Assembly: GCA_963969395.1 (NCBI GenBank)
Contig: OZ017796.1
Span: forward strand, 38,430,243-38,494,242
Length of the DNA stretch: 64,000 bases
Origin: Pseudoscleropodium purum
Lineage: Eukaryota > Streptophyta > Bryopsida > Hypnales > Brachytheciaceae
Reading direction: 5' to 3'
Positions 1 through 64,000 of the stretch are shown here, piece by piece; positions within the stretch are counted from its first letter, which is position 1; each line of letters opens with the position of its first letter. Both the position numbers and the translations under genes were made by a program. The notes below the pieces were generated by a model. That model was given only the letters and a program-made list of their open reading frames with translations. It was not told where the DNA came from and ran no database searches.

Positions 1-228
1 TGACGTGACACAAGAAGACACTGTGACAAATCTAAACATCGCACTTGTTTCAAAAACGAAAACCTCGAATTGAGTAGCAGGGACTGCACAATAGAAATGC
101 CACTTTTCAGGAACTTGTATACTATCAACTCAAAAGGCAAAACACTCAAAAGAAAGAGATTCTTTCGATATATGCTTTTCGAAGCTGTAGCACCAATCCA
201 GACCTATTCTCTAGAACAGGAAACAAAC

Positions 229-630
229 CTGGGACAACATTTCCACCTCTGTCCGAAACTCCGCAGACAGCCGATGCGCGTAAGCGTCCTTCCTGCCGCG
301 CTTGATAGCCACCATTCTTCCATCCCTAAGTTTGCCTTTATACACCATACCAAATCCCCCCTGGCCGATTTTATTCGACGGAGACCAATTCGAAGTTGCG
401 TAGCTCATCTCTGCCATTGTGAAAATCTCTGCTCCCGGTTCGTGCGACTCCGCCTTGGTCGCGTTTCCAAACGCATTTTGGTACCCATTTCGGCTGCTGC
501 GCAGAGATCCAGTCTCCGAGGAAGGTGTCGAGCATTGGTCGAAGACTTCCTTGAACTGCTCCTGGCCCTTGAAGTCTTTGAATTCGTTCTCCTTCGACTG
601 AGATCGAAAGCATGAAGAACACCACGCCAT
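229..630 (-). CDS. CRCK-like receptor-like cytoplasmic kinase, first exon only
   Basis: First coding exon, read right to left; the rest lies beyond the left edge. The ATG at 630 is the first in frame after an upstream stop. A polar, Ser-rich N-terminus of about 70 residues leads into the start of a Ser/Thr kinase domain. The glycine loop GQGGFGMVYKG and the VAIK ATP-binding lysine are visible, followed by AEFRTEVEMLSQ. The exon ends at a CAG|GTTTGT donor at 229. The block EIFTMAEMSYATSNWSPSNKIG followed by LRDG matches calmodulin-binding receptor-like cytoplasmic kinases (CRCK2/3 type), known as cytosolic or membrane-associated signalling kinases. No signal peptide or membrane segment is seen. 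Family assignment comes from the N-lobe only; the catalytic loop is not in the window. Confidence 0.75.
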
Positions 631-803
631 CCCGTACGCTGTCCCGAATCAGAGGTTCTAACACCAATTGAATCACAGTGGCACGGACATAAAGCCTAGC
701 ACACCAGAAATTTATGAAGGCCTCACCGGCCCCACAAGGAAGCTGAACTACCAAACATGGCACGACCTACCCGGTCGGCCACAGTTAATGTTGCAGACCA
801 GTA

Positions 804-958
804 TCAAATCGAAGATAGGGAGCGAGCGATGGCGGCAATGTGCCTCTCCCGAAGAACTAATTTGAGCAAGCCCAGCGACTTCCTAGTTGCGGCACGATGT
901 TCCTCGTCATCCAAAACCATCAGTCCCTGGCAATGGCGGTCCCACTGAATTTCTGACA
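804..958 (-). other. Coding-like terminal segment, unknown product
   Basis: About 50 open codons on the minus strand ending at TGA (804-806), rich in charged residues and helix-forming (peptide contains LSEIQWDRHCQGLMVLDD and KLVLRERHIAAIARSL). Codon composition looks protein-like, but no start or upstream exon could be tied to it and I do not recognise a family. It lies upstream of the CRCK exon in the same orientation, so it could be the 3' end of a separate gene or leader sequence of the kinase gene. Treat as tentative. Confidence 0.25.
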
Positions 959-3645
959 ATGTGCTTGTGGTGCCGTTTTGAATCCTACTGAGAACTACAC
1001 TAATTCAAAATATCCTCCTCTTTCTATCTGCAAAGAACATGCTCGGAGCTAAGACTCTAACAAGTTCATAGGTGTATCTTGATCGGAACTTTCAAACTCG
1101 ATTCGGTGCCGGAAAGACAAAAATTCACCACAAAGGAACAAACTACGTGCTCCAGCGGCGAATCTTGAGACAGTCTCACGACAATAGCGATTTGCGTCGC
1201 CTCTCCGAAAGAACCAAGGACAAGAAGATTCTAAAGAGAGGTTTTTTTTCGCACTTGCAGCAACAATGAGAGAGATCTTCTCACGAACATCAACAAGGCG
1301 GAATGGCTTCTGCAACAATCACATGATTGCACAGAGCACACAATGCACCTCTTGCTTCCCTTCCTCTCGCGCTTGCCTTTCCTTGTTTAGTTCATTGAAA
1401 GAGAGCCGATTGGACGGACAGCGGTGGAAGAAGACAAATCGGGGATACAAGAGACCATACCACAGAATGCTACCATCTCCGGCAAGGAACTCTAACTTAC
1501 ACGCCGGAAAACGGACTCCATTTCCAGTCCTATGGACATGGACCTTACTTTATAAAGAACCTGATGCTGCGGGGCAGCGCACCTCCTACAATCGGAGAAT
1601 ACTTCAAACGCGGGAACTTGGAAATTCAGAAACCATACTAAATCAGAACACCCATCGTGGCGGATTTTCCGGAAATAAGTGAGGGATATCAGCAGGGCTT
1701 CCGGTCCCCGCAGCTCGGCCGAATATACCTTTTCCTTATGAAGCTTATTGGTGCTCCGCTCCTAAGTTAATGATAAATCCCTGGTATTCCTCTGCATTGG
1801 CTTTTGCCACAGGCGATGCTATTCAAACGACACGTAGAGATAGAATCCTCTTCACAATTTCTTGACGAAGCTTCTAGCTCCGGAATTAAGGGGCACAACA
1901 GCTTGCAAATCGAACAAGCTCCTAATGAAGCTGGCACTGTGAACCGAACTCGAGATGCCAATACTGCCCATGGATTTCGTCCGTGTGGGGCAACCTTTTC
2001 GACCTGACTGTAGGACAACTGGAAATTCTCTGCACAAAGAAAACTGAACTGCTCCGACTGAAATTTGACAAGCAGTTTCTAACTCCCACGCCACCGCAAT
2101 CAGACGCAACTACAACAAGAAATGCCGTCCTGAACACTTTCCGACCGCCACATAGCTTCTTCCTCTTGCCACCTTACTTCACTCACCGAGATTTCCTATT
2201 CCATACCTAATGTGGCTCTAAGTTTGATGAGATACTATACTGAACTGTTTCGGTTATTTCTGGGAAGAGAAACAATCGGCTTGTCGATATTCCTCTCCGG
2301 CGCCTCCATCGCTTTGGAACAAGTTTACAACACGATTAAGGCTAACTATGCAAACATTAGGGCAGTTAATCGCAACGCAAATTACGCGCTCAAACGAATC
2401 TCCGCATCGTGGCGCCCTTCATAAGCACAGATCGGCAAGGAATCCCTGGGAGTACAAGAGTACAAGACACGAAATGCGAGCTCCGACTCTCTTAGACGCG
2501 AATCATGTATAAAGGAATTCTAGGACACGGAATGACTCACAGTTATAAATGTACAACCATACCATGACGGCAGCATTGAGTGACAGTCGTGGACACCAGC
2601 ATTCACGTGATATCCACTTTTATTGCATTAAATAAATGCATTTTCTCCGCGACGCGCTTTCAGCGGTGCTGATTGCTTGCTCCGTCCTTCGGCCGCGAAA
2701 TTCAAGAATCAGATGTGGACAAGCAGTCAAGCACAAAACTGATTCCGGACAGACCAATCATTCATGTGCCTCGACTTCTGTTGAAGTGGAACAAGGTTCT
2801 ATGCACCTGACATGACTCTGCCCATTTCCTGCACTCTAGCTGGAACAGTACTACACTCATGTTTTACTTGCATGACGGACTTCCGCACTTTGTATTTATA
2901 TATACATGTGCATGTTGCGCGATGTTGTGTTATTGCGGACCTCGTTCCAACAATGCGGATACATTATGCACACGGGGAATGCCAAGTTGTCAAATGAGAA
3001 GCTGAAAACACGTTTGCTGAGTCAAGTGCACTGCTGCATTGGCCTCCATGCCGGACGGATGGCGACGCAGTGAGACTTTTGGCGTTTGAAAGAATATTTT
3101 CTTTCCATCCGGTACTTTCACAACTTAGTCTACAAGATTACTCATGGTCTCCGACTAACTTAGGTCATAAATTTGAGAAAAAGGATAAGAGCTCGGTGTC
3201 CACCACTCACTACATTAGGCTTGGTCCTTGCTCCTGAGTTGAATAATCAAAGCAGGCTCCGTCCGTCAGTGGCCTCCAACTGACAGTAAAACAGGAAAGA
3301 GTGATTCTCTGACTAAGTTCAGTACATAGCCAGTGGTTTTGTTCAGAAGAGATCCGGTGCCTTGACGTCATCGTGGAAACGGAGTCGAAGAGATGACGGC
3401 ATACGATTGTCAACGTTCCGCGTAGTCATGCTGCCAAACTTTTCCTATCTAACAACTTTATGCGATCTCTCCGACACATGACAGTGAGCTTATTAAGAGT
3501 ATTGGCGTGCAGAAAAAGATAGCTAGAAAGACCTGCAGGTGCAACTATCTCATAATGCAGAAGAACATTATTCAAAGCGTGTGTCGGAGCGGTGCCGAGA
3601 GCGTCAGGGAATCAGGCGTTTGGACGATGCACGCCGGATTTTTCG

Positions 3646-3850
3646 GCGTGGTGTTCATTGCAGATTGCGCAGCGTGAGAGCACCTTACTTCGATCAATAC
3701 TTCGCGATCTGCGGTTTCAATGAAGCGAGGCTTCAGATGCATTGATCGGGGGCTCTCGCTTTTACTCTCAGGGCATGGCACAGCCACAGCCGGAAATAAT
3801 GCACTGGAGAGGTTGGAAGGACACTGAGACAGAGGACGACATTTTCAAGG
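3646..3850. repeat. Diverged local duplication, copy 1
   Basis: Shares three ordered blocks with 3940-4110: an ATTGCGCAG-GTGAG block, a GGGCATGGC..AGCCGGAAATAA block and an AAGGACACTGA..CAGAG block. Spacing between blocks is similar, with substitutions and indels between them. No coding frame is conserved in both copies. Confidence 0.55.
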
Positions 3851-3939
3851 AGGACTGACACAATCCGTAAAAAGCATAACGGCAGAAATCAGCAGAAGGT
3901 TGCATATGAAGTCAGAACCAGACATTTTTCTGATGCATG

Positions 3940-4110
3940 GCGGGGTTTCGCATTGCGAATTGCGCAGAGTGAGTGATGCCAAGCTCCAGATAATATCGAC
4001 TGCGCGCTAGCTCACACTTTCTAATTGGGCATGGCCCCGCCATAGCCGGAAATAAACTGCAGGCAAGGACACTGAAGCAGAGAACGAGATGCACCGATGC
4101 AATTGGCAAA
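3940..4110. repeat. Diverged local duplication, copy 2
   Basis: Second copy of the segment at 3646-3850, same orientation, about 290 bp downstream. It keeps the same three conserved blocks in order. It lies just 3' of the HMA gene, so it may belong to that gene's downstream region. Confidence 0.55.
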
Positions 4111-4358
4111 AGTATAAAGGGCAGTGTTCAACAGGTTGTATATGTCCTGAACCAAGCCTTTCAACCAATTCAAATATTTACAGAAGCCTTACAACCAGGA
4201 TATATTCTAAGTAATCGACACAAGCTATATTCAATTTACAGCCTAGGTCAGAATTCTATTTTGAAAAAGACATTAGCGGCTTCTACCAATTCTGTGTCAT
4301 GCTAATTTTGAACATTCAAATTTTCTCTATCTTGAGCGGCAATTCTTCATAGCAACCT

Positions 4359-4985
4359 TCAAAGCTGGCCATATTGCTTTCGGATGTATATTCTGGCACG
4401 CTTCTTGACCTTCTTGATCTCTTTCAGGATTTTTTCTTGGGCAGCGTTACCAGTGACAGTCACCTTCTGGTTGTGGTAGTCGACAATGACCTGGTCGACT
4501 CCTACATTTGCAATACATCTGTGAATGAGCCGGAGAACCAGCGAAGAGCAAACGTTGCATAAAATCCATCCGAAAATTCGAGGGTCATTAATTGAACCTA
4601 TGGGACGTAATTAGAAAGAGACACTGAGCCGCGCGCTTACCTTGTATTCTGTAGAGACAGTTCTTGATTTTCTTTTCGCAATTCTTTGTGCAGCACTGCG
4701 GTACACTGAGCTCTACAACCTGCACGTACAGCAACGCAGAATCACGCCGAAGGAATCTTCAGAAGCTTGTCAAATAGCTAAACCCGACGGAGAAATTTCA
4801 CAGACTTGGAGTAAACATGGCGTTAGGAGCAGTGGAAGACATACAGGAACCGTGTAGGTGCTGTATTGATAGTCGCTGTGGACGAAATCGTTCTTTGTTC
4901 GCGTGATCCAAGTAGGCTGCATGTTTCCATAAAACAACTGCAAGAAACATATATAAAGCCACTATGTCCCGTCATCACTCACCAT
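4359..4985 (-). CDS. Small HMA-domain (heavy-metal-associated) protein
   Basis: Four exons: an ATG at 4985 that ends exon 1, then 4937-4845, 4719-4641 and 4501-4359 (stop TGA). Phases match at every junction with GT-AG borders. Product is about 105 residues. After a 30-residue leader comes an HMA fold: VVELSVPQCCTKNCEKKIK, with cysteines at the metal-binding loop, then YRIQGVDQV, then DYHNQKVTVTGNAAQEKILK and KKVKKRARIY. This is the ferredoxin-like plan of plant HPP/HIPP-type metallochaperone-like proteins. The CxxC loop is irregular (CCTKNC). The C-terminus (KQYGQL) has no CaaX box, so it is not the isoprenylated type. The start could also be the Met in exon 2 (MQPTW). Confidence 0.8.
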
Positions 4986-5495
4986 ACCGAATCAAAGCAA
5001 CGACGACACCGACTCAAGCAAATTCTCATTCAAGTGGCTTCAAAACTGAATTTCCTCGTGCTCCGGGTACGAATTCCAGCTACAATTTGAACTGCTTATA
5101 AGGTACCTCAATTTCTGGATGCGTACTAACAGCTTTCAGAATAGAGTCTTCATAAACAGAATTGAAAAAACGAAAGGGAATTGTTCCGCTTTCATGAAAC
5201 TAAATCTAGTGGTGCCTAACTTTCACAATTTGTAAAGCCCCTAATTGATCAAACCGACGGACCAAAAAAATTTTGCAATGCAGATGGAACGAATTGAAGT
5301 GATCGTGTCAATGCTACGTACATCCTGAGCAGACATCATCGTGGCGATGTTCGTAATGCTCGCGCAGTTCAATGCTTGCTCAGAAATTATAGCTCAGTGC
5401 AGTTTGCAAACAACGATGAGAATGGAATTGGAAATGAAAGCGGAGGTGGGGATTTCAACGCTTTATAGGATGGAGAGACCTGGGAATATGCCGTG
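4986..5495. promoter_or_regulatory. Divergent intergenic region
   Basis: About 500 bp separate the first ATG of the minus-strand HMA gene from a plus-strand coding exon at 5496. The layout fits a shared, bidirectional promoter. No clear TATA box or cis-motif was identified, so this rests on gene arrangement only. Confidence 0.35.
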
Positions 5496-5627
5496 ATGCG
5501 GAGTGGAGAAGGGGGAGCGTTGTCGGAGATGGGCGACTGGGAATCCGGGGAAACTGTTGTGGAAGAGTTTCGAAATCGATTGAGTGTGGCCCTGCTTCCG
5601 AATGTTCCTCGAATTCATATTCGCCAG
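5496..5627 (+). CDS. Probable first exon of an unidentified gene
   Basis: 44 codons from ATG 5496 (a stop, TAG at 5466, lies upstream in frame) to a CAG|GTGCGT donor at 5627. A second in-frame ATG lies at 5529. The peptide (MGDWESGETVVEEFRNRLSV, then LLPNVPRIHIRQ) has protein-like composition and GC well above its surroundings. I could not find a convincing second exon before the convergent SNI1-like gene ends at 7333, and do not recognise the family. It may be a short gene, a remnant, or have exons I could not distinguish. Confidence 0.4.
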
Positions 5628-7332
5628 GTGCGTCTGTTCACTTTATTTCCATAATTATTACCTAAGGGCTGATTGCCTTTGGGGGGAAACAAAACTCCTT
5701 GAAACAATTTTTCAGTGAATTTTCGTAGGAAGAAAAATGGAATATGCATCTAACCCAAGTAGTTTCTAATTTTATGGACCTGTGTGGAATTAGTTACGAA
5801 TTTTTGAAGTTAAAACACAATGGTCACTAAAAGCGACCGCCAGCCTCTGAAATGTATTCCTGAAATTTACACTGTCGGTACATTGAAGAAAAGCAAAATG
5901 TATCATATCTCTGTGTCATGATCAGTTTTAGAGCGCGGTCACTTTTAGAGCAGACTACCTTACAACAGCTCCTAAGTTTCTGATTTCACTTTCAGCAAGT
6001 TTTAAATTGACATGTTCATTGCAAGTAAATGATGTAGTTTTCGAAGCTTTTGCCTACTTTTTTAAACGTGTTGATTCTCACTGTCGCACTTGGGAATGTC
6101 ACAAAGAATTACTCATACAACTGTGATAGTAAGAATTTTGATAAAGTGTGACCCGGGTTCTAAAGCATCTTCTTGACTCCTACAACTCCCAAGTAATTCA
6201 GCAATTGTCACACTGTTGATTGTCACTTTAGTACAGGAAATCCGTGAATGTCAGTGAGAATTCCCACCGACAAATTTTGGGAGTGGTAAGGCGTTGGTGG
6301 TGTTAGTGAAGGGCTGGGGGTGAAGTTGCAACAGGAGGTTGGAACTTAGGAGGAGGGGGAGATTTCCCACTACCGACGGCTTGTTGCAGACTTGGAGGAG
6401 ACTTGAATGGGCTCTGCAGGTTCCAATTTTCCAACCGGTGTTCACAAATGCTGCTAAATTTAGCAAATGCTCTATGCCCCACAAATTTTACAGCTACACA
6501 AACTTCAGAAGGCATTAGAGTTAGCCGTACAAGTCTCCCCCAGAGTTGTAATAGTGGTGTTAGAAGAAAGTTTAACTAAGAATAGTACAAAAGAAATACA
6601 ACATCAAACTCCATCAGACCCCAGTTTTGATGTTCCAAGGTATTTCATACTGTGACTCTCAAACTCTAGCTCCTGGTCGTGCACTGCACACTTTACAATT
6701 GACTTTATTGATAGAGTTAAATTCGAAATTTTAGGACTTACCTGAAAAGGAGTGTTTTCAGTTGTCAAAAATACATCTAGGACCTCTATTACAATATTGA
6801 AAATCTACTATTTGAACAAAAAAATTCGGCCCATGAGAAGACTCATGGGTGGTCTAAGTTGCCATGCATGTGTTCCTCAAAAAATTCAATTTTTCACGAA
6901 AAAATCTAAGAATTCTGTGCCATAAAGAAGATATGTGGTTTCATCTCTGAAAAATAAAAATAAAAATTCTGTGCCATAAAGAAGACATGTGGTTTCATCT
7001 CTGAAAAATAAAAATAAAAATTCTTTCACATTTAGTTGCTAAATGGGAGCATACTGTACAAGGTGAAGGAATTTGCTTGCAACTCCGTGGTAATAGGCCC
7101 GGCGTTTCAGGGTTAAATAGAAAAGAACATAATTTGACCAAATTGAGCATAGAAAATTTGTAAATAAAATGATCAGCAAATAAGGCAACCAAAGACGTAC
7201 TTTATTTGGTGTCCGTAGGTCCTTTGTAATAGGTCTTGAAAGGACAAATCCACAGTTCAAGCGAGTCTCAAAAACAGAACGGAGTTCACGTTCTCATATT
7301 TCTTTGGGACATTTGCTCATTTTTACCAAAGC
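5628..7332. other. Unassigned stretch with a proline-rich open frame
   Basis: No certain gene. On the minus strand, after a CTGCAG at about 6413, a short proline-rich frame (SPPPPKFQPPVATSPPALH) runs to a stop near 6310; it may be a terminal exon but has no partner exons I can identify. A perfect-register 54-bp tandem duplication lies at 6911-7018. Confidence 0.35.
6911..7018. repeat. 54-bp tandem duplication (two copies)
   Basis: Two adjacent 54-bp units, 6911-6964 and 6965-7018, each starting AATTCTGTGCCATAAAGAAG and differing at one visible position (ATATG versus ACATG). A third unit begins (AATTCT) and stops. The near identity indicates a recent slippage or unequal-exchange event. Confidence 0.9.
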
Positions 7333-10300
7333 CTAGAATACAAATAAGATGCTGTGGAACCCAGGTGATAGTTGTAACAAATTCAGTGCCAGAAATTAGA
7401 TACATGATTTCGCCCATGTACTTCGTTCTCGCAACATTGGACCATTTTCTGCACGTTGTAGGTGCATGAGATTTGTACTCACAGGTCTCTTGCGGTTCGC
7501 CCAGGGAGCAGTTCCATCTGAAACACATCTTATATTCACAAGAACGCAATCTTCAACACCGAGTAGAGGCGCTTCAAACCTTGAGAAAGGCCCCAATGTT
7601 CATGTCATCTGGCACCTCCACCTCACGTGGAACGTGGTCTCTGCTAAGAGTTTGTCAAGGCATTTGCTACGACCAGCGCACATTGCGCATGATGATGCAT
7701 GTCTCTACAATCCCTGCAGCAACGAAGTTGTCAGGTTCACCAGGCCACCAAAGAGCAGACAAAGCTAATAATTCAGTCATAACAAGGTGGTGTATAATTT
7801 TTCATCAAACACAAGTCTAGGAATTGTAGTATGCTTACTTCTTTGAATACGAAGCACTCAGTGCTGCTTGAAATGAGCTGCAAACTTCTCTCAAGGACTG
7901 GTCGTCACTTGTATGCGTCTCCAGAAAGACCTAATGAGAAACCGAAGTCAAGTCGACATCATCCTCACTGAACACGCATCTAAAAGCATTTGAAAGGTCC
8001 ATGAAGAGCGTGCAATGGGACTATACCTGAAAAGCTCCCGCCAGTAGAGTTTGCAATTCATCTGAGTAGAACATCTTCTGGATATTTATATTTGTTACAC
8101 AATCAAACAATTGCTGTGCAGTGGAGATCTCACGGAATTTATCTTTGGCAAACTGTATCCCAGCACCCCACCATCCTCAAAATAGAGAAACTACCCAAAG
8201 CAAAAATAAACCAAAATATACCGTAGTCCAACACAAAGTTCTGGAGATTGTGGAGAATGATACAGGATATCTCTTGAACTGAAACTGAAACTGGAAGCAA
8301 TAGGTGAGTTGAAATACCCCTGGAGCATGTGCGACAATGTACTTGAGAATCAGTTTTAACTTCAATTGTGGATTTTCCAGCACCTGCCAATTCACCATAA
8401 CAATAGCGTCTCAATCCGCAATGCACTGTTCCCACATCGCAAACAAGGACCTTCATGAGTTCGAGCCTGTAACTACATCACAAACAGAAAGACTTCAAAG
8501 CCGGCAAGATTTATATATTCCTTGCGGTGCCAGAATCTCATCAACGTACACCTCTGTAAAACATACAAACAACCACGCGATGACTCCACTCTAATTACCA
8601 TGTAATCCACCATCCGCGAGACATAGTCAGCAGAAGATAAAACTACGTTGAGTTGGGTACGATTTGAACCTGAAGAAGAGGCGCAAGATATAGCTTTCCA
8701 TAGTCCAAGAGACCCATAAAAGTCTCCACAATGGTCCCTCTGTTCAGATGGCAACCAAGAAGATCACCAACCTCAAAGATACACAAACGACATAAATTCT
8801 CTCCTTCCTATAAATGCTGAGCATCAGAAAGAAGCAGAGTTAGAAGTCCCATCCTCACATTGAGACCGCCTTCCTTGACGACACACGCTTCTGTTCACTT
8901 AAATCCTTGAAATCCTCTAGTTCGAGAATCTGTCACCCACAGCTCCCACTCTCCAGTAAGAATTCTGACGATAATTAATTTACCGGGATAATTGCATCCC
9001 ACGACACGCATATCATTCCATTTATGGAAATATAATCTAACTGTATCTACGCATTGTCAGAGGTGTGGCTTGCAAGTAACAACCACAGGCTACTACAAAA
9101 CAAACTTACAATCGAACAGATGCAATTTTAGATACCAGAAGGCTCCTACTGGAAGGAGAACATTATAATACCCCGACTGAAGAAATGCTGATGTCAGACT
9201 ACACAAATACAGGGATCGAGAACGTTAGTTGGGCACGAAAACATAAGAGAGATGAGCTTCATTCACCATGGTTAAAAGAGTAGCTGCCAGGTGGGTAAAG
9301 TCCGTCTCTGTAACAAAGTATCCTGGGCTGGAACTGCCAGACGATGTCCCTGACGCTGTAGCATTCACTCCTGGATCTTGGGAGTCTGATCCATCTCTTG
9401 ACACTTCCAACTTCAGCTCTTCTGAATTTTCGCCGTCCGATTTATCCAGGGCACCCGGCCTAGCTATTATACACAACAGATATGAAAAAATATCCTTCAC
9501 TTTTGAAATACCTTGTCTCTGCACCAGGCAAATATTTGAGGATGCAAATGAGATTGTGGCTGGTCAAAAACATCCATTGTAACTGACGCTCTCGATATAT
9601 CAGATTTCAGAGAACAACCATCCTAAAAGAAAGACAGTTGGAATATATCCTAACTAGTACTACAACCGTTGCAACATTCGCAACCACGCCCCCTCCAAGG
9701 GTCATTAGAGACATAGTATTTTCTTTAGTTTGCATGTACTCGATTTTAAATAACAGTGCTTCCAATTTTGGATGAAAATATGAAAGGATGAATACACGAC
9801 CATACAAGTGGATGAAATTATGACAGTGGGTCGTGACACTGTGCACTTAATAGATATACTTAACAGGCCAATAGCTAAATTGTTTCCATAGCTATGTGTC
9901 AGCAGAGTGTGAATAATCACAAAAAAACGCAGATGAATTGAGGTACAAACCATCAGGAAACGTAATATAAGGGATTCCTGCATCAACTCCAATTCCTCGG
10001 GATTTTCTGCACAGAAGGAAGGAGCGGTTAGCTCAACACTGTGGCATGCGCTTTGATAACCTACAGAAAACTAGAACGGCAAAGTCATCCGCGGGGCAGT
10101 ATGCCAACACACTACAATACACAAAGATATGACTCAACAACCGGAAGGTCAATCCAAATATATAAACGACCTGCACTTTGCGAAGGGCTGACGGCTGCAG
10201 CTAAAGAACCAGTGATAGTTTAAACAGCAGTTACTCGTGTTTGACAGAAAGTCTCAGTTGAACGGATCACCACATGTAGTCGTGACTAAGTATGCTGCAG

Positions 10301-13015
10301 TACTACGGCATCCGTCTATGAAGATAGTCGGCAGGAGTAAGAAACCTTGAAATGCCTGTCGCCGTACTTGAAAGTCGGAGTCAAGAAGACTAACCAACCA
10401 CCGCAGCATTAAATATTGCGCCAGTCTCTGTCAAGAACAGGTTATTTTCCTTAGCTCGCATGAATGAACACCGTATTTGATTGTGCCGATAACCAAGAAG
10501 ATTGCCAAGAGCGATGGAAAGAGAAGAACATAAAGAACAAGATTCAAGGGGACCACGTTCGAAGACTTACATTTATTGGATTTTTATTTCTAGAAGCATT
10601 TTCGATACCAGAAGAAACCCTTTTCTTTGAAGTTTGCTCTCCATCCAGGTCGGCGACAATATAGTCCAGCAAAATGTACAAGTCCTACAATTTCCCCCAG
10701 CGATTTTAATTCTGATTCATCCATGAAAAATACAATTTTAAAATTGGGATGAACGACGTAGCAATTCGAACTCTGAAAGCGAGGGAATTCCCATCCAAAA
10801 ATTCCTAATGATTAAGGAAACACAAAGCATTAGAGCACGTACCATGCTAGTCTTAGTTGATTGATTTTCCATCTCAGATTTCTGCGCTGCGACCTCAAAA
10901 GGCGACCACACTTGCTCCTGCCAATTTGAATCACTCCAATGAATGCATGGGATAGTGGAGGCCTAAATCCTAAGCAAAGTGGGTAGTGGACACAGTAATC
11001 GGAGCAAAGAAGTAAAAGGTGTAATAGCAACAACTGATTTCAAACTCTAAACCCTAAAAAACAAATACAACATTTAACATAAAATCTTAAATAACCTTGT
11101 TGTGCACGAACTCCTTCTTTCCTCCGGTTCCCTTACTCTTCAAGTTGACTTGCGGATGACGCTGCAAACGAACGTATCCAAACCTTCATGAGTAACTTAA
11201 AGAGCCTATGTCCCGATCAGAAGCGGCGAGCCCGTTATGCGTTCTGTTCTAAATGAAGAGGTACTAACCAGGTCGAGGTCATGAAGCAACCGAAAACTAG
11301 CCACTAATACTCGCAAAGACTTTGTCAATTGTATCCCAGACAGGATTTTCTCATACACGCCCCTGCAACCCACCAATTCATTTGGATTAGTGTTCTGATG
11401 ATGATGAAAGACCATAGAGGCCGGGTAGGAATAAGACCACATTATACTGCATACCCAGCACACCATCAGCAACTCGTTGTATTAAAAAGGAGTGTAATAT
11501 GGGCAAGTCCACAGACAAAATAGAGTTGGCGATTGACAATGTACCTGGCCGGAACAACAGCAATATCTGGTACCACAGCGATAACCCGAACAGTGTCCAG
11601 AAATAACAACTCTGCACAAATCCACCATTCTTGTTAATTCACCTCATACTTGATAAACCGATTGTGATCGACAAGACGAAGAGGGAGTTGGCACCTAGAA
11701 TACACGGGATACGTATCCACACCTAATGTATCTCGAAGCAAGAATACAGATGTCTGGCCCTCCCCTCGCAGACAGTTAAGTTTAAAATGGCCTACTTGGG
11801 CCCACTCATTTATTTGCATTTTGTAACCAAGCCCTGCATAGTTAGTGGAAATTAAATCCCAGCTCAACCATAGAATAATCAGGTTGAGTTGAATTTCATG
11901 TAGGTCCTATGCATTAATTAGGAGTCCTACCACAAGTTGAGTTTAATGACACTATTGAGACCAAAAAGAATGAATTAGACCATGAAATAGAATGGTGACT
12001 AGAGGACCGTTATGCCTCATTCTCGTCCTCTTATCCAATTGAGTTTTCAAACTCAATCTCGACTTGTAAAGAACTCAACTCAACCAAATTTCCAGCTCAA
12101 CTGTCAGTGCCGGAAGAGTCAGTTAATCTTGTCATGATTGTAGGAGTAACAGATACTGGCAAGTTCCGCTGCTGTTCTAAATATTTCATCAACGAACAGT
12201 AAAGAGGATCTGGGTGATGAATTCAAGCAACTGCGAGTATTAAAGAAGAAGAGAGGATTCAAGAAGTAATACTCACGATCGGCATCCACGTGAACATCTT
12301 TCTTGACACCAAGAGTATCAGCGAGAGCAAGAACATTCGTCAAGAGGGAGGCTCCCATGACTCTCCGCTCCTTCCCTGCTTCCTCATCCCGGTGGCTCGA
12401 ATTCGCATTGAAGGTTCCCGAGCTCTGTCTTTTAGCAACCACCTCCTAGCATTGAACTCTCCCAGTGAGTAGGTTAAAGACAAAGTCCGGTAAAATCAAG
12501 AATTACAACTTCACCCTTCTGCCGGATACACTACGATTTTTCCTACTAGAATATATTTATCAATGACTCCTCGGAGAGGAAGAGAGTCTTCTTTTAAATT
12601 TAAAAAGACTTCTAGTAGTCATTAAAAAATATAGTCTAATAGAGAAATGCAACAAAAGACAATTAGTGCATCTCACAGTAATTTAAAGAACGAATTCTAG
12701 TAGACAAATGCCATATAAACAATCGGTGCTTCTCGCAGCAATGAAAATAAACAAACTGGAGATAAGCACCAGAAAGACAAAAGCTAAGGTCTTAGTACCG
12801 GCAGAGACGGCGACAATTGCGCTGCGCTCCTGGTTATCCGCCCCTGCGCGTGTCACAATCATTCGTTACAGAGTCCGTGCGGACGAGGAAGACGGAGGAA
12901 TGCACAAGGTTGCAAACAAAGAGAGGAGGTGTACCCGAGTGCGGGGCTGCGTTGCAATTTTGACATTATCAGATTGATCGTTCGAGCCGTCGAGTTTCTG
13001 CTTCTTTCGAGGCAT
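7333..13015 (-). CDS. SNI1: SNI1-like protein (SMC5/6-associated repressor), about 18 exons
   Basis: Exons traced right to left: 13015-12935 (ATG, MPRKKQKLDG, NLS-like), 12445-12277, 12209-about 12100, 11362-11269, 11161-11096, 10917-10843, 10684-10571, 10427-10346, 10006-9951, 9622-9512, about 9473-9267, 8739-8670, 8383-8318, 8152-8027, 7930-7839, 7640-7580, 7517-7483 and 7351-7333 (TAG). Diagnostic matches to Arabidopsis SNI1, in order: MGASLLTNVLALADTLG, VYEKILSGIQLTKSLRVLV, EQVWSPF, MQESLILRFL, YGKLYLAPLLQ, VLENPQLKLKLILKYIV, AGAFQVFLETHTSDDQS, MELLPGR. SNI1 is a helical nuclear protein known to repress systemic-acquired-resistance genes and to act with the SMC5/6 DNA-repair complex. I saw no disabling lesion. 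The borders of exons 3 and 11, and the phases into exons 4, 11 and 12, are not resolved. Confidence 0.82.
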
Positions 13016-13069
13016 GATCGATGATAGTAAAACAAACGGAGAGAGGAAAAAAAGGAGAAACCGAGGGGC

Positions 13070-13077
13070 TAGGGTTT
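13070..13077 (-). promoter_or_regulatory. Telo-box (AAACCCTA) upstream of the SNI1-like gene
   Basis: AAACCCTA on the minus strand, 55 bp upstream of the SNI1-like ATG, in a pyrimidine-rich leader. Telo-boxes are common near the starts of plant housekeeping and replication genes. Function here is inferred from position. Confidence 0.45.
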
Positions 13078-16000
13078 TAAAAGAAGCTCCTAATGAGAAA
13101 CAATTGTACTGCTACGAAGTTACACTCAAAGCAGATGCGATAAACACTCAAAAGGACGGAGCCTGTGACAATGTAGTCAGTCAGCGAATGCCCGATGGCG
13201 CAGTTCTCGAAATCCACGGCAACGCTTGAGAACTGCTCGGCCTCCGATTTTCAGCACACACATAATAAGACCTTGCCACTCACTGCATCTTTCCGCAACA
13301 AGTCATCCCAAGCGGTTACGCTTCATCTTCGATCTGGAGCGCGCCCTCGCATGGATCACCATATCTGTTGCCAAGCGAAACAAGCGCAACAGCCCTTGCG
13401 CAAAGGAGGGAAAACACCAGCAAAACACAAGGTTCTGTGCATTTCAAGGGGCCGCTAAACAAAGTGAAAACTAGGTAACTAAGCAACCCCAAAACCATCT
13501 GACTAACGTAGTCCGGTAGCAAGTTCTACATTCGAAAAATGAAAAAAAAGCATCTTTCCAAAAGCATCTTTTTTTAGTAGAGAATGTCCGATGTGTGAAT
13601 ATTCTTCAAGATTCATTGTTTAACAAGACAAAAAAGATTATTTTGAAAAAACGTCTTCAACATTTTGTTTTAGAAAACTTTTTTTTTTTAAATTCCCTAA
13701 GAATTTTGTATGGAAGAAAAGATAGATTTTGAAACAATATTCCTATTTATAGCATTTGTTAGATTTGTTTTTTTAACTTTAATTAATTATTTATTAGAGA
13801 ATACCAATTTGAACAGCTAAGTATAATATATGGTATAGTACTCCCTTTGTCCCAAAATGATTTCCCTATTGAACAAAATGTTTGGGATTAAGGTTGTAAA
13901 TAACATATCAAAGATCCATTTTGCAATGTAAGTAGAGGTTGATGCACTCTCAATGTCATAGAAATTTTGAGTTTCAAAACTCTTTTCAAAGTGTAGTTTG
14001 GGTGTACTAATAAGTGGAATTTGGGGGGCATTTTCAAAGAGCACCATTGGACACTTCATTGTTGAGTGTGAGGTTGTCATTTTATGGGTATTTAGTATGG
14101 GCCCAAAATAATGAGTAGACCTTTGTTTTGCTTGAAGGTATTTCAAGGAAGTGAAGATACAATACCTTCAATCAAACAATACTCAAAAGGATGCAAAAAT
14201 TAAGAACAAACAATATTGATTGACCCCTTCAATTGTTTCATTTGACTTTCAATTGATGATTGCATGGATGGAGGGGGAAACTACTATTTGGAGTTATTTT
14301 GTTGATCTTAGATAGAAACCAAAAGCCAAATTTGACCAATTTACAACACAAACAAGTACAACATGAATATCATTTTGGAACAAAAAATTAAAGCCAATAA
14401 GAAAATCATTATAGGATATAGAGAGTACAATTTTTTGATCCAATATCCCATCTAAAAATTAGAAAATAACATCACAAATTTGGGGCTTTGCATTACTCTA
14501 CACACTTGTCAGTGGTTGTATTGCAAGTACAAAATATCAATACTTATTGATTACTTTTCTTTAAAAAAGCTCCATTGACACCAATAAAAGAAGAGACAAT
14601 GCAAACACACACATTTCTTTTTTCCTATTTTCCCTAATTGAGTAGTTGCTAATGCCAATCAAAGTTTCGATTCATATTTCAATCCAAGTAAATCCTCTAT
14701 GATATAAATATCATTGATGAAAATAGAGTTTCATTTCACAATGTAAATATGAAGTGGCTCCAAGAGTGTCTTTCAAAAGTTTTGTTTACCATACAAAATG
14801 GCATGACTAATTTAACCCCTAAATGCCCAAGCCTTTTTAAGTGTATTTCAACTATGAAAAAAGAATACAAGCTTACAGTTATCTCCAATGAAGCAAATTG
14901 TTTTTTTTTCAAAATCTAACCATGTAGATGCTTAAAGAGCTTGCTTATTAGCATACACACCAATTTTGAGTGCAAAATTGCATAAGATTTGTGAGATTAT
15001 AACAAAAAAAATATACATTTTTTAATTTTAGTATGTTGCCCTCTCTCCACAATGTTTCAGAAATTTGCACATAAAAGATTTTTGGAATTGGAAGTGATAC
15101 AAACAACTACAAATTGTATTAGCACACTAAAATGCACTGTCAAATAATTTAATTTCACATGAAAAGCTATTAAACTCATTACACAATTGACCTTGCAATT
15201 GCTAAGATGCAATTTTTTTTATAAGCAAAAATCACAAATAACTCTAAATCAACACTTATTTGTTTAAATACTCAATGATGAAAATCATGGAAACACTTAC
15301 TCTTTCCATTGGGACCATTTTCAAAGCAAATGGATAAGTGCAAGTTTTTAGATCTCAAATCAAGTGAAATTGCTCAAAGTTGAGAAATGAAGTAAAATTA
15401 GGAAGCTTTAAACTTCCTCTAATGGACATATATGGCTTTAGAGACCTCTCAACAATCAAATATGTACCTTTTTAAGTGAAAAATGAAAGTTTTCAATAGT
15501 TAACCCTAAAAACTATTTGAAAAAAATTTTAAATGGTCAAATGAATTTAATTGCTCATATCAAAGTGAGCCTAAAATTTCAGATCGACCATATATGGTCG
15601 GGTGGCATTTAGGGGTTAAAATTTATTAAATTGCCACAACAAAATGAAACTAGGCATGCCTTGGTATATCGAATACATCTACAAGTAAGCCCAAAAGAAC
15701 ACCATTCTAAAAAAACACCATACTAAAAACTGAGTTCAAAATCTTTAATTTAATTTAGGCCTATTTTTTATTTAACCCTCAAAGGATCAAGCGTGTTTTT
15801 CAAGAATAACTATCAAAACATGTCATTTTTAGTGCATTAGTAAAAAATAAATATATTTATTTATTTTTGAACTTCAACCATACAAAAGAGTTTTAGAATA
15901 TTATGACAATTTATAGAAGAAAAAAAATTTAGACCATTTGACTGTGTGGATTAAAGGATTATAATGTTCAAAGTGAAAAAAAAAACAATTTTTTTTCATT

Positions 16001-17054
16001 ATTGCAAATGGGGTTAGTACATTTTTAGCCATCTTGGAGTAAAACTTTAAATCTATACAAAATTGAGCCTTTAAACCATCAAGTACTAAACCTAATTAGG
16101 TACATTCATGCAAAATTTGAAGGATAAATAAAGGGTTTGTCTTACTCTAAGTCACCCTATGATACAAGGAAGTCAAATAAATTAACAATAGACTAATCAT
16201 TTTTTGATGGTTTCTTATGCAATGAAGATATTTTTTTGTTTGAAATTCAAATGGTGTAAACTTAGAGATAAACATTAGAAATGTGTGGAAAAAAATCTAA
16301 GAATTTTGAAAGTCCAAATTCCATGTTTGTAGTTAAAAAAATGTTCTTAAAACTTGGTTGGCAAGATTGCTAGAATTTTGGCTCCTCTTAAAATGAGAGT
16401 TTTGAACTAAAAGTAGTTTTCTTGTTTATAACAATTGCATATCATATCATGTTAGTTATATACACACCAAATTAAAAAAGTAGAAGAAGAATTTTGCAAA
16501 AAATCCCAAAATTATCTAAATTACTCATATTTTTTAGGCAACATAACTTTGATGTAGGCATCCAATATGATTATTGTTTACATCACAACAAAGAGGGTAA
16601 ATGTCTCCATCTTGTATTTTACTTTCAAAAACATCCATTCAATAAATATATGTACATATATATGTACTGCATTTGTGCATGCACACGTGCACTTACATTT
16701 AAACCTTTTAATTTTTTTGCAAACTATGAAGAAAAGTACATAAAATATCTATAGGTGGTTTTCATGATTTCTAAACATTTTTGGAATGTATTATAAAAAT
16801 TGTAAATGCTTGATGTCATATTTTAGAAAAAATTATTTCATTGAATAAAATTCAAAATTTCTAAAAGTTTTGCCATGCCACTAAAGAAATTATCATTTTG
16901 TCTACTAAGGAATCTTGAAAATTTTGTACTTGTTCCAAAAAATGTTTTTTCTAAAAAATTTACTTAATTTAAAAATAGATTTAAGTTGATTTATGGTATT
17001 TAAACTCAATTAGACACATTTTGCACTTTCTGTAGCACATGTCCAAGATCCATC

Positions 17055-17310
17055 CATTAAATTAGGCTATTTGTTTCATTTTATTTGTTACATTGAGATC
17101 TCATAGACAATGTGTCCCCTGTTGCATTTTTGGTATCATTAGAAAGTCCTTAGTGAAGAGGGGTGCACGAGCTTTGATCCATGGCGTTCCAACCTACAAG
17201 GCAAAAATTATTGATTTTTGAAGTTTTTATGAATTAAAAATTAGAAAATTACTTTTTCTTCTCTTTTGATCATGGCACATGGCACACTAGTTTCATTGAA
17301 AATTACTAAA
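17055..17310 (+). repeat. Dispersed repeat family, copy 1
   Basis: Matches the reverse complement of 36240-36490. Shared blocks in order include ATTAGG..TTTATTTGTTA, TTAGAAAG, GAGGGGTGCAC.AGCTTTG, CATGGC.TT and CACATGGCACACTAGTT. Spacing is conserved with scattered substitutions. No coding frame is seen. Confidence 0.65.
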
Positions 17311-17879
17311 TTTTCAATTAGTTAAGGAAATTTTTGATAACTTGAGAGTCACTATACTATTAATAAAGATTTTTATTAGAAAACCTAATGAAATTCATTC
17401 TTTTTCTGTGATTAACCATAATTTTTTGAAAAATCTTAATCTAAATTTGACCTATAATAGTACTCTTATAAAGTTAAATAAGACGAAAATGAGAATTAAA
17501 AATCATCTTATTTTTGTTCTATATTTGTCAATAAGCAAACTTTCAATGCCCATCTCAAATTTTTCATTCAATCAACTATGTCATCCACATTTTTCTTCTA
17601 TTTTTCTAGTGTAATGTTAGCTTACATCAAAATCAAAATATTTTCACTAAACTTTGCCTAAAATTTAACCTTTAAGCAAACTAAAAAGTAATAAGACCAC
17701 TTTTTGAAATCATAATGAATCATAATTAATAGTCTTTTAATATATATCATTGATTCATGTATAGTAGTTTTTTTTTCTATTGATATAATTATATGATTTT
17801 TTTTCTTTGAAGGTTTTTTAATGAATGTTAATTGAATTCAGAAATCCAAATTTCAAAATACTCATGAATTATCCATCTA

Positions 17880-18180
17880 GTGAATGTTTGAGCTCTTTAT
17901 AGGAAGCTAGGGAATGTAGATTTTGAGTTTGGAAGGACTAAAAGAAAAGTATGCCATGCAAAGAATCTAGACATCAAATCTTTGCTTCTACAAAAAAAAT
18001 TCTTTATTTATAGACAAATCCATTTAGAACCTTGTATAATAAACAAAAAGCACCAAGTGACCGCCCTTGTTGCATCAATGAAGAATAAACAAAAAAATTT
18101 CAACATATTTAGATGTATTTTATTTATTTCTTGTAACTCCTATAATAAAACTCTTGAAAAAATTCATAATCCACCCAAGG
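17880..18180 (+). repeat. Diverged direct repeat, copy 1
   Basis: Resembles 18725-19030 in the same orientation: GGGAAT.TAGAT near the start, a run of similar AT-rich sequence, then a block of the form TTT.TAACTCC..TAA.AAA.CTTGAAAA before CCAC/CTAC. Divergence is substantial. Confidence 0.45.
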
Positions 18181-18724
18181 ATGTTGTCTCTTGTAGGAAT
18201 TATGATATATATAATAAAAAACATCAAGATTACTTAAAAAAATTCACACTATGTATTAGAATTCTAGATTTAGGGATATTGAACGTACAACAATACTATC
18301 TAGTTCATGTCATTCTATTTGCACTGTCTATTGGTTTAGGAGATACATACCTTAAAGATTAAATATTGGTAACTAAGACTAGATACACTAATATGCAATA
18401 ATATTGAACATTATATGGGCTCCAAATACGTCATCTAACAAGAATCCAATATGTTCTCCAATGGTAGATGATGTATATATACTCCAAATTGTTTTATTCT
18501 TTCAAGACCTTTGCCCCACCTAATTAGAATAAATAAATGATAAAAATCAACTAATTTTATTTGATAATTTGTTGCCAAATTTGTATTGCCCTAATATCAA
18601 CAATAGAGGTTTAAGAATTTTGAATTTTTTTGTACAACATTTTGCCAATCCTATTTAAGCCAAGGTTAGGACTTCACAATAATATTTTTTATTATTAAAA
18701 ATAAATGGATGAATATATTTACCC

Positions 18725-19030
18725 CTGAGAGTCCCTAGTAGAGAGAGGGGAATATAGATTTGGAACTTTCTATACAAAATAAATTATAGCTTGTGAAGAA
18801 TCCAAAAATAAAATCTTCATGCAAGTTTTTCTTTTTTCCATCTCCTCATGAACTAATTTAATACCTTGCATATAAATAATGAAGCATTAAGTGAGCAAGT
18901 CAATTATATTCTTAAAGATTAATCAAAAATTGATTTTTAATAGATTTGAATATATTTCATCCATTTTTAGTTGCTCCCCCATAAAGAAAGTTCTTGAAAA
19001 CGTATGGAATCTACTAGTGGACACCAAAAC
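18725..19030 (+). repeat. Diverged direct repeat, copy 2
   Basis: Second copy of the 17880-18180 segment, about 850 bp downstream. Same order of blocks, no conserved open frame. Confidence 0.45.
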
Positions 19031-20067
19031 TCATGTTGGATGCTAAATTCATCATTTTTGAAGTGGATCCTATAAAGAAGCATTTTGAGTTTTCCAAGGT
19101 AATTGTAAAAAACAACTTTCTACAATTAAAGAGATTTGAGGCTAGTGGAAGCCCATTTCATACTTGTTCCCTTTGTTCTTTCTACAATGAAGTAATGGCT
19201 CTTTGTAAAAAAAAAAATTCGAAATTTTTTTAATTGAATTTTTAAAATAAAAATATAAAATAATATAATATGACGTGGAAGGGTCTCAGCCATGTCATAT
19301 TGCTGTGATGGTAGAAAATCTCTTATTTCCTGTAGCTTCAAAACTCTTGAGCTTCTATAGGCCTCAAATCTCTTTTAATTTTGTGCTATATTAAATCTAT
19401 ATTCTTCACCTCTTTAAACTAATTTGAGGCCATTGATTGCAAATTTGATTTCAAAATTTGCAAATTTCATCACGTGTGGCAAGTAAAAAATTCTTGTACT
19501 TTTTCCAAGGATAAATCTTCTCTATAAGACCCACTTTGAATGATGGGTTAAGTGTCTTGTATAACTCATCATAGGGCATTAGATGATATTTGAGGGTAAT
19601 AATAGTCCATTTCGAGCTTGTTCACATTGCTATTCTCCCGCAGCGAACAATAGAGCTTGGTTGTTTTCAAAATATAATTTAAAAAAATTAATTAATTCTA
19701 AAAAAAAGAAAAAAAATTATTTTTTATTTTTTGAGAAATGACATGGTACTCTCTTGACCACGTCAGACTGCACTATTGGCTGTGTTCACAACATTCTCAA
19801 GTTAACCCGCAGTCTCTTGAGGCCCCGAAATGTCTTCGAATGGGTAAAAAGTACACTAGTAAACATGGGTATCTTCGTCTTGCACTTGAACGCCAAGTGA
19901 GTGGTCTGGCTGCACCCGCCAATGAAAATTGATCAGATGTGGCACCCAACCACCACGTTGGAAAAGCAAAAAGCAAAAAAGCAAAAGCTACGCCTGATTC
20001 AAACTGCAAATCCCTTCATTGCGGCGTTCTGCGAACTTCCGTTCCCCTGCCTGAGTCGAACCATCTG

Positions 20068-20089
20068 TGACGTCGTGACGTCGGTGACA
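20068..20089 (+). promoter_or_regulatory. Tandem TGACGTC (bZIP-type) motifs upstream of ELIP
   Basis: TGACGTC occurs twice, at 20068-20074 and 20076-20082, followed by TGACA at 20085. Further CCACGT cores lie near 20217, 20255 and 20284. ACGT-core motifs bind bZIP factors such as HY5 and ABA-response factors, which fits a light- and stress-induced ELIP gene starting about 570 bp downstream. A TATTTAAG element lies at 20356. Function is inferred. Confidence 0.5.
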
Positions 20090-20641
20090 TGGAAACCTGA
20101 CGGCCGTCCATTTGCATTCACAACCGAGACTGCATGTTGCCACTTCCGCTTACCTTTGCCGAAAGAGCAGACGCCTGTCGTCAGGGCTCTTCCAAGACCT
20201 GGAGCTATGGCGAAGCCACGTCCAACTACGGACCGTTGTCTCTCTCCACCTTCTCCACGTAGCTTGTAAGTACATTCACCCCTCCACGTACATGGCGATC
20301 ATTTCTTTCCAGTCCAGGAAAAAATCTGTGTGTGTGTGGAGTCTTTAATTGAAGCTATTTAAGGTCGTTGCAAGGGAAGTATATACATCATCGATTTTGT
20401 GTGGGTTGCAGCTATCAGAGTTTGAGTGTTAGAAGAGATTTTCAGTTGTTGGGCGTACGCGATTTCACGTCTTGGAAAGTGTTTGTGCAGAGTTTTGTAC
20501 CTGTTCCTGCACATACTGTTGTTGGGTGATCGTCGTTTGGATTAGGAAATCGATTTCATTGCTCGTTGAAACTACGCGAGAAATTGTGCATTGGCTTCAT
20601 CGGTAGTGCTGATTTGTGGTACGAGCGTAGTTTTATTACCA

Positions 20642-21355
20642 ATGGCAGCCATGACGACGCAAATGCGTACCGCGGTGGCTGGTGCTATTAATATGCGCGG
20701 AGGAGTCACGTTGCCTTCTCGATCTGGTCGAACGGTGGCTGCTGCTCCTCGCGTAAGTCGAACTTCGCTTGCGGTGCGGTGTGACGCGTCCCGTGAAGAT
20801 GGGTTCGTAAGTCCGATTGACCGCGCCACTAAGAAGACGATCACGAAGGAGGACGTGCTGCAACACCAGGCCAGCGACGAGTCGGAGCAGAGGTCGATCT
20901 TCGGGGAGAAGCCGACGGCCGGTTCCCCTTACGGCCGCCCGGAACTTGAGCGCCGTCCGGAGACGGGCTCCACTTCTCCGTGGAGCATCTTTGCCTTCGA
21001 CGGCGCCGCTCCGGAAACTATCAACGGGCGCCTGGCGATGCTGGGATTCGTGTGGGCCGTTATCGGAGAGAAGATCTCCGGGTTGTCGGTCATTGACCAA
21101 GTGTTAAGCCCTGGTAGCACAGGCTTGATCTGGTTCCTTGCGTCGGTGCAGATCGTCACGTACGGTTCTTTAGTTCCGATTTTCAATGCCAAGGAGTCCA
21201 CGGACGCGAGGAGTTTCGGTCCGTTCACGGCGTTGGCGGAGAGGTGGAATGGACGGGCTGCTATGATCGGCTTTGCATCGCTTATCGCCACCGAGTTGTT
21301 CATTCAGGGGCCGCTGTTTGTGAGACTTTTCAACATGGGAGGTTATCCCCAGTAG
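20642..21355 (+). CDS. ELIP: Early light-induced protein (ELIP), chloroplast
   Basis: Intronless gene of 237 residues. I chose the ATG at 20642 (MAAMTTQMRTAVAGA); an open frame extends upstream to 20591, but only via TTG. The first 50 or so residues are Ser/Ala/Arg-rich and act like a chloroplast transit peptide. The mature part has the three-helix plan of the ELIP branch of the LHC superfamily. Helix I carries APETINGRLAMLGFVWAV and helix III carries ALAERWNGRAAMIGFASL, the paired E-x2-NGR-x-AM-x-GF pigment-binding motifs. A middle hydrophobic helix (GLIWFLASVQIVTYGSLV) lies between them. ELIPs are thylakoid proteins that bind pigment transiently and protect against high light and desiccation. 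GC is much higher than the flanks. Ends at TAG. Confidence 0.95.
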   Translation: MAAMTTQMRTAVAGAINMRGGVTLPSRSGRTVAAAPRVSRTSLAVRCDASREDGFVSPIDRATKKTITKEDVLQHQASDESEQRSIFGEKPTAGSPYGRPELERRPETGSTSPWSIFAFDGAAPETINGRLAMLGFVWAVIGEKISGLSVIDQVLSPGSTGLIWFLASVQIVTYGSLVPIFNAKESTDARSFGPFTALAERWNGRAAMIGFASLIATELFIQGPLFVRLFNMGGYPQ

Positions 21356-23840
21356 ATTGATCATCGTTTCAATTTTCGTGAGTATTGAGAGTACGCTAAT
21401 TGCGGCAAGAGATATGTTCACTTAACTTGGATGTTTTGCGGAGTTCGTTTACACTCTGTATGCGCCATTTGAACTCATTGTAGTGAGCTGTTGATTGATG
21501 TATATATCATTGAACAAAATTGACAACAAAAGACGTTGATGTCCTCATCATCGTTCTAATTTTTGCTAATGCTCTGTTCGAATTTGGGTACGTAAGAGAC
21601 TTGTTGCTTCATGCTTGGTGAAGTTTTCATGTGATATCTACATCATTGAACATATTCATTACGCTGGGCTGTTGATCGATGTGTGTTGTATATACCAATG
21701 TGTTTGGACACACAAATCAACGCACCTGCTTCCTAAATTTAGTACCCACCATTCTATAACTCTTGAAATTGTTGTGTTGAGTTATCTAAGAGCTCCATTG
21801 AATTCTGGCCGATTGAAAATCTTTTGAAATGTTGGCATGTTATTGTTTCTCAAGCAGGTAGGATGCCTGTATTGCGCTCAATCTTTTCACACAATGCTCT
21901 TTTTGAAATTTGCAAGTTGGAAACCAGCTCTTGTTGCAAAGCAGTTAACTATGACGAGCATTGCTGCGAGAAGTCTTTTGATGGAATGCTCATTTGTGAA
22001 TTTTAGTAATAAACAATGTTATGAATGCAATCCTCCCTACCTGCAATGCAAGTTCTTAGCCGTAGGATGATGGAAACGCTTTGTCTGATATTCAGGACGA
22101 TACATTGGAAGTTTCTCTACTGTTAGTCAAGTACTGTATACATTTGTCTTTACATAAAAAAAAATGAAAAAATTTCAGTAATGTCAATAAGGCAAACCAA
22201 TCATTTTGCTTGTCTTAGGTTAACTTCAATAGAAAGCTTACATGAGTACACTATTCTAACTTGTCACTTGTCTAGTTTCACATGTCATTATAATTGTGAA
22301 CCTTCAAATGTCTCTAAATAACTAGATTCTTGTTATTTTTGTAATATTTATACAAAGTAGATTTTTAAGACTTTGTTGTGACTTTGTTGTGAGTATTTTT
22401 GTATTGGCATTTATAGGGTCTACCTTGCAACTTTAGGATGCCTTTTAATTCATGACTAAGATTGAAATCACATGACTAAAATGACAAAATGAAGTCGTTT
22501 CTGATCAAATGAAGTGATGACCAGAATGGTGAAATGAAGCAAAGATGAAAATAATGGAGGAGAAAATGCTAGAATACACTAGAAGAAAACAATGTCCGTC
22601 GGATGGACCATCGACAAAACCCAGTGGCAACGACGAAACCCAGAGGCCATCTTCTCTCCCCGACTTCAGTTGAACGGATCTTTACACTAGGCACTCAGCC
22701 CACTTGAATTGTTTCAAGCCTGGTTTTTCCTTGGCGTTCAATTTCAAGGTTGTGGTTCGATTGTGTTGGCGGGTGCAAGCCGTGGCTGCAGTGCAAGCGA
22801 GGAGAGGTTGGGTTGTGGATTTGCCTCGGAGGAGCACACATTGGTGATTGGCCATGGTGATAAGAAGACTTTGCTAGGGTTCGACTTCTCGCTTCCTCCT
22901 TGCCCTTCTACTGAGTAAATACAACCGTATTTCGTTTTCACCCACAATTTTCAAGTGGTGTTGCTTCGAAATGCCAACATTATTGCTTGTATTGTTAGTT
23001 AGAGGGCGCAAGGGGTTTAGGGTTTAAAGGGGGGGGAGCGAATTTTGGTGGAAGATGTCTGTATCGCAATGGAAAGAAGTTCTTAGAAAGAATTGGGCCC
23101 CCCATTTGACCAGTCTGAACTCCTTGTCCGACCATGGGTTTGTTCTATGTAACGAACGGCTTGTAGCTAGTTGCCTTGGATTGTTTAGTTGTTTTGATGA
23201 CGGTGAAGGCTAGCTTTAGGAAACAGATAGATTCTGAGTTTACTTAAGCGGAGCATGTACAACACAAATGGCTGGTTGTAAACAGTTTGCTTTCTAAAGG
23301 CAACCAGAGAGACTGGGTTTAGATCTGTCCGACTCTGAGGTGAGCGCTTGATCGAGCAAGGAAGGTGAGTGATTGATCACTTCTTGTTGGAGTTATGGTT
23401 TTTCGGGGCTTCTCCTAGCTTTCTTGACGGGAATTGCAGGAATTTGGTACAGTTCTAGTTTGTTTCGTTTCCTTCTTGATTGCGATTGACTATTTAGACT
23501 ATTGTAGTTTGAATTTTAGCGGAAATAGAGTTAGGATTATAGGGCCGTTCGAGAGATACGTGATCAATGGTACACTTTACTCTAGACACCAATTATACGG
23601 TTTGTGGTCTTGGAATTGCGTGCTTGTAGATGGAGAAACTGTTATTCAATCCACATCAAGGCGAAGAGCTAACCATACACAGAACGGCCTTATTTCCTCA
23701 CATGAAATTTGGCATGTTGTGGGCAATTGAATTTCTGCTTTATTCTTTCGTGATATTTTCTTTTTTATGTATATATTAGATAATTGTAGTGATATGTTGT
23801 GGCGTTTCATTCAGGCGTTTGTACAAAAGGGTGGTTTGCG
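21356..23840. other. Intergenic region between ELIP and the IMPDH pseudogene
   Basis: No gene seen. It holds ELIP downstream sequence and, from about 22.6 kb, GC-richer DNA that probably was leader or promoter of the IMPDH copy. This includes a telo-box-like GTTTAGGGTTT at 23013-23023 next to a run of G. Confidence 0.5.
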
Positions 23841-26063
23841 ATGGCTTCCAACGGCGACTTCACCTTGGCGAGTGATGGCTTTTCGGCCGCCGCTTTGTTC
23901 AAGCAAGGCTTCTCCTACACTTATGACGACCTCATTTTTCACCCGGGGTTTATCAACTTCTTGGTGGACGTTGTAGATCTCACAACCTGGCTCATGTGCA
24001 ACATCCGATTGGGGACACCTTACGTTTCCTCGCCCATGGACACCGTAACCAAAGCTTCCATGGCGGTCGCGATGGCTGTTGTTGGCGGAATTGGCTTCGT
24101 GCATTCCAACAACACACTTCTGGAGCAATCTACAATCGTGAGGCACGCGAAGCAGCAATGAATTGGTTACGTTCCAAATCCATTCTGTGTTCGCCCCTCC
24201 GACTCCATTGCCACTCTCGACGCCTTGAAAGTGAGTTTAGGGTTTTCCTCCGCGGTCGTTACAGAAGATGGAACTCTCGAGTCGCGCCTTGTTGGTGTGA
24301 TTACAAGTAGGGATGTGGATTTTGTACTTGACCGGAGCACCAAAATCCTGGAAGTCATGAGTTGCGACGTTGTAACTGTGCTTGTGGGTACTGCATTGGA
24401 AGAAACTTCTAGGGTTTTGATTCAAAGTAAGAAGAGTTTGCTTCCCTTGGTGACGGAGGATGGAAAGTTTGTGGAGCTTCTGTGTTGGATGGACCTCAAG
24501 GCTTATCATGAGTTACCAGCGTTTGGACCTCTATCTCTTGGGTCTGATGGAAAAATTTTAGTTGGTGCGACAATTGGCAAACGGGAGAATGACAAAAAGA
24601 GGTTGGGGATGCTGGTGGAAGCGGGGGTGAATGTGGTCATTCTAGATATCTCTCAGGAGGATTCCGTATACCAGAGACAAATAATTGAATATGTGAAGAA
24701 GGCACACCCGAGGATAGATGTCATTGGGGAGAATGTGGTGACGGCGTACCAAGCCAAGAATCTGATTGAGGCGGCGGTGGATGGGTTGCGGGTTGGGATG
24801 GGGTCCGGATCGATTTGTACGACACAGGAGGTTTGTGCTGTTGGGAGGGGCTAAGTACGTCTTATTCCCAAGCCCTCACAATGCTCTTGTTTCTGTTGAT
24901 TGCGGATCTTAGGTAGAGCATTGCTTGGGTGGATTCTAATCACATGGACTATGGTGAATGCAGGGAATTGCCATTTACAAGACCGTAACAGTGGCTAACA
25001 CATTGGGAATACCTATTATAGTTGACGGAGGGATTTCCAACTCAAGGCATGTAGTAAAGGCACTATTGTTAGGAGCTTCAATAGTCATGATGGAAAGTTT
25101 TTTTGCTGGCATAAATGAGGTGCTGGGCAACTTTTTCTTCCAAGTAACTTTTCTCCACGATGTGTGTCTGGGCTCTAGTATAGGTATGAGACACGGTTAT
25201 AGTGAATTGGTACTTTTCTTTTCTTCCTTTTCCTCTCAATACCTCTTTCACATGACACTAGCGCAAAGAGACCCTTGGCTTCTAAATTCCTTCAATATAG
25301 GGAAGAATGTACAGAGAATGTACAATTACAGAGTGTATATTTTGTGGTCCTTGTCTCATGGCTCATAGCTTCTTTGAATTTTACTCTTGGTTTGTGGTCC
25401 TAGGTGTAAAGGTGATATTGTCATTTCTAGTGCCTTTCTACTAAATGAAGATGGATCATATATGCATGTCAAAACACTAAAATATTATCTGGTTATTAGT
25501 CTTAACCATGACAATATTTTGGATGGGGAACCTGAGATCTTCATTGCAGGTTATAATTTTTAGCCTCTTAGAGCTTGGCCTTCTCCTTTTCTCATCTAGT
25601 GCTTTCTATCAATTGTATTAGGACGGTGTGAAACTCAAGAGCTACAGGGGAATGGGTTCGTTGGAAGCGATGACTAAGGGTAGTGATGCCTGCTATCTTG
25701 GGGACCAAACACGCTTGAAGATTGCACAAGGAGTGTCAAGTTCTGTAGTTGCCAAAGGCTTAGTGCTTCAACTTGTCCCATACACTTTGTAGGCTGTAAA
25801 GTAGGGATTACAAGATTTAGGGGTGCCTTCTATCAAAGCCGCTCATGATGGTTTGAATGTTGGTGTTATCAGGCTTGAGGTGTGTATTTTTCTTACCCAT
25901 TGGTAGTCATGAAGCGGGACATTCTGCAATGATGGGCATTTTCCACCTTTGTTGACATTTTAAATTGACAAAATGACATCCATGGTGGCAGATGAGAACG
26001 GGGGCTACTCAAAGAGAAGGTGGAATCCACAATCTTGTATCTTATGAGAAGAGGAGGTTTTGA
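23841..26063 (+). pseudogene. IMP dehydrogenase pseudogene
   Basis: IMPDH oxidises IMP to XMP, the first committed step of GMP synthesis, in the cytosol. Frame from ATG 23841 to 24851, then exons 24961/24964-25143, 25622-25879 and 25992-26063 (TGA), aligns along the whole plant enzyme: SYTYDDLIFHPGF, VSSPMDTVT, a CBS-like middle part, DGLRVGMGSGSICTTQE with the catalytic Cys loop, [25 protein letters not shown] and a C-terminal LVSYEKRRF. It is interrupted by TGA at 24159-24161 and TAG at 25790-25792 and 25802-25804. The donor after VCAVGRG reads CTAAGT instead of GTAAGT. Conserved glycines became Glu (IGENVVT, MMESFFAG). Decay is by point change rather than rearrangement, so the copy is not ancient, and introns show it was not a processed retrocopy. 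A working IMPDH is expected elsewhere. Confidence 0.92.
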
Positions 26064-28546
26064 AACACAATCATATCGTATTTATGAAACGAGAATTTGA
26101 AGCTCCATCAACTGAATTCTTTCTAGAGCGGTGGTTTGTTTTGAAAGATGGGTCCAAGCACAAAGGAGATTGCTTGCTTTACTGGCATAGGGAAATCAAC
26201 CCTATTTAGTCAATTGAATTTTTTGTTTCAACATCAATTTTCGGCATTGGCCTAGGTTGAGATACTATTGTGTTGGAATTCTTTGGAAGGAGAGGCACTA
26301 TATGCTACCCATTTTGTTCGTATGGTTGAGAGACTGTTTGGATGTTTTCAGGCCTTGTGTGCATTACCTCTTTATATATTTCCGCCAGATCTGCCTTCTG
26401 ACAAACCAACTTTGAAAAACAGAAATCTAATCCGAAGTTTTCTAGGAAATGATTGGACATTGCATAGTTGCTTATCACTTAAGAATGTGTACAAGTATGT
26501 AAGTGCTTTTATGTATTGTTTAAAAGTTTTGTGACAACTTGAAATACAGTACTGATATATGTATTAGTGACAGTCGGTTACTGTTTTGAGTATTTCTTGA
26601 CTTGTGCAAAGGCACTCTGGTTGCTCCAAAAAATTAACTAGAATTGGATCTAAATTGTACTCATTTGATTTTATCGCATTGTGGGCTACGTGTAAAACAA
26701 ATTCAGTACTCACTCATTTGATTATGAAATTACAGTTATATTCTTTTGAAAATGAGTTGTTGGTCTAGCAAAGTGGTGTAGCATACTTTTTTTCGCTTAT
26801 TGATTTCTTAACGATCGCATTTGTAAGCAATTTCTGGTGACAGAATAGAAGAAGGTAGTCATGTAACATACACATAACTTTCCACTTGCTAATGTCTCAT
26901 AAAAGATTCGTAGTTGGGGAAGCTCCTTGCAATGAGAAGGCATTCTCAAACATGTCTTTTGACATTTAATAAGGGTAGTCACACCTTCTCCAACGAGTAA
27001 AATTTCTTGAAGAATGAGAAAGTGGTGAGAGAAAAAGGGAGTCAATGGGGAGCCCTGTGCATAAAGAAGGTGTGACACTCCTTTTTGAAAACTGAAGAAA
27101 ATCAATCCAAAAATTGAAGGAAACTAAGATGTCTTTTAAGCAACAACGATGATGAAGTACAATGGGAAAGCGGGGTGAAATCAACAACGCAAGGTGAATT
27201 TCTAAAACTGTAAGATCAAAAATTAATCGGGAAAACTTCTAGACGCCCATTTCTTCATCTACAGAGGAGAAGAATGAGACCGGGAGATTAATGGGGAATG
27301 GGAGCTCCGCAAGACGCGGGCGCCCAACAAGAAAGCACCACATCGCACTTCTTTGTTAATTGAACCTTGAATGGAGAAGGTGTGACTATTCTTATTGTAC
27401 ACAAGAACAAAGTATTTCTTATGAGAATTCAGGGATCAAAATTGCAAAGGGCACAAATGGAAAGAGAGAAGAGAATCTCCTGGTTGAAGTCACAGACTCA
27501 AATATCACCAAATGAACCCATTTTGTGATTTTGAAAGTTCTCTCACTACCTTACTAGTGACAAAGCAGGGTGAGTTCTGAGTTTTGAACTGAGTGTCCCT
27601 GGTGATAAAATAGAAAACGTGACATTAGAGAAGGCGATATTGGAGCAACTGGTACAATTTATTCGGGTATGGCACACCCGGGTATGGTACAGGTATCAAA
27701 CGAGGTATCAGGTTTCGACTAAGTGAGGCCCCCCTCCCAAATAGTTGGAGTATTCACTTCCTCTGCTTGCCAGTCTCTTGGAATTTCAAGCATTGCAGTT
27801 CCAGAATTGCAGATTCAGAATTGCGGTTCCAGAAATCATCACAAGTAGGTAAGCAGGATTTCCAACTTGGTATCACAAACTGAACCTCTTTTTGTACATT
27901 CATGCGCTCTACTTTTCAATTCTGCAGAGAGGTTTCTGGTTTGGGCTTCTACAACTAGCTGGAGATTTTTCCAATTCGTATGTAGGTAGTCCATGGGAAC
28001 TCTCTGTGGTTTTGTGCAACTGGATTTCGCTTCTTCTTTAGAGAATTTTGATTGTTCAACGGAATATTTGATGGGGTTGAATTTTGGAGAGGCGGACATT
28101 TGGTGTCAGTGGTGTCTGAGCTAATTGTGAACTTGAGTTGTACAAATTTCTACTGGAATTCTATTTCATTGCCAGAATTGAGACCCTACTAGGGTTCTTT
28201 CTTCTGTCGAGGATGTTATCGGAATTGAGAGGATTTCTATACACGAAGGATCAAACCTCTTTCGAATTGGAGACTGTAGTAGGCTGCAATTCCGCGTCTA
28301 GTTCTTTCTGTTGGAACCCTAATTTCAAGACACTCGAATTGCATTAGTTTCTTCAATTCGTAACTGGTTCTAGTACTGCGATAAGGCAGAAGTTTGCAGA
28401 TTGTGATTATTTTTCAAGAAGTGTGAATAGAACATTAGCTTTCGAAATTTCTTTCGATGACTTGAATTCATCAGGCGTTACTGACACGGTTCAAGATGTA
28501 TGACTGAGTGGCCTAATTACAGTTCTAATTTGTGGCAGTTGGTGTA
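26064..28546. other. Intergenic region, no gene
   Basis: Nothing convincing on either strand. Short open frames on the minus strand at 26.8-27.2 kb lack a recognisable domain. The last few hundred bases are GC-richer and probably hold the promoter and leader of the isochorismatase gene. Confidence 0.45.
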
Positions 28547-31031
28547 ATGGCTGGAGTGGACGAAAATCCAGCGTCGAAATGGAAGAAAACTGCTTTGCTG
28601 GTGGTAGACATGCAGGTTGTTGTTACATCCTCTATTCCCTGTTCGTTGACTGTTTTGACCCAGAAATAATCTAAGTTTATGTTTTCCAGAATTGTTGTAC
28701 CTTGGGGTGATTTGAAGGTGATGCTAAGGTAGAGGATACGTCACTTTAAGCTTTTTAACGTATGTGGGAATGTGCTTTCATTGGGAGATGTATAGAGCTA
28801 TGGTGAGAGCGTTTGGTACAAGAGTCAAATTTGATCATAATTTATTGCTATGTATGAATTCTTATGCACTTTCGAAGTGGGAGATTGTGGACCACTGTCA
28901 GTGACAGCTCACAACCCCATTTCCTTTTAAGTTTCAGTGATCACAGAAATTTAGCCCAGTCATGGTTACACCACTTGCTAACAAGTCCAACCAAGTGTGT
29001 GAATAGATGAGTTGCTGCTGGTATAAGAGACTAGATCAGGTCGCAAACAATTTTAGAATCGTTTACTTCTGTATCTTTAGCTTTTTCAGGATTGTTGTAC
29101 CTTGTGGGAGATAGAAGGTAATGGTACAATACTTTTGTACCCGACTCTAAATTAGTGCTATGGTTGCAGAATGACTTCCTCAGTCCGGATGCTACTTTGT
29201 TTGTAGCTGGAGGACCATTAATCATTCCTGCTGTGTCGAAAGCGGTCGAAATCGCTCGGGAGAAAGGAGCCTTTGTTGTTTGGGTACTACTTCTTTGTCA
29301 CGTATTCATATGCTTAATTCTATTTGTACCACGAGTTATTGGATCATTTTCGGGGCTGTGCTTAACAAAGCAGATTGTTTAGTCGTTGGTTACCTCGTCA
29401 GTGTTAGAGTTTCTCCTTGATTATTACCCATTTAAGTATGCCTTTCGTCATTACATTTTTTTTGGTCAGCTTGATCTCCTTATACGAGCTCAACAGTTTT
29501 TGACTCAAACAATTTCCGCTCTGTCTTCTCAAAGAACTAATTAAGTCAGAACGCTAGTTTGTACTATAGAGGACCTAGAGGAGGATAACCAGCCCCGAAG
29601 ACTTGAAGACCCTTGCAGATGAAGATGCAGATCCCAGATTCAGGGTGCTCTTTGAAGACCTTCGTAAATCACAACCCTTATGGAGCGAATAGGTTTGTGA
29701 TAAGGATTCGAATCGTTAATTCAGGATATCCACCTCACGTTACAAGGTGGTCTACTTGTGTTTTAGATGCTGCTCGTAAGTTGTAAACTCACTTGTGATA
29801 CATTTGATACATTTGAGAAATGAATGTTGATTGGGCAGGTTGTCCGGGAGCATCATGAATCTGGAAGAGATGTTGAGTACTTTCGGAAGCACTTATACGA
29901 TGGTACAACTGGACCAACAACGAGAGGTTCAGGCGGTGCAACTCTAGCAGATGGTTTGATCCCAAGACCTGGAGAGCACAAAATTGTGAAGTCAAGATTC
30001 AGTGCCTTCTTTGCAACGAATTTGGATCTTGTGCTTCGCAGGGAGGAGATTGATCACATTGTCGTTGCAGGTATATTTTATGCCGTATGATGATAGTATC
30101 TTATCTTCGAAATCTTGTGACGTGTCGAGAAATAAACCGACTTTTGCTGCAATGTTTCGGTTAATGTATCTTCGGTGGCTTGTTGGTCTTGTCTATCACA
30201 ATCGCGACACTAGAGTGAGCAAAACACAACTAGAAATCATGTCTTGTTCCAGCGAAGGCCGGGAGTCCTGCAAACTTGGTTGGAACTGGTCACCAATGAC
30301 CAGGTCGGTGAACTCAACTGATTGGAATAGGACATGATTTCCTTGCGTAATACGGAGTAATGCATTATTTAAATGCACAGGAGGAAATTCTGTGCACATT
30401 CTGGTGCTGACCTTTAGTGAAAAGTACAAAGAAGGAAATGATCGTTGAGAAGATGTTTTACATTGTCTTAGTCTGCTACAACACTCTCAATTTCATCCTA
30501 AATTTGTCTTCTCCCCTCATCGTAAGCTTAAGAAGTCTAGGTAACCTGAACCAATTCCATTGCCATTTTAATTACTAATTCTATGGATCTTCACTTGCTG
30601 GCAGGTGTTCAGACCCCAAATTGCATACGTGCAACTGCTTTCGATGCTATTGCACATGACTATCCATCTGTAGCGGTTCTTTCTGACGCAACGGCAGCCC
30701 AGAACGAGGCCATTCATTCTGGTACTAAATTCTGTCTTTAGAATTTGATATTAACTGCCACTTGTCTTTTTTTTTTTTTGCTTGTTACCCCGAACTTGTA
30801 AGTTACGTGGATACAGCTGTAGTCGAAGCCAATCTGCGCTTACTTTTTAGTAATTTTACCGCATATGCCGGAACGTAGAGTGCTTGTTTCAATCCTTCTG
30901 CATCGTGGAGCTTGTCAGGATAACTACCTAAGCTTATTACGTTTACTTCGTGTAATTTTGCAGCAAATCTTTTGGATTTACGAAACGTGTCAATTGCAAC
31001 TCCAACTGTGGCAAAATGGGCAGCATCCTAA
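28547..31031 (+). CDS. Isochorismatase-family hydrolase (At3g16190-like)
   Basis: Five exons, all with GT-AG borders and matching phases: 28547-28615, 29170-29283, 29839-30070, 30605-30721 and 30964-31031 (TAA). Product is 199 residues, normal for the family. The cysteine-hydrolase triad is complete: Asp in LLVVDMQNDFL (the codons for MQ|N join exons 1 and 2), Lys in KIVKSRFSAFFATNL, Cys in GVQTPNCIRATAFDA. A cis-peptide-type turn (VVAGVQTPNC) precedes the Cys. The spacing and the VVREHHESGRDVE and SDATAA blocks match the Arabidopsis At3g16190 group of small soluble isochorismatase-like hydrolases. The true substrate of that group is not settled to my knowledge, so no reaction is assigned. 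No targeting peptide is seen. Confidence 0.93.
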
Positions 31032-31752
31032 GACAATTTGAGTGAAGACTGCCAATTGGAATAGACATGAGGCTAATGCAATGTCTTGGTTCTAGCTTTG
31101 TACGTATCTTTGAATCCTTTGTGAGCACTCTGACGGTCCTTTATTTGCCATTTCTTTATTCTTTGATAGAATCTGTTGCGTCACTTGCGTGAAAGGTGCA
31201 TGAGCAATTGAGCCTGCTGTAACTTATCATACTTTGTAAGAATGTTTTTTTTCTGCCAACCTCCCAAGGTTTGCAACTAACTTACTTCCTCCTCTGGTTT
31301 GAAATCATTCTATTTCAAAATATTGACAGTTTCTTTATTTAAGAATGTACAAACTATAGTGGGTGCTATTAATTAAGATGAAAATATTTTCTTACTGCAA
31401 CGATCTGCACATTCGAAAAGAATTCAAAAAAATTATTGAAATCTTATGTATGATAATTTTGCAACCCATGGTATATTTACTAGATAATGTTTTTGTATCT
31501 TCATTGATTTATTATTTCCTTTTTAGAGCCGTAGAGTGTAAATGAGATCTATGATCGGTGTAGATTGTACAACAATTTGAGTCTTTTTTGTGATTTTCTA
31601 ATTTGCATTTTGCAAAAAGAGAGTTAAATAATACTTGTTTGTTAAATGTAAGTTGTAAAGGGGGTTCTTGCCTCTTTTGAGGGATTGTTGTTTTCAAATC
31701 AATTTTTTCAGTCTAAATTAATTGCACCCCCTGGGAATACTTTTTTAAGTAA

Positions 31753-32087
31753 GGTAGCCAACCCATTTCTGACTAGGGATCCATTCCTGTCATATAGACT
31801 ACTCTCTTTCCAATTAGCAAGAGATTAATGATGGCACAATCATAATGTGTCATGATTACATTGGAAATTGTGCCATCATTAATCTCTTGGTGATTGGAAA
31901 GAGAGTAAACCAAATGACAAGAATGTGTCAAACAAAATCTTCAACTAAAAAATTTATAGTAATTAAATTTTGAAAAAATATAAAATCCTTCTAAACTCTA
32001 TTTCTATAGATGGGAAAATTTCTCTACTCAAAAAAATAGCACTCTAGATATGTGATTGTTTAAGTGGCTGGAAATGGGTTGGCTCCC
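31753..32087. mobile_element. Hairpin MITE, copy 1
   Basis: 335-bp element with terminal inverted repeats GGTAGCCAACCCATTT / AAATGGGTTGGCTCCC (near perfect). Inside is a second, 40-bp inverted repeat: arms at 31801-31840 and 31867-31906, differing at about two positions around a 26-bp spacer. No coding capacity. A related copy lies at 45487-45863. The termini are flanked by AA and TT rather than an obvious direct duplication, so the superfamily is uncertain. Confidence 0.75.
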
Positions 32088-33619
32088 TTAGCAATCTCTC
32101 TTGCAATTGTTATGGGATATTGATGTGATGTCTATATATGTATTTCATAGTTTGTATTTTGTAACCCCACCTATATTTTTTGTTCCCGCATTTCATATTT
32201 GTCTTTTGTATTCTATAGATGTATTTTGTATTTGTATTATTATCTATATACCAAAGGGATGGCCGAGATTGGCTAAGATCAAATCACCCACGTTTTTTTA
32301 TCATCCACCTAGATCTAATGTGCTAGGGTGTTGTTTCATTTTTTTTCCAATTTATTGGATAGTCCACATTTTTTTTGGAGGGGGGTGTAGAGTTTTTGAG
32401 GTAGTAGAGGTGCTACCTTTTTTAACCTCATTGTCATTGTCACAAGATGTTTCCTTAAAATAAATGTACTATATCTATTGAGGAAATGTATTAGTTTACA
32501 ATAGTCATTATTTTTAATTTAAAAATAATTTCATTTTTAGATTATTCAATTCCTAAAGATTGTCAAGAACTTCAAGGTTTATTATTAAAAAATATTTTAA
32601 TAATAAATTTATTAACAATACTTAAATAAAAGTTGTTTAATATTAATCATAGATTACATTTGTACCAATATTTGGGGAGAATCATCAGTTAGTTCATTAT
32701 TAGTTGGGGGAATTGGGGGAAAAAATGGTTGCAATTTGAAAACTTATAAAAAAAAAAAACTAGATGAAAAAAATTATTAAAAATATGGATTCACTATTAA
32801 AATTCGAAGGCAAATAGTTGGTAAAACTTAGAAAATATCCTAAACTTTGGTTCATACAAGTAAATATGCCCACATTGTCACCATTAATTTTATATAATAA
32901 AAAATTTAATTGACAATTATTTCACAATTTTAATTTGAATAAAATTTTGACATTTAAAATAAATAAATTTGTAGCAAGCTTGAAATACATAACTCTAACT
33001 ATGATAGTTTTTTCAAATTTAATTTTCACTTACATTGTAAAAACTCGCTTTTATAATGCTTGTAAAGCCAAGAAGTTTTAGAATACTTCTTTTCTGAAAT
33101 TTACTAAAGAATTTTACTAAAGAATTTTTATAATCTATGTAGTAGAAATGTAGAACAATTAACATACTCTTCATGACAAATTTGAATAAAATGAAATAAT
33201 AACTCTAAGTAGTAAAATATTTTTTTTCTATCTATGATCCTTTGGGGGGACATTGGAGGTTAATATAACACTCCTAAGAAAAATTGAATAATTCCATTGC
33301 TACTTATTATGTACCCAAAAGATGCCAGGAATATGATGTTTATATGTTAATTCCTCCTATCACCACCCTTGGAATAATCAATTGTTGTTGATTTGAATTG
33401 AGGAAAAATCCCCTGCCCCCCCTAATGCCATCAATATTCTAAAAAAATCCAAGCCATTGATGCATGTAGAATAGATGATCTTGGTTGTCCAAATTTGGAT
33501 GCAAAATATGGAAATAGTTAGAGGATATAGATACAATTCTAGACTACAAACTACATAATATAGATACAAGATGTACTCACAAAATATGGATATGGATATG
33601 GAAGATATATATATTCACA

Positions 33620-33750
33620 AGAAGAAAAGGAAAAATTAAAATTAAAATTAAAAATTTAAAAAAAATTTAAAATTTAAAATTTTAAAAAAATTTAAAATTT
33701 AAAATTTAAAAAAAAATAAATAAATATATATATATATATATATATATATC
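33620..33750. repeat. A/T low-complexity tract with (AT)n microsatellite
   Basis: Alternating AAATTT-type units followed by a pure (AT)n run of about 26 bases ending near 33750. A simple-sequence tract with no other feature. Confidence 0.9.
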
Positions 33751-35649
33751 TTATATGTTTTGGAAGTTCCACAAGAATACAAATATAGGTGGTTGGAGAA
33801 GGTTTCATAAGTTGAATTTAGGAATTCATTTCACACAAGGGGGTTAGCTCAAATTTTTGTTTAAAAGTTTTACAACCAATAGGAAAATTACGTTTGTACC
33901 CTTTTAAAATTTTTCTAAAAGCTTAACAACCAATATGATAATGCTTTGCATACCATGTTTGGAAATCATTTCTCTCAAATTGATTCTTTAGTCACTTTTC
34001 ACCAAGTTTTCGGTCAAAAAAAGCCCTTGAGATTCAAAGCTTTGGTTGAGAGTGAAGGTGAACATTCAACAAGTGTTAAATGTATCCATTGGATTGAGTT
34101 GAGTATGATCTTAGTTAAGGCAATGCTTTTTAAAATTTTAGAATAATAGGTTGTTTGTTCTACCTTTTGGATTTGGCAAATATTTTGAGGGAGCAAGATG
34201 TATTGAGTACAATGGTCTAACAAGAATGATATATTGAGCCAAAATAAAACATTGGTTTGTGGTATAATCTAACTAATTAATTAGATTGATTAGAATATAG
34301 GTAGATTTTTTTTGGTAAGTTATAGAATTGATATTGACAAACAAATCCTAAATGCAATTGGGTTGCATCAATTGCTTGGGAATAACATAAGGTTTGAACT
34401 TCAACCAAAATTAAAATAAAATAGTGTCACATCAATGAGTAATGTAGGGGAAATATCTTACAAATTTGGAGATTGTTGTACATTTCTATGGTTGTATAGG
34501 TGAACATCTTCTCAAACTAACAATCATCTCTATTTTAACACTAGATAATTCAATCAATTTATCATGTGTTTTAATGTTCATGTCTAATTTGTGTATGTGA
34601 CATTGAACTACTATTCCTCATCATATAGCACGTCTTGTTAGGTCAAATCAAGGATTTTTACTTCAATTAAATTGGGTAGTATAGAAAGTGATCTTCTAGG
34701 TATTAATTCTAGGTATCTTACTATTGTCTACAAAGATGTTGATAATACTCCATACTTCAATTGTGATTGCAAAATTACAACAAAGATTTATTGGTAATAT
34801 CCATTTTTGAAGTTGTTTGGGACTTTGCACAAGGTAATTTTCAATTTGTTGTCATACAAAAATTAGAGTCTAGAAAGAATTTTAAATCATTTTTTATTCA
34901 TTAAGTCCCAAGTGTCTCTTTCAAAACCATTTGAGGGTTTGAAAGGATCCTATGATCTCAATTTTTGAGTCTTATTTTGAGACAAGGGCTACAATTTTGT
35001 TTCAATTGATGCACATAAGCAGAGATATACCATCTTAAACCTAAAAAACAATTTGCTAGGTAGAAAAATGAAAGTGGGAGATTGAAATTTAAAATTTAGA
35101 AATTTATTTCTTATAGATTATATTTTTGTCTATATAAAAATATTTTGACTCATTTTGTTGGATTAGTGATGTGAATATTATGGACCTTTTTGTTTAAAAG
35201 ACAATCATTGCATCTTCTTAAAAAAACTAATGTATCAAACTTGTTTTTGAGTTCAATCTTCACAATTTTCAAAAATATAAATTTTATAGGGTTTAGTTTT
35301 CTTGCTAAAACAATCTCAATTCTAGGATTAGTGTATTTCAATTCTATTTTAGAGCTATTAACAACTCAGATTTTTTGTTCTATCTTGTTATTACTCCTAC
35401 TTCACGATTTTTTTGACCTTTGAAGAACCAACATGCATTTTTTGGCCATATAGTAATTTTAGGCAAGTACATGTGACTGGAGATTTCTATATTTTTGGAC
35501 CAAATCTTAATAGAAGGTGGAGATAAAAAGAATATCTTTTATAGGCACTAAATTTCATGACATTTGAAAATATAAGTAAAAAATTATTCTCTAATATGTT
35601 ATAATTGGGTAGTCTAGGCAAATAAAAAAAATCATTTTTCTCAAGGAAA

Positions 35650-35790
35650 AAAAACTTGAAATTGGTTTTCTAGATTTATATGTATGTGGAAAACTTTGAA
35701 CTATTCCATTTTGATGAGTAAGTCAAAAGTTATGAAATTTTTTTGTTTGTAGGTAGTTTTCTATTCTAAAATAAACTTTGAAGTCTTTTA
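35650..35790 (-). repeat. Dispersed repeat family 2, copy 1
   Basis: Reverse complement of the segment at 63605-63740. Shared blocks include TTGAAATT.GTTTTCTAGAT, TTTATAT..ATGTG, CTTTGAA..ATTCCATTT and AAGTTATGAA. Non-coding. Confidence 0.65.
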
Positions 35791-36239
35791 TCTTACTCTA
35801 TTTTCAATATTTTTAGAAAAAAATAAAATTATAGAATGAAAAATATTTATTACAACATTGCAACTAAGCAATAGATATATATTTTTTTAAATTGGTTGAA
35901 CATACTATAAATTTTTTATTCAAATAAGACCAAATTTTGAATTAATATCATCAATGAAGAAGAAATTATTATTGCTTGTAAATATTGGTCAAGAAATGAA
36001 CCAAAAAAATTCTCCATCTTTTTTCTTTATCCACGTCCTAAAGTATTGTTAACATGTCAAACACTAATATTAAGCTAGTTAATCTTGGAGTCACAAGGCC
36101 TATCACCAAAGTAGTTAGTCCAAAGTGATTCAATTTTTGGACCAATAGGTACATTTTTCAATTATGCAATGATCTTGCAAGTCATTCATCAAATACTTTG
36201 GGCCCTCATCATCCTTTATTGGGTTGAATATATACAAAA

Positions 36240-36490
36240 GTTCTTATTTTGAATTCTTAAAGAGAACTAGTGTGCCATGTGTCATTGTTAAGATCAAAAT
36301 AATAGTAAACATAATTTTTTAATTCTTAAAAAATTGAAATTCAATAGCTTGTATGCTATAGGTCCAAATGCCATGAAACAAAGCTTGTGCACCCCTCCTC
36401 ACATGGAGCTTTCTAACTGTATTAAAAACATGACAAGGGGACTTGTAGTTCCAGAAATTTCACCATAACAAATAAATAAAATAAACAACC
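36240..36490 (-). repeat. Dispersed repeat family, copy 2
   Basis: Inverted copy of 17055-17310, with the same order of conserved blocks when read on the minus strand. Non-coding. Confidence 0.65.
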
Positions 36491-39400
36491 TAATTGAAGG
36501 TATGGATTATATCGAAGGATCTTAATTCCTCCCTATATTTTTGCATAATTTAAGACATAAATTAGTACATTTCTATCATTTGTGTTGATTATATCTTTAC
36601 AAATGATTTTGAAACTTTTTTAAAACAAATGTTAAAAAGATAATTGAATTTTCAACACATATTTTATCCTTTAACCCCTTAAAGATCAAATTTCTAAATT
36701 TTGAACAACAAATGAACTCAAAAGTTTCTCAAACATACATGACTTCATTTTTTCATCCATCTAAGTGTTATCAATTCTTGTATTAGGTCTCCATCATTTT
36801 TACAAATTGTGTGCTTACACACTTTGAAGTGCTAAGTTTTGGGTCACATTACACCAATGTGTACAATAGTTCAAAACTTTGAAAGTTTAGCTTGGTATGT
36901 AGAAATTGAAATTGAAGTGGACTATAATTTTTAGCACAAGCAATGTACTCAATTAACCAACATTTATAGAAAATAATCACTTCAAGTCAAATTTCTATAC
37001 ACCAATGTGAACTTTTGAAGTTTTGACTCAAGTGGATATTGGTGCATTGTAACAAATAGACAAAGCATTGTAACCAAACAAATGATGCACCATAGTGTAC
37101 AAATACTTTATATAGATTTTAAAGACATAGTTTTGTAAACATGCTATACTACAAAAGTTACAAACTTATTTCACTTTAGAAAGTAACTTGTCCATTTCAA
37201 AAATTGACCTCTAATTGACTTAAAAAATATTAAATCTCAAAGCTCATGATCTTAGGTGAATGAGATTTTGACCTAACTATGAGACCAACGGTTCACAATT
37301 TGACATGTTGGACAAAACTCCATTCTCTATATAATCACATTGTCTTCATATTGTGTAATTGTAATTTTTATATTGCTTGCAATTTGTTTTTTAAGTTGTG
37401 TGTAACTATGCTGTAAGTTTATATATATGTGTTCTACTTTTGTGTTTTAGTTTTTAATTATTGTCTTCATTTTCTCTTCATGTTATGTAAATGTCATCTC
37501 TTTAATCCCCTTTGCAAACTACAACCTTTCCTAATCTTGCTTTCTTGCTTCACACTTGAAGGGATTTGAGAGCTTGCTACTTAGCTATTAAGGTGTCTTA
37601 AATCACAATTGATACAAGGCCCTGACCCCTATATCTTTGTGTACAAATCTAGTTGGGAGTGTATTAATGTGGCGGATAGATTGATGTATGACCCAATGCT
37701 TTGTTTCCAAATAAAATTTGATCAATAAAGTTTGTACTTTTGAAGATGTGATGAACAAGTGTTGTTTCTTATGGGAAGTGTTAAAATTGACTACATCATT
37801 GACGTTGTTGAAAATATTGAAGTAATTAGTTTTTTGAAGATAATATTGGTAGTGTTGAGGCAACTTTATCCCCTAACTGACCAAGTGACCATTTAAAGTA
37901 TGCAAGAAAACTAAGATAGTTGCACACAAAGTCATTTTTAGTCCAATTTTTAGTCATTTTCATGAAAATTTGGCACAAATTGTAAACTTGTACCCTCTTG
38001 GTTGGAATATAAATATTTTTTTATGAACGGGTGCCTAAATAAAAAAATTATATTGCCTAAAACTTTTTGGACAATTTGGGTAGCTTTGAAGATAATATTC
38101 AACACCCTTCTTCTAATTATGAAATTTGGCAATTATGTGTTGCTAACATGATATAGAATGCAACTTGTCAAAAAATATATCCATTTGTAGTACGAAAATC
38201 TTAGTCCATGGGGAATTAAAGTCTATTGATTGTAAATTAGGTTAGAATTTTTTTTTTCTAACTTCAAAATTTATAATCCAATCAAAGTTTCTTAAAAATA
38301 ATTCCACGCATTCCTAAATTAGTCTAGTACAAATTACTATGGTTGAATTTCATTAAAAAATGGCATTTTCTATGATAGTTTCTCTTTGAAATGTGCCTTG
38401 GTCCTTTAGGAGTAAAAGTCTGCTCAAGGGTTTACTTGAACAAATACAGTGCCCATATCATGATCCACTTCAAGAAGCTTTAACACGGAGATTCTCTAAC
38501 AAAGGAAACAAATCAGCTCTTGACATGTTGCAACCTTTGGTGTTTATACCATATTCTTCAACAAACAAACCTCTTCTACTTCTATACCCCATAGCAATAA
38601 TATGAAGCAATAGTAAAAACAAACCTCAATGAACAAACCTCTTTCTCTCTTGTACTCTGTAGCAACAATAGGAAGCATCAAACAAACATTTTAAGGTTTA
38701 CTGAGATAAAGTTTACTAAGTATGGTATCAATTTTTCTATATTATACCTTTGGTAAGATAAATCTATTCATATTATATACCATTGTTGTACATTTGATGT
38801 CTCTAAATGAATGATTTGTGTATGTTGCAATAATTTTTTTAGTTTATTTATTTTGAGAATACTTAAGGTAAATCTTCACCTTGGATTACAGCACTATGAT
38901 AATAATTCTTTTAATTTTCCAGCAAAACTCACCCAAAAATGAACCAAAACTGAAAAAAAATGGAGGTCTCTGCTGTCAAATTAGAAGCCTAACAAATTCT
39001 AATAATAAGTCTTTTTAACGAATTTGAGGGCCGGCGCTAATGCAATCCCCAGCTTATTATGGGCCTTGGGAATATGACACCTGGAAAGGAAGGAATCTAC
39101 GAAGTTCAGGTTTACATCATACCATTCACGTAGATTATTCATATCTACAGATTAATGGGGTGTCTGCAACCTCCGATAGGATCTAGGAAGGGGCGTTGAT
39201 CCAGTTGTTCGTAGATTTCAATTTTAAAGCGGGACTCTGAAAATCTACGATTTCACTAAATAGATCTCCGAGATGACCGTAGTGATATGATATGGTTTAG
39301 TATATCTAGGTACAGAGTAGAATTTGAGTTTCTGGAGAGGGAGGGAAGGGGGGGAAGGAGTTGGCACCTCGAGTTTTTTTTACCTTCAGGGAGAACAGTC

Positions 39401-39853
39401 TTCGCCATAGCTGTAGTGTTTCGCAGGTTTCGACGGATGTTTCAGATGATTCCGAAGGCTACTATTCTTAATGAAGCGGTGACAATGCTGAGCTGTTGAA
39501 GCGCTTCCGATTCATACATTTTTTGCAATTTTTGGAGGGTTTTTTCGTGGGAAGCAGTTCTGTGCGTGGTTCTGACTATGGCAGGCTTGAAAATCTCGAG
39601 TATGAACGTGGTTTCTGCGCTTGCGGGGCTCGTTTGGGGGCTGGAATGGGAAGGTTAAAGGCGTGATTCATGAGGAGAAGGTTTGAGGTTTTCGACTTGC
39701 AGCAGGGAGCAGCAGAGCTTGTTGAAGAAGGCAGACAGAGACGTTTGCACGCGCCGGCGAAGTGTCCAAGTGTAGGGAGGGGGTGATATTTTTAATTTTC
39801 TGCTTGGCGAGAAATAGAAGGAAAAGCGGTGACGGATTTTTAGTTCAACGGCA

Positions 39854-42554
39854 ATGGCGAAGTCTAAAGGTGTCAAGAAAACTCTCGACTCGTATACTGT
39901 GAAAGGGACGCAGAAAGTCGTGAAAGGTGAGTAGTGCGGGAATTGATATGCACTGCGACTCTTTCCGTGTTTTGAGCCTGATTGCATGCAAACAGACGCG
40001 GTTGGAATCACAGCTACCGTATTGCTTTACCCGGAGAATATGCACATTATGATTTCTCTTTCACAGTGCGTGAGGTTGAAGGATTGTTGTTACCTATTGT
40101 TTTCTCACTGTCCGTTGCTTTGAGCTTTGGGAGTAATTTAAAATATAGCTCATTGGCAGAGAAATGCTGTACTTTTTACTGAGGAATGAGAGCAGTACAT
40201 CTCATGTCATGCATTTAAAGGGTTTCCAACCAGTTATCGATCGTTCGAAGAGCCTGAACTTGCATCTGAAGTAGTAACTGAGTATTAGATGGCCCTTATG
40301 TATAATGCTAGTATTCTGTCCTCGAAATCATAGACGGAGTATAGCTTTGGCAAGCTAGGTAAAGAGTTGGTTTCCAGGTTTCGATAATCTCAGTACCGGT
40401 AGTTGGACTTCCTGAAACTTAGTGCCTTCTCCTAGAATCTTCAGTGTACTCTCTGAAACTTGGAACATATCAAGATAGGAACTCTCTGGACTGTGTTCTA
40501 TAATAGCGTAAGTCATGCCAAGAAAATGCTGAGATATTACGCGAATGCGCGGAGTGCAGTGCCTTTGTGCTAACGAATACGGGCAGTTATTGTTTCTTTA
40601 GGTCTACTTAGAACCTTAGTGGACTCGGTTCTGGGTTAAACCCTGATCAGTGTGCTTTTGATAAAAGCCCTTCGTTTGAAGGGTCAGGGCCGGGGGTCTC
40701 TTCACTCCTGAACAGTAGTGTCAACAATCTTTCTCCCGTATGCCTTTCCTTTGGAAGATTATCTGCATTGTCACTGAGCTCTGACTGCATTCTTCTCTCT
40801 GCACCCGATAATCATACTGGAATTTCTAATTGCTTTCGCAGCAGTTTATTGTAAGCAATGTTGATAGTACTTTTAATTATATGCATTTGCTGCTAGCCTG
40901 TACATAATGTGTACTCTGCAGTTACGAAATAGTTCGTGACTGTGAAGTGAAGACTTTCTTACAATCGTGGTTCTCCACTGAAGAGAATGACCTTGGAATG
41001 CTGTAAAATCATGTTTCATACAGCGGGAGATACCGTTCTGATGCGTCAGCAAGATCCGGATAAACCACCCTACGTTGCTAAGATAGAGAAAATCGAAGCC
41101 GATGCTAAAAACAACGCCAAAGTCCGGGTGCGATGGTATTATCGGCCAGAAGAGTCGATGGGTGGCAGGAGGCAGTTTCACGGTTCGAAGGAGCTCTTTC
41201 TCTCTGATCACTACGACATACAAAGCGCAGACACTATTGAGGGAAAATGCATCGTGCACACATTTAAAAATTATACGAAGCTGGAAAGCGTTGCTGCAGA
41301 GGATTATTTTTGCCGTTTCGAGTACAAAGCATCTACTGGCGGGTTCACCCCTGATCGAGTTGCTGTGTAAGCAATTAGTTTTCTTCTATTTAATTAGCTG
41401 GGAGTGGGAAATTATGTTTGTCATGGTTCTGTTCATGATGTGGGATATTTCGATCACCAAGGTCATGCTTTGCAACTCAGGTAACCCAAGTAACCAGTTC
41501 AGACTGTGTGGTAGCGGCGAATATTGCTGTGAGGAATGTTCTGTTCAAAGGCAACTCTTCTTTGTATACACGATAGATAGGTAAGTCATGTGTGAACCAA
41601 AAATACGCCTTTGTTGCGTGGTTCTATGTTTCTAATCACGACGGGTTTTCTTTTGCTCCTGAATCCTGAGTGCAGTTACTGCAAATGCGAGATGCCATAC
41701 AATCCTGACGACTTGATGGTGCAATGTGAAATCTGCAAGGATTGGTAGGCTCTACATATCGCTTTGCAAGCGCAATGAGTTGTTGAAGAAGTTGTCGTAC
41801 GTTGTTTCTTCTCTGCTAACGAGATGGGTGCTAGTTGCTGGCTGTGACTGATTTGGACATGCTTTTCAGATCGTTCTGCCAATCAATGGCTGTACTTCTT
41901 AATTCGCAATGAATTAGGTTGTGTTCAATCTTGGGGGTTTGTACATGATTTAAAATGCCCTGGAATTCCAAGTTTTAGTCTTCCAAAAATTTGTCTATTA
42001 CTGCGTGTAGGTTCCACCCATCTTGCATGAGTTTTACACCAGATCAGGTGAAGAAAATGGAAAAGTTTATTTGCCCCGACTGCACTTCACAGCCTGGAGA
42101 GAAGAAGGTGCGGCAGTCGTCTCCTAGAAGCTCACCTACACCTGATCACGTCAAGGTACGCAATTTCTGCATTAGTTACTATTGTACTAATTAGAGGCAT
42201 TTATGTGTTGCTAGGACTTTTTGCCTTGGTTGATCAGTACGGTGTAGAGTGTTGACTTGGATTTTTACCGTTCCTCACTGTTGCGACTCGTAGTAAATGA
42301 TTTTCCCACTTGAGCGGATGGAACGATTTGAAAAAAATTAAACAGTGAGAAGGCAACATTAAAAATAATTGTTTTAATGCCACCTGACCACTTTATTTAT
42401 GCTCGTACTGTGAGCCTTAAGCATTCAAGCAGATATCTTGTTATGTTCGTGCTCGTTTGCTTTTGTTATATCTCATTTATCATTTCCAAACCCTCGTGAT
42501 ATGATTCTTTTACAACTTGAGGTGCAGCCTGATGCAAAGCGACGGAAGAGGTAA
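39854..42554 (+). CDS. BAH-PHD histone reader, EBS/SHL type
   Basis: Five exons with consistent phases: 39854-39926, 41024-41366, 41676-41744, 42011-42155 and 42528-42554 (TAA). Product is 218 residues, the usual size. Residues about 24-135 form the BAH domain ([40 protein letters not shown]). Next comes a C4HC3 PHD finger: [32 protein letters not shown], with all eight ligands present. A basic tail AKRRKR ends the protein, as in Arabidopsis EBS and SHL. Those nuclear proteins read H3K27me3 (BAH) and H3K4me2/3 (PHD) and restrain flowering genes; a seedless plant would use the module for other developmental genes. Identity to EBS/SHL is very high through BAH and PHD. EBS versus SHL cannot be settled; the lineage may have a single ancestor. 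The first intron is about 1.1 kb. Confidence 0.95.
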
Positions 42555-42871
42555 CACAATGAGCACGTTCTTTTAAGACTCTGGGGAGTTTGCACAATAT
42601 CTGCACTCTTTTGTGTACAAGATATATTTCTGGGGGAGAGATGACGCAGCACTTAGGTTAGATTCTTGAAATTCGAAATGTGAAGACCAGCAATGTATGC
42701 AGAAGGCGATTAACCTAGGAACTTTGAGGCTGGGGGCCATTTAATGCATAACCTTGTAAGTCATATACTGTATAAGTGTTGCAGCAGGGCCCCCACTGCC
42801 CATAACTGTTGGTTTTGGATTTTCCTCATGTGGTTCAATCTTGAGCGCTTCTATTCCTTTTCTTCACACTC

Positions 42872-43441
42872 TCAGCGATTCCTCATGTATGCCCCATGTC
42901 GTACTAGGTCAGATTGACAAATCTGTTTTGGGTTGAAACTTTCATGTTGACGTATGTGGTGGAGGGTATGAAATGCTCCTTGACATGTGAGGAGCATTCT
43001 GTCAAACCACATGATGCAATGTAGCTCCAAAACTTGAAATTTCGTGCATGGGTTTACACAATTGGATGGAGCACCTTCAGATTGGGTTTGTGATAATATA
43101 GTTTGAGATACCAAGGAGTCTATGTTGGTCACTGAATTGACCGAAATCCTAGTGTTATTTTTATGAATTTTGAGGACCAAACAGTTTTTTTTAATGTGGA
43201 TCCTCAGTTTTGCTTTTAGGAGATCCTTGCATATTAGAATTATAGTGTAATGGTAGAACAGGGTCAATTTGAAATCTTGGTGAGTTAATTGATGTTCTCG
43301 ATGTTTTACTTTTTGTAGAACAATCATGATAATGTAGCCAAACCTATTACCATGCAAACCAACAATTTGAATATCTTGGGCCAACTTGAAGAAGGGCACA
43401 TATTTTTGGAGGTGTGTGTTTGCTTCATGAATCAAATTCAA
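42872..43441 (-). other. Unidentified 189-codon open frame
   Basis: Open from ATG 43441 to a stop at 42872. The peptide starts MNLIHEANTHLQKYVPFFKL and is rich in Ile, Leu, His and Gln. A faint resemblance to the zinc-binding start of gypsy integrases (LIHEA..LQKY) is not sustained downstream. No partner frames or LTRs are visible. Could be a relic or a chance frame. Confidence 0.2.
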
Positions 43442-45486
43442 GTGAAGTCACAATTTTTGAATGAAATTGTAAATTTTTGAAGTGGTTTGCTTTTAAACTT
43501 CAAAACCATCTATGAGTGGAGTCATGAGCATCCTACAAACAACCCATAGTTGCTCTTCTATGTTATCCCTTGTTGACATTAACTTATAAATGATGTTGAG
43601 GATGTTTTGGGGTTGATGAATGATAAAGAATCTCTCCATGTGAGATAGAAATGCAACTATTCATCCTTCAAATATTGTGTGAAATGCAAAGATCATCTAT
43701 AGTAGTTTTGACTTCCAATGAGTGCTTTTGTATTTTTTTAAGCCAACAATTCACATAGTACCAAAACAAATGATTTCCATAGTGACAAGCTTGTTGTTTA
43801 AGGGTTAATGTAGTGATTTTGTCAAAAATTGAATGGATTTGGATGATTTTTTTAACAAATTTGGGGCCAAAAATAAGATGATAAAATTAGGCATCTAACA
43901 AAAATGGGTTGATCTACCTTAATGTAAGGTGCATGAATCCAACACAAATTGGATTCAAATTGGATTCAAGTTTAGATTTTGATGTGCTAATAAAAAATCA
44001 TGTAATATTCAATTAAGCTTTGCATCTTCTACTTTTTATTTATTTATCAAATTTGAAGTTTATATTCACTAATAAATTTACTAGTTGAAAAAATAAATGG
44101 CTCTTTTGAGCATGTATCCAAAAGCACTTGGATCTAGCTCACAAATGATAAATATTTTTAGTTTCTTATGTTTGGTACATATTCTACAAGAATGTTACTT
44201 AGCAATATTTTTCACAAGAAAATCTTAATGTCTAAGTGACTATTCTGTGCTTTTTTGGCCTATAGGCAAAATAAATTTGAAGTGTTAATTCTTCTAAAAT
44301 TGAATGAGTATGATAGGTATTTTTCTTGGTTGAATTCAATATAATATAGAGTATGTGAGCCAATCATGTAATGTACATTTGCTATTTTCAATCTACAAAC
44401 AATGATTCTAAGTCAAATCTACTATAATTGAGGTGCAATATATATATGAATAATATTTGTTTTATCTTATTTTTCACTCATGAAATCATATAATATAATA
44501 TTAGGGCTCTATTTTTCTTTGTATAATTTGTAATGAGTGTTTGAGGAATTTGGAATGTTGAAATATTGAAATTTCAAACTTGAGAATGGAATAGATATGT
44601 AAATTGTAAACTATAAAGTTTGAAACCTAAAATTTCTTGATTTTTTGTTTGGAAATTGGTAGTTTATAAATTGAAAAATTAAAAAATACATTTAATATAA
44701 ATTTATGAATTTTAGTACTAAATTATTTAAGTTGTTGAATTGCAATGTTTTTTATTTGAAAATTTATTAAAAATTAAAAATATAAACTTATAATATTGTA
44801 AAAAGGAAGATCTATCTAAATAAATTTAACCAAGGGTTATAGACTAAAATGTATTGTAAATAAATAAAAATTAGAAAATTACATATGTGTATATGTCTCT
44901 TTCTATATATAAAAGAATGGCAAATCCTATTTTGAAGTGATGTAGCCAAAATGCATCATAGATGCAAGAATAGGCAACAATGCCTCTGCAACTTGTGTAA
45001 GAATTTGTAGGATAGCTTCAAAATGTCTTTTTGCACTAGAATGCTAGAAAATGTTGAAAGTGACTTTGTCTTAAAAGGTCATTACTAGAATAATACAAGA
45101 GTAAAAAAATTCCTTTGTAAATGGCTAAAAGCAAAAAAAAATTTGTATGTCAAACTATTAACTATTAATAAATAAATAAACCAATAATCAACACTTGGAT
45201 CAACTACAATATTTATCAAAAACAAATCACCTACATTGGCTAATAATTTTATGAAACAATAAAATATTTTCAATTTCTACAATGAATATTTGAATTTACT
45301 ATGAATTTTTAATTAAAAAAAGTAAAAAAAATTGATATAAAAACACAAAATTGACTCAATAAAATTGAAATTTTTTCTATTGGTACAAATATTATAGTGG
45401 AAATCATCCTAAGGACAACATGAACACACATTCCTACAGAATATATGTGATGAAATTAGAAAGATGGTTTTTTTAGATTCAGTTAT

Positions 45487-45863
45487 GGTAGCTGATCTAT
45501 TTCTAACAAGAACCCATTCCTATCATATAGGCTACACTCTTTCCAATCAACAAGAAAAAAGCAAGAGATTAATTATGGTACAATTTACAATGCAATCATG
45601 GTACATTAAGATTGGCTACAGTCGTGGTTGATTTTGCAACCGACCCATGGTTGGAAATAGGAAGAACCTGTATGACAAGAATAGGTCAAATAGAATCTTC
45701 AACTAAATTTTTTTATAGTAATTAAATTCTGAAAAATAAAATTTTAAAAGAATATGGAATCCTTCTTAACCTTGTTTCTATACATGGACAAATTCATGCA
45801 CTCAAGAAACCTATGCTCCAAATATGTGGAATTGCTTAAGTGGTCGAAAATGGGTCGGGTACC
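45487..45863. mobile_element. Hairpin MITE, copy 2
   Basis: 377-bp relative of the element at 31753-32087, same orientation. It shares GGTAGC..ATCTATTTCTAA at the left end, AAGAGATTAAT.ATGG inside, a long right arm (AATCTTCAACTAAA, TATAGTAATTAAATT) and a right end AAAATGGGTCGGGTACC. It is more decayed than copy 1 and has an extra middle segment; the internal stem is no longer continuous. Confidence 0.7.
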
Positions 45864-45952
45864 ATACCTTGCATGTTTTGTCACGCAAAATTTTCTTGTC
45901 GTCATTTCTGTGTAGGGTTTTTAGGGTTTAGGTTCTGTGTCTACGTAGAACC

Positions 45953-48900
45953 TCAGCGTGCATATTGCTGAAGGAAGAGCCGTCGCGTCTCACTGTCCAA
46001 ATCTTCCAAAGCCGTTGCCGCTACTTCAATGTCGATGGTATGACGCTCAAATTCGTCGCCCAAGTCAATTTCAATTCCATCTTGAATTGTCTCCGATGTC
46101 CCACCAAGCCCGAAATCATGCAACCGACGCACAACCTGCCTCATGAATGGCCTGTCTGCGCTTCTCTTCCTCGCACACCACAATGCCAACTCCACTAAGC
46201 TCACAAGCTCGTCTCTGATGAAATCGTCTCTCAAATTGGGATCTGCTAAATCATCCAATTGTTCGTCTCTCCAAGCTTCAGCAACCTGCCATCAAATGCC
46301 AACAGGTGCACGCATTGATAGTCTGTAGCCTTCCAGGCCATTCAACATAGGCAAAAATAGAAATTCACCCACTACAGTAACGTTTGTAGCAACGTTTAGC
46401 AAATGGCTGAAAACACTAAAACGTGATTGATTCCAAGAATGGCATTCAGCATCGCCACTAAACATTGTCCAAAGTGAACAACGTTTCAGAACATGCTGGC
46501 TGAAAAACGTGCGTGGAATGTAGCTAATAACGTTGCTGAGAATTTCGCTAAACCATCCAAATTCTAGTTGTGATGTAGATTCTTTCTCTGATTCAATTCC
46601 TCTCTATTGAAACTAAATGCATCACGCCTATAATCACCAGCTCTTCCAAAACAAACGTTCAGCATGGGGAGCTAGCTAACCTTCTGAGCAATGTCCAAAT
46701 GGGGTCGTCCAGTGAGAATCTCCATCAACACAACTCCAAATGCGTACACATCACTCTTCTCTGTTAGCATTCCTGTCTTATAGTATCTGCAACCCAAGTG
46801 AAACCATCAGACTTGCTTAAAAATCAGCATGGATTACGTACCATGATGGTGGGACGGCAAACATTGAATCTAGAACTCTCGGAGATTGTCAAGGAGAGCT
46901 TGCACAGAACCTAGCAAAGAGATGAAAATGAAAGGATTGGGGAAGCTGCAAGTCTCACTCTTGGTCGAGATATCCCGGAGTGCCTTTCACCAACGTTGTG
47001 ACGTGAGTGGCATTTTCCTGCCCGATGGTTTTCAGTTTGGACAACCCGAAATCCGCCACTTTGGCCACTAGTTGGTCGGTGAGCAAAATGTTGGTGCTCT
47101 TCACATCGCGGTGGATGATGGGCGGAGAGCATTTATCGTGCAGGTACTCCAGCCCTACACAAGCAGTTTTCAGGACAATCACCCAGGGAAACTTGCACAC
47201 CATCACCAGTCATCACTGGAACCCTAAAACACTCGAAACCCACAATGTTAATGATGCAAATTGTAATTTACCTTCTGCAACTTGAAGAATGATGTTGGTT
47301 CTTTGTCGCCAGCTCAAAGGATTCTCAGCACTGCTCTCCCCTGCGGACCGATTGAGCTGTGTCAGTCAGCTAGGCAACGATTTTGAATCAGTGTAGCAAC
47401 ATGAAATTTGCTTCAATGCAATGCTCGTCATGAGACAGGTTCGCACTCACCTTGCAATCGGTGGTGAAGGTCTCCACCACCCATGAATTCGTAGATCAAG
47501 ACCTGGTGTGTGCGAGTGCAGCTGAACCCAACCAGAGACACCAAGTACTTGTGATGCACCATGGACAATAGCTCGATCTGCAGAAGCACAATGCTCATGA
47601 TCACTTGTGTTTCAGGTAATAATTAACAACTTCCCTGTCTAGACAAGAGACCATACTGAGCCTGATTTTCAAGAAAAATCGAACTCAAGTTGATTTTTGT
47701 GGATTGAAGAATGTTCAGTTGTCAGATATTGAGCTCCGAGTCTACCTCATTGAAAAACTCCGACTTGCTTTGGCGCGAATCGCTGACAACACTTTGGCTG
47801 CCACCTCTCGCCCGTCCGGCAACTTCCCTTTATACACATCACCGAATCCCCCACGCCCAATCGCATTCTCGTAGTTCTTGGTTGCTTGTTTAATCTTTGC
47901 CTGCGAAAATGCGTAGGACGTCCCCCCTTTGGCCCTCAGTTGCTTCTGGAATGCCTTCTCAGGTGGGTCGAGAAATCCTACTGCACGAAACAGGAATACC
48001 CATGGATACAATTATGATGTGCATCTCTTCCCTTGCAAATGTACTTGATCAGTAAAGAAGTCGACGACTACAAGGAAAATGAACTGCACAGATTCTGGGT
48101 TCAAGAAATTGACAGGCTTACTTTCTCGTGTACAGAAATACATCCCCAAGACGATCAAGGCCAGAACGAAAACTCCACCAACGCCACCAGCTAGGACGCT
48201 CACGAATAATGGAATAGACGACTTTCCTGAATGCGAGGACAGGGCGGTGTTCCAAATGACATTACTACTGTTCGTAATGTCACTGATGCTCCAAACTCCG
48301 TCGATCGGATTCCCTTTCAAAATCCAATTTGCACCACTGACGCCAGATCCGGGGCTGCTCCAGATGGCTCTCGAATTCGAATTGGTGTCAAGAATTTGAA
48401 GGGAACCATCGGACTGGAGAGTCAGCTGACAGACACTACTGTTCGTCCTCGTCGACTGAGACTCCCACAGAGTTTTACTTATCTGACCGTCATCAAGACT
48501 ACTTTTGGATTGCAAATTGCAGTCCGTTCCAAGCTCCAGAGTAAATGAGCTATTCGTGATTTGCAGTTTTTCGCCCGCGGAAAGGAAGTAACCTGCCGGC
48601 ATGTATGAAAAATCAGAAAGAGAGTTATTATTCGGTATCCATGGCTTGTAGTCGGTATCCGAACGAAAGTCCGCGTAGTTAAGCGCCGAAAAATTAGGGA
48701 ACCTTTCTTGAATTGCAACAACGAGGTTGGTCCACGGAGTAAGTTTGTCGGAGTCGTAGAAGGTCGAACTGATATCGTCTCCAAGAAGCAGAAATGAACG
48801 GTTGACCCCAGCGACCGGCTGTAGAGCCCATAGAGAATAATTGTATGTTAGAGTTTGACTGACGACGCCTGTGAGATTGTAGATGACGAAGTTGCCATCG

Positions 48901-49184
48901 CCTTGCATCCAGAAGGAGCAATCAGGCGTGGGTGCAGAGTTTGAGAAAGTGGTGCCTACAACAGCCTGAGAATACTCATAAACCACAAGATTGCAGTCAG
49001 GATGCATCACTAAGGAGACCTGGCCGTTTGGGCTTGTGAGGTATTGTTTGGGATTCACTCGAAGACCTGGGTCAGTGCCCACGAGGACATTTACTGCTAA
49101 TACTCCTCGACCTCGAACCCATTGCATAGTAAATAGGACAAGAACAAGAAGCACGAACCAGTGACTCATCATCTTCGGACGCAT
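45953..49184 (-). pseudogene. Bulb-lectin-type receptor-like kinase with a one-base frameshift
   Basis: Seven exons: 49184-48122, 47980-47746, 47577-47451, 47340-47272, 47154-46959, 46786-46681 and 46285-45953 (TGA). Exon 1 gives a signal peptide (WFVLLVLVLFTMQW), an ectodomain with mannose-lectin-like motifs (HPDCNLVVYEY, GDGNFVIYN) and several NxS/T sites, and one membrane helix (VFVLALIVLGMYFC). The kinase shows GRGGFGDVYKG, the VAAK lysine, [34 protein letters not shown] and [12 protein letters not shown], so catalytic motifs are complete. All junction phases agree except across exon 2. There the sequence GCGATTCGCGCC (around 47770-47785) lacks one base relative to the frame that restores QSKSEFFNE. 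Translation as given stops soon after. About 709 residues if that base were present. Either a recent loss-of-function allele or a sequencing error. Confidence 0.85.
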
Positions 49185-50231
49185 GCGCCCAGTGATTTAA
49201 CGCAGATTTCTGCGCCGGTCACAAACCGACAATCCCTGCAAAACCGAGACTAGACTCACAGACACAGCCTAAGCGCAAAATTGAACTCTGTCAGTTTCAA
49301 ATTGATGGCCTGAGCTTATGTTGTTTTGGGTGACATCAAAACGGATACAGACATATGTACCGGGAGCTGTGATTTAGGTACCGTGTTGTCTCACTTGCTC
49401 ACTTCATTTTCGGAGTAGTTGCTTTCCTGGTAGTTTTAGTGGCAAAAAGGTCAAACACGGATGAGTGTTTCCTCCATAAAATGGGAGGGGACGCTAACTT
49501 AGAAGTGGTGGAATCTTCGCTCAGACTTTCCTTTTTCTCAATTTCCAATTCCCGGAAGTTAAGATGGACTCTTCTTTTAGTGCAGACTGTATTAATTTGC
49601 AAGAAGGTCGGGGTTTTCAACGTGGGCTCTTGTTTCCTAATTCGCTTGCAAATCACGCGTACAAATCACTCACCTTGTTCTAGAATCTTGAAACGTCATG
49701 CATTTGAAATAATTTTGTGTAATTTGAATCATTCTACGTACGTCGATCTATCACTGTTAGTACGTGTCAAGAGCTACAACAAACCTCAAAACTCATAGGA
49801 CCGATTGCTCCTGCCATTCCGATCTACCTCCAACCCAGGTTTCCTTAGATTCCACATTCTCTAGATGCATGAGGACCCAATTTCACAAGGGAGTGATCGA
49901 GGCTGTTAAGTTAGTAGATCTGTCCAGATCGATTTGAGTTTACAGTTTGTTCCATGTTCACGTCGATCGTCAGTTCCAACTCCAACCAGCGAAGTGCTGC
50001 AGGAGGTGACAAAAGTTTCAACCCAGTGAGTCGATCCCTGAAGTCGTGGGAAGCGCAAAAACATTTTTTCTCACGCTGTTTCATTTTGCAGGCCGGCGTC
50101 TGCAGACCGTCGGCAACGCCTGCAGACACACACCCCAGTCACCCCAGTTTTCAGGCGCCGCGTGCTTTCAAGCTGGCTCCAACAAGGTCATCCATTTTGC
50201 AAGCCCAGCGGGGCAGTTTTCCAAGCTGCTA
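49185..50231. other. Upstream region of the receptor kinase, no gene
   Basis: No gene found. The first few hundred bases upstream of 49184 are presumably the kinase promoter. At 50184-50207 lies one copy of a 24-bp direct repeat matched at 62977-63000 beyond the nested elements. Confidence 0.5.
50184..50207 (+). repeat. 24-bp direct repeat, left copy
   Basis: Begins AAGGTCATCCATTTTGCA and differs from the copy at 62977-63000 at one base. It lies 23 bp outside the left end of the pogo-like element. Confidence 0.75.
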
Positions 50232-50991
50232 CAGTAGAACCTCTAATAAGGTAGAAGTACCTATTTCGGATAGCCCCTCTGGACTTGCTTTGTAGGCTAA
50301 CCAGGGCTTTTTTTGGCTTTATAGTAAGTGCCAGATTGCACCAAAAAGGAATAATTTGGCTAAAAAATGGCAACAAAACATTAAGTTTTTTGCCATAAAA
50401 CTTCAAACTCAAAAAAAAATCTTGGATGAAATTGCCAACATTACAAAAAAATTTAGCCCTTGGAAAGGCTGCGAGTTTTGAATTGCCTGGAACTCCCCTA
50501 GTGCAATTAAAGAGGAAATCAACTGTTTTTTATTTTTTAATGAAAGCAGCTGATGTGGCACTACTTGTGCTACTTTTAGGGCCACATCATATTTTAACAT
50601 TTTTTTAATATTTTTTTCTTTTTATATTTTTGTACTTGCATTGCGAGGCACCAAAAAATGAATCTTTATTGGCCCTCCGTAGGGTTTAGATTTTTTCTAA
50701 TGATTGTGGATGAAAATAGAGTTATAGACATGCAATATGTACTAATGTGATATTTTCTATCCAATGTGTGGACGAATGTTGAAATTTGAAGTACCATTGT
50801 AACATTTTATATCACCACTTTGGCACCTGATAAAAAATGGAAAAAAAAGCCTTGAGGCTAACCTATTGTGGACAACAATTGGATGCAATGGACATTGAGA
50901 AAAATTCTTGGTTTGTACCTTCTCATCCACTCATCTCCCTTCCCTCTTGGCCGAGGGAGAAGTGCCAATGCTAACTACAATAGGTGAGTCT

Positions 50992-50999
50992 ATGAAATT
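50992..50999. repeat. 8-bp target-site duplication, left
   Basis: ATGAAATT directly abutting the left terminal inverted repeat at 51000. The identical ATGAAATT abuts the right terminus at 62589-62596. Confidence 0.85.
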
Positions 51000-51009
51000 C
51001 AGGGTTGAC

Positions 51010-51165
51010 ACGACGTCCGGACGCAGATGCTGTGTCCGCAGCGTTCGCTGACATTCGCGGTCCCGGCGGACGTAGCGTCCGCCGGGACCGCCCCGTCTGT
51101 CCGCCCCACCCGCCCAGATGGCCCTATTTCCCCCGACCACCCTACCCAAACTGCCCCGCGGTCAC
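51010..51165. repeat. GC-rich GGACGG/CCGTCC block, left subterminal
   Basis: Very GC-rich tract inside an AT-rich region. It contains a perfect palindrome at 51059-51089: 14-bp arms GGTCCCGGCGGACG / CGTCCGCCGGGACC around TAG. The palindrome includes the subterminal motif shared with the right end. A plausible binding region for a transposase or host factor; that role is inferred. Confidence 0.75.
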
Positions 51166-51624
51166 TCCTTTAATCTTTAAACAATTAAATGTTAAATGAA
51201 GTGCAATGGTTCGCGATTTGTTATTAAAACAATGTCTCTCATAAGTTGAAAGATTATAAAGTTTGACCACGAGTCCATGATAGTCTTGAAAGTATGAAAA
51301 AATTCCAATTCATTTTCAAAAGGCAAACTAAAAAAATTTGTGACTTCAAATATATATATATACTATTTAAAAAATCAAGATCAATACAAATACAAACATA
51401 ATCAATATGGGCAAAATGTATTCAATTTAATGTAGAATATCATACATTGTGCACATTTGGCTAATTGCACATATAATTTTTTTCATTCCAACTCTATATT
51501 TCTAAACTAATTTTTAATGCCTATATAACCTATTCAAGTATTCAACTACTACTTCTGCACTACCAATCTAATATAAATGGCGGAAATGTTCATCTGGCAT
51601 CGGCCAACGATATGTATTAGAAAA

Positions 51625-53069
51625 TCACGTAATCACATGGGTCAAACTAGTATTTTCATCGTCAGTCTTCGAAGAAATGCGCTTCAAGTAAGCATAAAAC
51701 ACTTTTGCAAAGTCATGAAAGGGAAATTGTGTCGCACTAGGTGTTTTAAGTAGCACGTTGAAATACGCCTTTGACATGTTGTTTCCATTCATCCGCTGAG
51801 CAATTTTTCGGACGGCATACTCTTCCGACTTACGTGAATACATCGGAATGACTTCCACATCTGCACCTGCTTTATGCAAATATGCAATACGTGGATCCAC
51901 CCACCATCTCCTCTGCAAAGTTTGTTTCATCTCATCTGCTGATGTGAATGTGTACAAAGATTTCATTGGCTGAGAAGCTAAGGTGGTCATGCCCCAATCG
52001 CAAACCCCAATATACACACGTGCCTCATCCTCTGGAAAATGCAACAAGATGTTGTTCGGAGAAAGATCATTGTGCAAATGTCCAGCAAGATGCACTGCAT
52101 ACATTATATGCATAAACACCCATGTCAACTCCGTGCGCTTCTTCTGATATCGCCCTAAACGGTGAGCTTTTACAACCTCCTCTTCGGTTGGATTCATATA
52201 CTTCAAACGGATTTGAATGTTGTCTGGATAGTCCTTATCCATATTTAACATTTGTCAAAGAGTTCCACCATTCCACCATTCCACCAATACGCATAATCTT
52301 CACACGTTGTTCCGTGCACTACAACAAACTGTATCACACTCGCGTGTGGAATTCGAAAAGCCATTGATTCGTTTTGATGTTCTAACTTTGCAAAATCGAG
52401 TCGAGTTTGGTGGTGAATGGATTTCTTTGCCGCAAACTCCCAATAAGGAAGTATTCTTGGACATCCTTCAATACGAATCTTTCAAATCGTTGCATATCCA
52501 CCTCTTATCGTTCTATCATCAACAGCAATCACGCGTGCTGTATCTGGAAGTGCTATGAGGTGCCGTTTGGTCCTTTCCGCTTCAGCAACTCCATCATTGC
52601 TTTTCTACCAACCAATTAAACCAACTCGACTGTGCTTTTTGGCGAATGGAGCACATCGCCCCCTAAACAAGTCCGCTTTCAGAATCACTTCTTCAAACTG
52701 GGCGTCATTGGGTCGATATTCCTTGCCATATTTAACCAAAATGACTTTGGAATTCCACAAAGCGTCATGAACCTTGTTCTCCAAACATTTGGTGAAGTAC
52801 GTTTTATACATTTCGTCATGCCACTTCGCCACATTTAATGCATCCAACAACATCTGTGTCATGTCTACCTTGAATTTAGACACGCACTCCTCTTGATATC
52901 TGATGTACTTATTGTTTAAAGACAATGTTGTTTCCGATTCATAAAATTGAACGATGCGCTCAATCATGAATTTCTTGCATTCTTCCGAAGGACTTTGGCG
53001 AGCTACTTCCAAGTTCGATGGTCCCTCTCCATGTTTAAGCTTCGCAACCTTCTTCTTCCCCTTCGGCAT
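51625..53069 (-). pseudogene. Element gene B: atypical protein-kinase-like protein (decayed)
   Basis: Reads from ATG 53069 to a stop at 51625. A basic N-terminus (MPKGKKKVAKLKHGEG) and a helical region of about 140 residues precede a kinase-like fold. Visible are a possible nucleotide loop (TIRGGYATI), an AAKK lysine, a catalytic loop HLHNDLSPNNILLHF (HxD...N kept) and CDWG in place of DFG. HxDLSxxNIL with a non-DFG metal motif is unlike normal plant kinases and closer to divergent kinase-like families of mobile or effector genes. Disabled by TAG (52605-52607), TGA (52482-52484) and a frameshift near 52255; reading resumes as MLNMDKDYPDNIQIR. A GGACGG array starts about 200 bp upstream. Confidence 0.65.
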
Positions 53070-53264
53070 CGTGACAAATGAAATTAATATAGATCAAATT
53101 TTTTAATTTGAAATTGAATTCACGCGCAAGTGTCCAAAAAATTGGCAACAAGGGGGCCCCAATAAACCACTCTTGCCTTGCCTCGGAAAGGAGCCAATGG
53201 AGGATGAACCACCAAGCTCTCCGCTCCACCTTGCATTCACAAGGGGCAAAGCAAAAGTGACAAT

Positions 53265-53575
53265 GCGGACGGCCCGTCCGCCCATCTTATTGGGGCGCGG
53301 ACGGCCCCAAACCGTCCGCCTGATCGGACGGGCCGGGGGTGGCGGACGTATCGGCCGTCCGCCTCCCCGAAACCCTCGAGCCCCGTCCGCCCCATTGGAC
53401 GGCCCCAAACCGTCCGCTTGATCGGACGGGCCGCGGCTGGCGGACACATCAGCCGTCCGCCTCCCCGAAACCCTACAGCCGCGTCCGCCCAATCGGACGG
53501 CCACGGGCGGATAAATCTGGCGTCCGCCCGATCGGACGGGCACGGGCGAACAAATCAAGCGTCCGCCCGATCCGA
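53265..53575. repeat. GC-rich array upstream of gene B, with 98-bp and 39-bp tandem units
   Basis: Two full 98-bp units, 53299-53396 and 53397-53494, each starting GGACGGCCCCAAACCGTCCG. A partial third unit passes into a 39-bp repeat (53492-53530 and 53531-53569, starting ATCGGACGG). Inverted GGACGG/CCGTCC pairs are dense. The array is upstream of gene B on the minus strand. Confidence 0.85.
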
Positions 53576-54170
53576 TTTATTTTTCATATTTGAAAATAGA
53601 ATCTAAAGAAGAACCACTAATTGTCTAATTTGGGCATTTCTTCATACGAATAAGAAATCATTTTAGTTTTTAGCAATCGTTGAATGAAAAATAAAAGAAT
53701 TTCAAATATTCAAATAATTTAATCTTTCATAAATTAATTAGAAATACATTTATATCATTTACGAGTTTCTAAATGTAATAAATACACAACAATAATTTCA
53801 AAATACACACCATGCTAGTACATATTTAACCTCGAATGCTAAATTCAAAAATAAACATAATATGGCTCTTACAAAATTACATTTCTTCTTCATATTTTTA
53901 TTATTTATCAAAGTCGCTTATAGCCGTATACATCAACGCTATTATAAAATAATACAATGATGTCTTCAACAATATGCTTGCCTACATACATACTTGGTGT
54001 ACACTATTATACATCACTTTTTGAAAAAGTGAACAAAATTGTTGTTCAAAATTGTTCTATTCATTTAAAGTTTTGTACTACTTCTACCAATCTAGTGCTC
54101 TATACTTGTCGTGAGAGTAAAAATGAGAAAATCGAGCAAACACATGCTCACTATATACTTGCATGTTTTT

Positions 54171-55463
54171 TTATTCGAAATCTGAATCGGACTCAAATTG
54201 TTGACCGCTGCCTCTTCTTTGTACTCCAATGAACGGACCACCTCCGTAGTTTCCGTAATATCCACTCGGTGCACCTCCTTGTCCATAACTTGAACCTCCA
54301 AAAGTGGGAGGAGGAACCGGAGTAGTAGGCTCTGATCCTCTTTCATTTGAAGCCCCGTAATAAGAGGCCCCATGATGCCCGTATGAATCACTTCTAGTTG
54401 ATCCCGGATAGTATTGGGCGCTTCCGTGAAGAGAGCAACTATACTGCGGAGTTACATGGCTTCCTCCACTACCTTCGAAGCCCACTTGAGTGGGCGTCGT
54501 ATAATATAAACCAGATTCAGTAGACCTACCATAGTGTGTGTTGCCATAGCTACCTATCCCACCTAGAGAGCCAATTTCAGGGGGAGTGCCATAACGAGAA
54601 CCAACTGCACTTGAACCACCATAATGCGTGGATCCATAGCTCCCTCTTCCACCTTCATATCTATTTTGAGGATCGTAACCAGAGTATGAACCACCTCTTC
54701 CATGTTCAGATTCTCGCGTTCCATGTTCATGTCCGTAGGACCCACCATGCCTATCTTGCCGTCCACGATCTTGAAGGCTTCTACGTGTTCCCTCTTGCAT
54801 TTGTTGCTCGAATTCAATTCGTTCTCGTTCTTCTACCCGCTCGTGTCTAACTCCAAATGCGACAGGCGCTTGCATATCATCGTCATCATCGTCATCTGTC
54901 CACGCATCTTCAGCATCTCGTAGAACAACTGAAGGTTGTTGTAGATAACCTCGATTAGACCACTCTGGCATGCAATCGCTTGCGCCCCTCCATTGTGTAT
55001 CTATAACGGCATCCGTGCTCGTATAGTTCTCTACATTGCGACCTGTAGCAGTACGCCAGTCCACGTCCTTGTGGAGTATAATCTCTGCCCAAACCATTGC
55101 CATAACATTATAATTCATTATATTTGGTTTGGCGCTTTTAATGCCAAGAACTCGATGCACTTGTGTGTATCATTGTTTGAAGTGCTTACTTTGGCACGTA
55201 GACATTTGTCCTTCCCAACGTGGCGCTTGGTGCTCTACATGTTCACGTCGCCAAAGTTTTTGAATGTGAGTCATTTTTACATACTTCTTGCACATTGAGC
55301 AATCCCACATTTTTGTTGGTTCTTCTTCCCATCCCGTTTCACCTACGCACAATGGATCGGCCCAAGCATCCCAATCGAACAATTGGGGTCTTCCCTTTCG
55401 ACTACTTTTTTTGGGTGTTCTATCTTTCGGCATGATGAAGCCGAAGCAAAGAGAATGAAACAA
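54171..55463 (-). pseudogene. Element gene A: Cys-motif protein with Gly/Tyr/Ser-rich tail
   Basis: 430 codons from ATG 55463 to 54171 in one frame, broken only by TGA at 55170-55172. N-terminus MPKDRTPKKSSRKGRPQLFD is basic. Next is a small domain with WDCSMCKKYVKM, HIQKLW, STCQSKHF, then HRVL and AMVWAEIILHKDVDW. The spaced Cys and His suggest a zinc-binding fold; the same block begins gene C. An acidic run (about eight Asp) is followed by a low-complexity tail rich in Gly, Tyr, Ser and Gln (SYGSTHYGGSS-type units), resembling intrinsically disordered RNA-binding or condensate-forming segments. Homology to a known transposase was not seen. The 55.64-kb GC array lies about 180 bp upstream and contains a TATATATAT run. 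Confidence 0.65.
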
Positions 55464-55639
55464 TTAGAAAGCTTAAGAACCAAAATTTTGATTTAATTAA
55501 TTAATTAAAATTTTACAAGTGTGAACTTTGTGAAAATTTATAACAATGCCACAACAATCGTTCACTCAATATGGAAGGGGCGTGCAGAGCTTCCAATGCA
55601 CTGGTCCGCCCACTCCAAAAGAGAACGATTGTTCAGAAT

Positions 55640-55765
55640 GAGCCGTCCGCCTCCCCATATATATATGCGGACGCCCCGAGGCAGACGTCCAGATTATGCG
55701 GACCACATCAGTCCGCGTGTCAATCGGACGGCCCTAACTGGGCGGACGGGGCGGACGGCTCATGT
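55640..55765. repeat. GC-rich array upstream of gene A
   Basis: GGACGG/CCGTCC-rich block with an embedded ATATATATAT (55657-55667), which could serve as a TATA box for gene A on the minus strand. It shares GCCGTCCGCCTCCCC with the array upstream of gene B. On its outer side lies GTTGAACCCTAAACCC (55759-55774), similar to the element's own terminus and to a telo-box. Confidence 0.65.
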
Positions 55766-55799
55766 TGAACCCTAAACCCAATGAAGGAAATTGTTCTTT

Positions 55800-56015
55800 T
55801 TTCAAAATCTCATAGTAGAGATGTTTAACCCGTAAAGTTCTTTTCACTAAAAACACTTCAAAACTCCCAATAGTAGTGCAAATATCAAGTCTTAGAAGAA
55901 AAATACTTTTGGGCATATGTAACCGTAGGATCTTGTAGTAAATTAGTTGGAAAAAATGTGGAAAAAATTTTAGACAAATCCACCATTTAGATTGTAAGAT
56001 ATTAGATATTGAATG
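55800..56015 (+). repeat. Dispersed repeat family 3, copy 1
   Basis: Resembles 63060-63250 in the same orientation. Shared blocks: TTTTCAC.AAAAACACT.CAAAACT, AGGATCTTGTAGTAAA.TAGTT, ATGTGGAAAAAATTT and TAGATTG.AAGATAT. One copy is inside and one outside the 11.6-kb element. Confidence 0.7.
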
Positions 56016-57993
56016 TTTCATTTAAGGGGGCTACTCAATTATGTCTATTAATGAACAATTGATAGGCTAACAAACCTAACTTAGCATGTATTTTAATATT
56101 TGTTGCAATTGTTTTAGGAATATTATAACATAATACTATTATAATATTCTTATAAATGATATAATACTAAATCATTTCAAAATCAACAACATTCGAACAC
56201 AATCTGTCAATCTTGTCTTTCATACTCCTTTAATGATATATATATATATATATATAAATATATATATACATACATAAAATATATTAGATAAATCAACATG
56301 AACAAATCAATGATTATATATTTCATAGATTTATTCTTCATCAATCAAATAAGAGTGCATGTGCAAATATAGACAAAGATGGTTTCTCCATTTGTTGCCA
56401 AAAAATAGATAAACAAATAGAGAAAGATATGAAGTGAATGTTACTTAGAGAATTGAAAAGAAAGAAATTGAAGTACTCAATTGCATTTTATTAAATTGGA
56501 AAATTGCATGTGGATGACATGAATTAATCTTCATAGATGCTAAACTTATACGAGTTGCATTTCAACATTTATGATTTATGCAATTGATTGAATTGAAAGC
56601 TCTTGTAATTACATTTTCAAATTTTCGATTCAATCATTCAAATTTGCAAGAGTGATTTATGATAGATTTATAACTTTAAATGTGAAAGCATTCAATGCCT
56701 TTATGCGTTTGTTCATCAATATATTAATTTTAGATAAATAATATATATTTTTTATAACATATGCATAAACCATTACATTAAAAAAAACAAAAAACTAAGA
56801 GCCAAGCCAAATAGGCTGGTCAAATGAAGAGAACAAGATAATAAGAGTCCTATGAGACAGAAAAAAAAGGAAAAAAAAGAAAATATCAAAAGGATTCAAA
56901 GGAAGAAACAAGATGCATTCTTGCAAGACCGTAGAATACATAATGATTTCAAAATCCAAACACAAATATATTTTCTATTTCAATGAGAGCCAAAAATGAA
57001 CTACCTTGCTCTCAAAGATTGTATAATGTACACGTTATACAAAATGAACATATAACAAAAAGAGTAGAAGACATCGTTTATCATGATTGAAAACTGAAAT
57101 GATTTTTTTTTTCTATGTAGAATATTTTATGAAATGTAACAATGTATTTAATTATCATAATAATTGGTAGAAATCTTTGTGCAATACATAGAAACATTTC
57201 ATTCATGTGGAATTTTTTCATTTATTTAGGATTAAAATGGAAATATTATACTCTACAAAGTACAAACCAAAAACAATACCATATACCTAAGTTCAAAAGT
57301 TTGCAATTGTTTCGTGAATTCATTTTGAAAACTCAAACAAAGAAATATTTTATAATCAATATCTTGTTCATTTGAATCATTTCAAAAATCGAATTTCGAA
57401 TTCAATTCCTATTTATAATAAAAATTATATTTGTCAATTTTTTAGATCTCTAAAGAATGAACCCTCTTTTTTAAAATTAATATTTAAAAACATCTGAAAT
57501 AAGAATATTGGAATTACCCTTCAAAATAAATATAGCACATGTATAATGTATTCTACTCCACCAACTCAAGTAACGAATTTTTCTATGTTTTTAAGAAAAA
57601 ATATAGCCATACATGATTTGAAAGTTAAAACATTGATTCTTTTTCTTTGTTTTCAAATCTAATTAAAATTTCATTAAGAAATATGAAAGACTCGATGTTC
57701 ATTTGAAGATCGTGATGCACTTTTAATGAGAAATCACAACCTTTCATTAAATATCATGAGGTTGAAATCCATTAAACTGTTATTCTAATTATGTATTGGG
57801 GCCTTTTTTTAAAATTTCATTTGCTTACAATGAAAATGGAATTGATTATTTTTGCAAAACATTTGATTTCCTAATGAACTTTAAAAAAATCCCCACCATC
57901 TTCAGATCTTCTCAAAACCTATTTACATGAATAATATCAGTAAATAATTCAAGCATATTCAACTTAACCACATTCCCCTCATTCGTAAAACAA

Positions 57994-58044
57994 TTTAGGG
58001 GAGAAAAGAAAAGGTTTAGGGTAATTAGGGTATAAGGTTTAGGG
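57994..58044 (+). repeat. Interstitial telomere-like TTTAGGG motifs
   Basis: TTTAGGG at 57994-58000, 58015-58021 and 58038-58044, plus TTAGGG at 58025-58030. TTTAGGG is the plant telomere unit. The motifs are scattered rather than a clean array, so they may be telo-boxes upstream of gene C or chance. Confidence 0.6.
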
Positions 58045-58189
58045 TTTACATTTTTTTTTTTTTTAAATGACAAACTAATTATATTGATCCTCATTTAGCA
58101 GTGATTATTAGGCTGTTTTATTTTTGAAATGTTACCGCTCTTTTTGAATAATAATGGCCTCATAGGATGCACCAATTGACAGCTGGGCG

Positions 58190-58525
58190 GATGCCGTCAG
58201 TGGTCAGTGTTTAAGTGGGGCGGTCGGTGTGTCCAAAACGCGGACGGCGTCGGAAGGCGGACACTGCGGACAGTCCGGGCGAACGCGCCGGTTGGACGGG
58301 CGGTCGGACAGGGCGGTCGATCGTGGCGGTCAGTCAGGGTGGTCGGATGGGGCGATCGGATGGGGCGACGGGCGGATGGGGCGGTCGGACGGGGCGGTCG
58401 GACGGCGCGTCCGCTGCCGAAGCGGACGTCGTCGGTCCGCGCGGCGAACGCGAGGTTTGGGGCTGCTTTGCGCGGTCCGGGGCAGGTCCGGTGGTGGACG
58501 GCCTCTAGGTCCGGCGGCGGACGGC
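58190..58525. repeat. GC-rich array upstream of gene C
   Basis: GGACGG/GGTCGG-rich tract with imperfect short tandem units of the type GGGGCGGTCGGAC (about 58345-58410). It ends in GGACGGCTATAAGGG, whose TATAAG (about 58527) could be the TATA box of gene C. The gene's ATG is about 220 bp downstream, the same spacing as for genes A and B. Confidence 0.75.
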
Positions 58526-58744
58526 TATAAGGGTGGAGTGACTTTTCATTTCTTCTCACTTCAATTCTCCTTCGGTGCCAAGTTGGATGTGCTACTATTG
58601 CTTTATGCGCTAGTTGCTCCTACGGGGTGGAGAGTTGAGGTCTTCTATCTTGTGTTACTGTGTTGCGGTTGATGCCATCACTTTTGACTATCACGTGAGA
58701 TTTTTTTATTCACTTCAATTGGTTATTGAATCCAATTGACAATC

Positions 58745-61700
58745 ATGAACGGCGAAGGTGATCGAAATATGGATGGGGTGACTCCGGGAAGCGAAGTGAA
58801 GAAAAAAAGCAAAGTGAAGGGGGCTACGCACGACCTTCGGCTTGACATTTTAAATGACCCTACAATTAAAGCAGAGAGCAGGTGGGAAGATGAAGATGCG
58901 GAGTATTGGACATAAAAAATGTGCAGGACCTATGTTAAAATGTACCACATTAACAAGTTGTGGCCTCAAGAGTCACACAGGAGTCATACACGGGATTTTT
59001 GTTGTAAACCATGGACTTGCAACAACAAACATTTTGTCCATCGATCTGAGGAGGTGTGGCGTGTTCTATTCGGAAACAAATGCAGAAGTAAAGGCTATAT
59101 TAATTATAGCGTGGCGTGTATGGTTTATGCGGAACTTATATTAGAGCGCAAGATCGATTGGAGCACGTTTCCGATGACAACAGCTTGCCCACTTCTACTT
59201 GAAGCCAATCAAAAGGACATTCCCGACTTGTACAATTCAGAGGGAGAAACAGAAAAAGTATTAAAAAATACTATTGAGGTGAAAACGGATGGTGTGGAGA
59301 AAGCTTCAAATGTTGAAGAATTACGGTCTGTACAATCTCCAACAAAAGCAATTAATGAAAGCTCTTCGAAAAATGTGGAGAAAGATGCGAAGAAAGATGT
59401 AGAGGCACAGGAGGGTGAAGTCTTTTCCACAGCTCCAACGCGTTTGACCTTTACACCAAATGTTGCGGTACAAACGCAAACGGAGTTTGTAAACAAAGGC
59501 AAGGTTTGCACGGAACGCGGGGAAACTTCAAAAAGTAAAGTAGACGAAGTCTTGGCGGAGAAAGTGACAAAGGCTAATGCTACAATTGATAGTCTGATAG
59601 CCAACAATTGTTTTGATAGTTTGGTCTACAAATCTCTGCTTGTGCATTTAGGCGTTGAATCTATTCCAGCGTTAAGTTTAGAAGACAAAGTACATACGCC
59701 TCGTGGACAAGGCGTGACGATTGATAATATATCCTCATTATGGAGTTCCGAGCGTAAAAGGCGGGCGGAGGAGTTTCCGTTTACAACGGCATTGCCAAGT
59801 CCTCTACATCGAACCTTGCAAGACATGTCCAATCCAAAACAATTGGAAAATCTTTTGTAGCTCTCGGTTCAGTTTGCTAACCTTCATGAAGAAATAGGCG
59901 AATCGTCAAACCCCGATGATGGTGCTACTACTGTTCCAATGAGTCCACTTGCAGATCCAAAGAATGTTGCACATATACTTGATACAGCTTTCAAGATGAC
60001 GATGTCAGCTGAATTTTTAGCGCAAGCTGCTCCGACTTTTATGAATTTGGCCAAAGAGTTTTCTTTAATAGCACCAGAGATGTTGAAAGGTGCTATAGTA
60101 TTTCAGAATCTCACGAAGACTTTCGGACCACTTTTCGAAGAAAGAGATGTTCACATACTACAATTGGTGGAATATGAGAAGAAAATTGCTGACCTTGAAG
60201 GAGTGGAAGCAAGGTGCAAAGTGTTGGAGTTGAAATTAAAGACTTCGGAGAGTGAGGTTGAACATTTAAATTAACAATCATCTAGGCAAATGGAGGAGTT
60301 GATGAAGATGCGTAAACGGATTGCAGAATTGCAAGGGACCTTCAAAAATCCAAGTGAGGTTGCAATCTCACCAGTGATTGTACTCGGAGACAATCAAGAG
60401 ACTCAAGAGAGTGAAGATAAGCTCTCTCTTCCTTTTGATAAGGCCGAAGCAAGCGACAATCCTGCCATTGTGAATGTACAAGAAAGTCACGACATAAGCA
60501 TGTTAAAAGCGACACAACAACCATCAATGGAAAAGCTTTCATCCGTTTACGTGAATGCGGAGATGCAAACGGAGTGTTGTGACTTTGAAGAGTTGAAGCA
60601 TAAATTGGAGGAGGCAATTGAAGCAAAAGGAATCGTTGAATCCAAGTTGAATCGATTGCAATTGTTCTTGGATTTGAAGAAGTTTATGCCATCTAGCAGT
60701 TTGGACTCTCGATGGTTAGCATGGGTACAAAGACTCCAAGACAGACCCTCTATAGTATCTCGAGCAATGGCAGGTCTTCAAACATTGGCAATGGAGTCGA
60801 ATGAAAATTGCGATGCCATTCAAAGCTCTTTGAGTTGGTTCAAGACTATGTTTGACCAACATCCTTCAAAGGGATATACGGAGATCACATGTTGGGGAGA
60901 CATAGATGCCATGTTTGAGCGGTTAAACCACACAAAGAAGGACCAAGCTCCACCCATCAATTGGGCCTTGGAAGTAGAGGAAGGATGGGTCCCTTACAAC
61001 ACACTTTCAACACACATCAATGTGAAAGACAAGCGAGTGGTGCATGCTTGTGATCCAGCCTCTCCAATCTTGGATGGTTGTTGTAGCCTTTGCCAAAGCC
61101 TCTTCGGACCGGAAGGTGCGGTAACCATGGGCCAATGTCGCCACACTTTCTATGTCACTTGCATTGTGAAAGCATCACTCATTCGTTCGGTGTGTGCCGA
61201 GTGTCGTAGTCCATTGAGTGCTAGGTTCTACGAAATGTTTGGTATCTTGGAAGCTATGCCTCCAGGCCACGAGTACAATCGTTGGAATCTTCCTCTTGAT
61301 CAAGCGCTGTACAAATTTCAAAATTATCAACATTGGGGGAAGCCAATCCGGTGGAATGCAAATGAACAGAGGCATGATTTGTACGAGGAATCTCAGCAAC
61401 CATTGGATTTGGATGTGTGGATGACTCACAATAGAGAGGTGGAATTGCGGGCTCGAGGAATCGTAGATGACGCGGCCCGTGAAATGTTTTGTCGCAACAT
61501 GGGGGGACATTGGAGCTTGCAACACGAAAAGTTCTTTCGTTTTCTAGATAAAAAAGTGGAGAGAGGACCAGAAGACAATTGGGTGGAGGTGAACCATGGA
61601 AAAGAGTTCGATGAGCAATATAAGGCATACGACCACACCCTCGTAGGTAGGGCCCTTCTATTGTCAAAGTTGGAAGAGGCTGCAAAAGTTCGTGCTGTCT

Positions 61701-62143
61701 ACGATACAAATGGACTAACAAGCACAGGACATTCATCTGTAGATGTGGCAGCAGCATTTGATAGGCGCATTGGCGATATTATAGGGCATTGGAAGGCTTT
61801 CCTATTGGATGGAGACTGCCTCACAGTATGGCAAGGAAAAGGAGATGATGAAGTTGTTCAAGCGATGGTAGATCGTGTGGAGAGCAACTTGAGAACCTTG
61901 AAGGCAGACGAAGTCGATTTATCACCGAAAAGAAAACAAAAAAGGAAGCGTGAAGAGGACAATGACTTCTCTCCGGAAACCAAGAAACAATTTCATAAGG
62001 TGGACATCGAAGTTCAATCTAGAGGGCGAATAGTCCGTCCAAGTCAACAACGGTCAACTCGTCAATCATCTGCTAAACTCCTCGGTACAACAGATTTTCC
62101 TTTTGTTTTGGGAGAAGGTAGTGGTCCATCCGGTGGAAAGTAG
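58745..62143 (+). pseudogene. Element gene C: Cys-motif, coiled-coil and RING-like protein, three in-frame stops
   Basis: A single frame of 1,133 codons (58745-62143) interrupted only by TAA 58913-58915, TAG 59858-59860 and TAA 60272-60274, with no frameshift in 3.4 kb. N-terminal domain (MCRTYVKMYHINKLW, CMVYAELILERKIDW) is homologous to gene A. The middle is acidic and Ser/Thr-rich, then a coiled coil (LVEYEKKIADLEGVEARCKV and following). A RING-like domain follows: CCSLC, then MGQCRHTFYVTC, then CAEC. The fifth ligand position (Cys/His in RINGs) is Tyr. A long conserved-looking C-terminal region (HEYNRWNLPLDQALYKF onward) and a basic NLS (PKRKQKRKREED) complete it. RING-like domains suggest ubiquitin or SUMO ligase activity, or protein binding; function is inferred. 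The last 617 codons remain open. Confidence 0.7.
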
Positions 62144-62439
62144 GATTTGAGGAGAATTTTGTTTTTTAAAAACAATGGTCCTTTCATTGTTTAAAAACAA
62201 AAAAGAATGTGAAAGATTTAGATCTTAAAAAGATCGTATAGGATTCAATAGTGATATTGGAACTATGTTTTCATGTATTTTGTTTATACATATATATTTA
62301 TATATAAAGATGCTATATTTTCATTTGCGTATAAAAATATTTTTATATGTACATCTTATTTTACTTGGATGCATTCATTTGTGATTGTATAACATTCAAA
62401 TTACATAACAATATAAAATTTTCTAATGACTAATGGCAA

Positions 62440-62575
62440 TGCGAAGTCCGCCCCGTCCATCCGCCCCTCGCGTTCGCCTTCCGACGGCGGGAGGGACGCT
62501 ACGTCCGCTAGTGTCCGGGTGTCCGGATGTCCGGACGTCCGGAAAACGGATGCTATTTTGGGGCGGACGTTGAGA
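62440..62575. repeat. GC-rich block, right subterminal, with 8-bp tandem repeat
   Basis: Right-hand counterpart of 51010-51165. It contains four tandem 8-bp units of the type YGTCCGGR (62512-62543) and the inverted copy of the subterminal motif (62494-62508). It ends just before the terminus GTCAACCCTG. Confidence 0.75.
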
Positions 62576-62588
62576 TTCGTCAACCCTG

Positions 62589-62596
62589 ATGAAATT
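62589..62596. repeat. 8-bp target-site duplication, right
   Basis: ATGAAATT immediately after the right terminus at 62588, identical to 50992-50999. Confidence 0.85.
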
Positions 62597-62976
62597 GGAA
62601 TGGGTTCGGGTGCAAAATCCACTTTCACATTCAATAAAATATTCATTGTTGGAGAAAAAAATTTGCATTTCACATATGGCATTCTTCCACAACCTTATTT
62701 TTGCACACACTAAACTTAGTTCAGCATGACTTTTCCACATCATCCAATCTGAAATGCTTAAGTTATTTGAAATAGGTACTTCTAACTTAAGTATAAAGTC
62801 TAGGACCAATTTGACACATCACAATACAAAGGTTTTATTTGCTTATGGAGGGTCATTTTTTGTTGTAGCCTTTGTAAAACGGCCTGGTCTGGGACCAATC
62901 TAACACATCATTTGTAGAGAGGCTTTATTAATTGATAGAGGTGTAGTTTATGGAGGTTCTACTATAGCTTTAACTA

Positions 62977-63000
62977 AAGGTCATCCATTTTGCATGCCCA
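62977..63000 (+). repeat. 24-bp direct repeat, right copy
   Basis: Near-identical to 50184-50207 and 10 bp outside the right end of the pogo-like element. It runs into a small palindrome GCATGCC-CAATA-GGCATGC (62992-63010). Confidence 0.75.
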
Positions 63001-63059
63001 ATAGGCATGCTTTAACATGCTATATGCTATTGCCACAATCATTAGTATGACATTTAATC

Positions 63060-63250
63060 CCTAAAGGTTGGAGACTATGTTTTCACCAAAAACACTCCAA
63101 AACTGCCATTTTTTGTACAAGCATCAAATTTTAGATGAAAAACACTATTGGACAAATATAAACTTAGGATCTTGTAGTAAACTAGTTTGAAAAGATGTGG
63201 AAAAAATTTCAGAATTTTCCACCAGGTAGATTGCAAGATATAAACGTTTG
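63060..63250 (+). repeat. Dispersed repeat family 3, copy 2
   Basis: Same-orientation relative of 55800-56015, located outside the large element. Confidence 0.7.
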
Positions 63251-63604
63251 AAGTAACAAAAACTATTTTTTTGACCTTGTGAAAGTACGGGCAGCTACAC
63301 TTCACAAGGTCACATTTTTATGAAAAAATGTCCAAAATGATGGTATCTTTTGGATTCATTCTTCAATTCAAATTAGATACATGCTTGAAAATTTTTAGAT
63401 CATTTGGAATTGCACAACATATAGGAAAAAAATAATAAGTAGAAAGAAGTACAAAGTGATTCAAAACACTAAATTGTTAAGAATTTAATTATGGATTTGA
63501 AAAATTCCAATCCTAATGGTACTAATGTATTAATAAACAATTTGCATCATATCTTTTTATTTTTTTCAAAAAATATTAAAAATTGAGTTAAATAAAAAAA
63601 CTCT

Positions 63605-63740
63605 TAAGTTTATTTTTGATTAGGGAATCCATGACTACCTGCAAACTAGAGTACTTCATAACTTTCATCACGTAAGTTGAAATGGAATGATTCAAAGCTT
63701 TACACATGTATATAAATCTAGAAAATCAATTTCAAATTTT
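63605..63740 (+). repeat. Dispersed repeat family 2, copy 2
   Basis: Inverted relative of 35650-35790; the conserved blocks occur in the same order on the opposite strand. Confidence 0.65.
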
Positions 63741-64000
63741 TATTTTTGAAAAAAGTGATATTTTAAGAAATTTTTGGGCTGCTGGTTAAGCACTGAAAAT
63801 TACATATCATGCAATAACTTTTGAATCATATAGTCAAAAGTTATGAAAATTGTTGGGCCTTAAATCTACTCTTTGGGCACATGTTGTGTGAAAATTTCAA
63901 CAAAAAAAAATAAAAACTCCATTTTGTAGTGAACTGCCCAAAATCGCTATGTTGCCAAAAAATACAGTTTTGACCTTTAGGGGTTAATGTAATTGCTACA

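What the first reader, a model, noticed from the sequence alone, without database searches (positions are those of the whole stretch)
51000..62588. An apparently undescribed 11.6-kb cargo-carrying DNA element with hAT-like ends
Seen: exact 10-bp terminal inverted repeats (CAGGGTTGAC), identical 8-bp flanks (ATGAAATT), and a shared inverted subterminal motif. Inside are three large protein genes, none of which looks like a hAT transposase. Known: 8-bp duplications and CAGGG termini are typical of hAT elements, which are usually 3-5 kb with one transposase gene. Inference: this is either a giant non-autonomous element carrying a multigene cargo, or a family with an unrecognised transposase.
Basis: partly seen in the sequence, partly recalled or inferred. 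Interest (0 to 1): 0.9.

Follow-up and report, generated by a model that had tools for sequence, protein, structure and literature searches.

The report
Transposase-less moss hAT element, three genes
This is one of many copies of an 11.6-kb jumping DNA element, probably from a moss, that has no transposase of its own but carries three protein genes, and is probably moved by sister copies that share its ends and its kinase gene and carry an ordinary hAT transposase where this one carries other genes.

Summary
In detail: exact 10-bp TIRs at 51000 and 62588, identical 8-bp flanks, and a GTCCGGAC palindrome found only twice in 64 kb, once near each end. It is a high-copy family. Of ten further copies read, six have both exact TIRs, and those six have different, perfect 8-bp duplications. 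The genes are A, kinase-like (antisense); B, an unknown N-terminal domain plus a Gly/Ser/Tyr-rich tail (antisense); and C, the same domain plus coiled coil and RING-H2 finger. None resembles a transposase.

The missing transposase is in sister elements. A nested copy has the same right terminus and 2.5-kb spacer, but a 1155-aa hAT ORF where C should be. By coordinates, 30 of 86 gene-A hits have this transposase downstream, 11 have B, 6 have C, none has transposase with B or C, and 44 have none in the capped lists. So two forms share ends, kinase and spacer: A+transposase (about 9.7 kb) and A+B+C (11.6 kb). MITE-like 257-317-bp copies also exist.

Best reading: the A+B+C form is non-autonomous and mobilised in trans. 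Homologues elsewhere keep kinase and RING residues, but copies within this genome show no detectable selection. What A, B and C do is inferred.

The parts
50992..50999 (.). left 8-bp target-site duplication ATGAAATT
   Evidence: six other copies have their own perfect 8-bp duplications
51000..51009 (+). left TIR CAGGGTTGAC
51000..51165 (+). left terminal G+C-rich block (70% G+C) with GTCCGGAC palindrome at 51015-51022
51568..53069 (-). gene A: 497-aa kinase-like protein in intact copies; also present in the transposase-bearing form; 4 stops in this copy
53260..53580 (.). G+C-rich repeat block between A and B (70% G+C)
54171..55433 (-). gene B: 420 aa in intact copies, unknown N-terminal domain (about 55044-55376) and Gly/Ser/Tyr-rich tail; 1 stop in this copy
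55777..58290 (.). A+T-rich spacer, mostly non-coding, 93-95% identical in the nested transposase-bearing copy
58180..58530 (.). G+C-rich block upstream of gene C (72% G+C)
58745..62143 (+). gene C: 1132 aa in intact copies; N-terminal domain shared with B, coiled coil, RING-H2 finger (about 61070-61207); occupies the place of the transposase gene; 3 stops in this copy
62445..62588 (-). right terminal G+C-rich block (65% G+C) with GTCCGGAC palindrome at 62529-62536
62579..62588 (-). right TIR CAGGGTTGAC
62589..62596 (.). right 8-bp target-site duplication ATGAAATT

Best explanation
The window element is a decayed, non-autonomous member ('ABC form') of a high-copy hAT transposon family in what is probably a moss. 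The family has a transposase-bearing form of about 9.7 kb: left end, kinase gene A (antisense), A+T-rich spacer, hAT transposase gene, right end. In the ABC form the transposase gene is replaced by gene C, and gene B lies between A and the spacer; the ends, A and the spacer are kept. The transposase of the sister form would bind the shared ends (CAGGGTTGAC and subterminal GTCCGGAC) and move the ABC form in trans by cut-and-paste with 8-bp target duplications. A, B and C are then accessory proteins that help the family persist: my guess is phosphorylation (A), binding of element ends or chromatin by the shared B/C domain, and ubiquitin ligation by C's RING, acting on host silencing or on transposase level. 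Shown: the two forms, shared ends, duplications of the ABC form, abundance, domain content. Inferred: mobilisation in trans, and everything about what A, B and C do.
For: Ten further ABC copies read; 6 of 10 with both exact TIRs and 6 of 6 of those with their own 8-bp duplications. A nested copy has the family's right terminus (2 differences from the window copy in its first 59 bases), the 2.5-kb spacer at 93-95% identity to seven ABC copies, and between them a 1155-aa ORF with DUF659 (E 1e-28) and Dimer_Tnp_hAT (E 1.8e-9). Of 86 scored gene-A hits 30 have the transposase downstream, 29 of them at 3.65-4.31 kb; 11 have B, 6 have C, and none has transposase with B or C. Four of 64 scored transposase hits have an exact left end 5.75-6.06 kb upstream, using only the 100 listed of 1430 left ends. 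13 of 40 nested-type right ends, the nested copy itself included, lie 1767-1823 bp beyond a transposase hit. One copy has left end, transposase and right end within 9744 bp, C44:9475800-9485543.
Against: No transposase-bearing copy was read to its left end, and no 8-bp duplication was shown for that form; the junction predicted beyond the nested copy was not found, 0 matches with up to 3 mismatches. 44 of 86 gene-A hits have neither partner in the capped lists. Mobilisation in trans is untested. Within the genome pN/pS of A, B and C is no lower than in wrong-frame controls, so these copies give no evidence that the genes are kept by selection.
Confidence: 0.85

Rival explanations
1. Passenger (Pack-TYPE-like) cargo: B and C are genes swept up by a hAT element and amplified by it, with no benefit to the element.
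For: Within this genome the copies evolve like neutral DNA: pN/pS 0.61, 0.72 and 0.53 for A, B and C against 0.42-0.83 in wrong frames. Pack-TYPE hAT elements are known in plants (passages of PMC8903248).
Against: Homologues of A, B and C as distinct as 28-86% identity exist elsewhere; 18 of 18 C homologues keep the RING pattern; B and C homologues of 58% and 57% identity both have a longest contig of 17,649 bases, most simply one contig. That points to a B+C pair older than this genome's copies. Whether host source genes exist was not tested.
Confidence: 0.3
2. B or C is itself an unrecognised recombinase, and the ABC form is autonomous.
For: B and C share an N-terminal domain with a confident AlphaFold model and no match in Pfam, PDB or viral structures. 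C has long stretches that could not be modelled (mean pLDDT 45).
Against: A recognised hAT transposase lies in elements with the same ends. No nuclease or recombinase domain was found in A, B or C by Pfam at E up to 1; the recognised part of C is a RING finger.
Confidence: 0.05
3. The two forms are separate families that only resemble each other at the termini by convergence or by exchange of ends, and the hAT transposase does not act on the ABC form.
For: Beyond the first about 150 bp, sequence at the right end differs between the forms: only one of seven ABC copies gave a megablast match there, 156 bp at 85%.
Against: The 2.5-kb spacer is 93-95% identical, gene A is shared, and eight gene-A hits, three of them with the transposase downstream and one with C, lie 1.97-2.08 kb from an exact left end.
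Confidence: 0.05

Closest known systems
hAT superfamily (Ac/Ds, Tam3; general features partly recalled)
   Same: 8-bp target duplications, short CAGGG-type TIRs, subterminal repeats, sister form with DUF659 and Dimer_Tnp_hAT transposase, non-autonomous derivatives
   Different: the ABC form is 11.6 kb with three genes and no transposase; the transposase-bearing form also carries a kinase-like gene
Fungal hAT7 elements with a TET/JBP dioxygenase (PMC12730594; abstract and passages seen)
   Same: a hAT-superfamily element carrying an extra enzyme gene that may counter silencing
   Different: 7-bp duplications, fungi, the extra enzyme is a dioxygenase beside the transposase; here a kinase-like gene, and in the ABC form the transposase is absent
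TET-bearing IS3EU elements (PMC12730594; passages seen)
   Same: transposase and a kinase gene in opposite orientations in one element
   Different: other superfamily, 6-bp duplications, alpha-kinase; here a protein-kinase-like fold by sequence
Pack-TYPE hAT elements of plants (PMC8903248; passages seen)
   Same: non-autonomous, TIRs and 8-bp duplications, carry coding DNA, multi-copy
   Different: Pack-TYPE elements hold captured gene pieces; here three long genes with full-length homologues elsewhere and a fixed order in the seven complete copies read
VANDAL elements with VANC anti-silencing proteins (search listing only)
   Same: working analogy: an element-encoded non-transposase protein that could counter silencing
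   Different: no sequence relation tested; other superfamily (recalled)

Membership tests
hAT superfamily (window element) | 8-bp target-site duplication | tested here: met
   window copy and 6 of 6 further copies with both exact TIRs
hAT superfamily (window element) | short TIRs of CAGGG type (recalled as typical) | tested here: met
   10-bp exact TIRs; 6 of 10 further copies keep both
hAT superfamily (window element) | hAT transposase in the element itself | tested here: not met
   no hAT domain in the nine ORF pieces scanned at E up to 1
hAT superfamily (sister form) | hAT transposase with dimerisation domain | tested here: met
   DUF659 and Dimer_Tnp_hAT above cut-off in the nested copy; 64 scored relatives of 1162 candidates
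hAT superfamily (sister form) | 8-bp target-site duplication | tested here: inconclusive
   predicted junction of the nested copy not found; no other copy of this form was read at its flanks
Non-autonomous hAT mobilised in trans (as Ds by Ac) | shared termini with a transposase-bearing element in the same genome | tested here: met
Non-autonomous hAT mobilised in trans (as Ds by Ac) | excision or insertion by that transposase | not testable with these tools
   needs an assay
Pack-TYPE transposon | no transposase, TIRs and duplications present | tested here: met
Pack-TYPE transposon | cargo derived from host genes of the same genome | not tested
MITE | short non-coding element (hundreds of bp) | tested here: not met
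   11.6 kb with three genes; related 257-317-bp places exist (16 of 40 scored hits)
KDZ transposons | KDZ transposase | tested here: not met
   no such Pfam match in the nine ORF pieces at E up to 1
Active protein kinase (gene A) | catalytic residues | tested here: met
   K217, E236, N333-D334-x-S336-P337-x-N339 and D357-W358 invariant in 12 homologues; loop pattern in 26 and CDW(G/A) in 31 of 32 full-length homologues; Pkinase score is below Pfam's cut-off; roles of the residues recalled
RING-H2 protein (gene C) | C/H zinc-ligand pattern | tested here: met
   18 of 18 homologues; zf-RING_11 passes the cut-off in P0001 but not in the window copy

The most novel reading that the evidence does not exclude
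A bipartite transposon: two complementary high-copy elements share ends and a kinase but split the gene set, transposase in one and the B/C pair (a new domain plus a RING protein) in the other. Both would be needed for long-term spread, as in a multipartite virus, with B and C supplying an anti-silencing or transposase-control function in trans.
Probability: 0.15. Interest if true: 0.85.

Novelty: new variant of a known kind. Interest (0 to 1): 0.62.

Why it matters
Large non-autonomous DNA transposons are usually seen as deletions or random gene captures. Here two forms of one family keep different gene sets between the same ends, with a kinase-like gene in both. If B and C work for the element, it is a natural case of division of labour between transposons. 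It would also give a testable set of plant transposon accessory proteins (kinase, RING protein, and a domain with no fold match found) that may act on silencing. For annotation, many 'kinase', 'RING' and 'hypothetical' genes in moss genomes may be transposon genes.

Tried and rejected
Unrecognised transposase in A, B or C: rejected as the leading reading once the hAT-bearing sister was found. KDZ: no match. Selection within the genome: pN/pS of 0.53-0.72 looked like constraint, but wrong-frame controls gave 0.42-0.83, so I withdraw that argument. Duplication of the nested transposase copy: the predicted 29-base junction was not found, 0 matches with up to 3 mismatches. Repetitive flanks for an empty-site test: none of 14 flanks matched elsewhere in the letters held, so no empty site was sought. 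Gene C structure: mean pLDDT 45, unusable. B/C domain fold search: no match. Relatives in viral contigs: none. Genome and metagenome contigs were not scanned. Counting MITEs with a gapped pattern: form not accepted; a joined-ends search was used instead. Literature: ten searches listed no paper that I recognised as describing such a moss element; this covers only the held open-access library, by listings, plus passages of two papers.

Full report
What was checked. The termini, the 8-bp flanks and the subterminal palindrome are in the sequence exactly as described. A 10-bp match is not significant in 64 kb, so the weight comes from the genome. The window lies in a 313-Mb assembly of 52 contigs. 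The first 301 bp found 40 scored places of 2633 first-look candidates; apart from the window itself they are 90-95% identical. The last 300 bp gave 40 scored of 2927, the others at 83-91%. A 37-bp right terminus occurs 2608 times and a 40-bp left terminus 1430 times with up to 3 mismatches, with no match to the reversed control patterns. First-look figures are unconfirmed candidates and hit lists are capped, so I quote no copy number for any form.

Full copies. I read ten further copies, ten of the 14 places other than the window (71 scored of 855) that had no stop in gene C's last 617 codons; selection therefore favours less decayed copies. Six of ten have both exact TIRs, are 11,345-11,802 bp long, and each has a perfect 8-bp duplication of its own (GGTATGAA, TATAAAAC, CATGTGTA, ACAATGAA, ATGCATAT, ACAAAAAT; window ATGAAATT). 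In the other four at least one exact TIR was not found in the letters read; in one of them (L025) about 4.9 kb of other sequence interrupts gene C, so the stretch read did not reach A and B. The seven complete copies, window included, are 94.6-96.6% identical to each other.

The partner. While checking hAT transposase hits (150 scored of 664) I found one inside an ABC copy on C42. Reading it showed a second element whose right terminus has the family sequence, with 2 differences from the window copy in its first 59 bases. Inside, where C should be, is a 1155-aa ORF whose first 692 residues hold DUF659 and Dimer_Tnp_hAT, followed by the same 2.5-kb spacer, 93-95% identical to the seven ABC copies. 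Further in from the terminus the right ends differ: only one of seven ABC copies gave a megablast match there, 156 bp at 85%. Of 64 scored transposase relatives (of 1162 candidates), 4 have an exact left end 5.75-6.06 kb upstream; only the first 100 of the 1430 left ends are listed. From the separate list of 150 dimerisation-domain hits, 6 have a left end at 7.4-7.8 kb, two of them the same copies, and one at 5.5 kb. 13 of 40 right ends of the nested type, the nested copy included, lie 1767-1823 bp beyond a transposase hit. The copy at C44:9475800-9485543 has left end, transposase and right end within 9744 bp.

Two gene sets. Of 86 scored gene-A hits (of 1541 candidates), 30 have the transposase downstream (29 at 3.65-4.31 kb, one at 5.59 kb), 11 have B at 1.0-1.4 kb, 6 have C (five at 7.1-7.5 kb, one at 5.3 kb; five of the six also have B), none has transposase together with B or C, and 44 have none of the three in these capped lists. 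Eight gene-A hits have an exact left end 1.97-2.08 kb away: three with the transposase, one with C, four with neither listed. Gene A is therefore a gene of the whole family, and transposase and B/C are alternatives in the copies seen.

Short copies. A search with the two joined ends of the window element (150 + 140 bp) gave 40 scored places of 4308 candidates; 16 of the 40 span both ends in 257-317 bp at 74-78% identity, and two exact end pairs lie 289 and 290 bp apart. These look like MITEs; their duplications were not checked.

Against the reading. The duplication predicted for the far side of the nested copy was not found (0 matches), so that copy may be rearranged. The left part of a transposase-bearing copy is unread. 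Within this genome pN/pS is 0.61, 0.72 and 0.53 for A, B and C, but wrong-frame controls give 0.42-0.83, and differences are spread over the three codon positions (A 1128/1027/1008, B 870/755/689, C 2350/2416/2680), so the copies look like neutral debris of recent sources. Constraint is suggested only by homologues elsewhere: C at 39-79% identity apart from one 96% partial match (P0004), A at 28-74%, B at 37-86%.

Other genomes. Two gene-A homologues are named Ceratodon purpureus, one of them standing for 126 member sequences (P0041, P0055). That is the basis for calling the host a moss, by inference. Homologues of B (P0083, 58%) and C (P0002, 57%) both have a longest contig of 17,649 bases in the same source, most simply one contig carrying both.

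How it most likely works. Established knowledge of hAT elements (recalled) says that the transposase binds terminal and subterminal repeats and cuts and pastes with 8-bp duplications. The ABC form has such ends and a transposase-bearing sister, so mobilisation in trans is the simplest account, as for Ds by Ac. Why two gene sets are kept is open. Fungal hAT7 elements with a TET/JBP dioxygenase, and TET-bearing IS3EU elements with an alpha-kinase gene opposite to the transposase, are precedents for extra enzymes in DNA transposons (abstract and passages of PMC12730594). I recognised no published hAT family that swaps its transposase for another gene pair in the ten searches named under Tried and rejected; that is limited to this library and to listings.

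Verdict. Real and well supported as a large non-autonomous hAT form with an identified transposase-bearing relative. The unusual parts are the shared kinase-like gene, the B/C pair with a domain of unknown fold, and the two gene sets that were never seen together.

Noticed in passing
L067/L068 (G000:C42:24549200-24565199): Nested insertion: a transposase-bearing element inside an ABC copy, with the expected far-side junction missing from the genome search.
   Followed up: partly
G000, MITE-like places such as C1:2418056-2418344 and C41:16717787-16718076: Short 257-317-bp elements with both family ends, apparently common; their duplications were not checked.
   Followed up: partly
L058-L060, L065, L066: A related group of hAT transposases in the same genome (clustered), some in frames over 1100 aa; no family terminus within about 1.5 kb; its ends are unknown.
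   Followed up: no
53260-53580, 55590-55760, 58180-58530: Internal G+C-rich blocks full of CGGACG/CGTCCG repeats, like those at the two ends, beside each gene; possibly regulatory or transposase-binding sites.
   Followed up: no
P0020: A gene-A homologue (74%) filed under a Bacilli metagenome assembly; most likely plant DNA wrongly binned.
   Followed up: no
48012-49184 (-): A 390-aa ORF outside the element with a B_lectin match below Pfam's cut-off (E 3e-5).
   Followed up: partly
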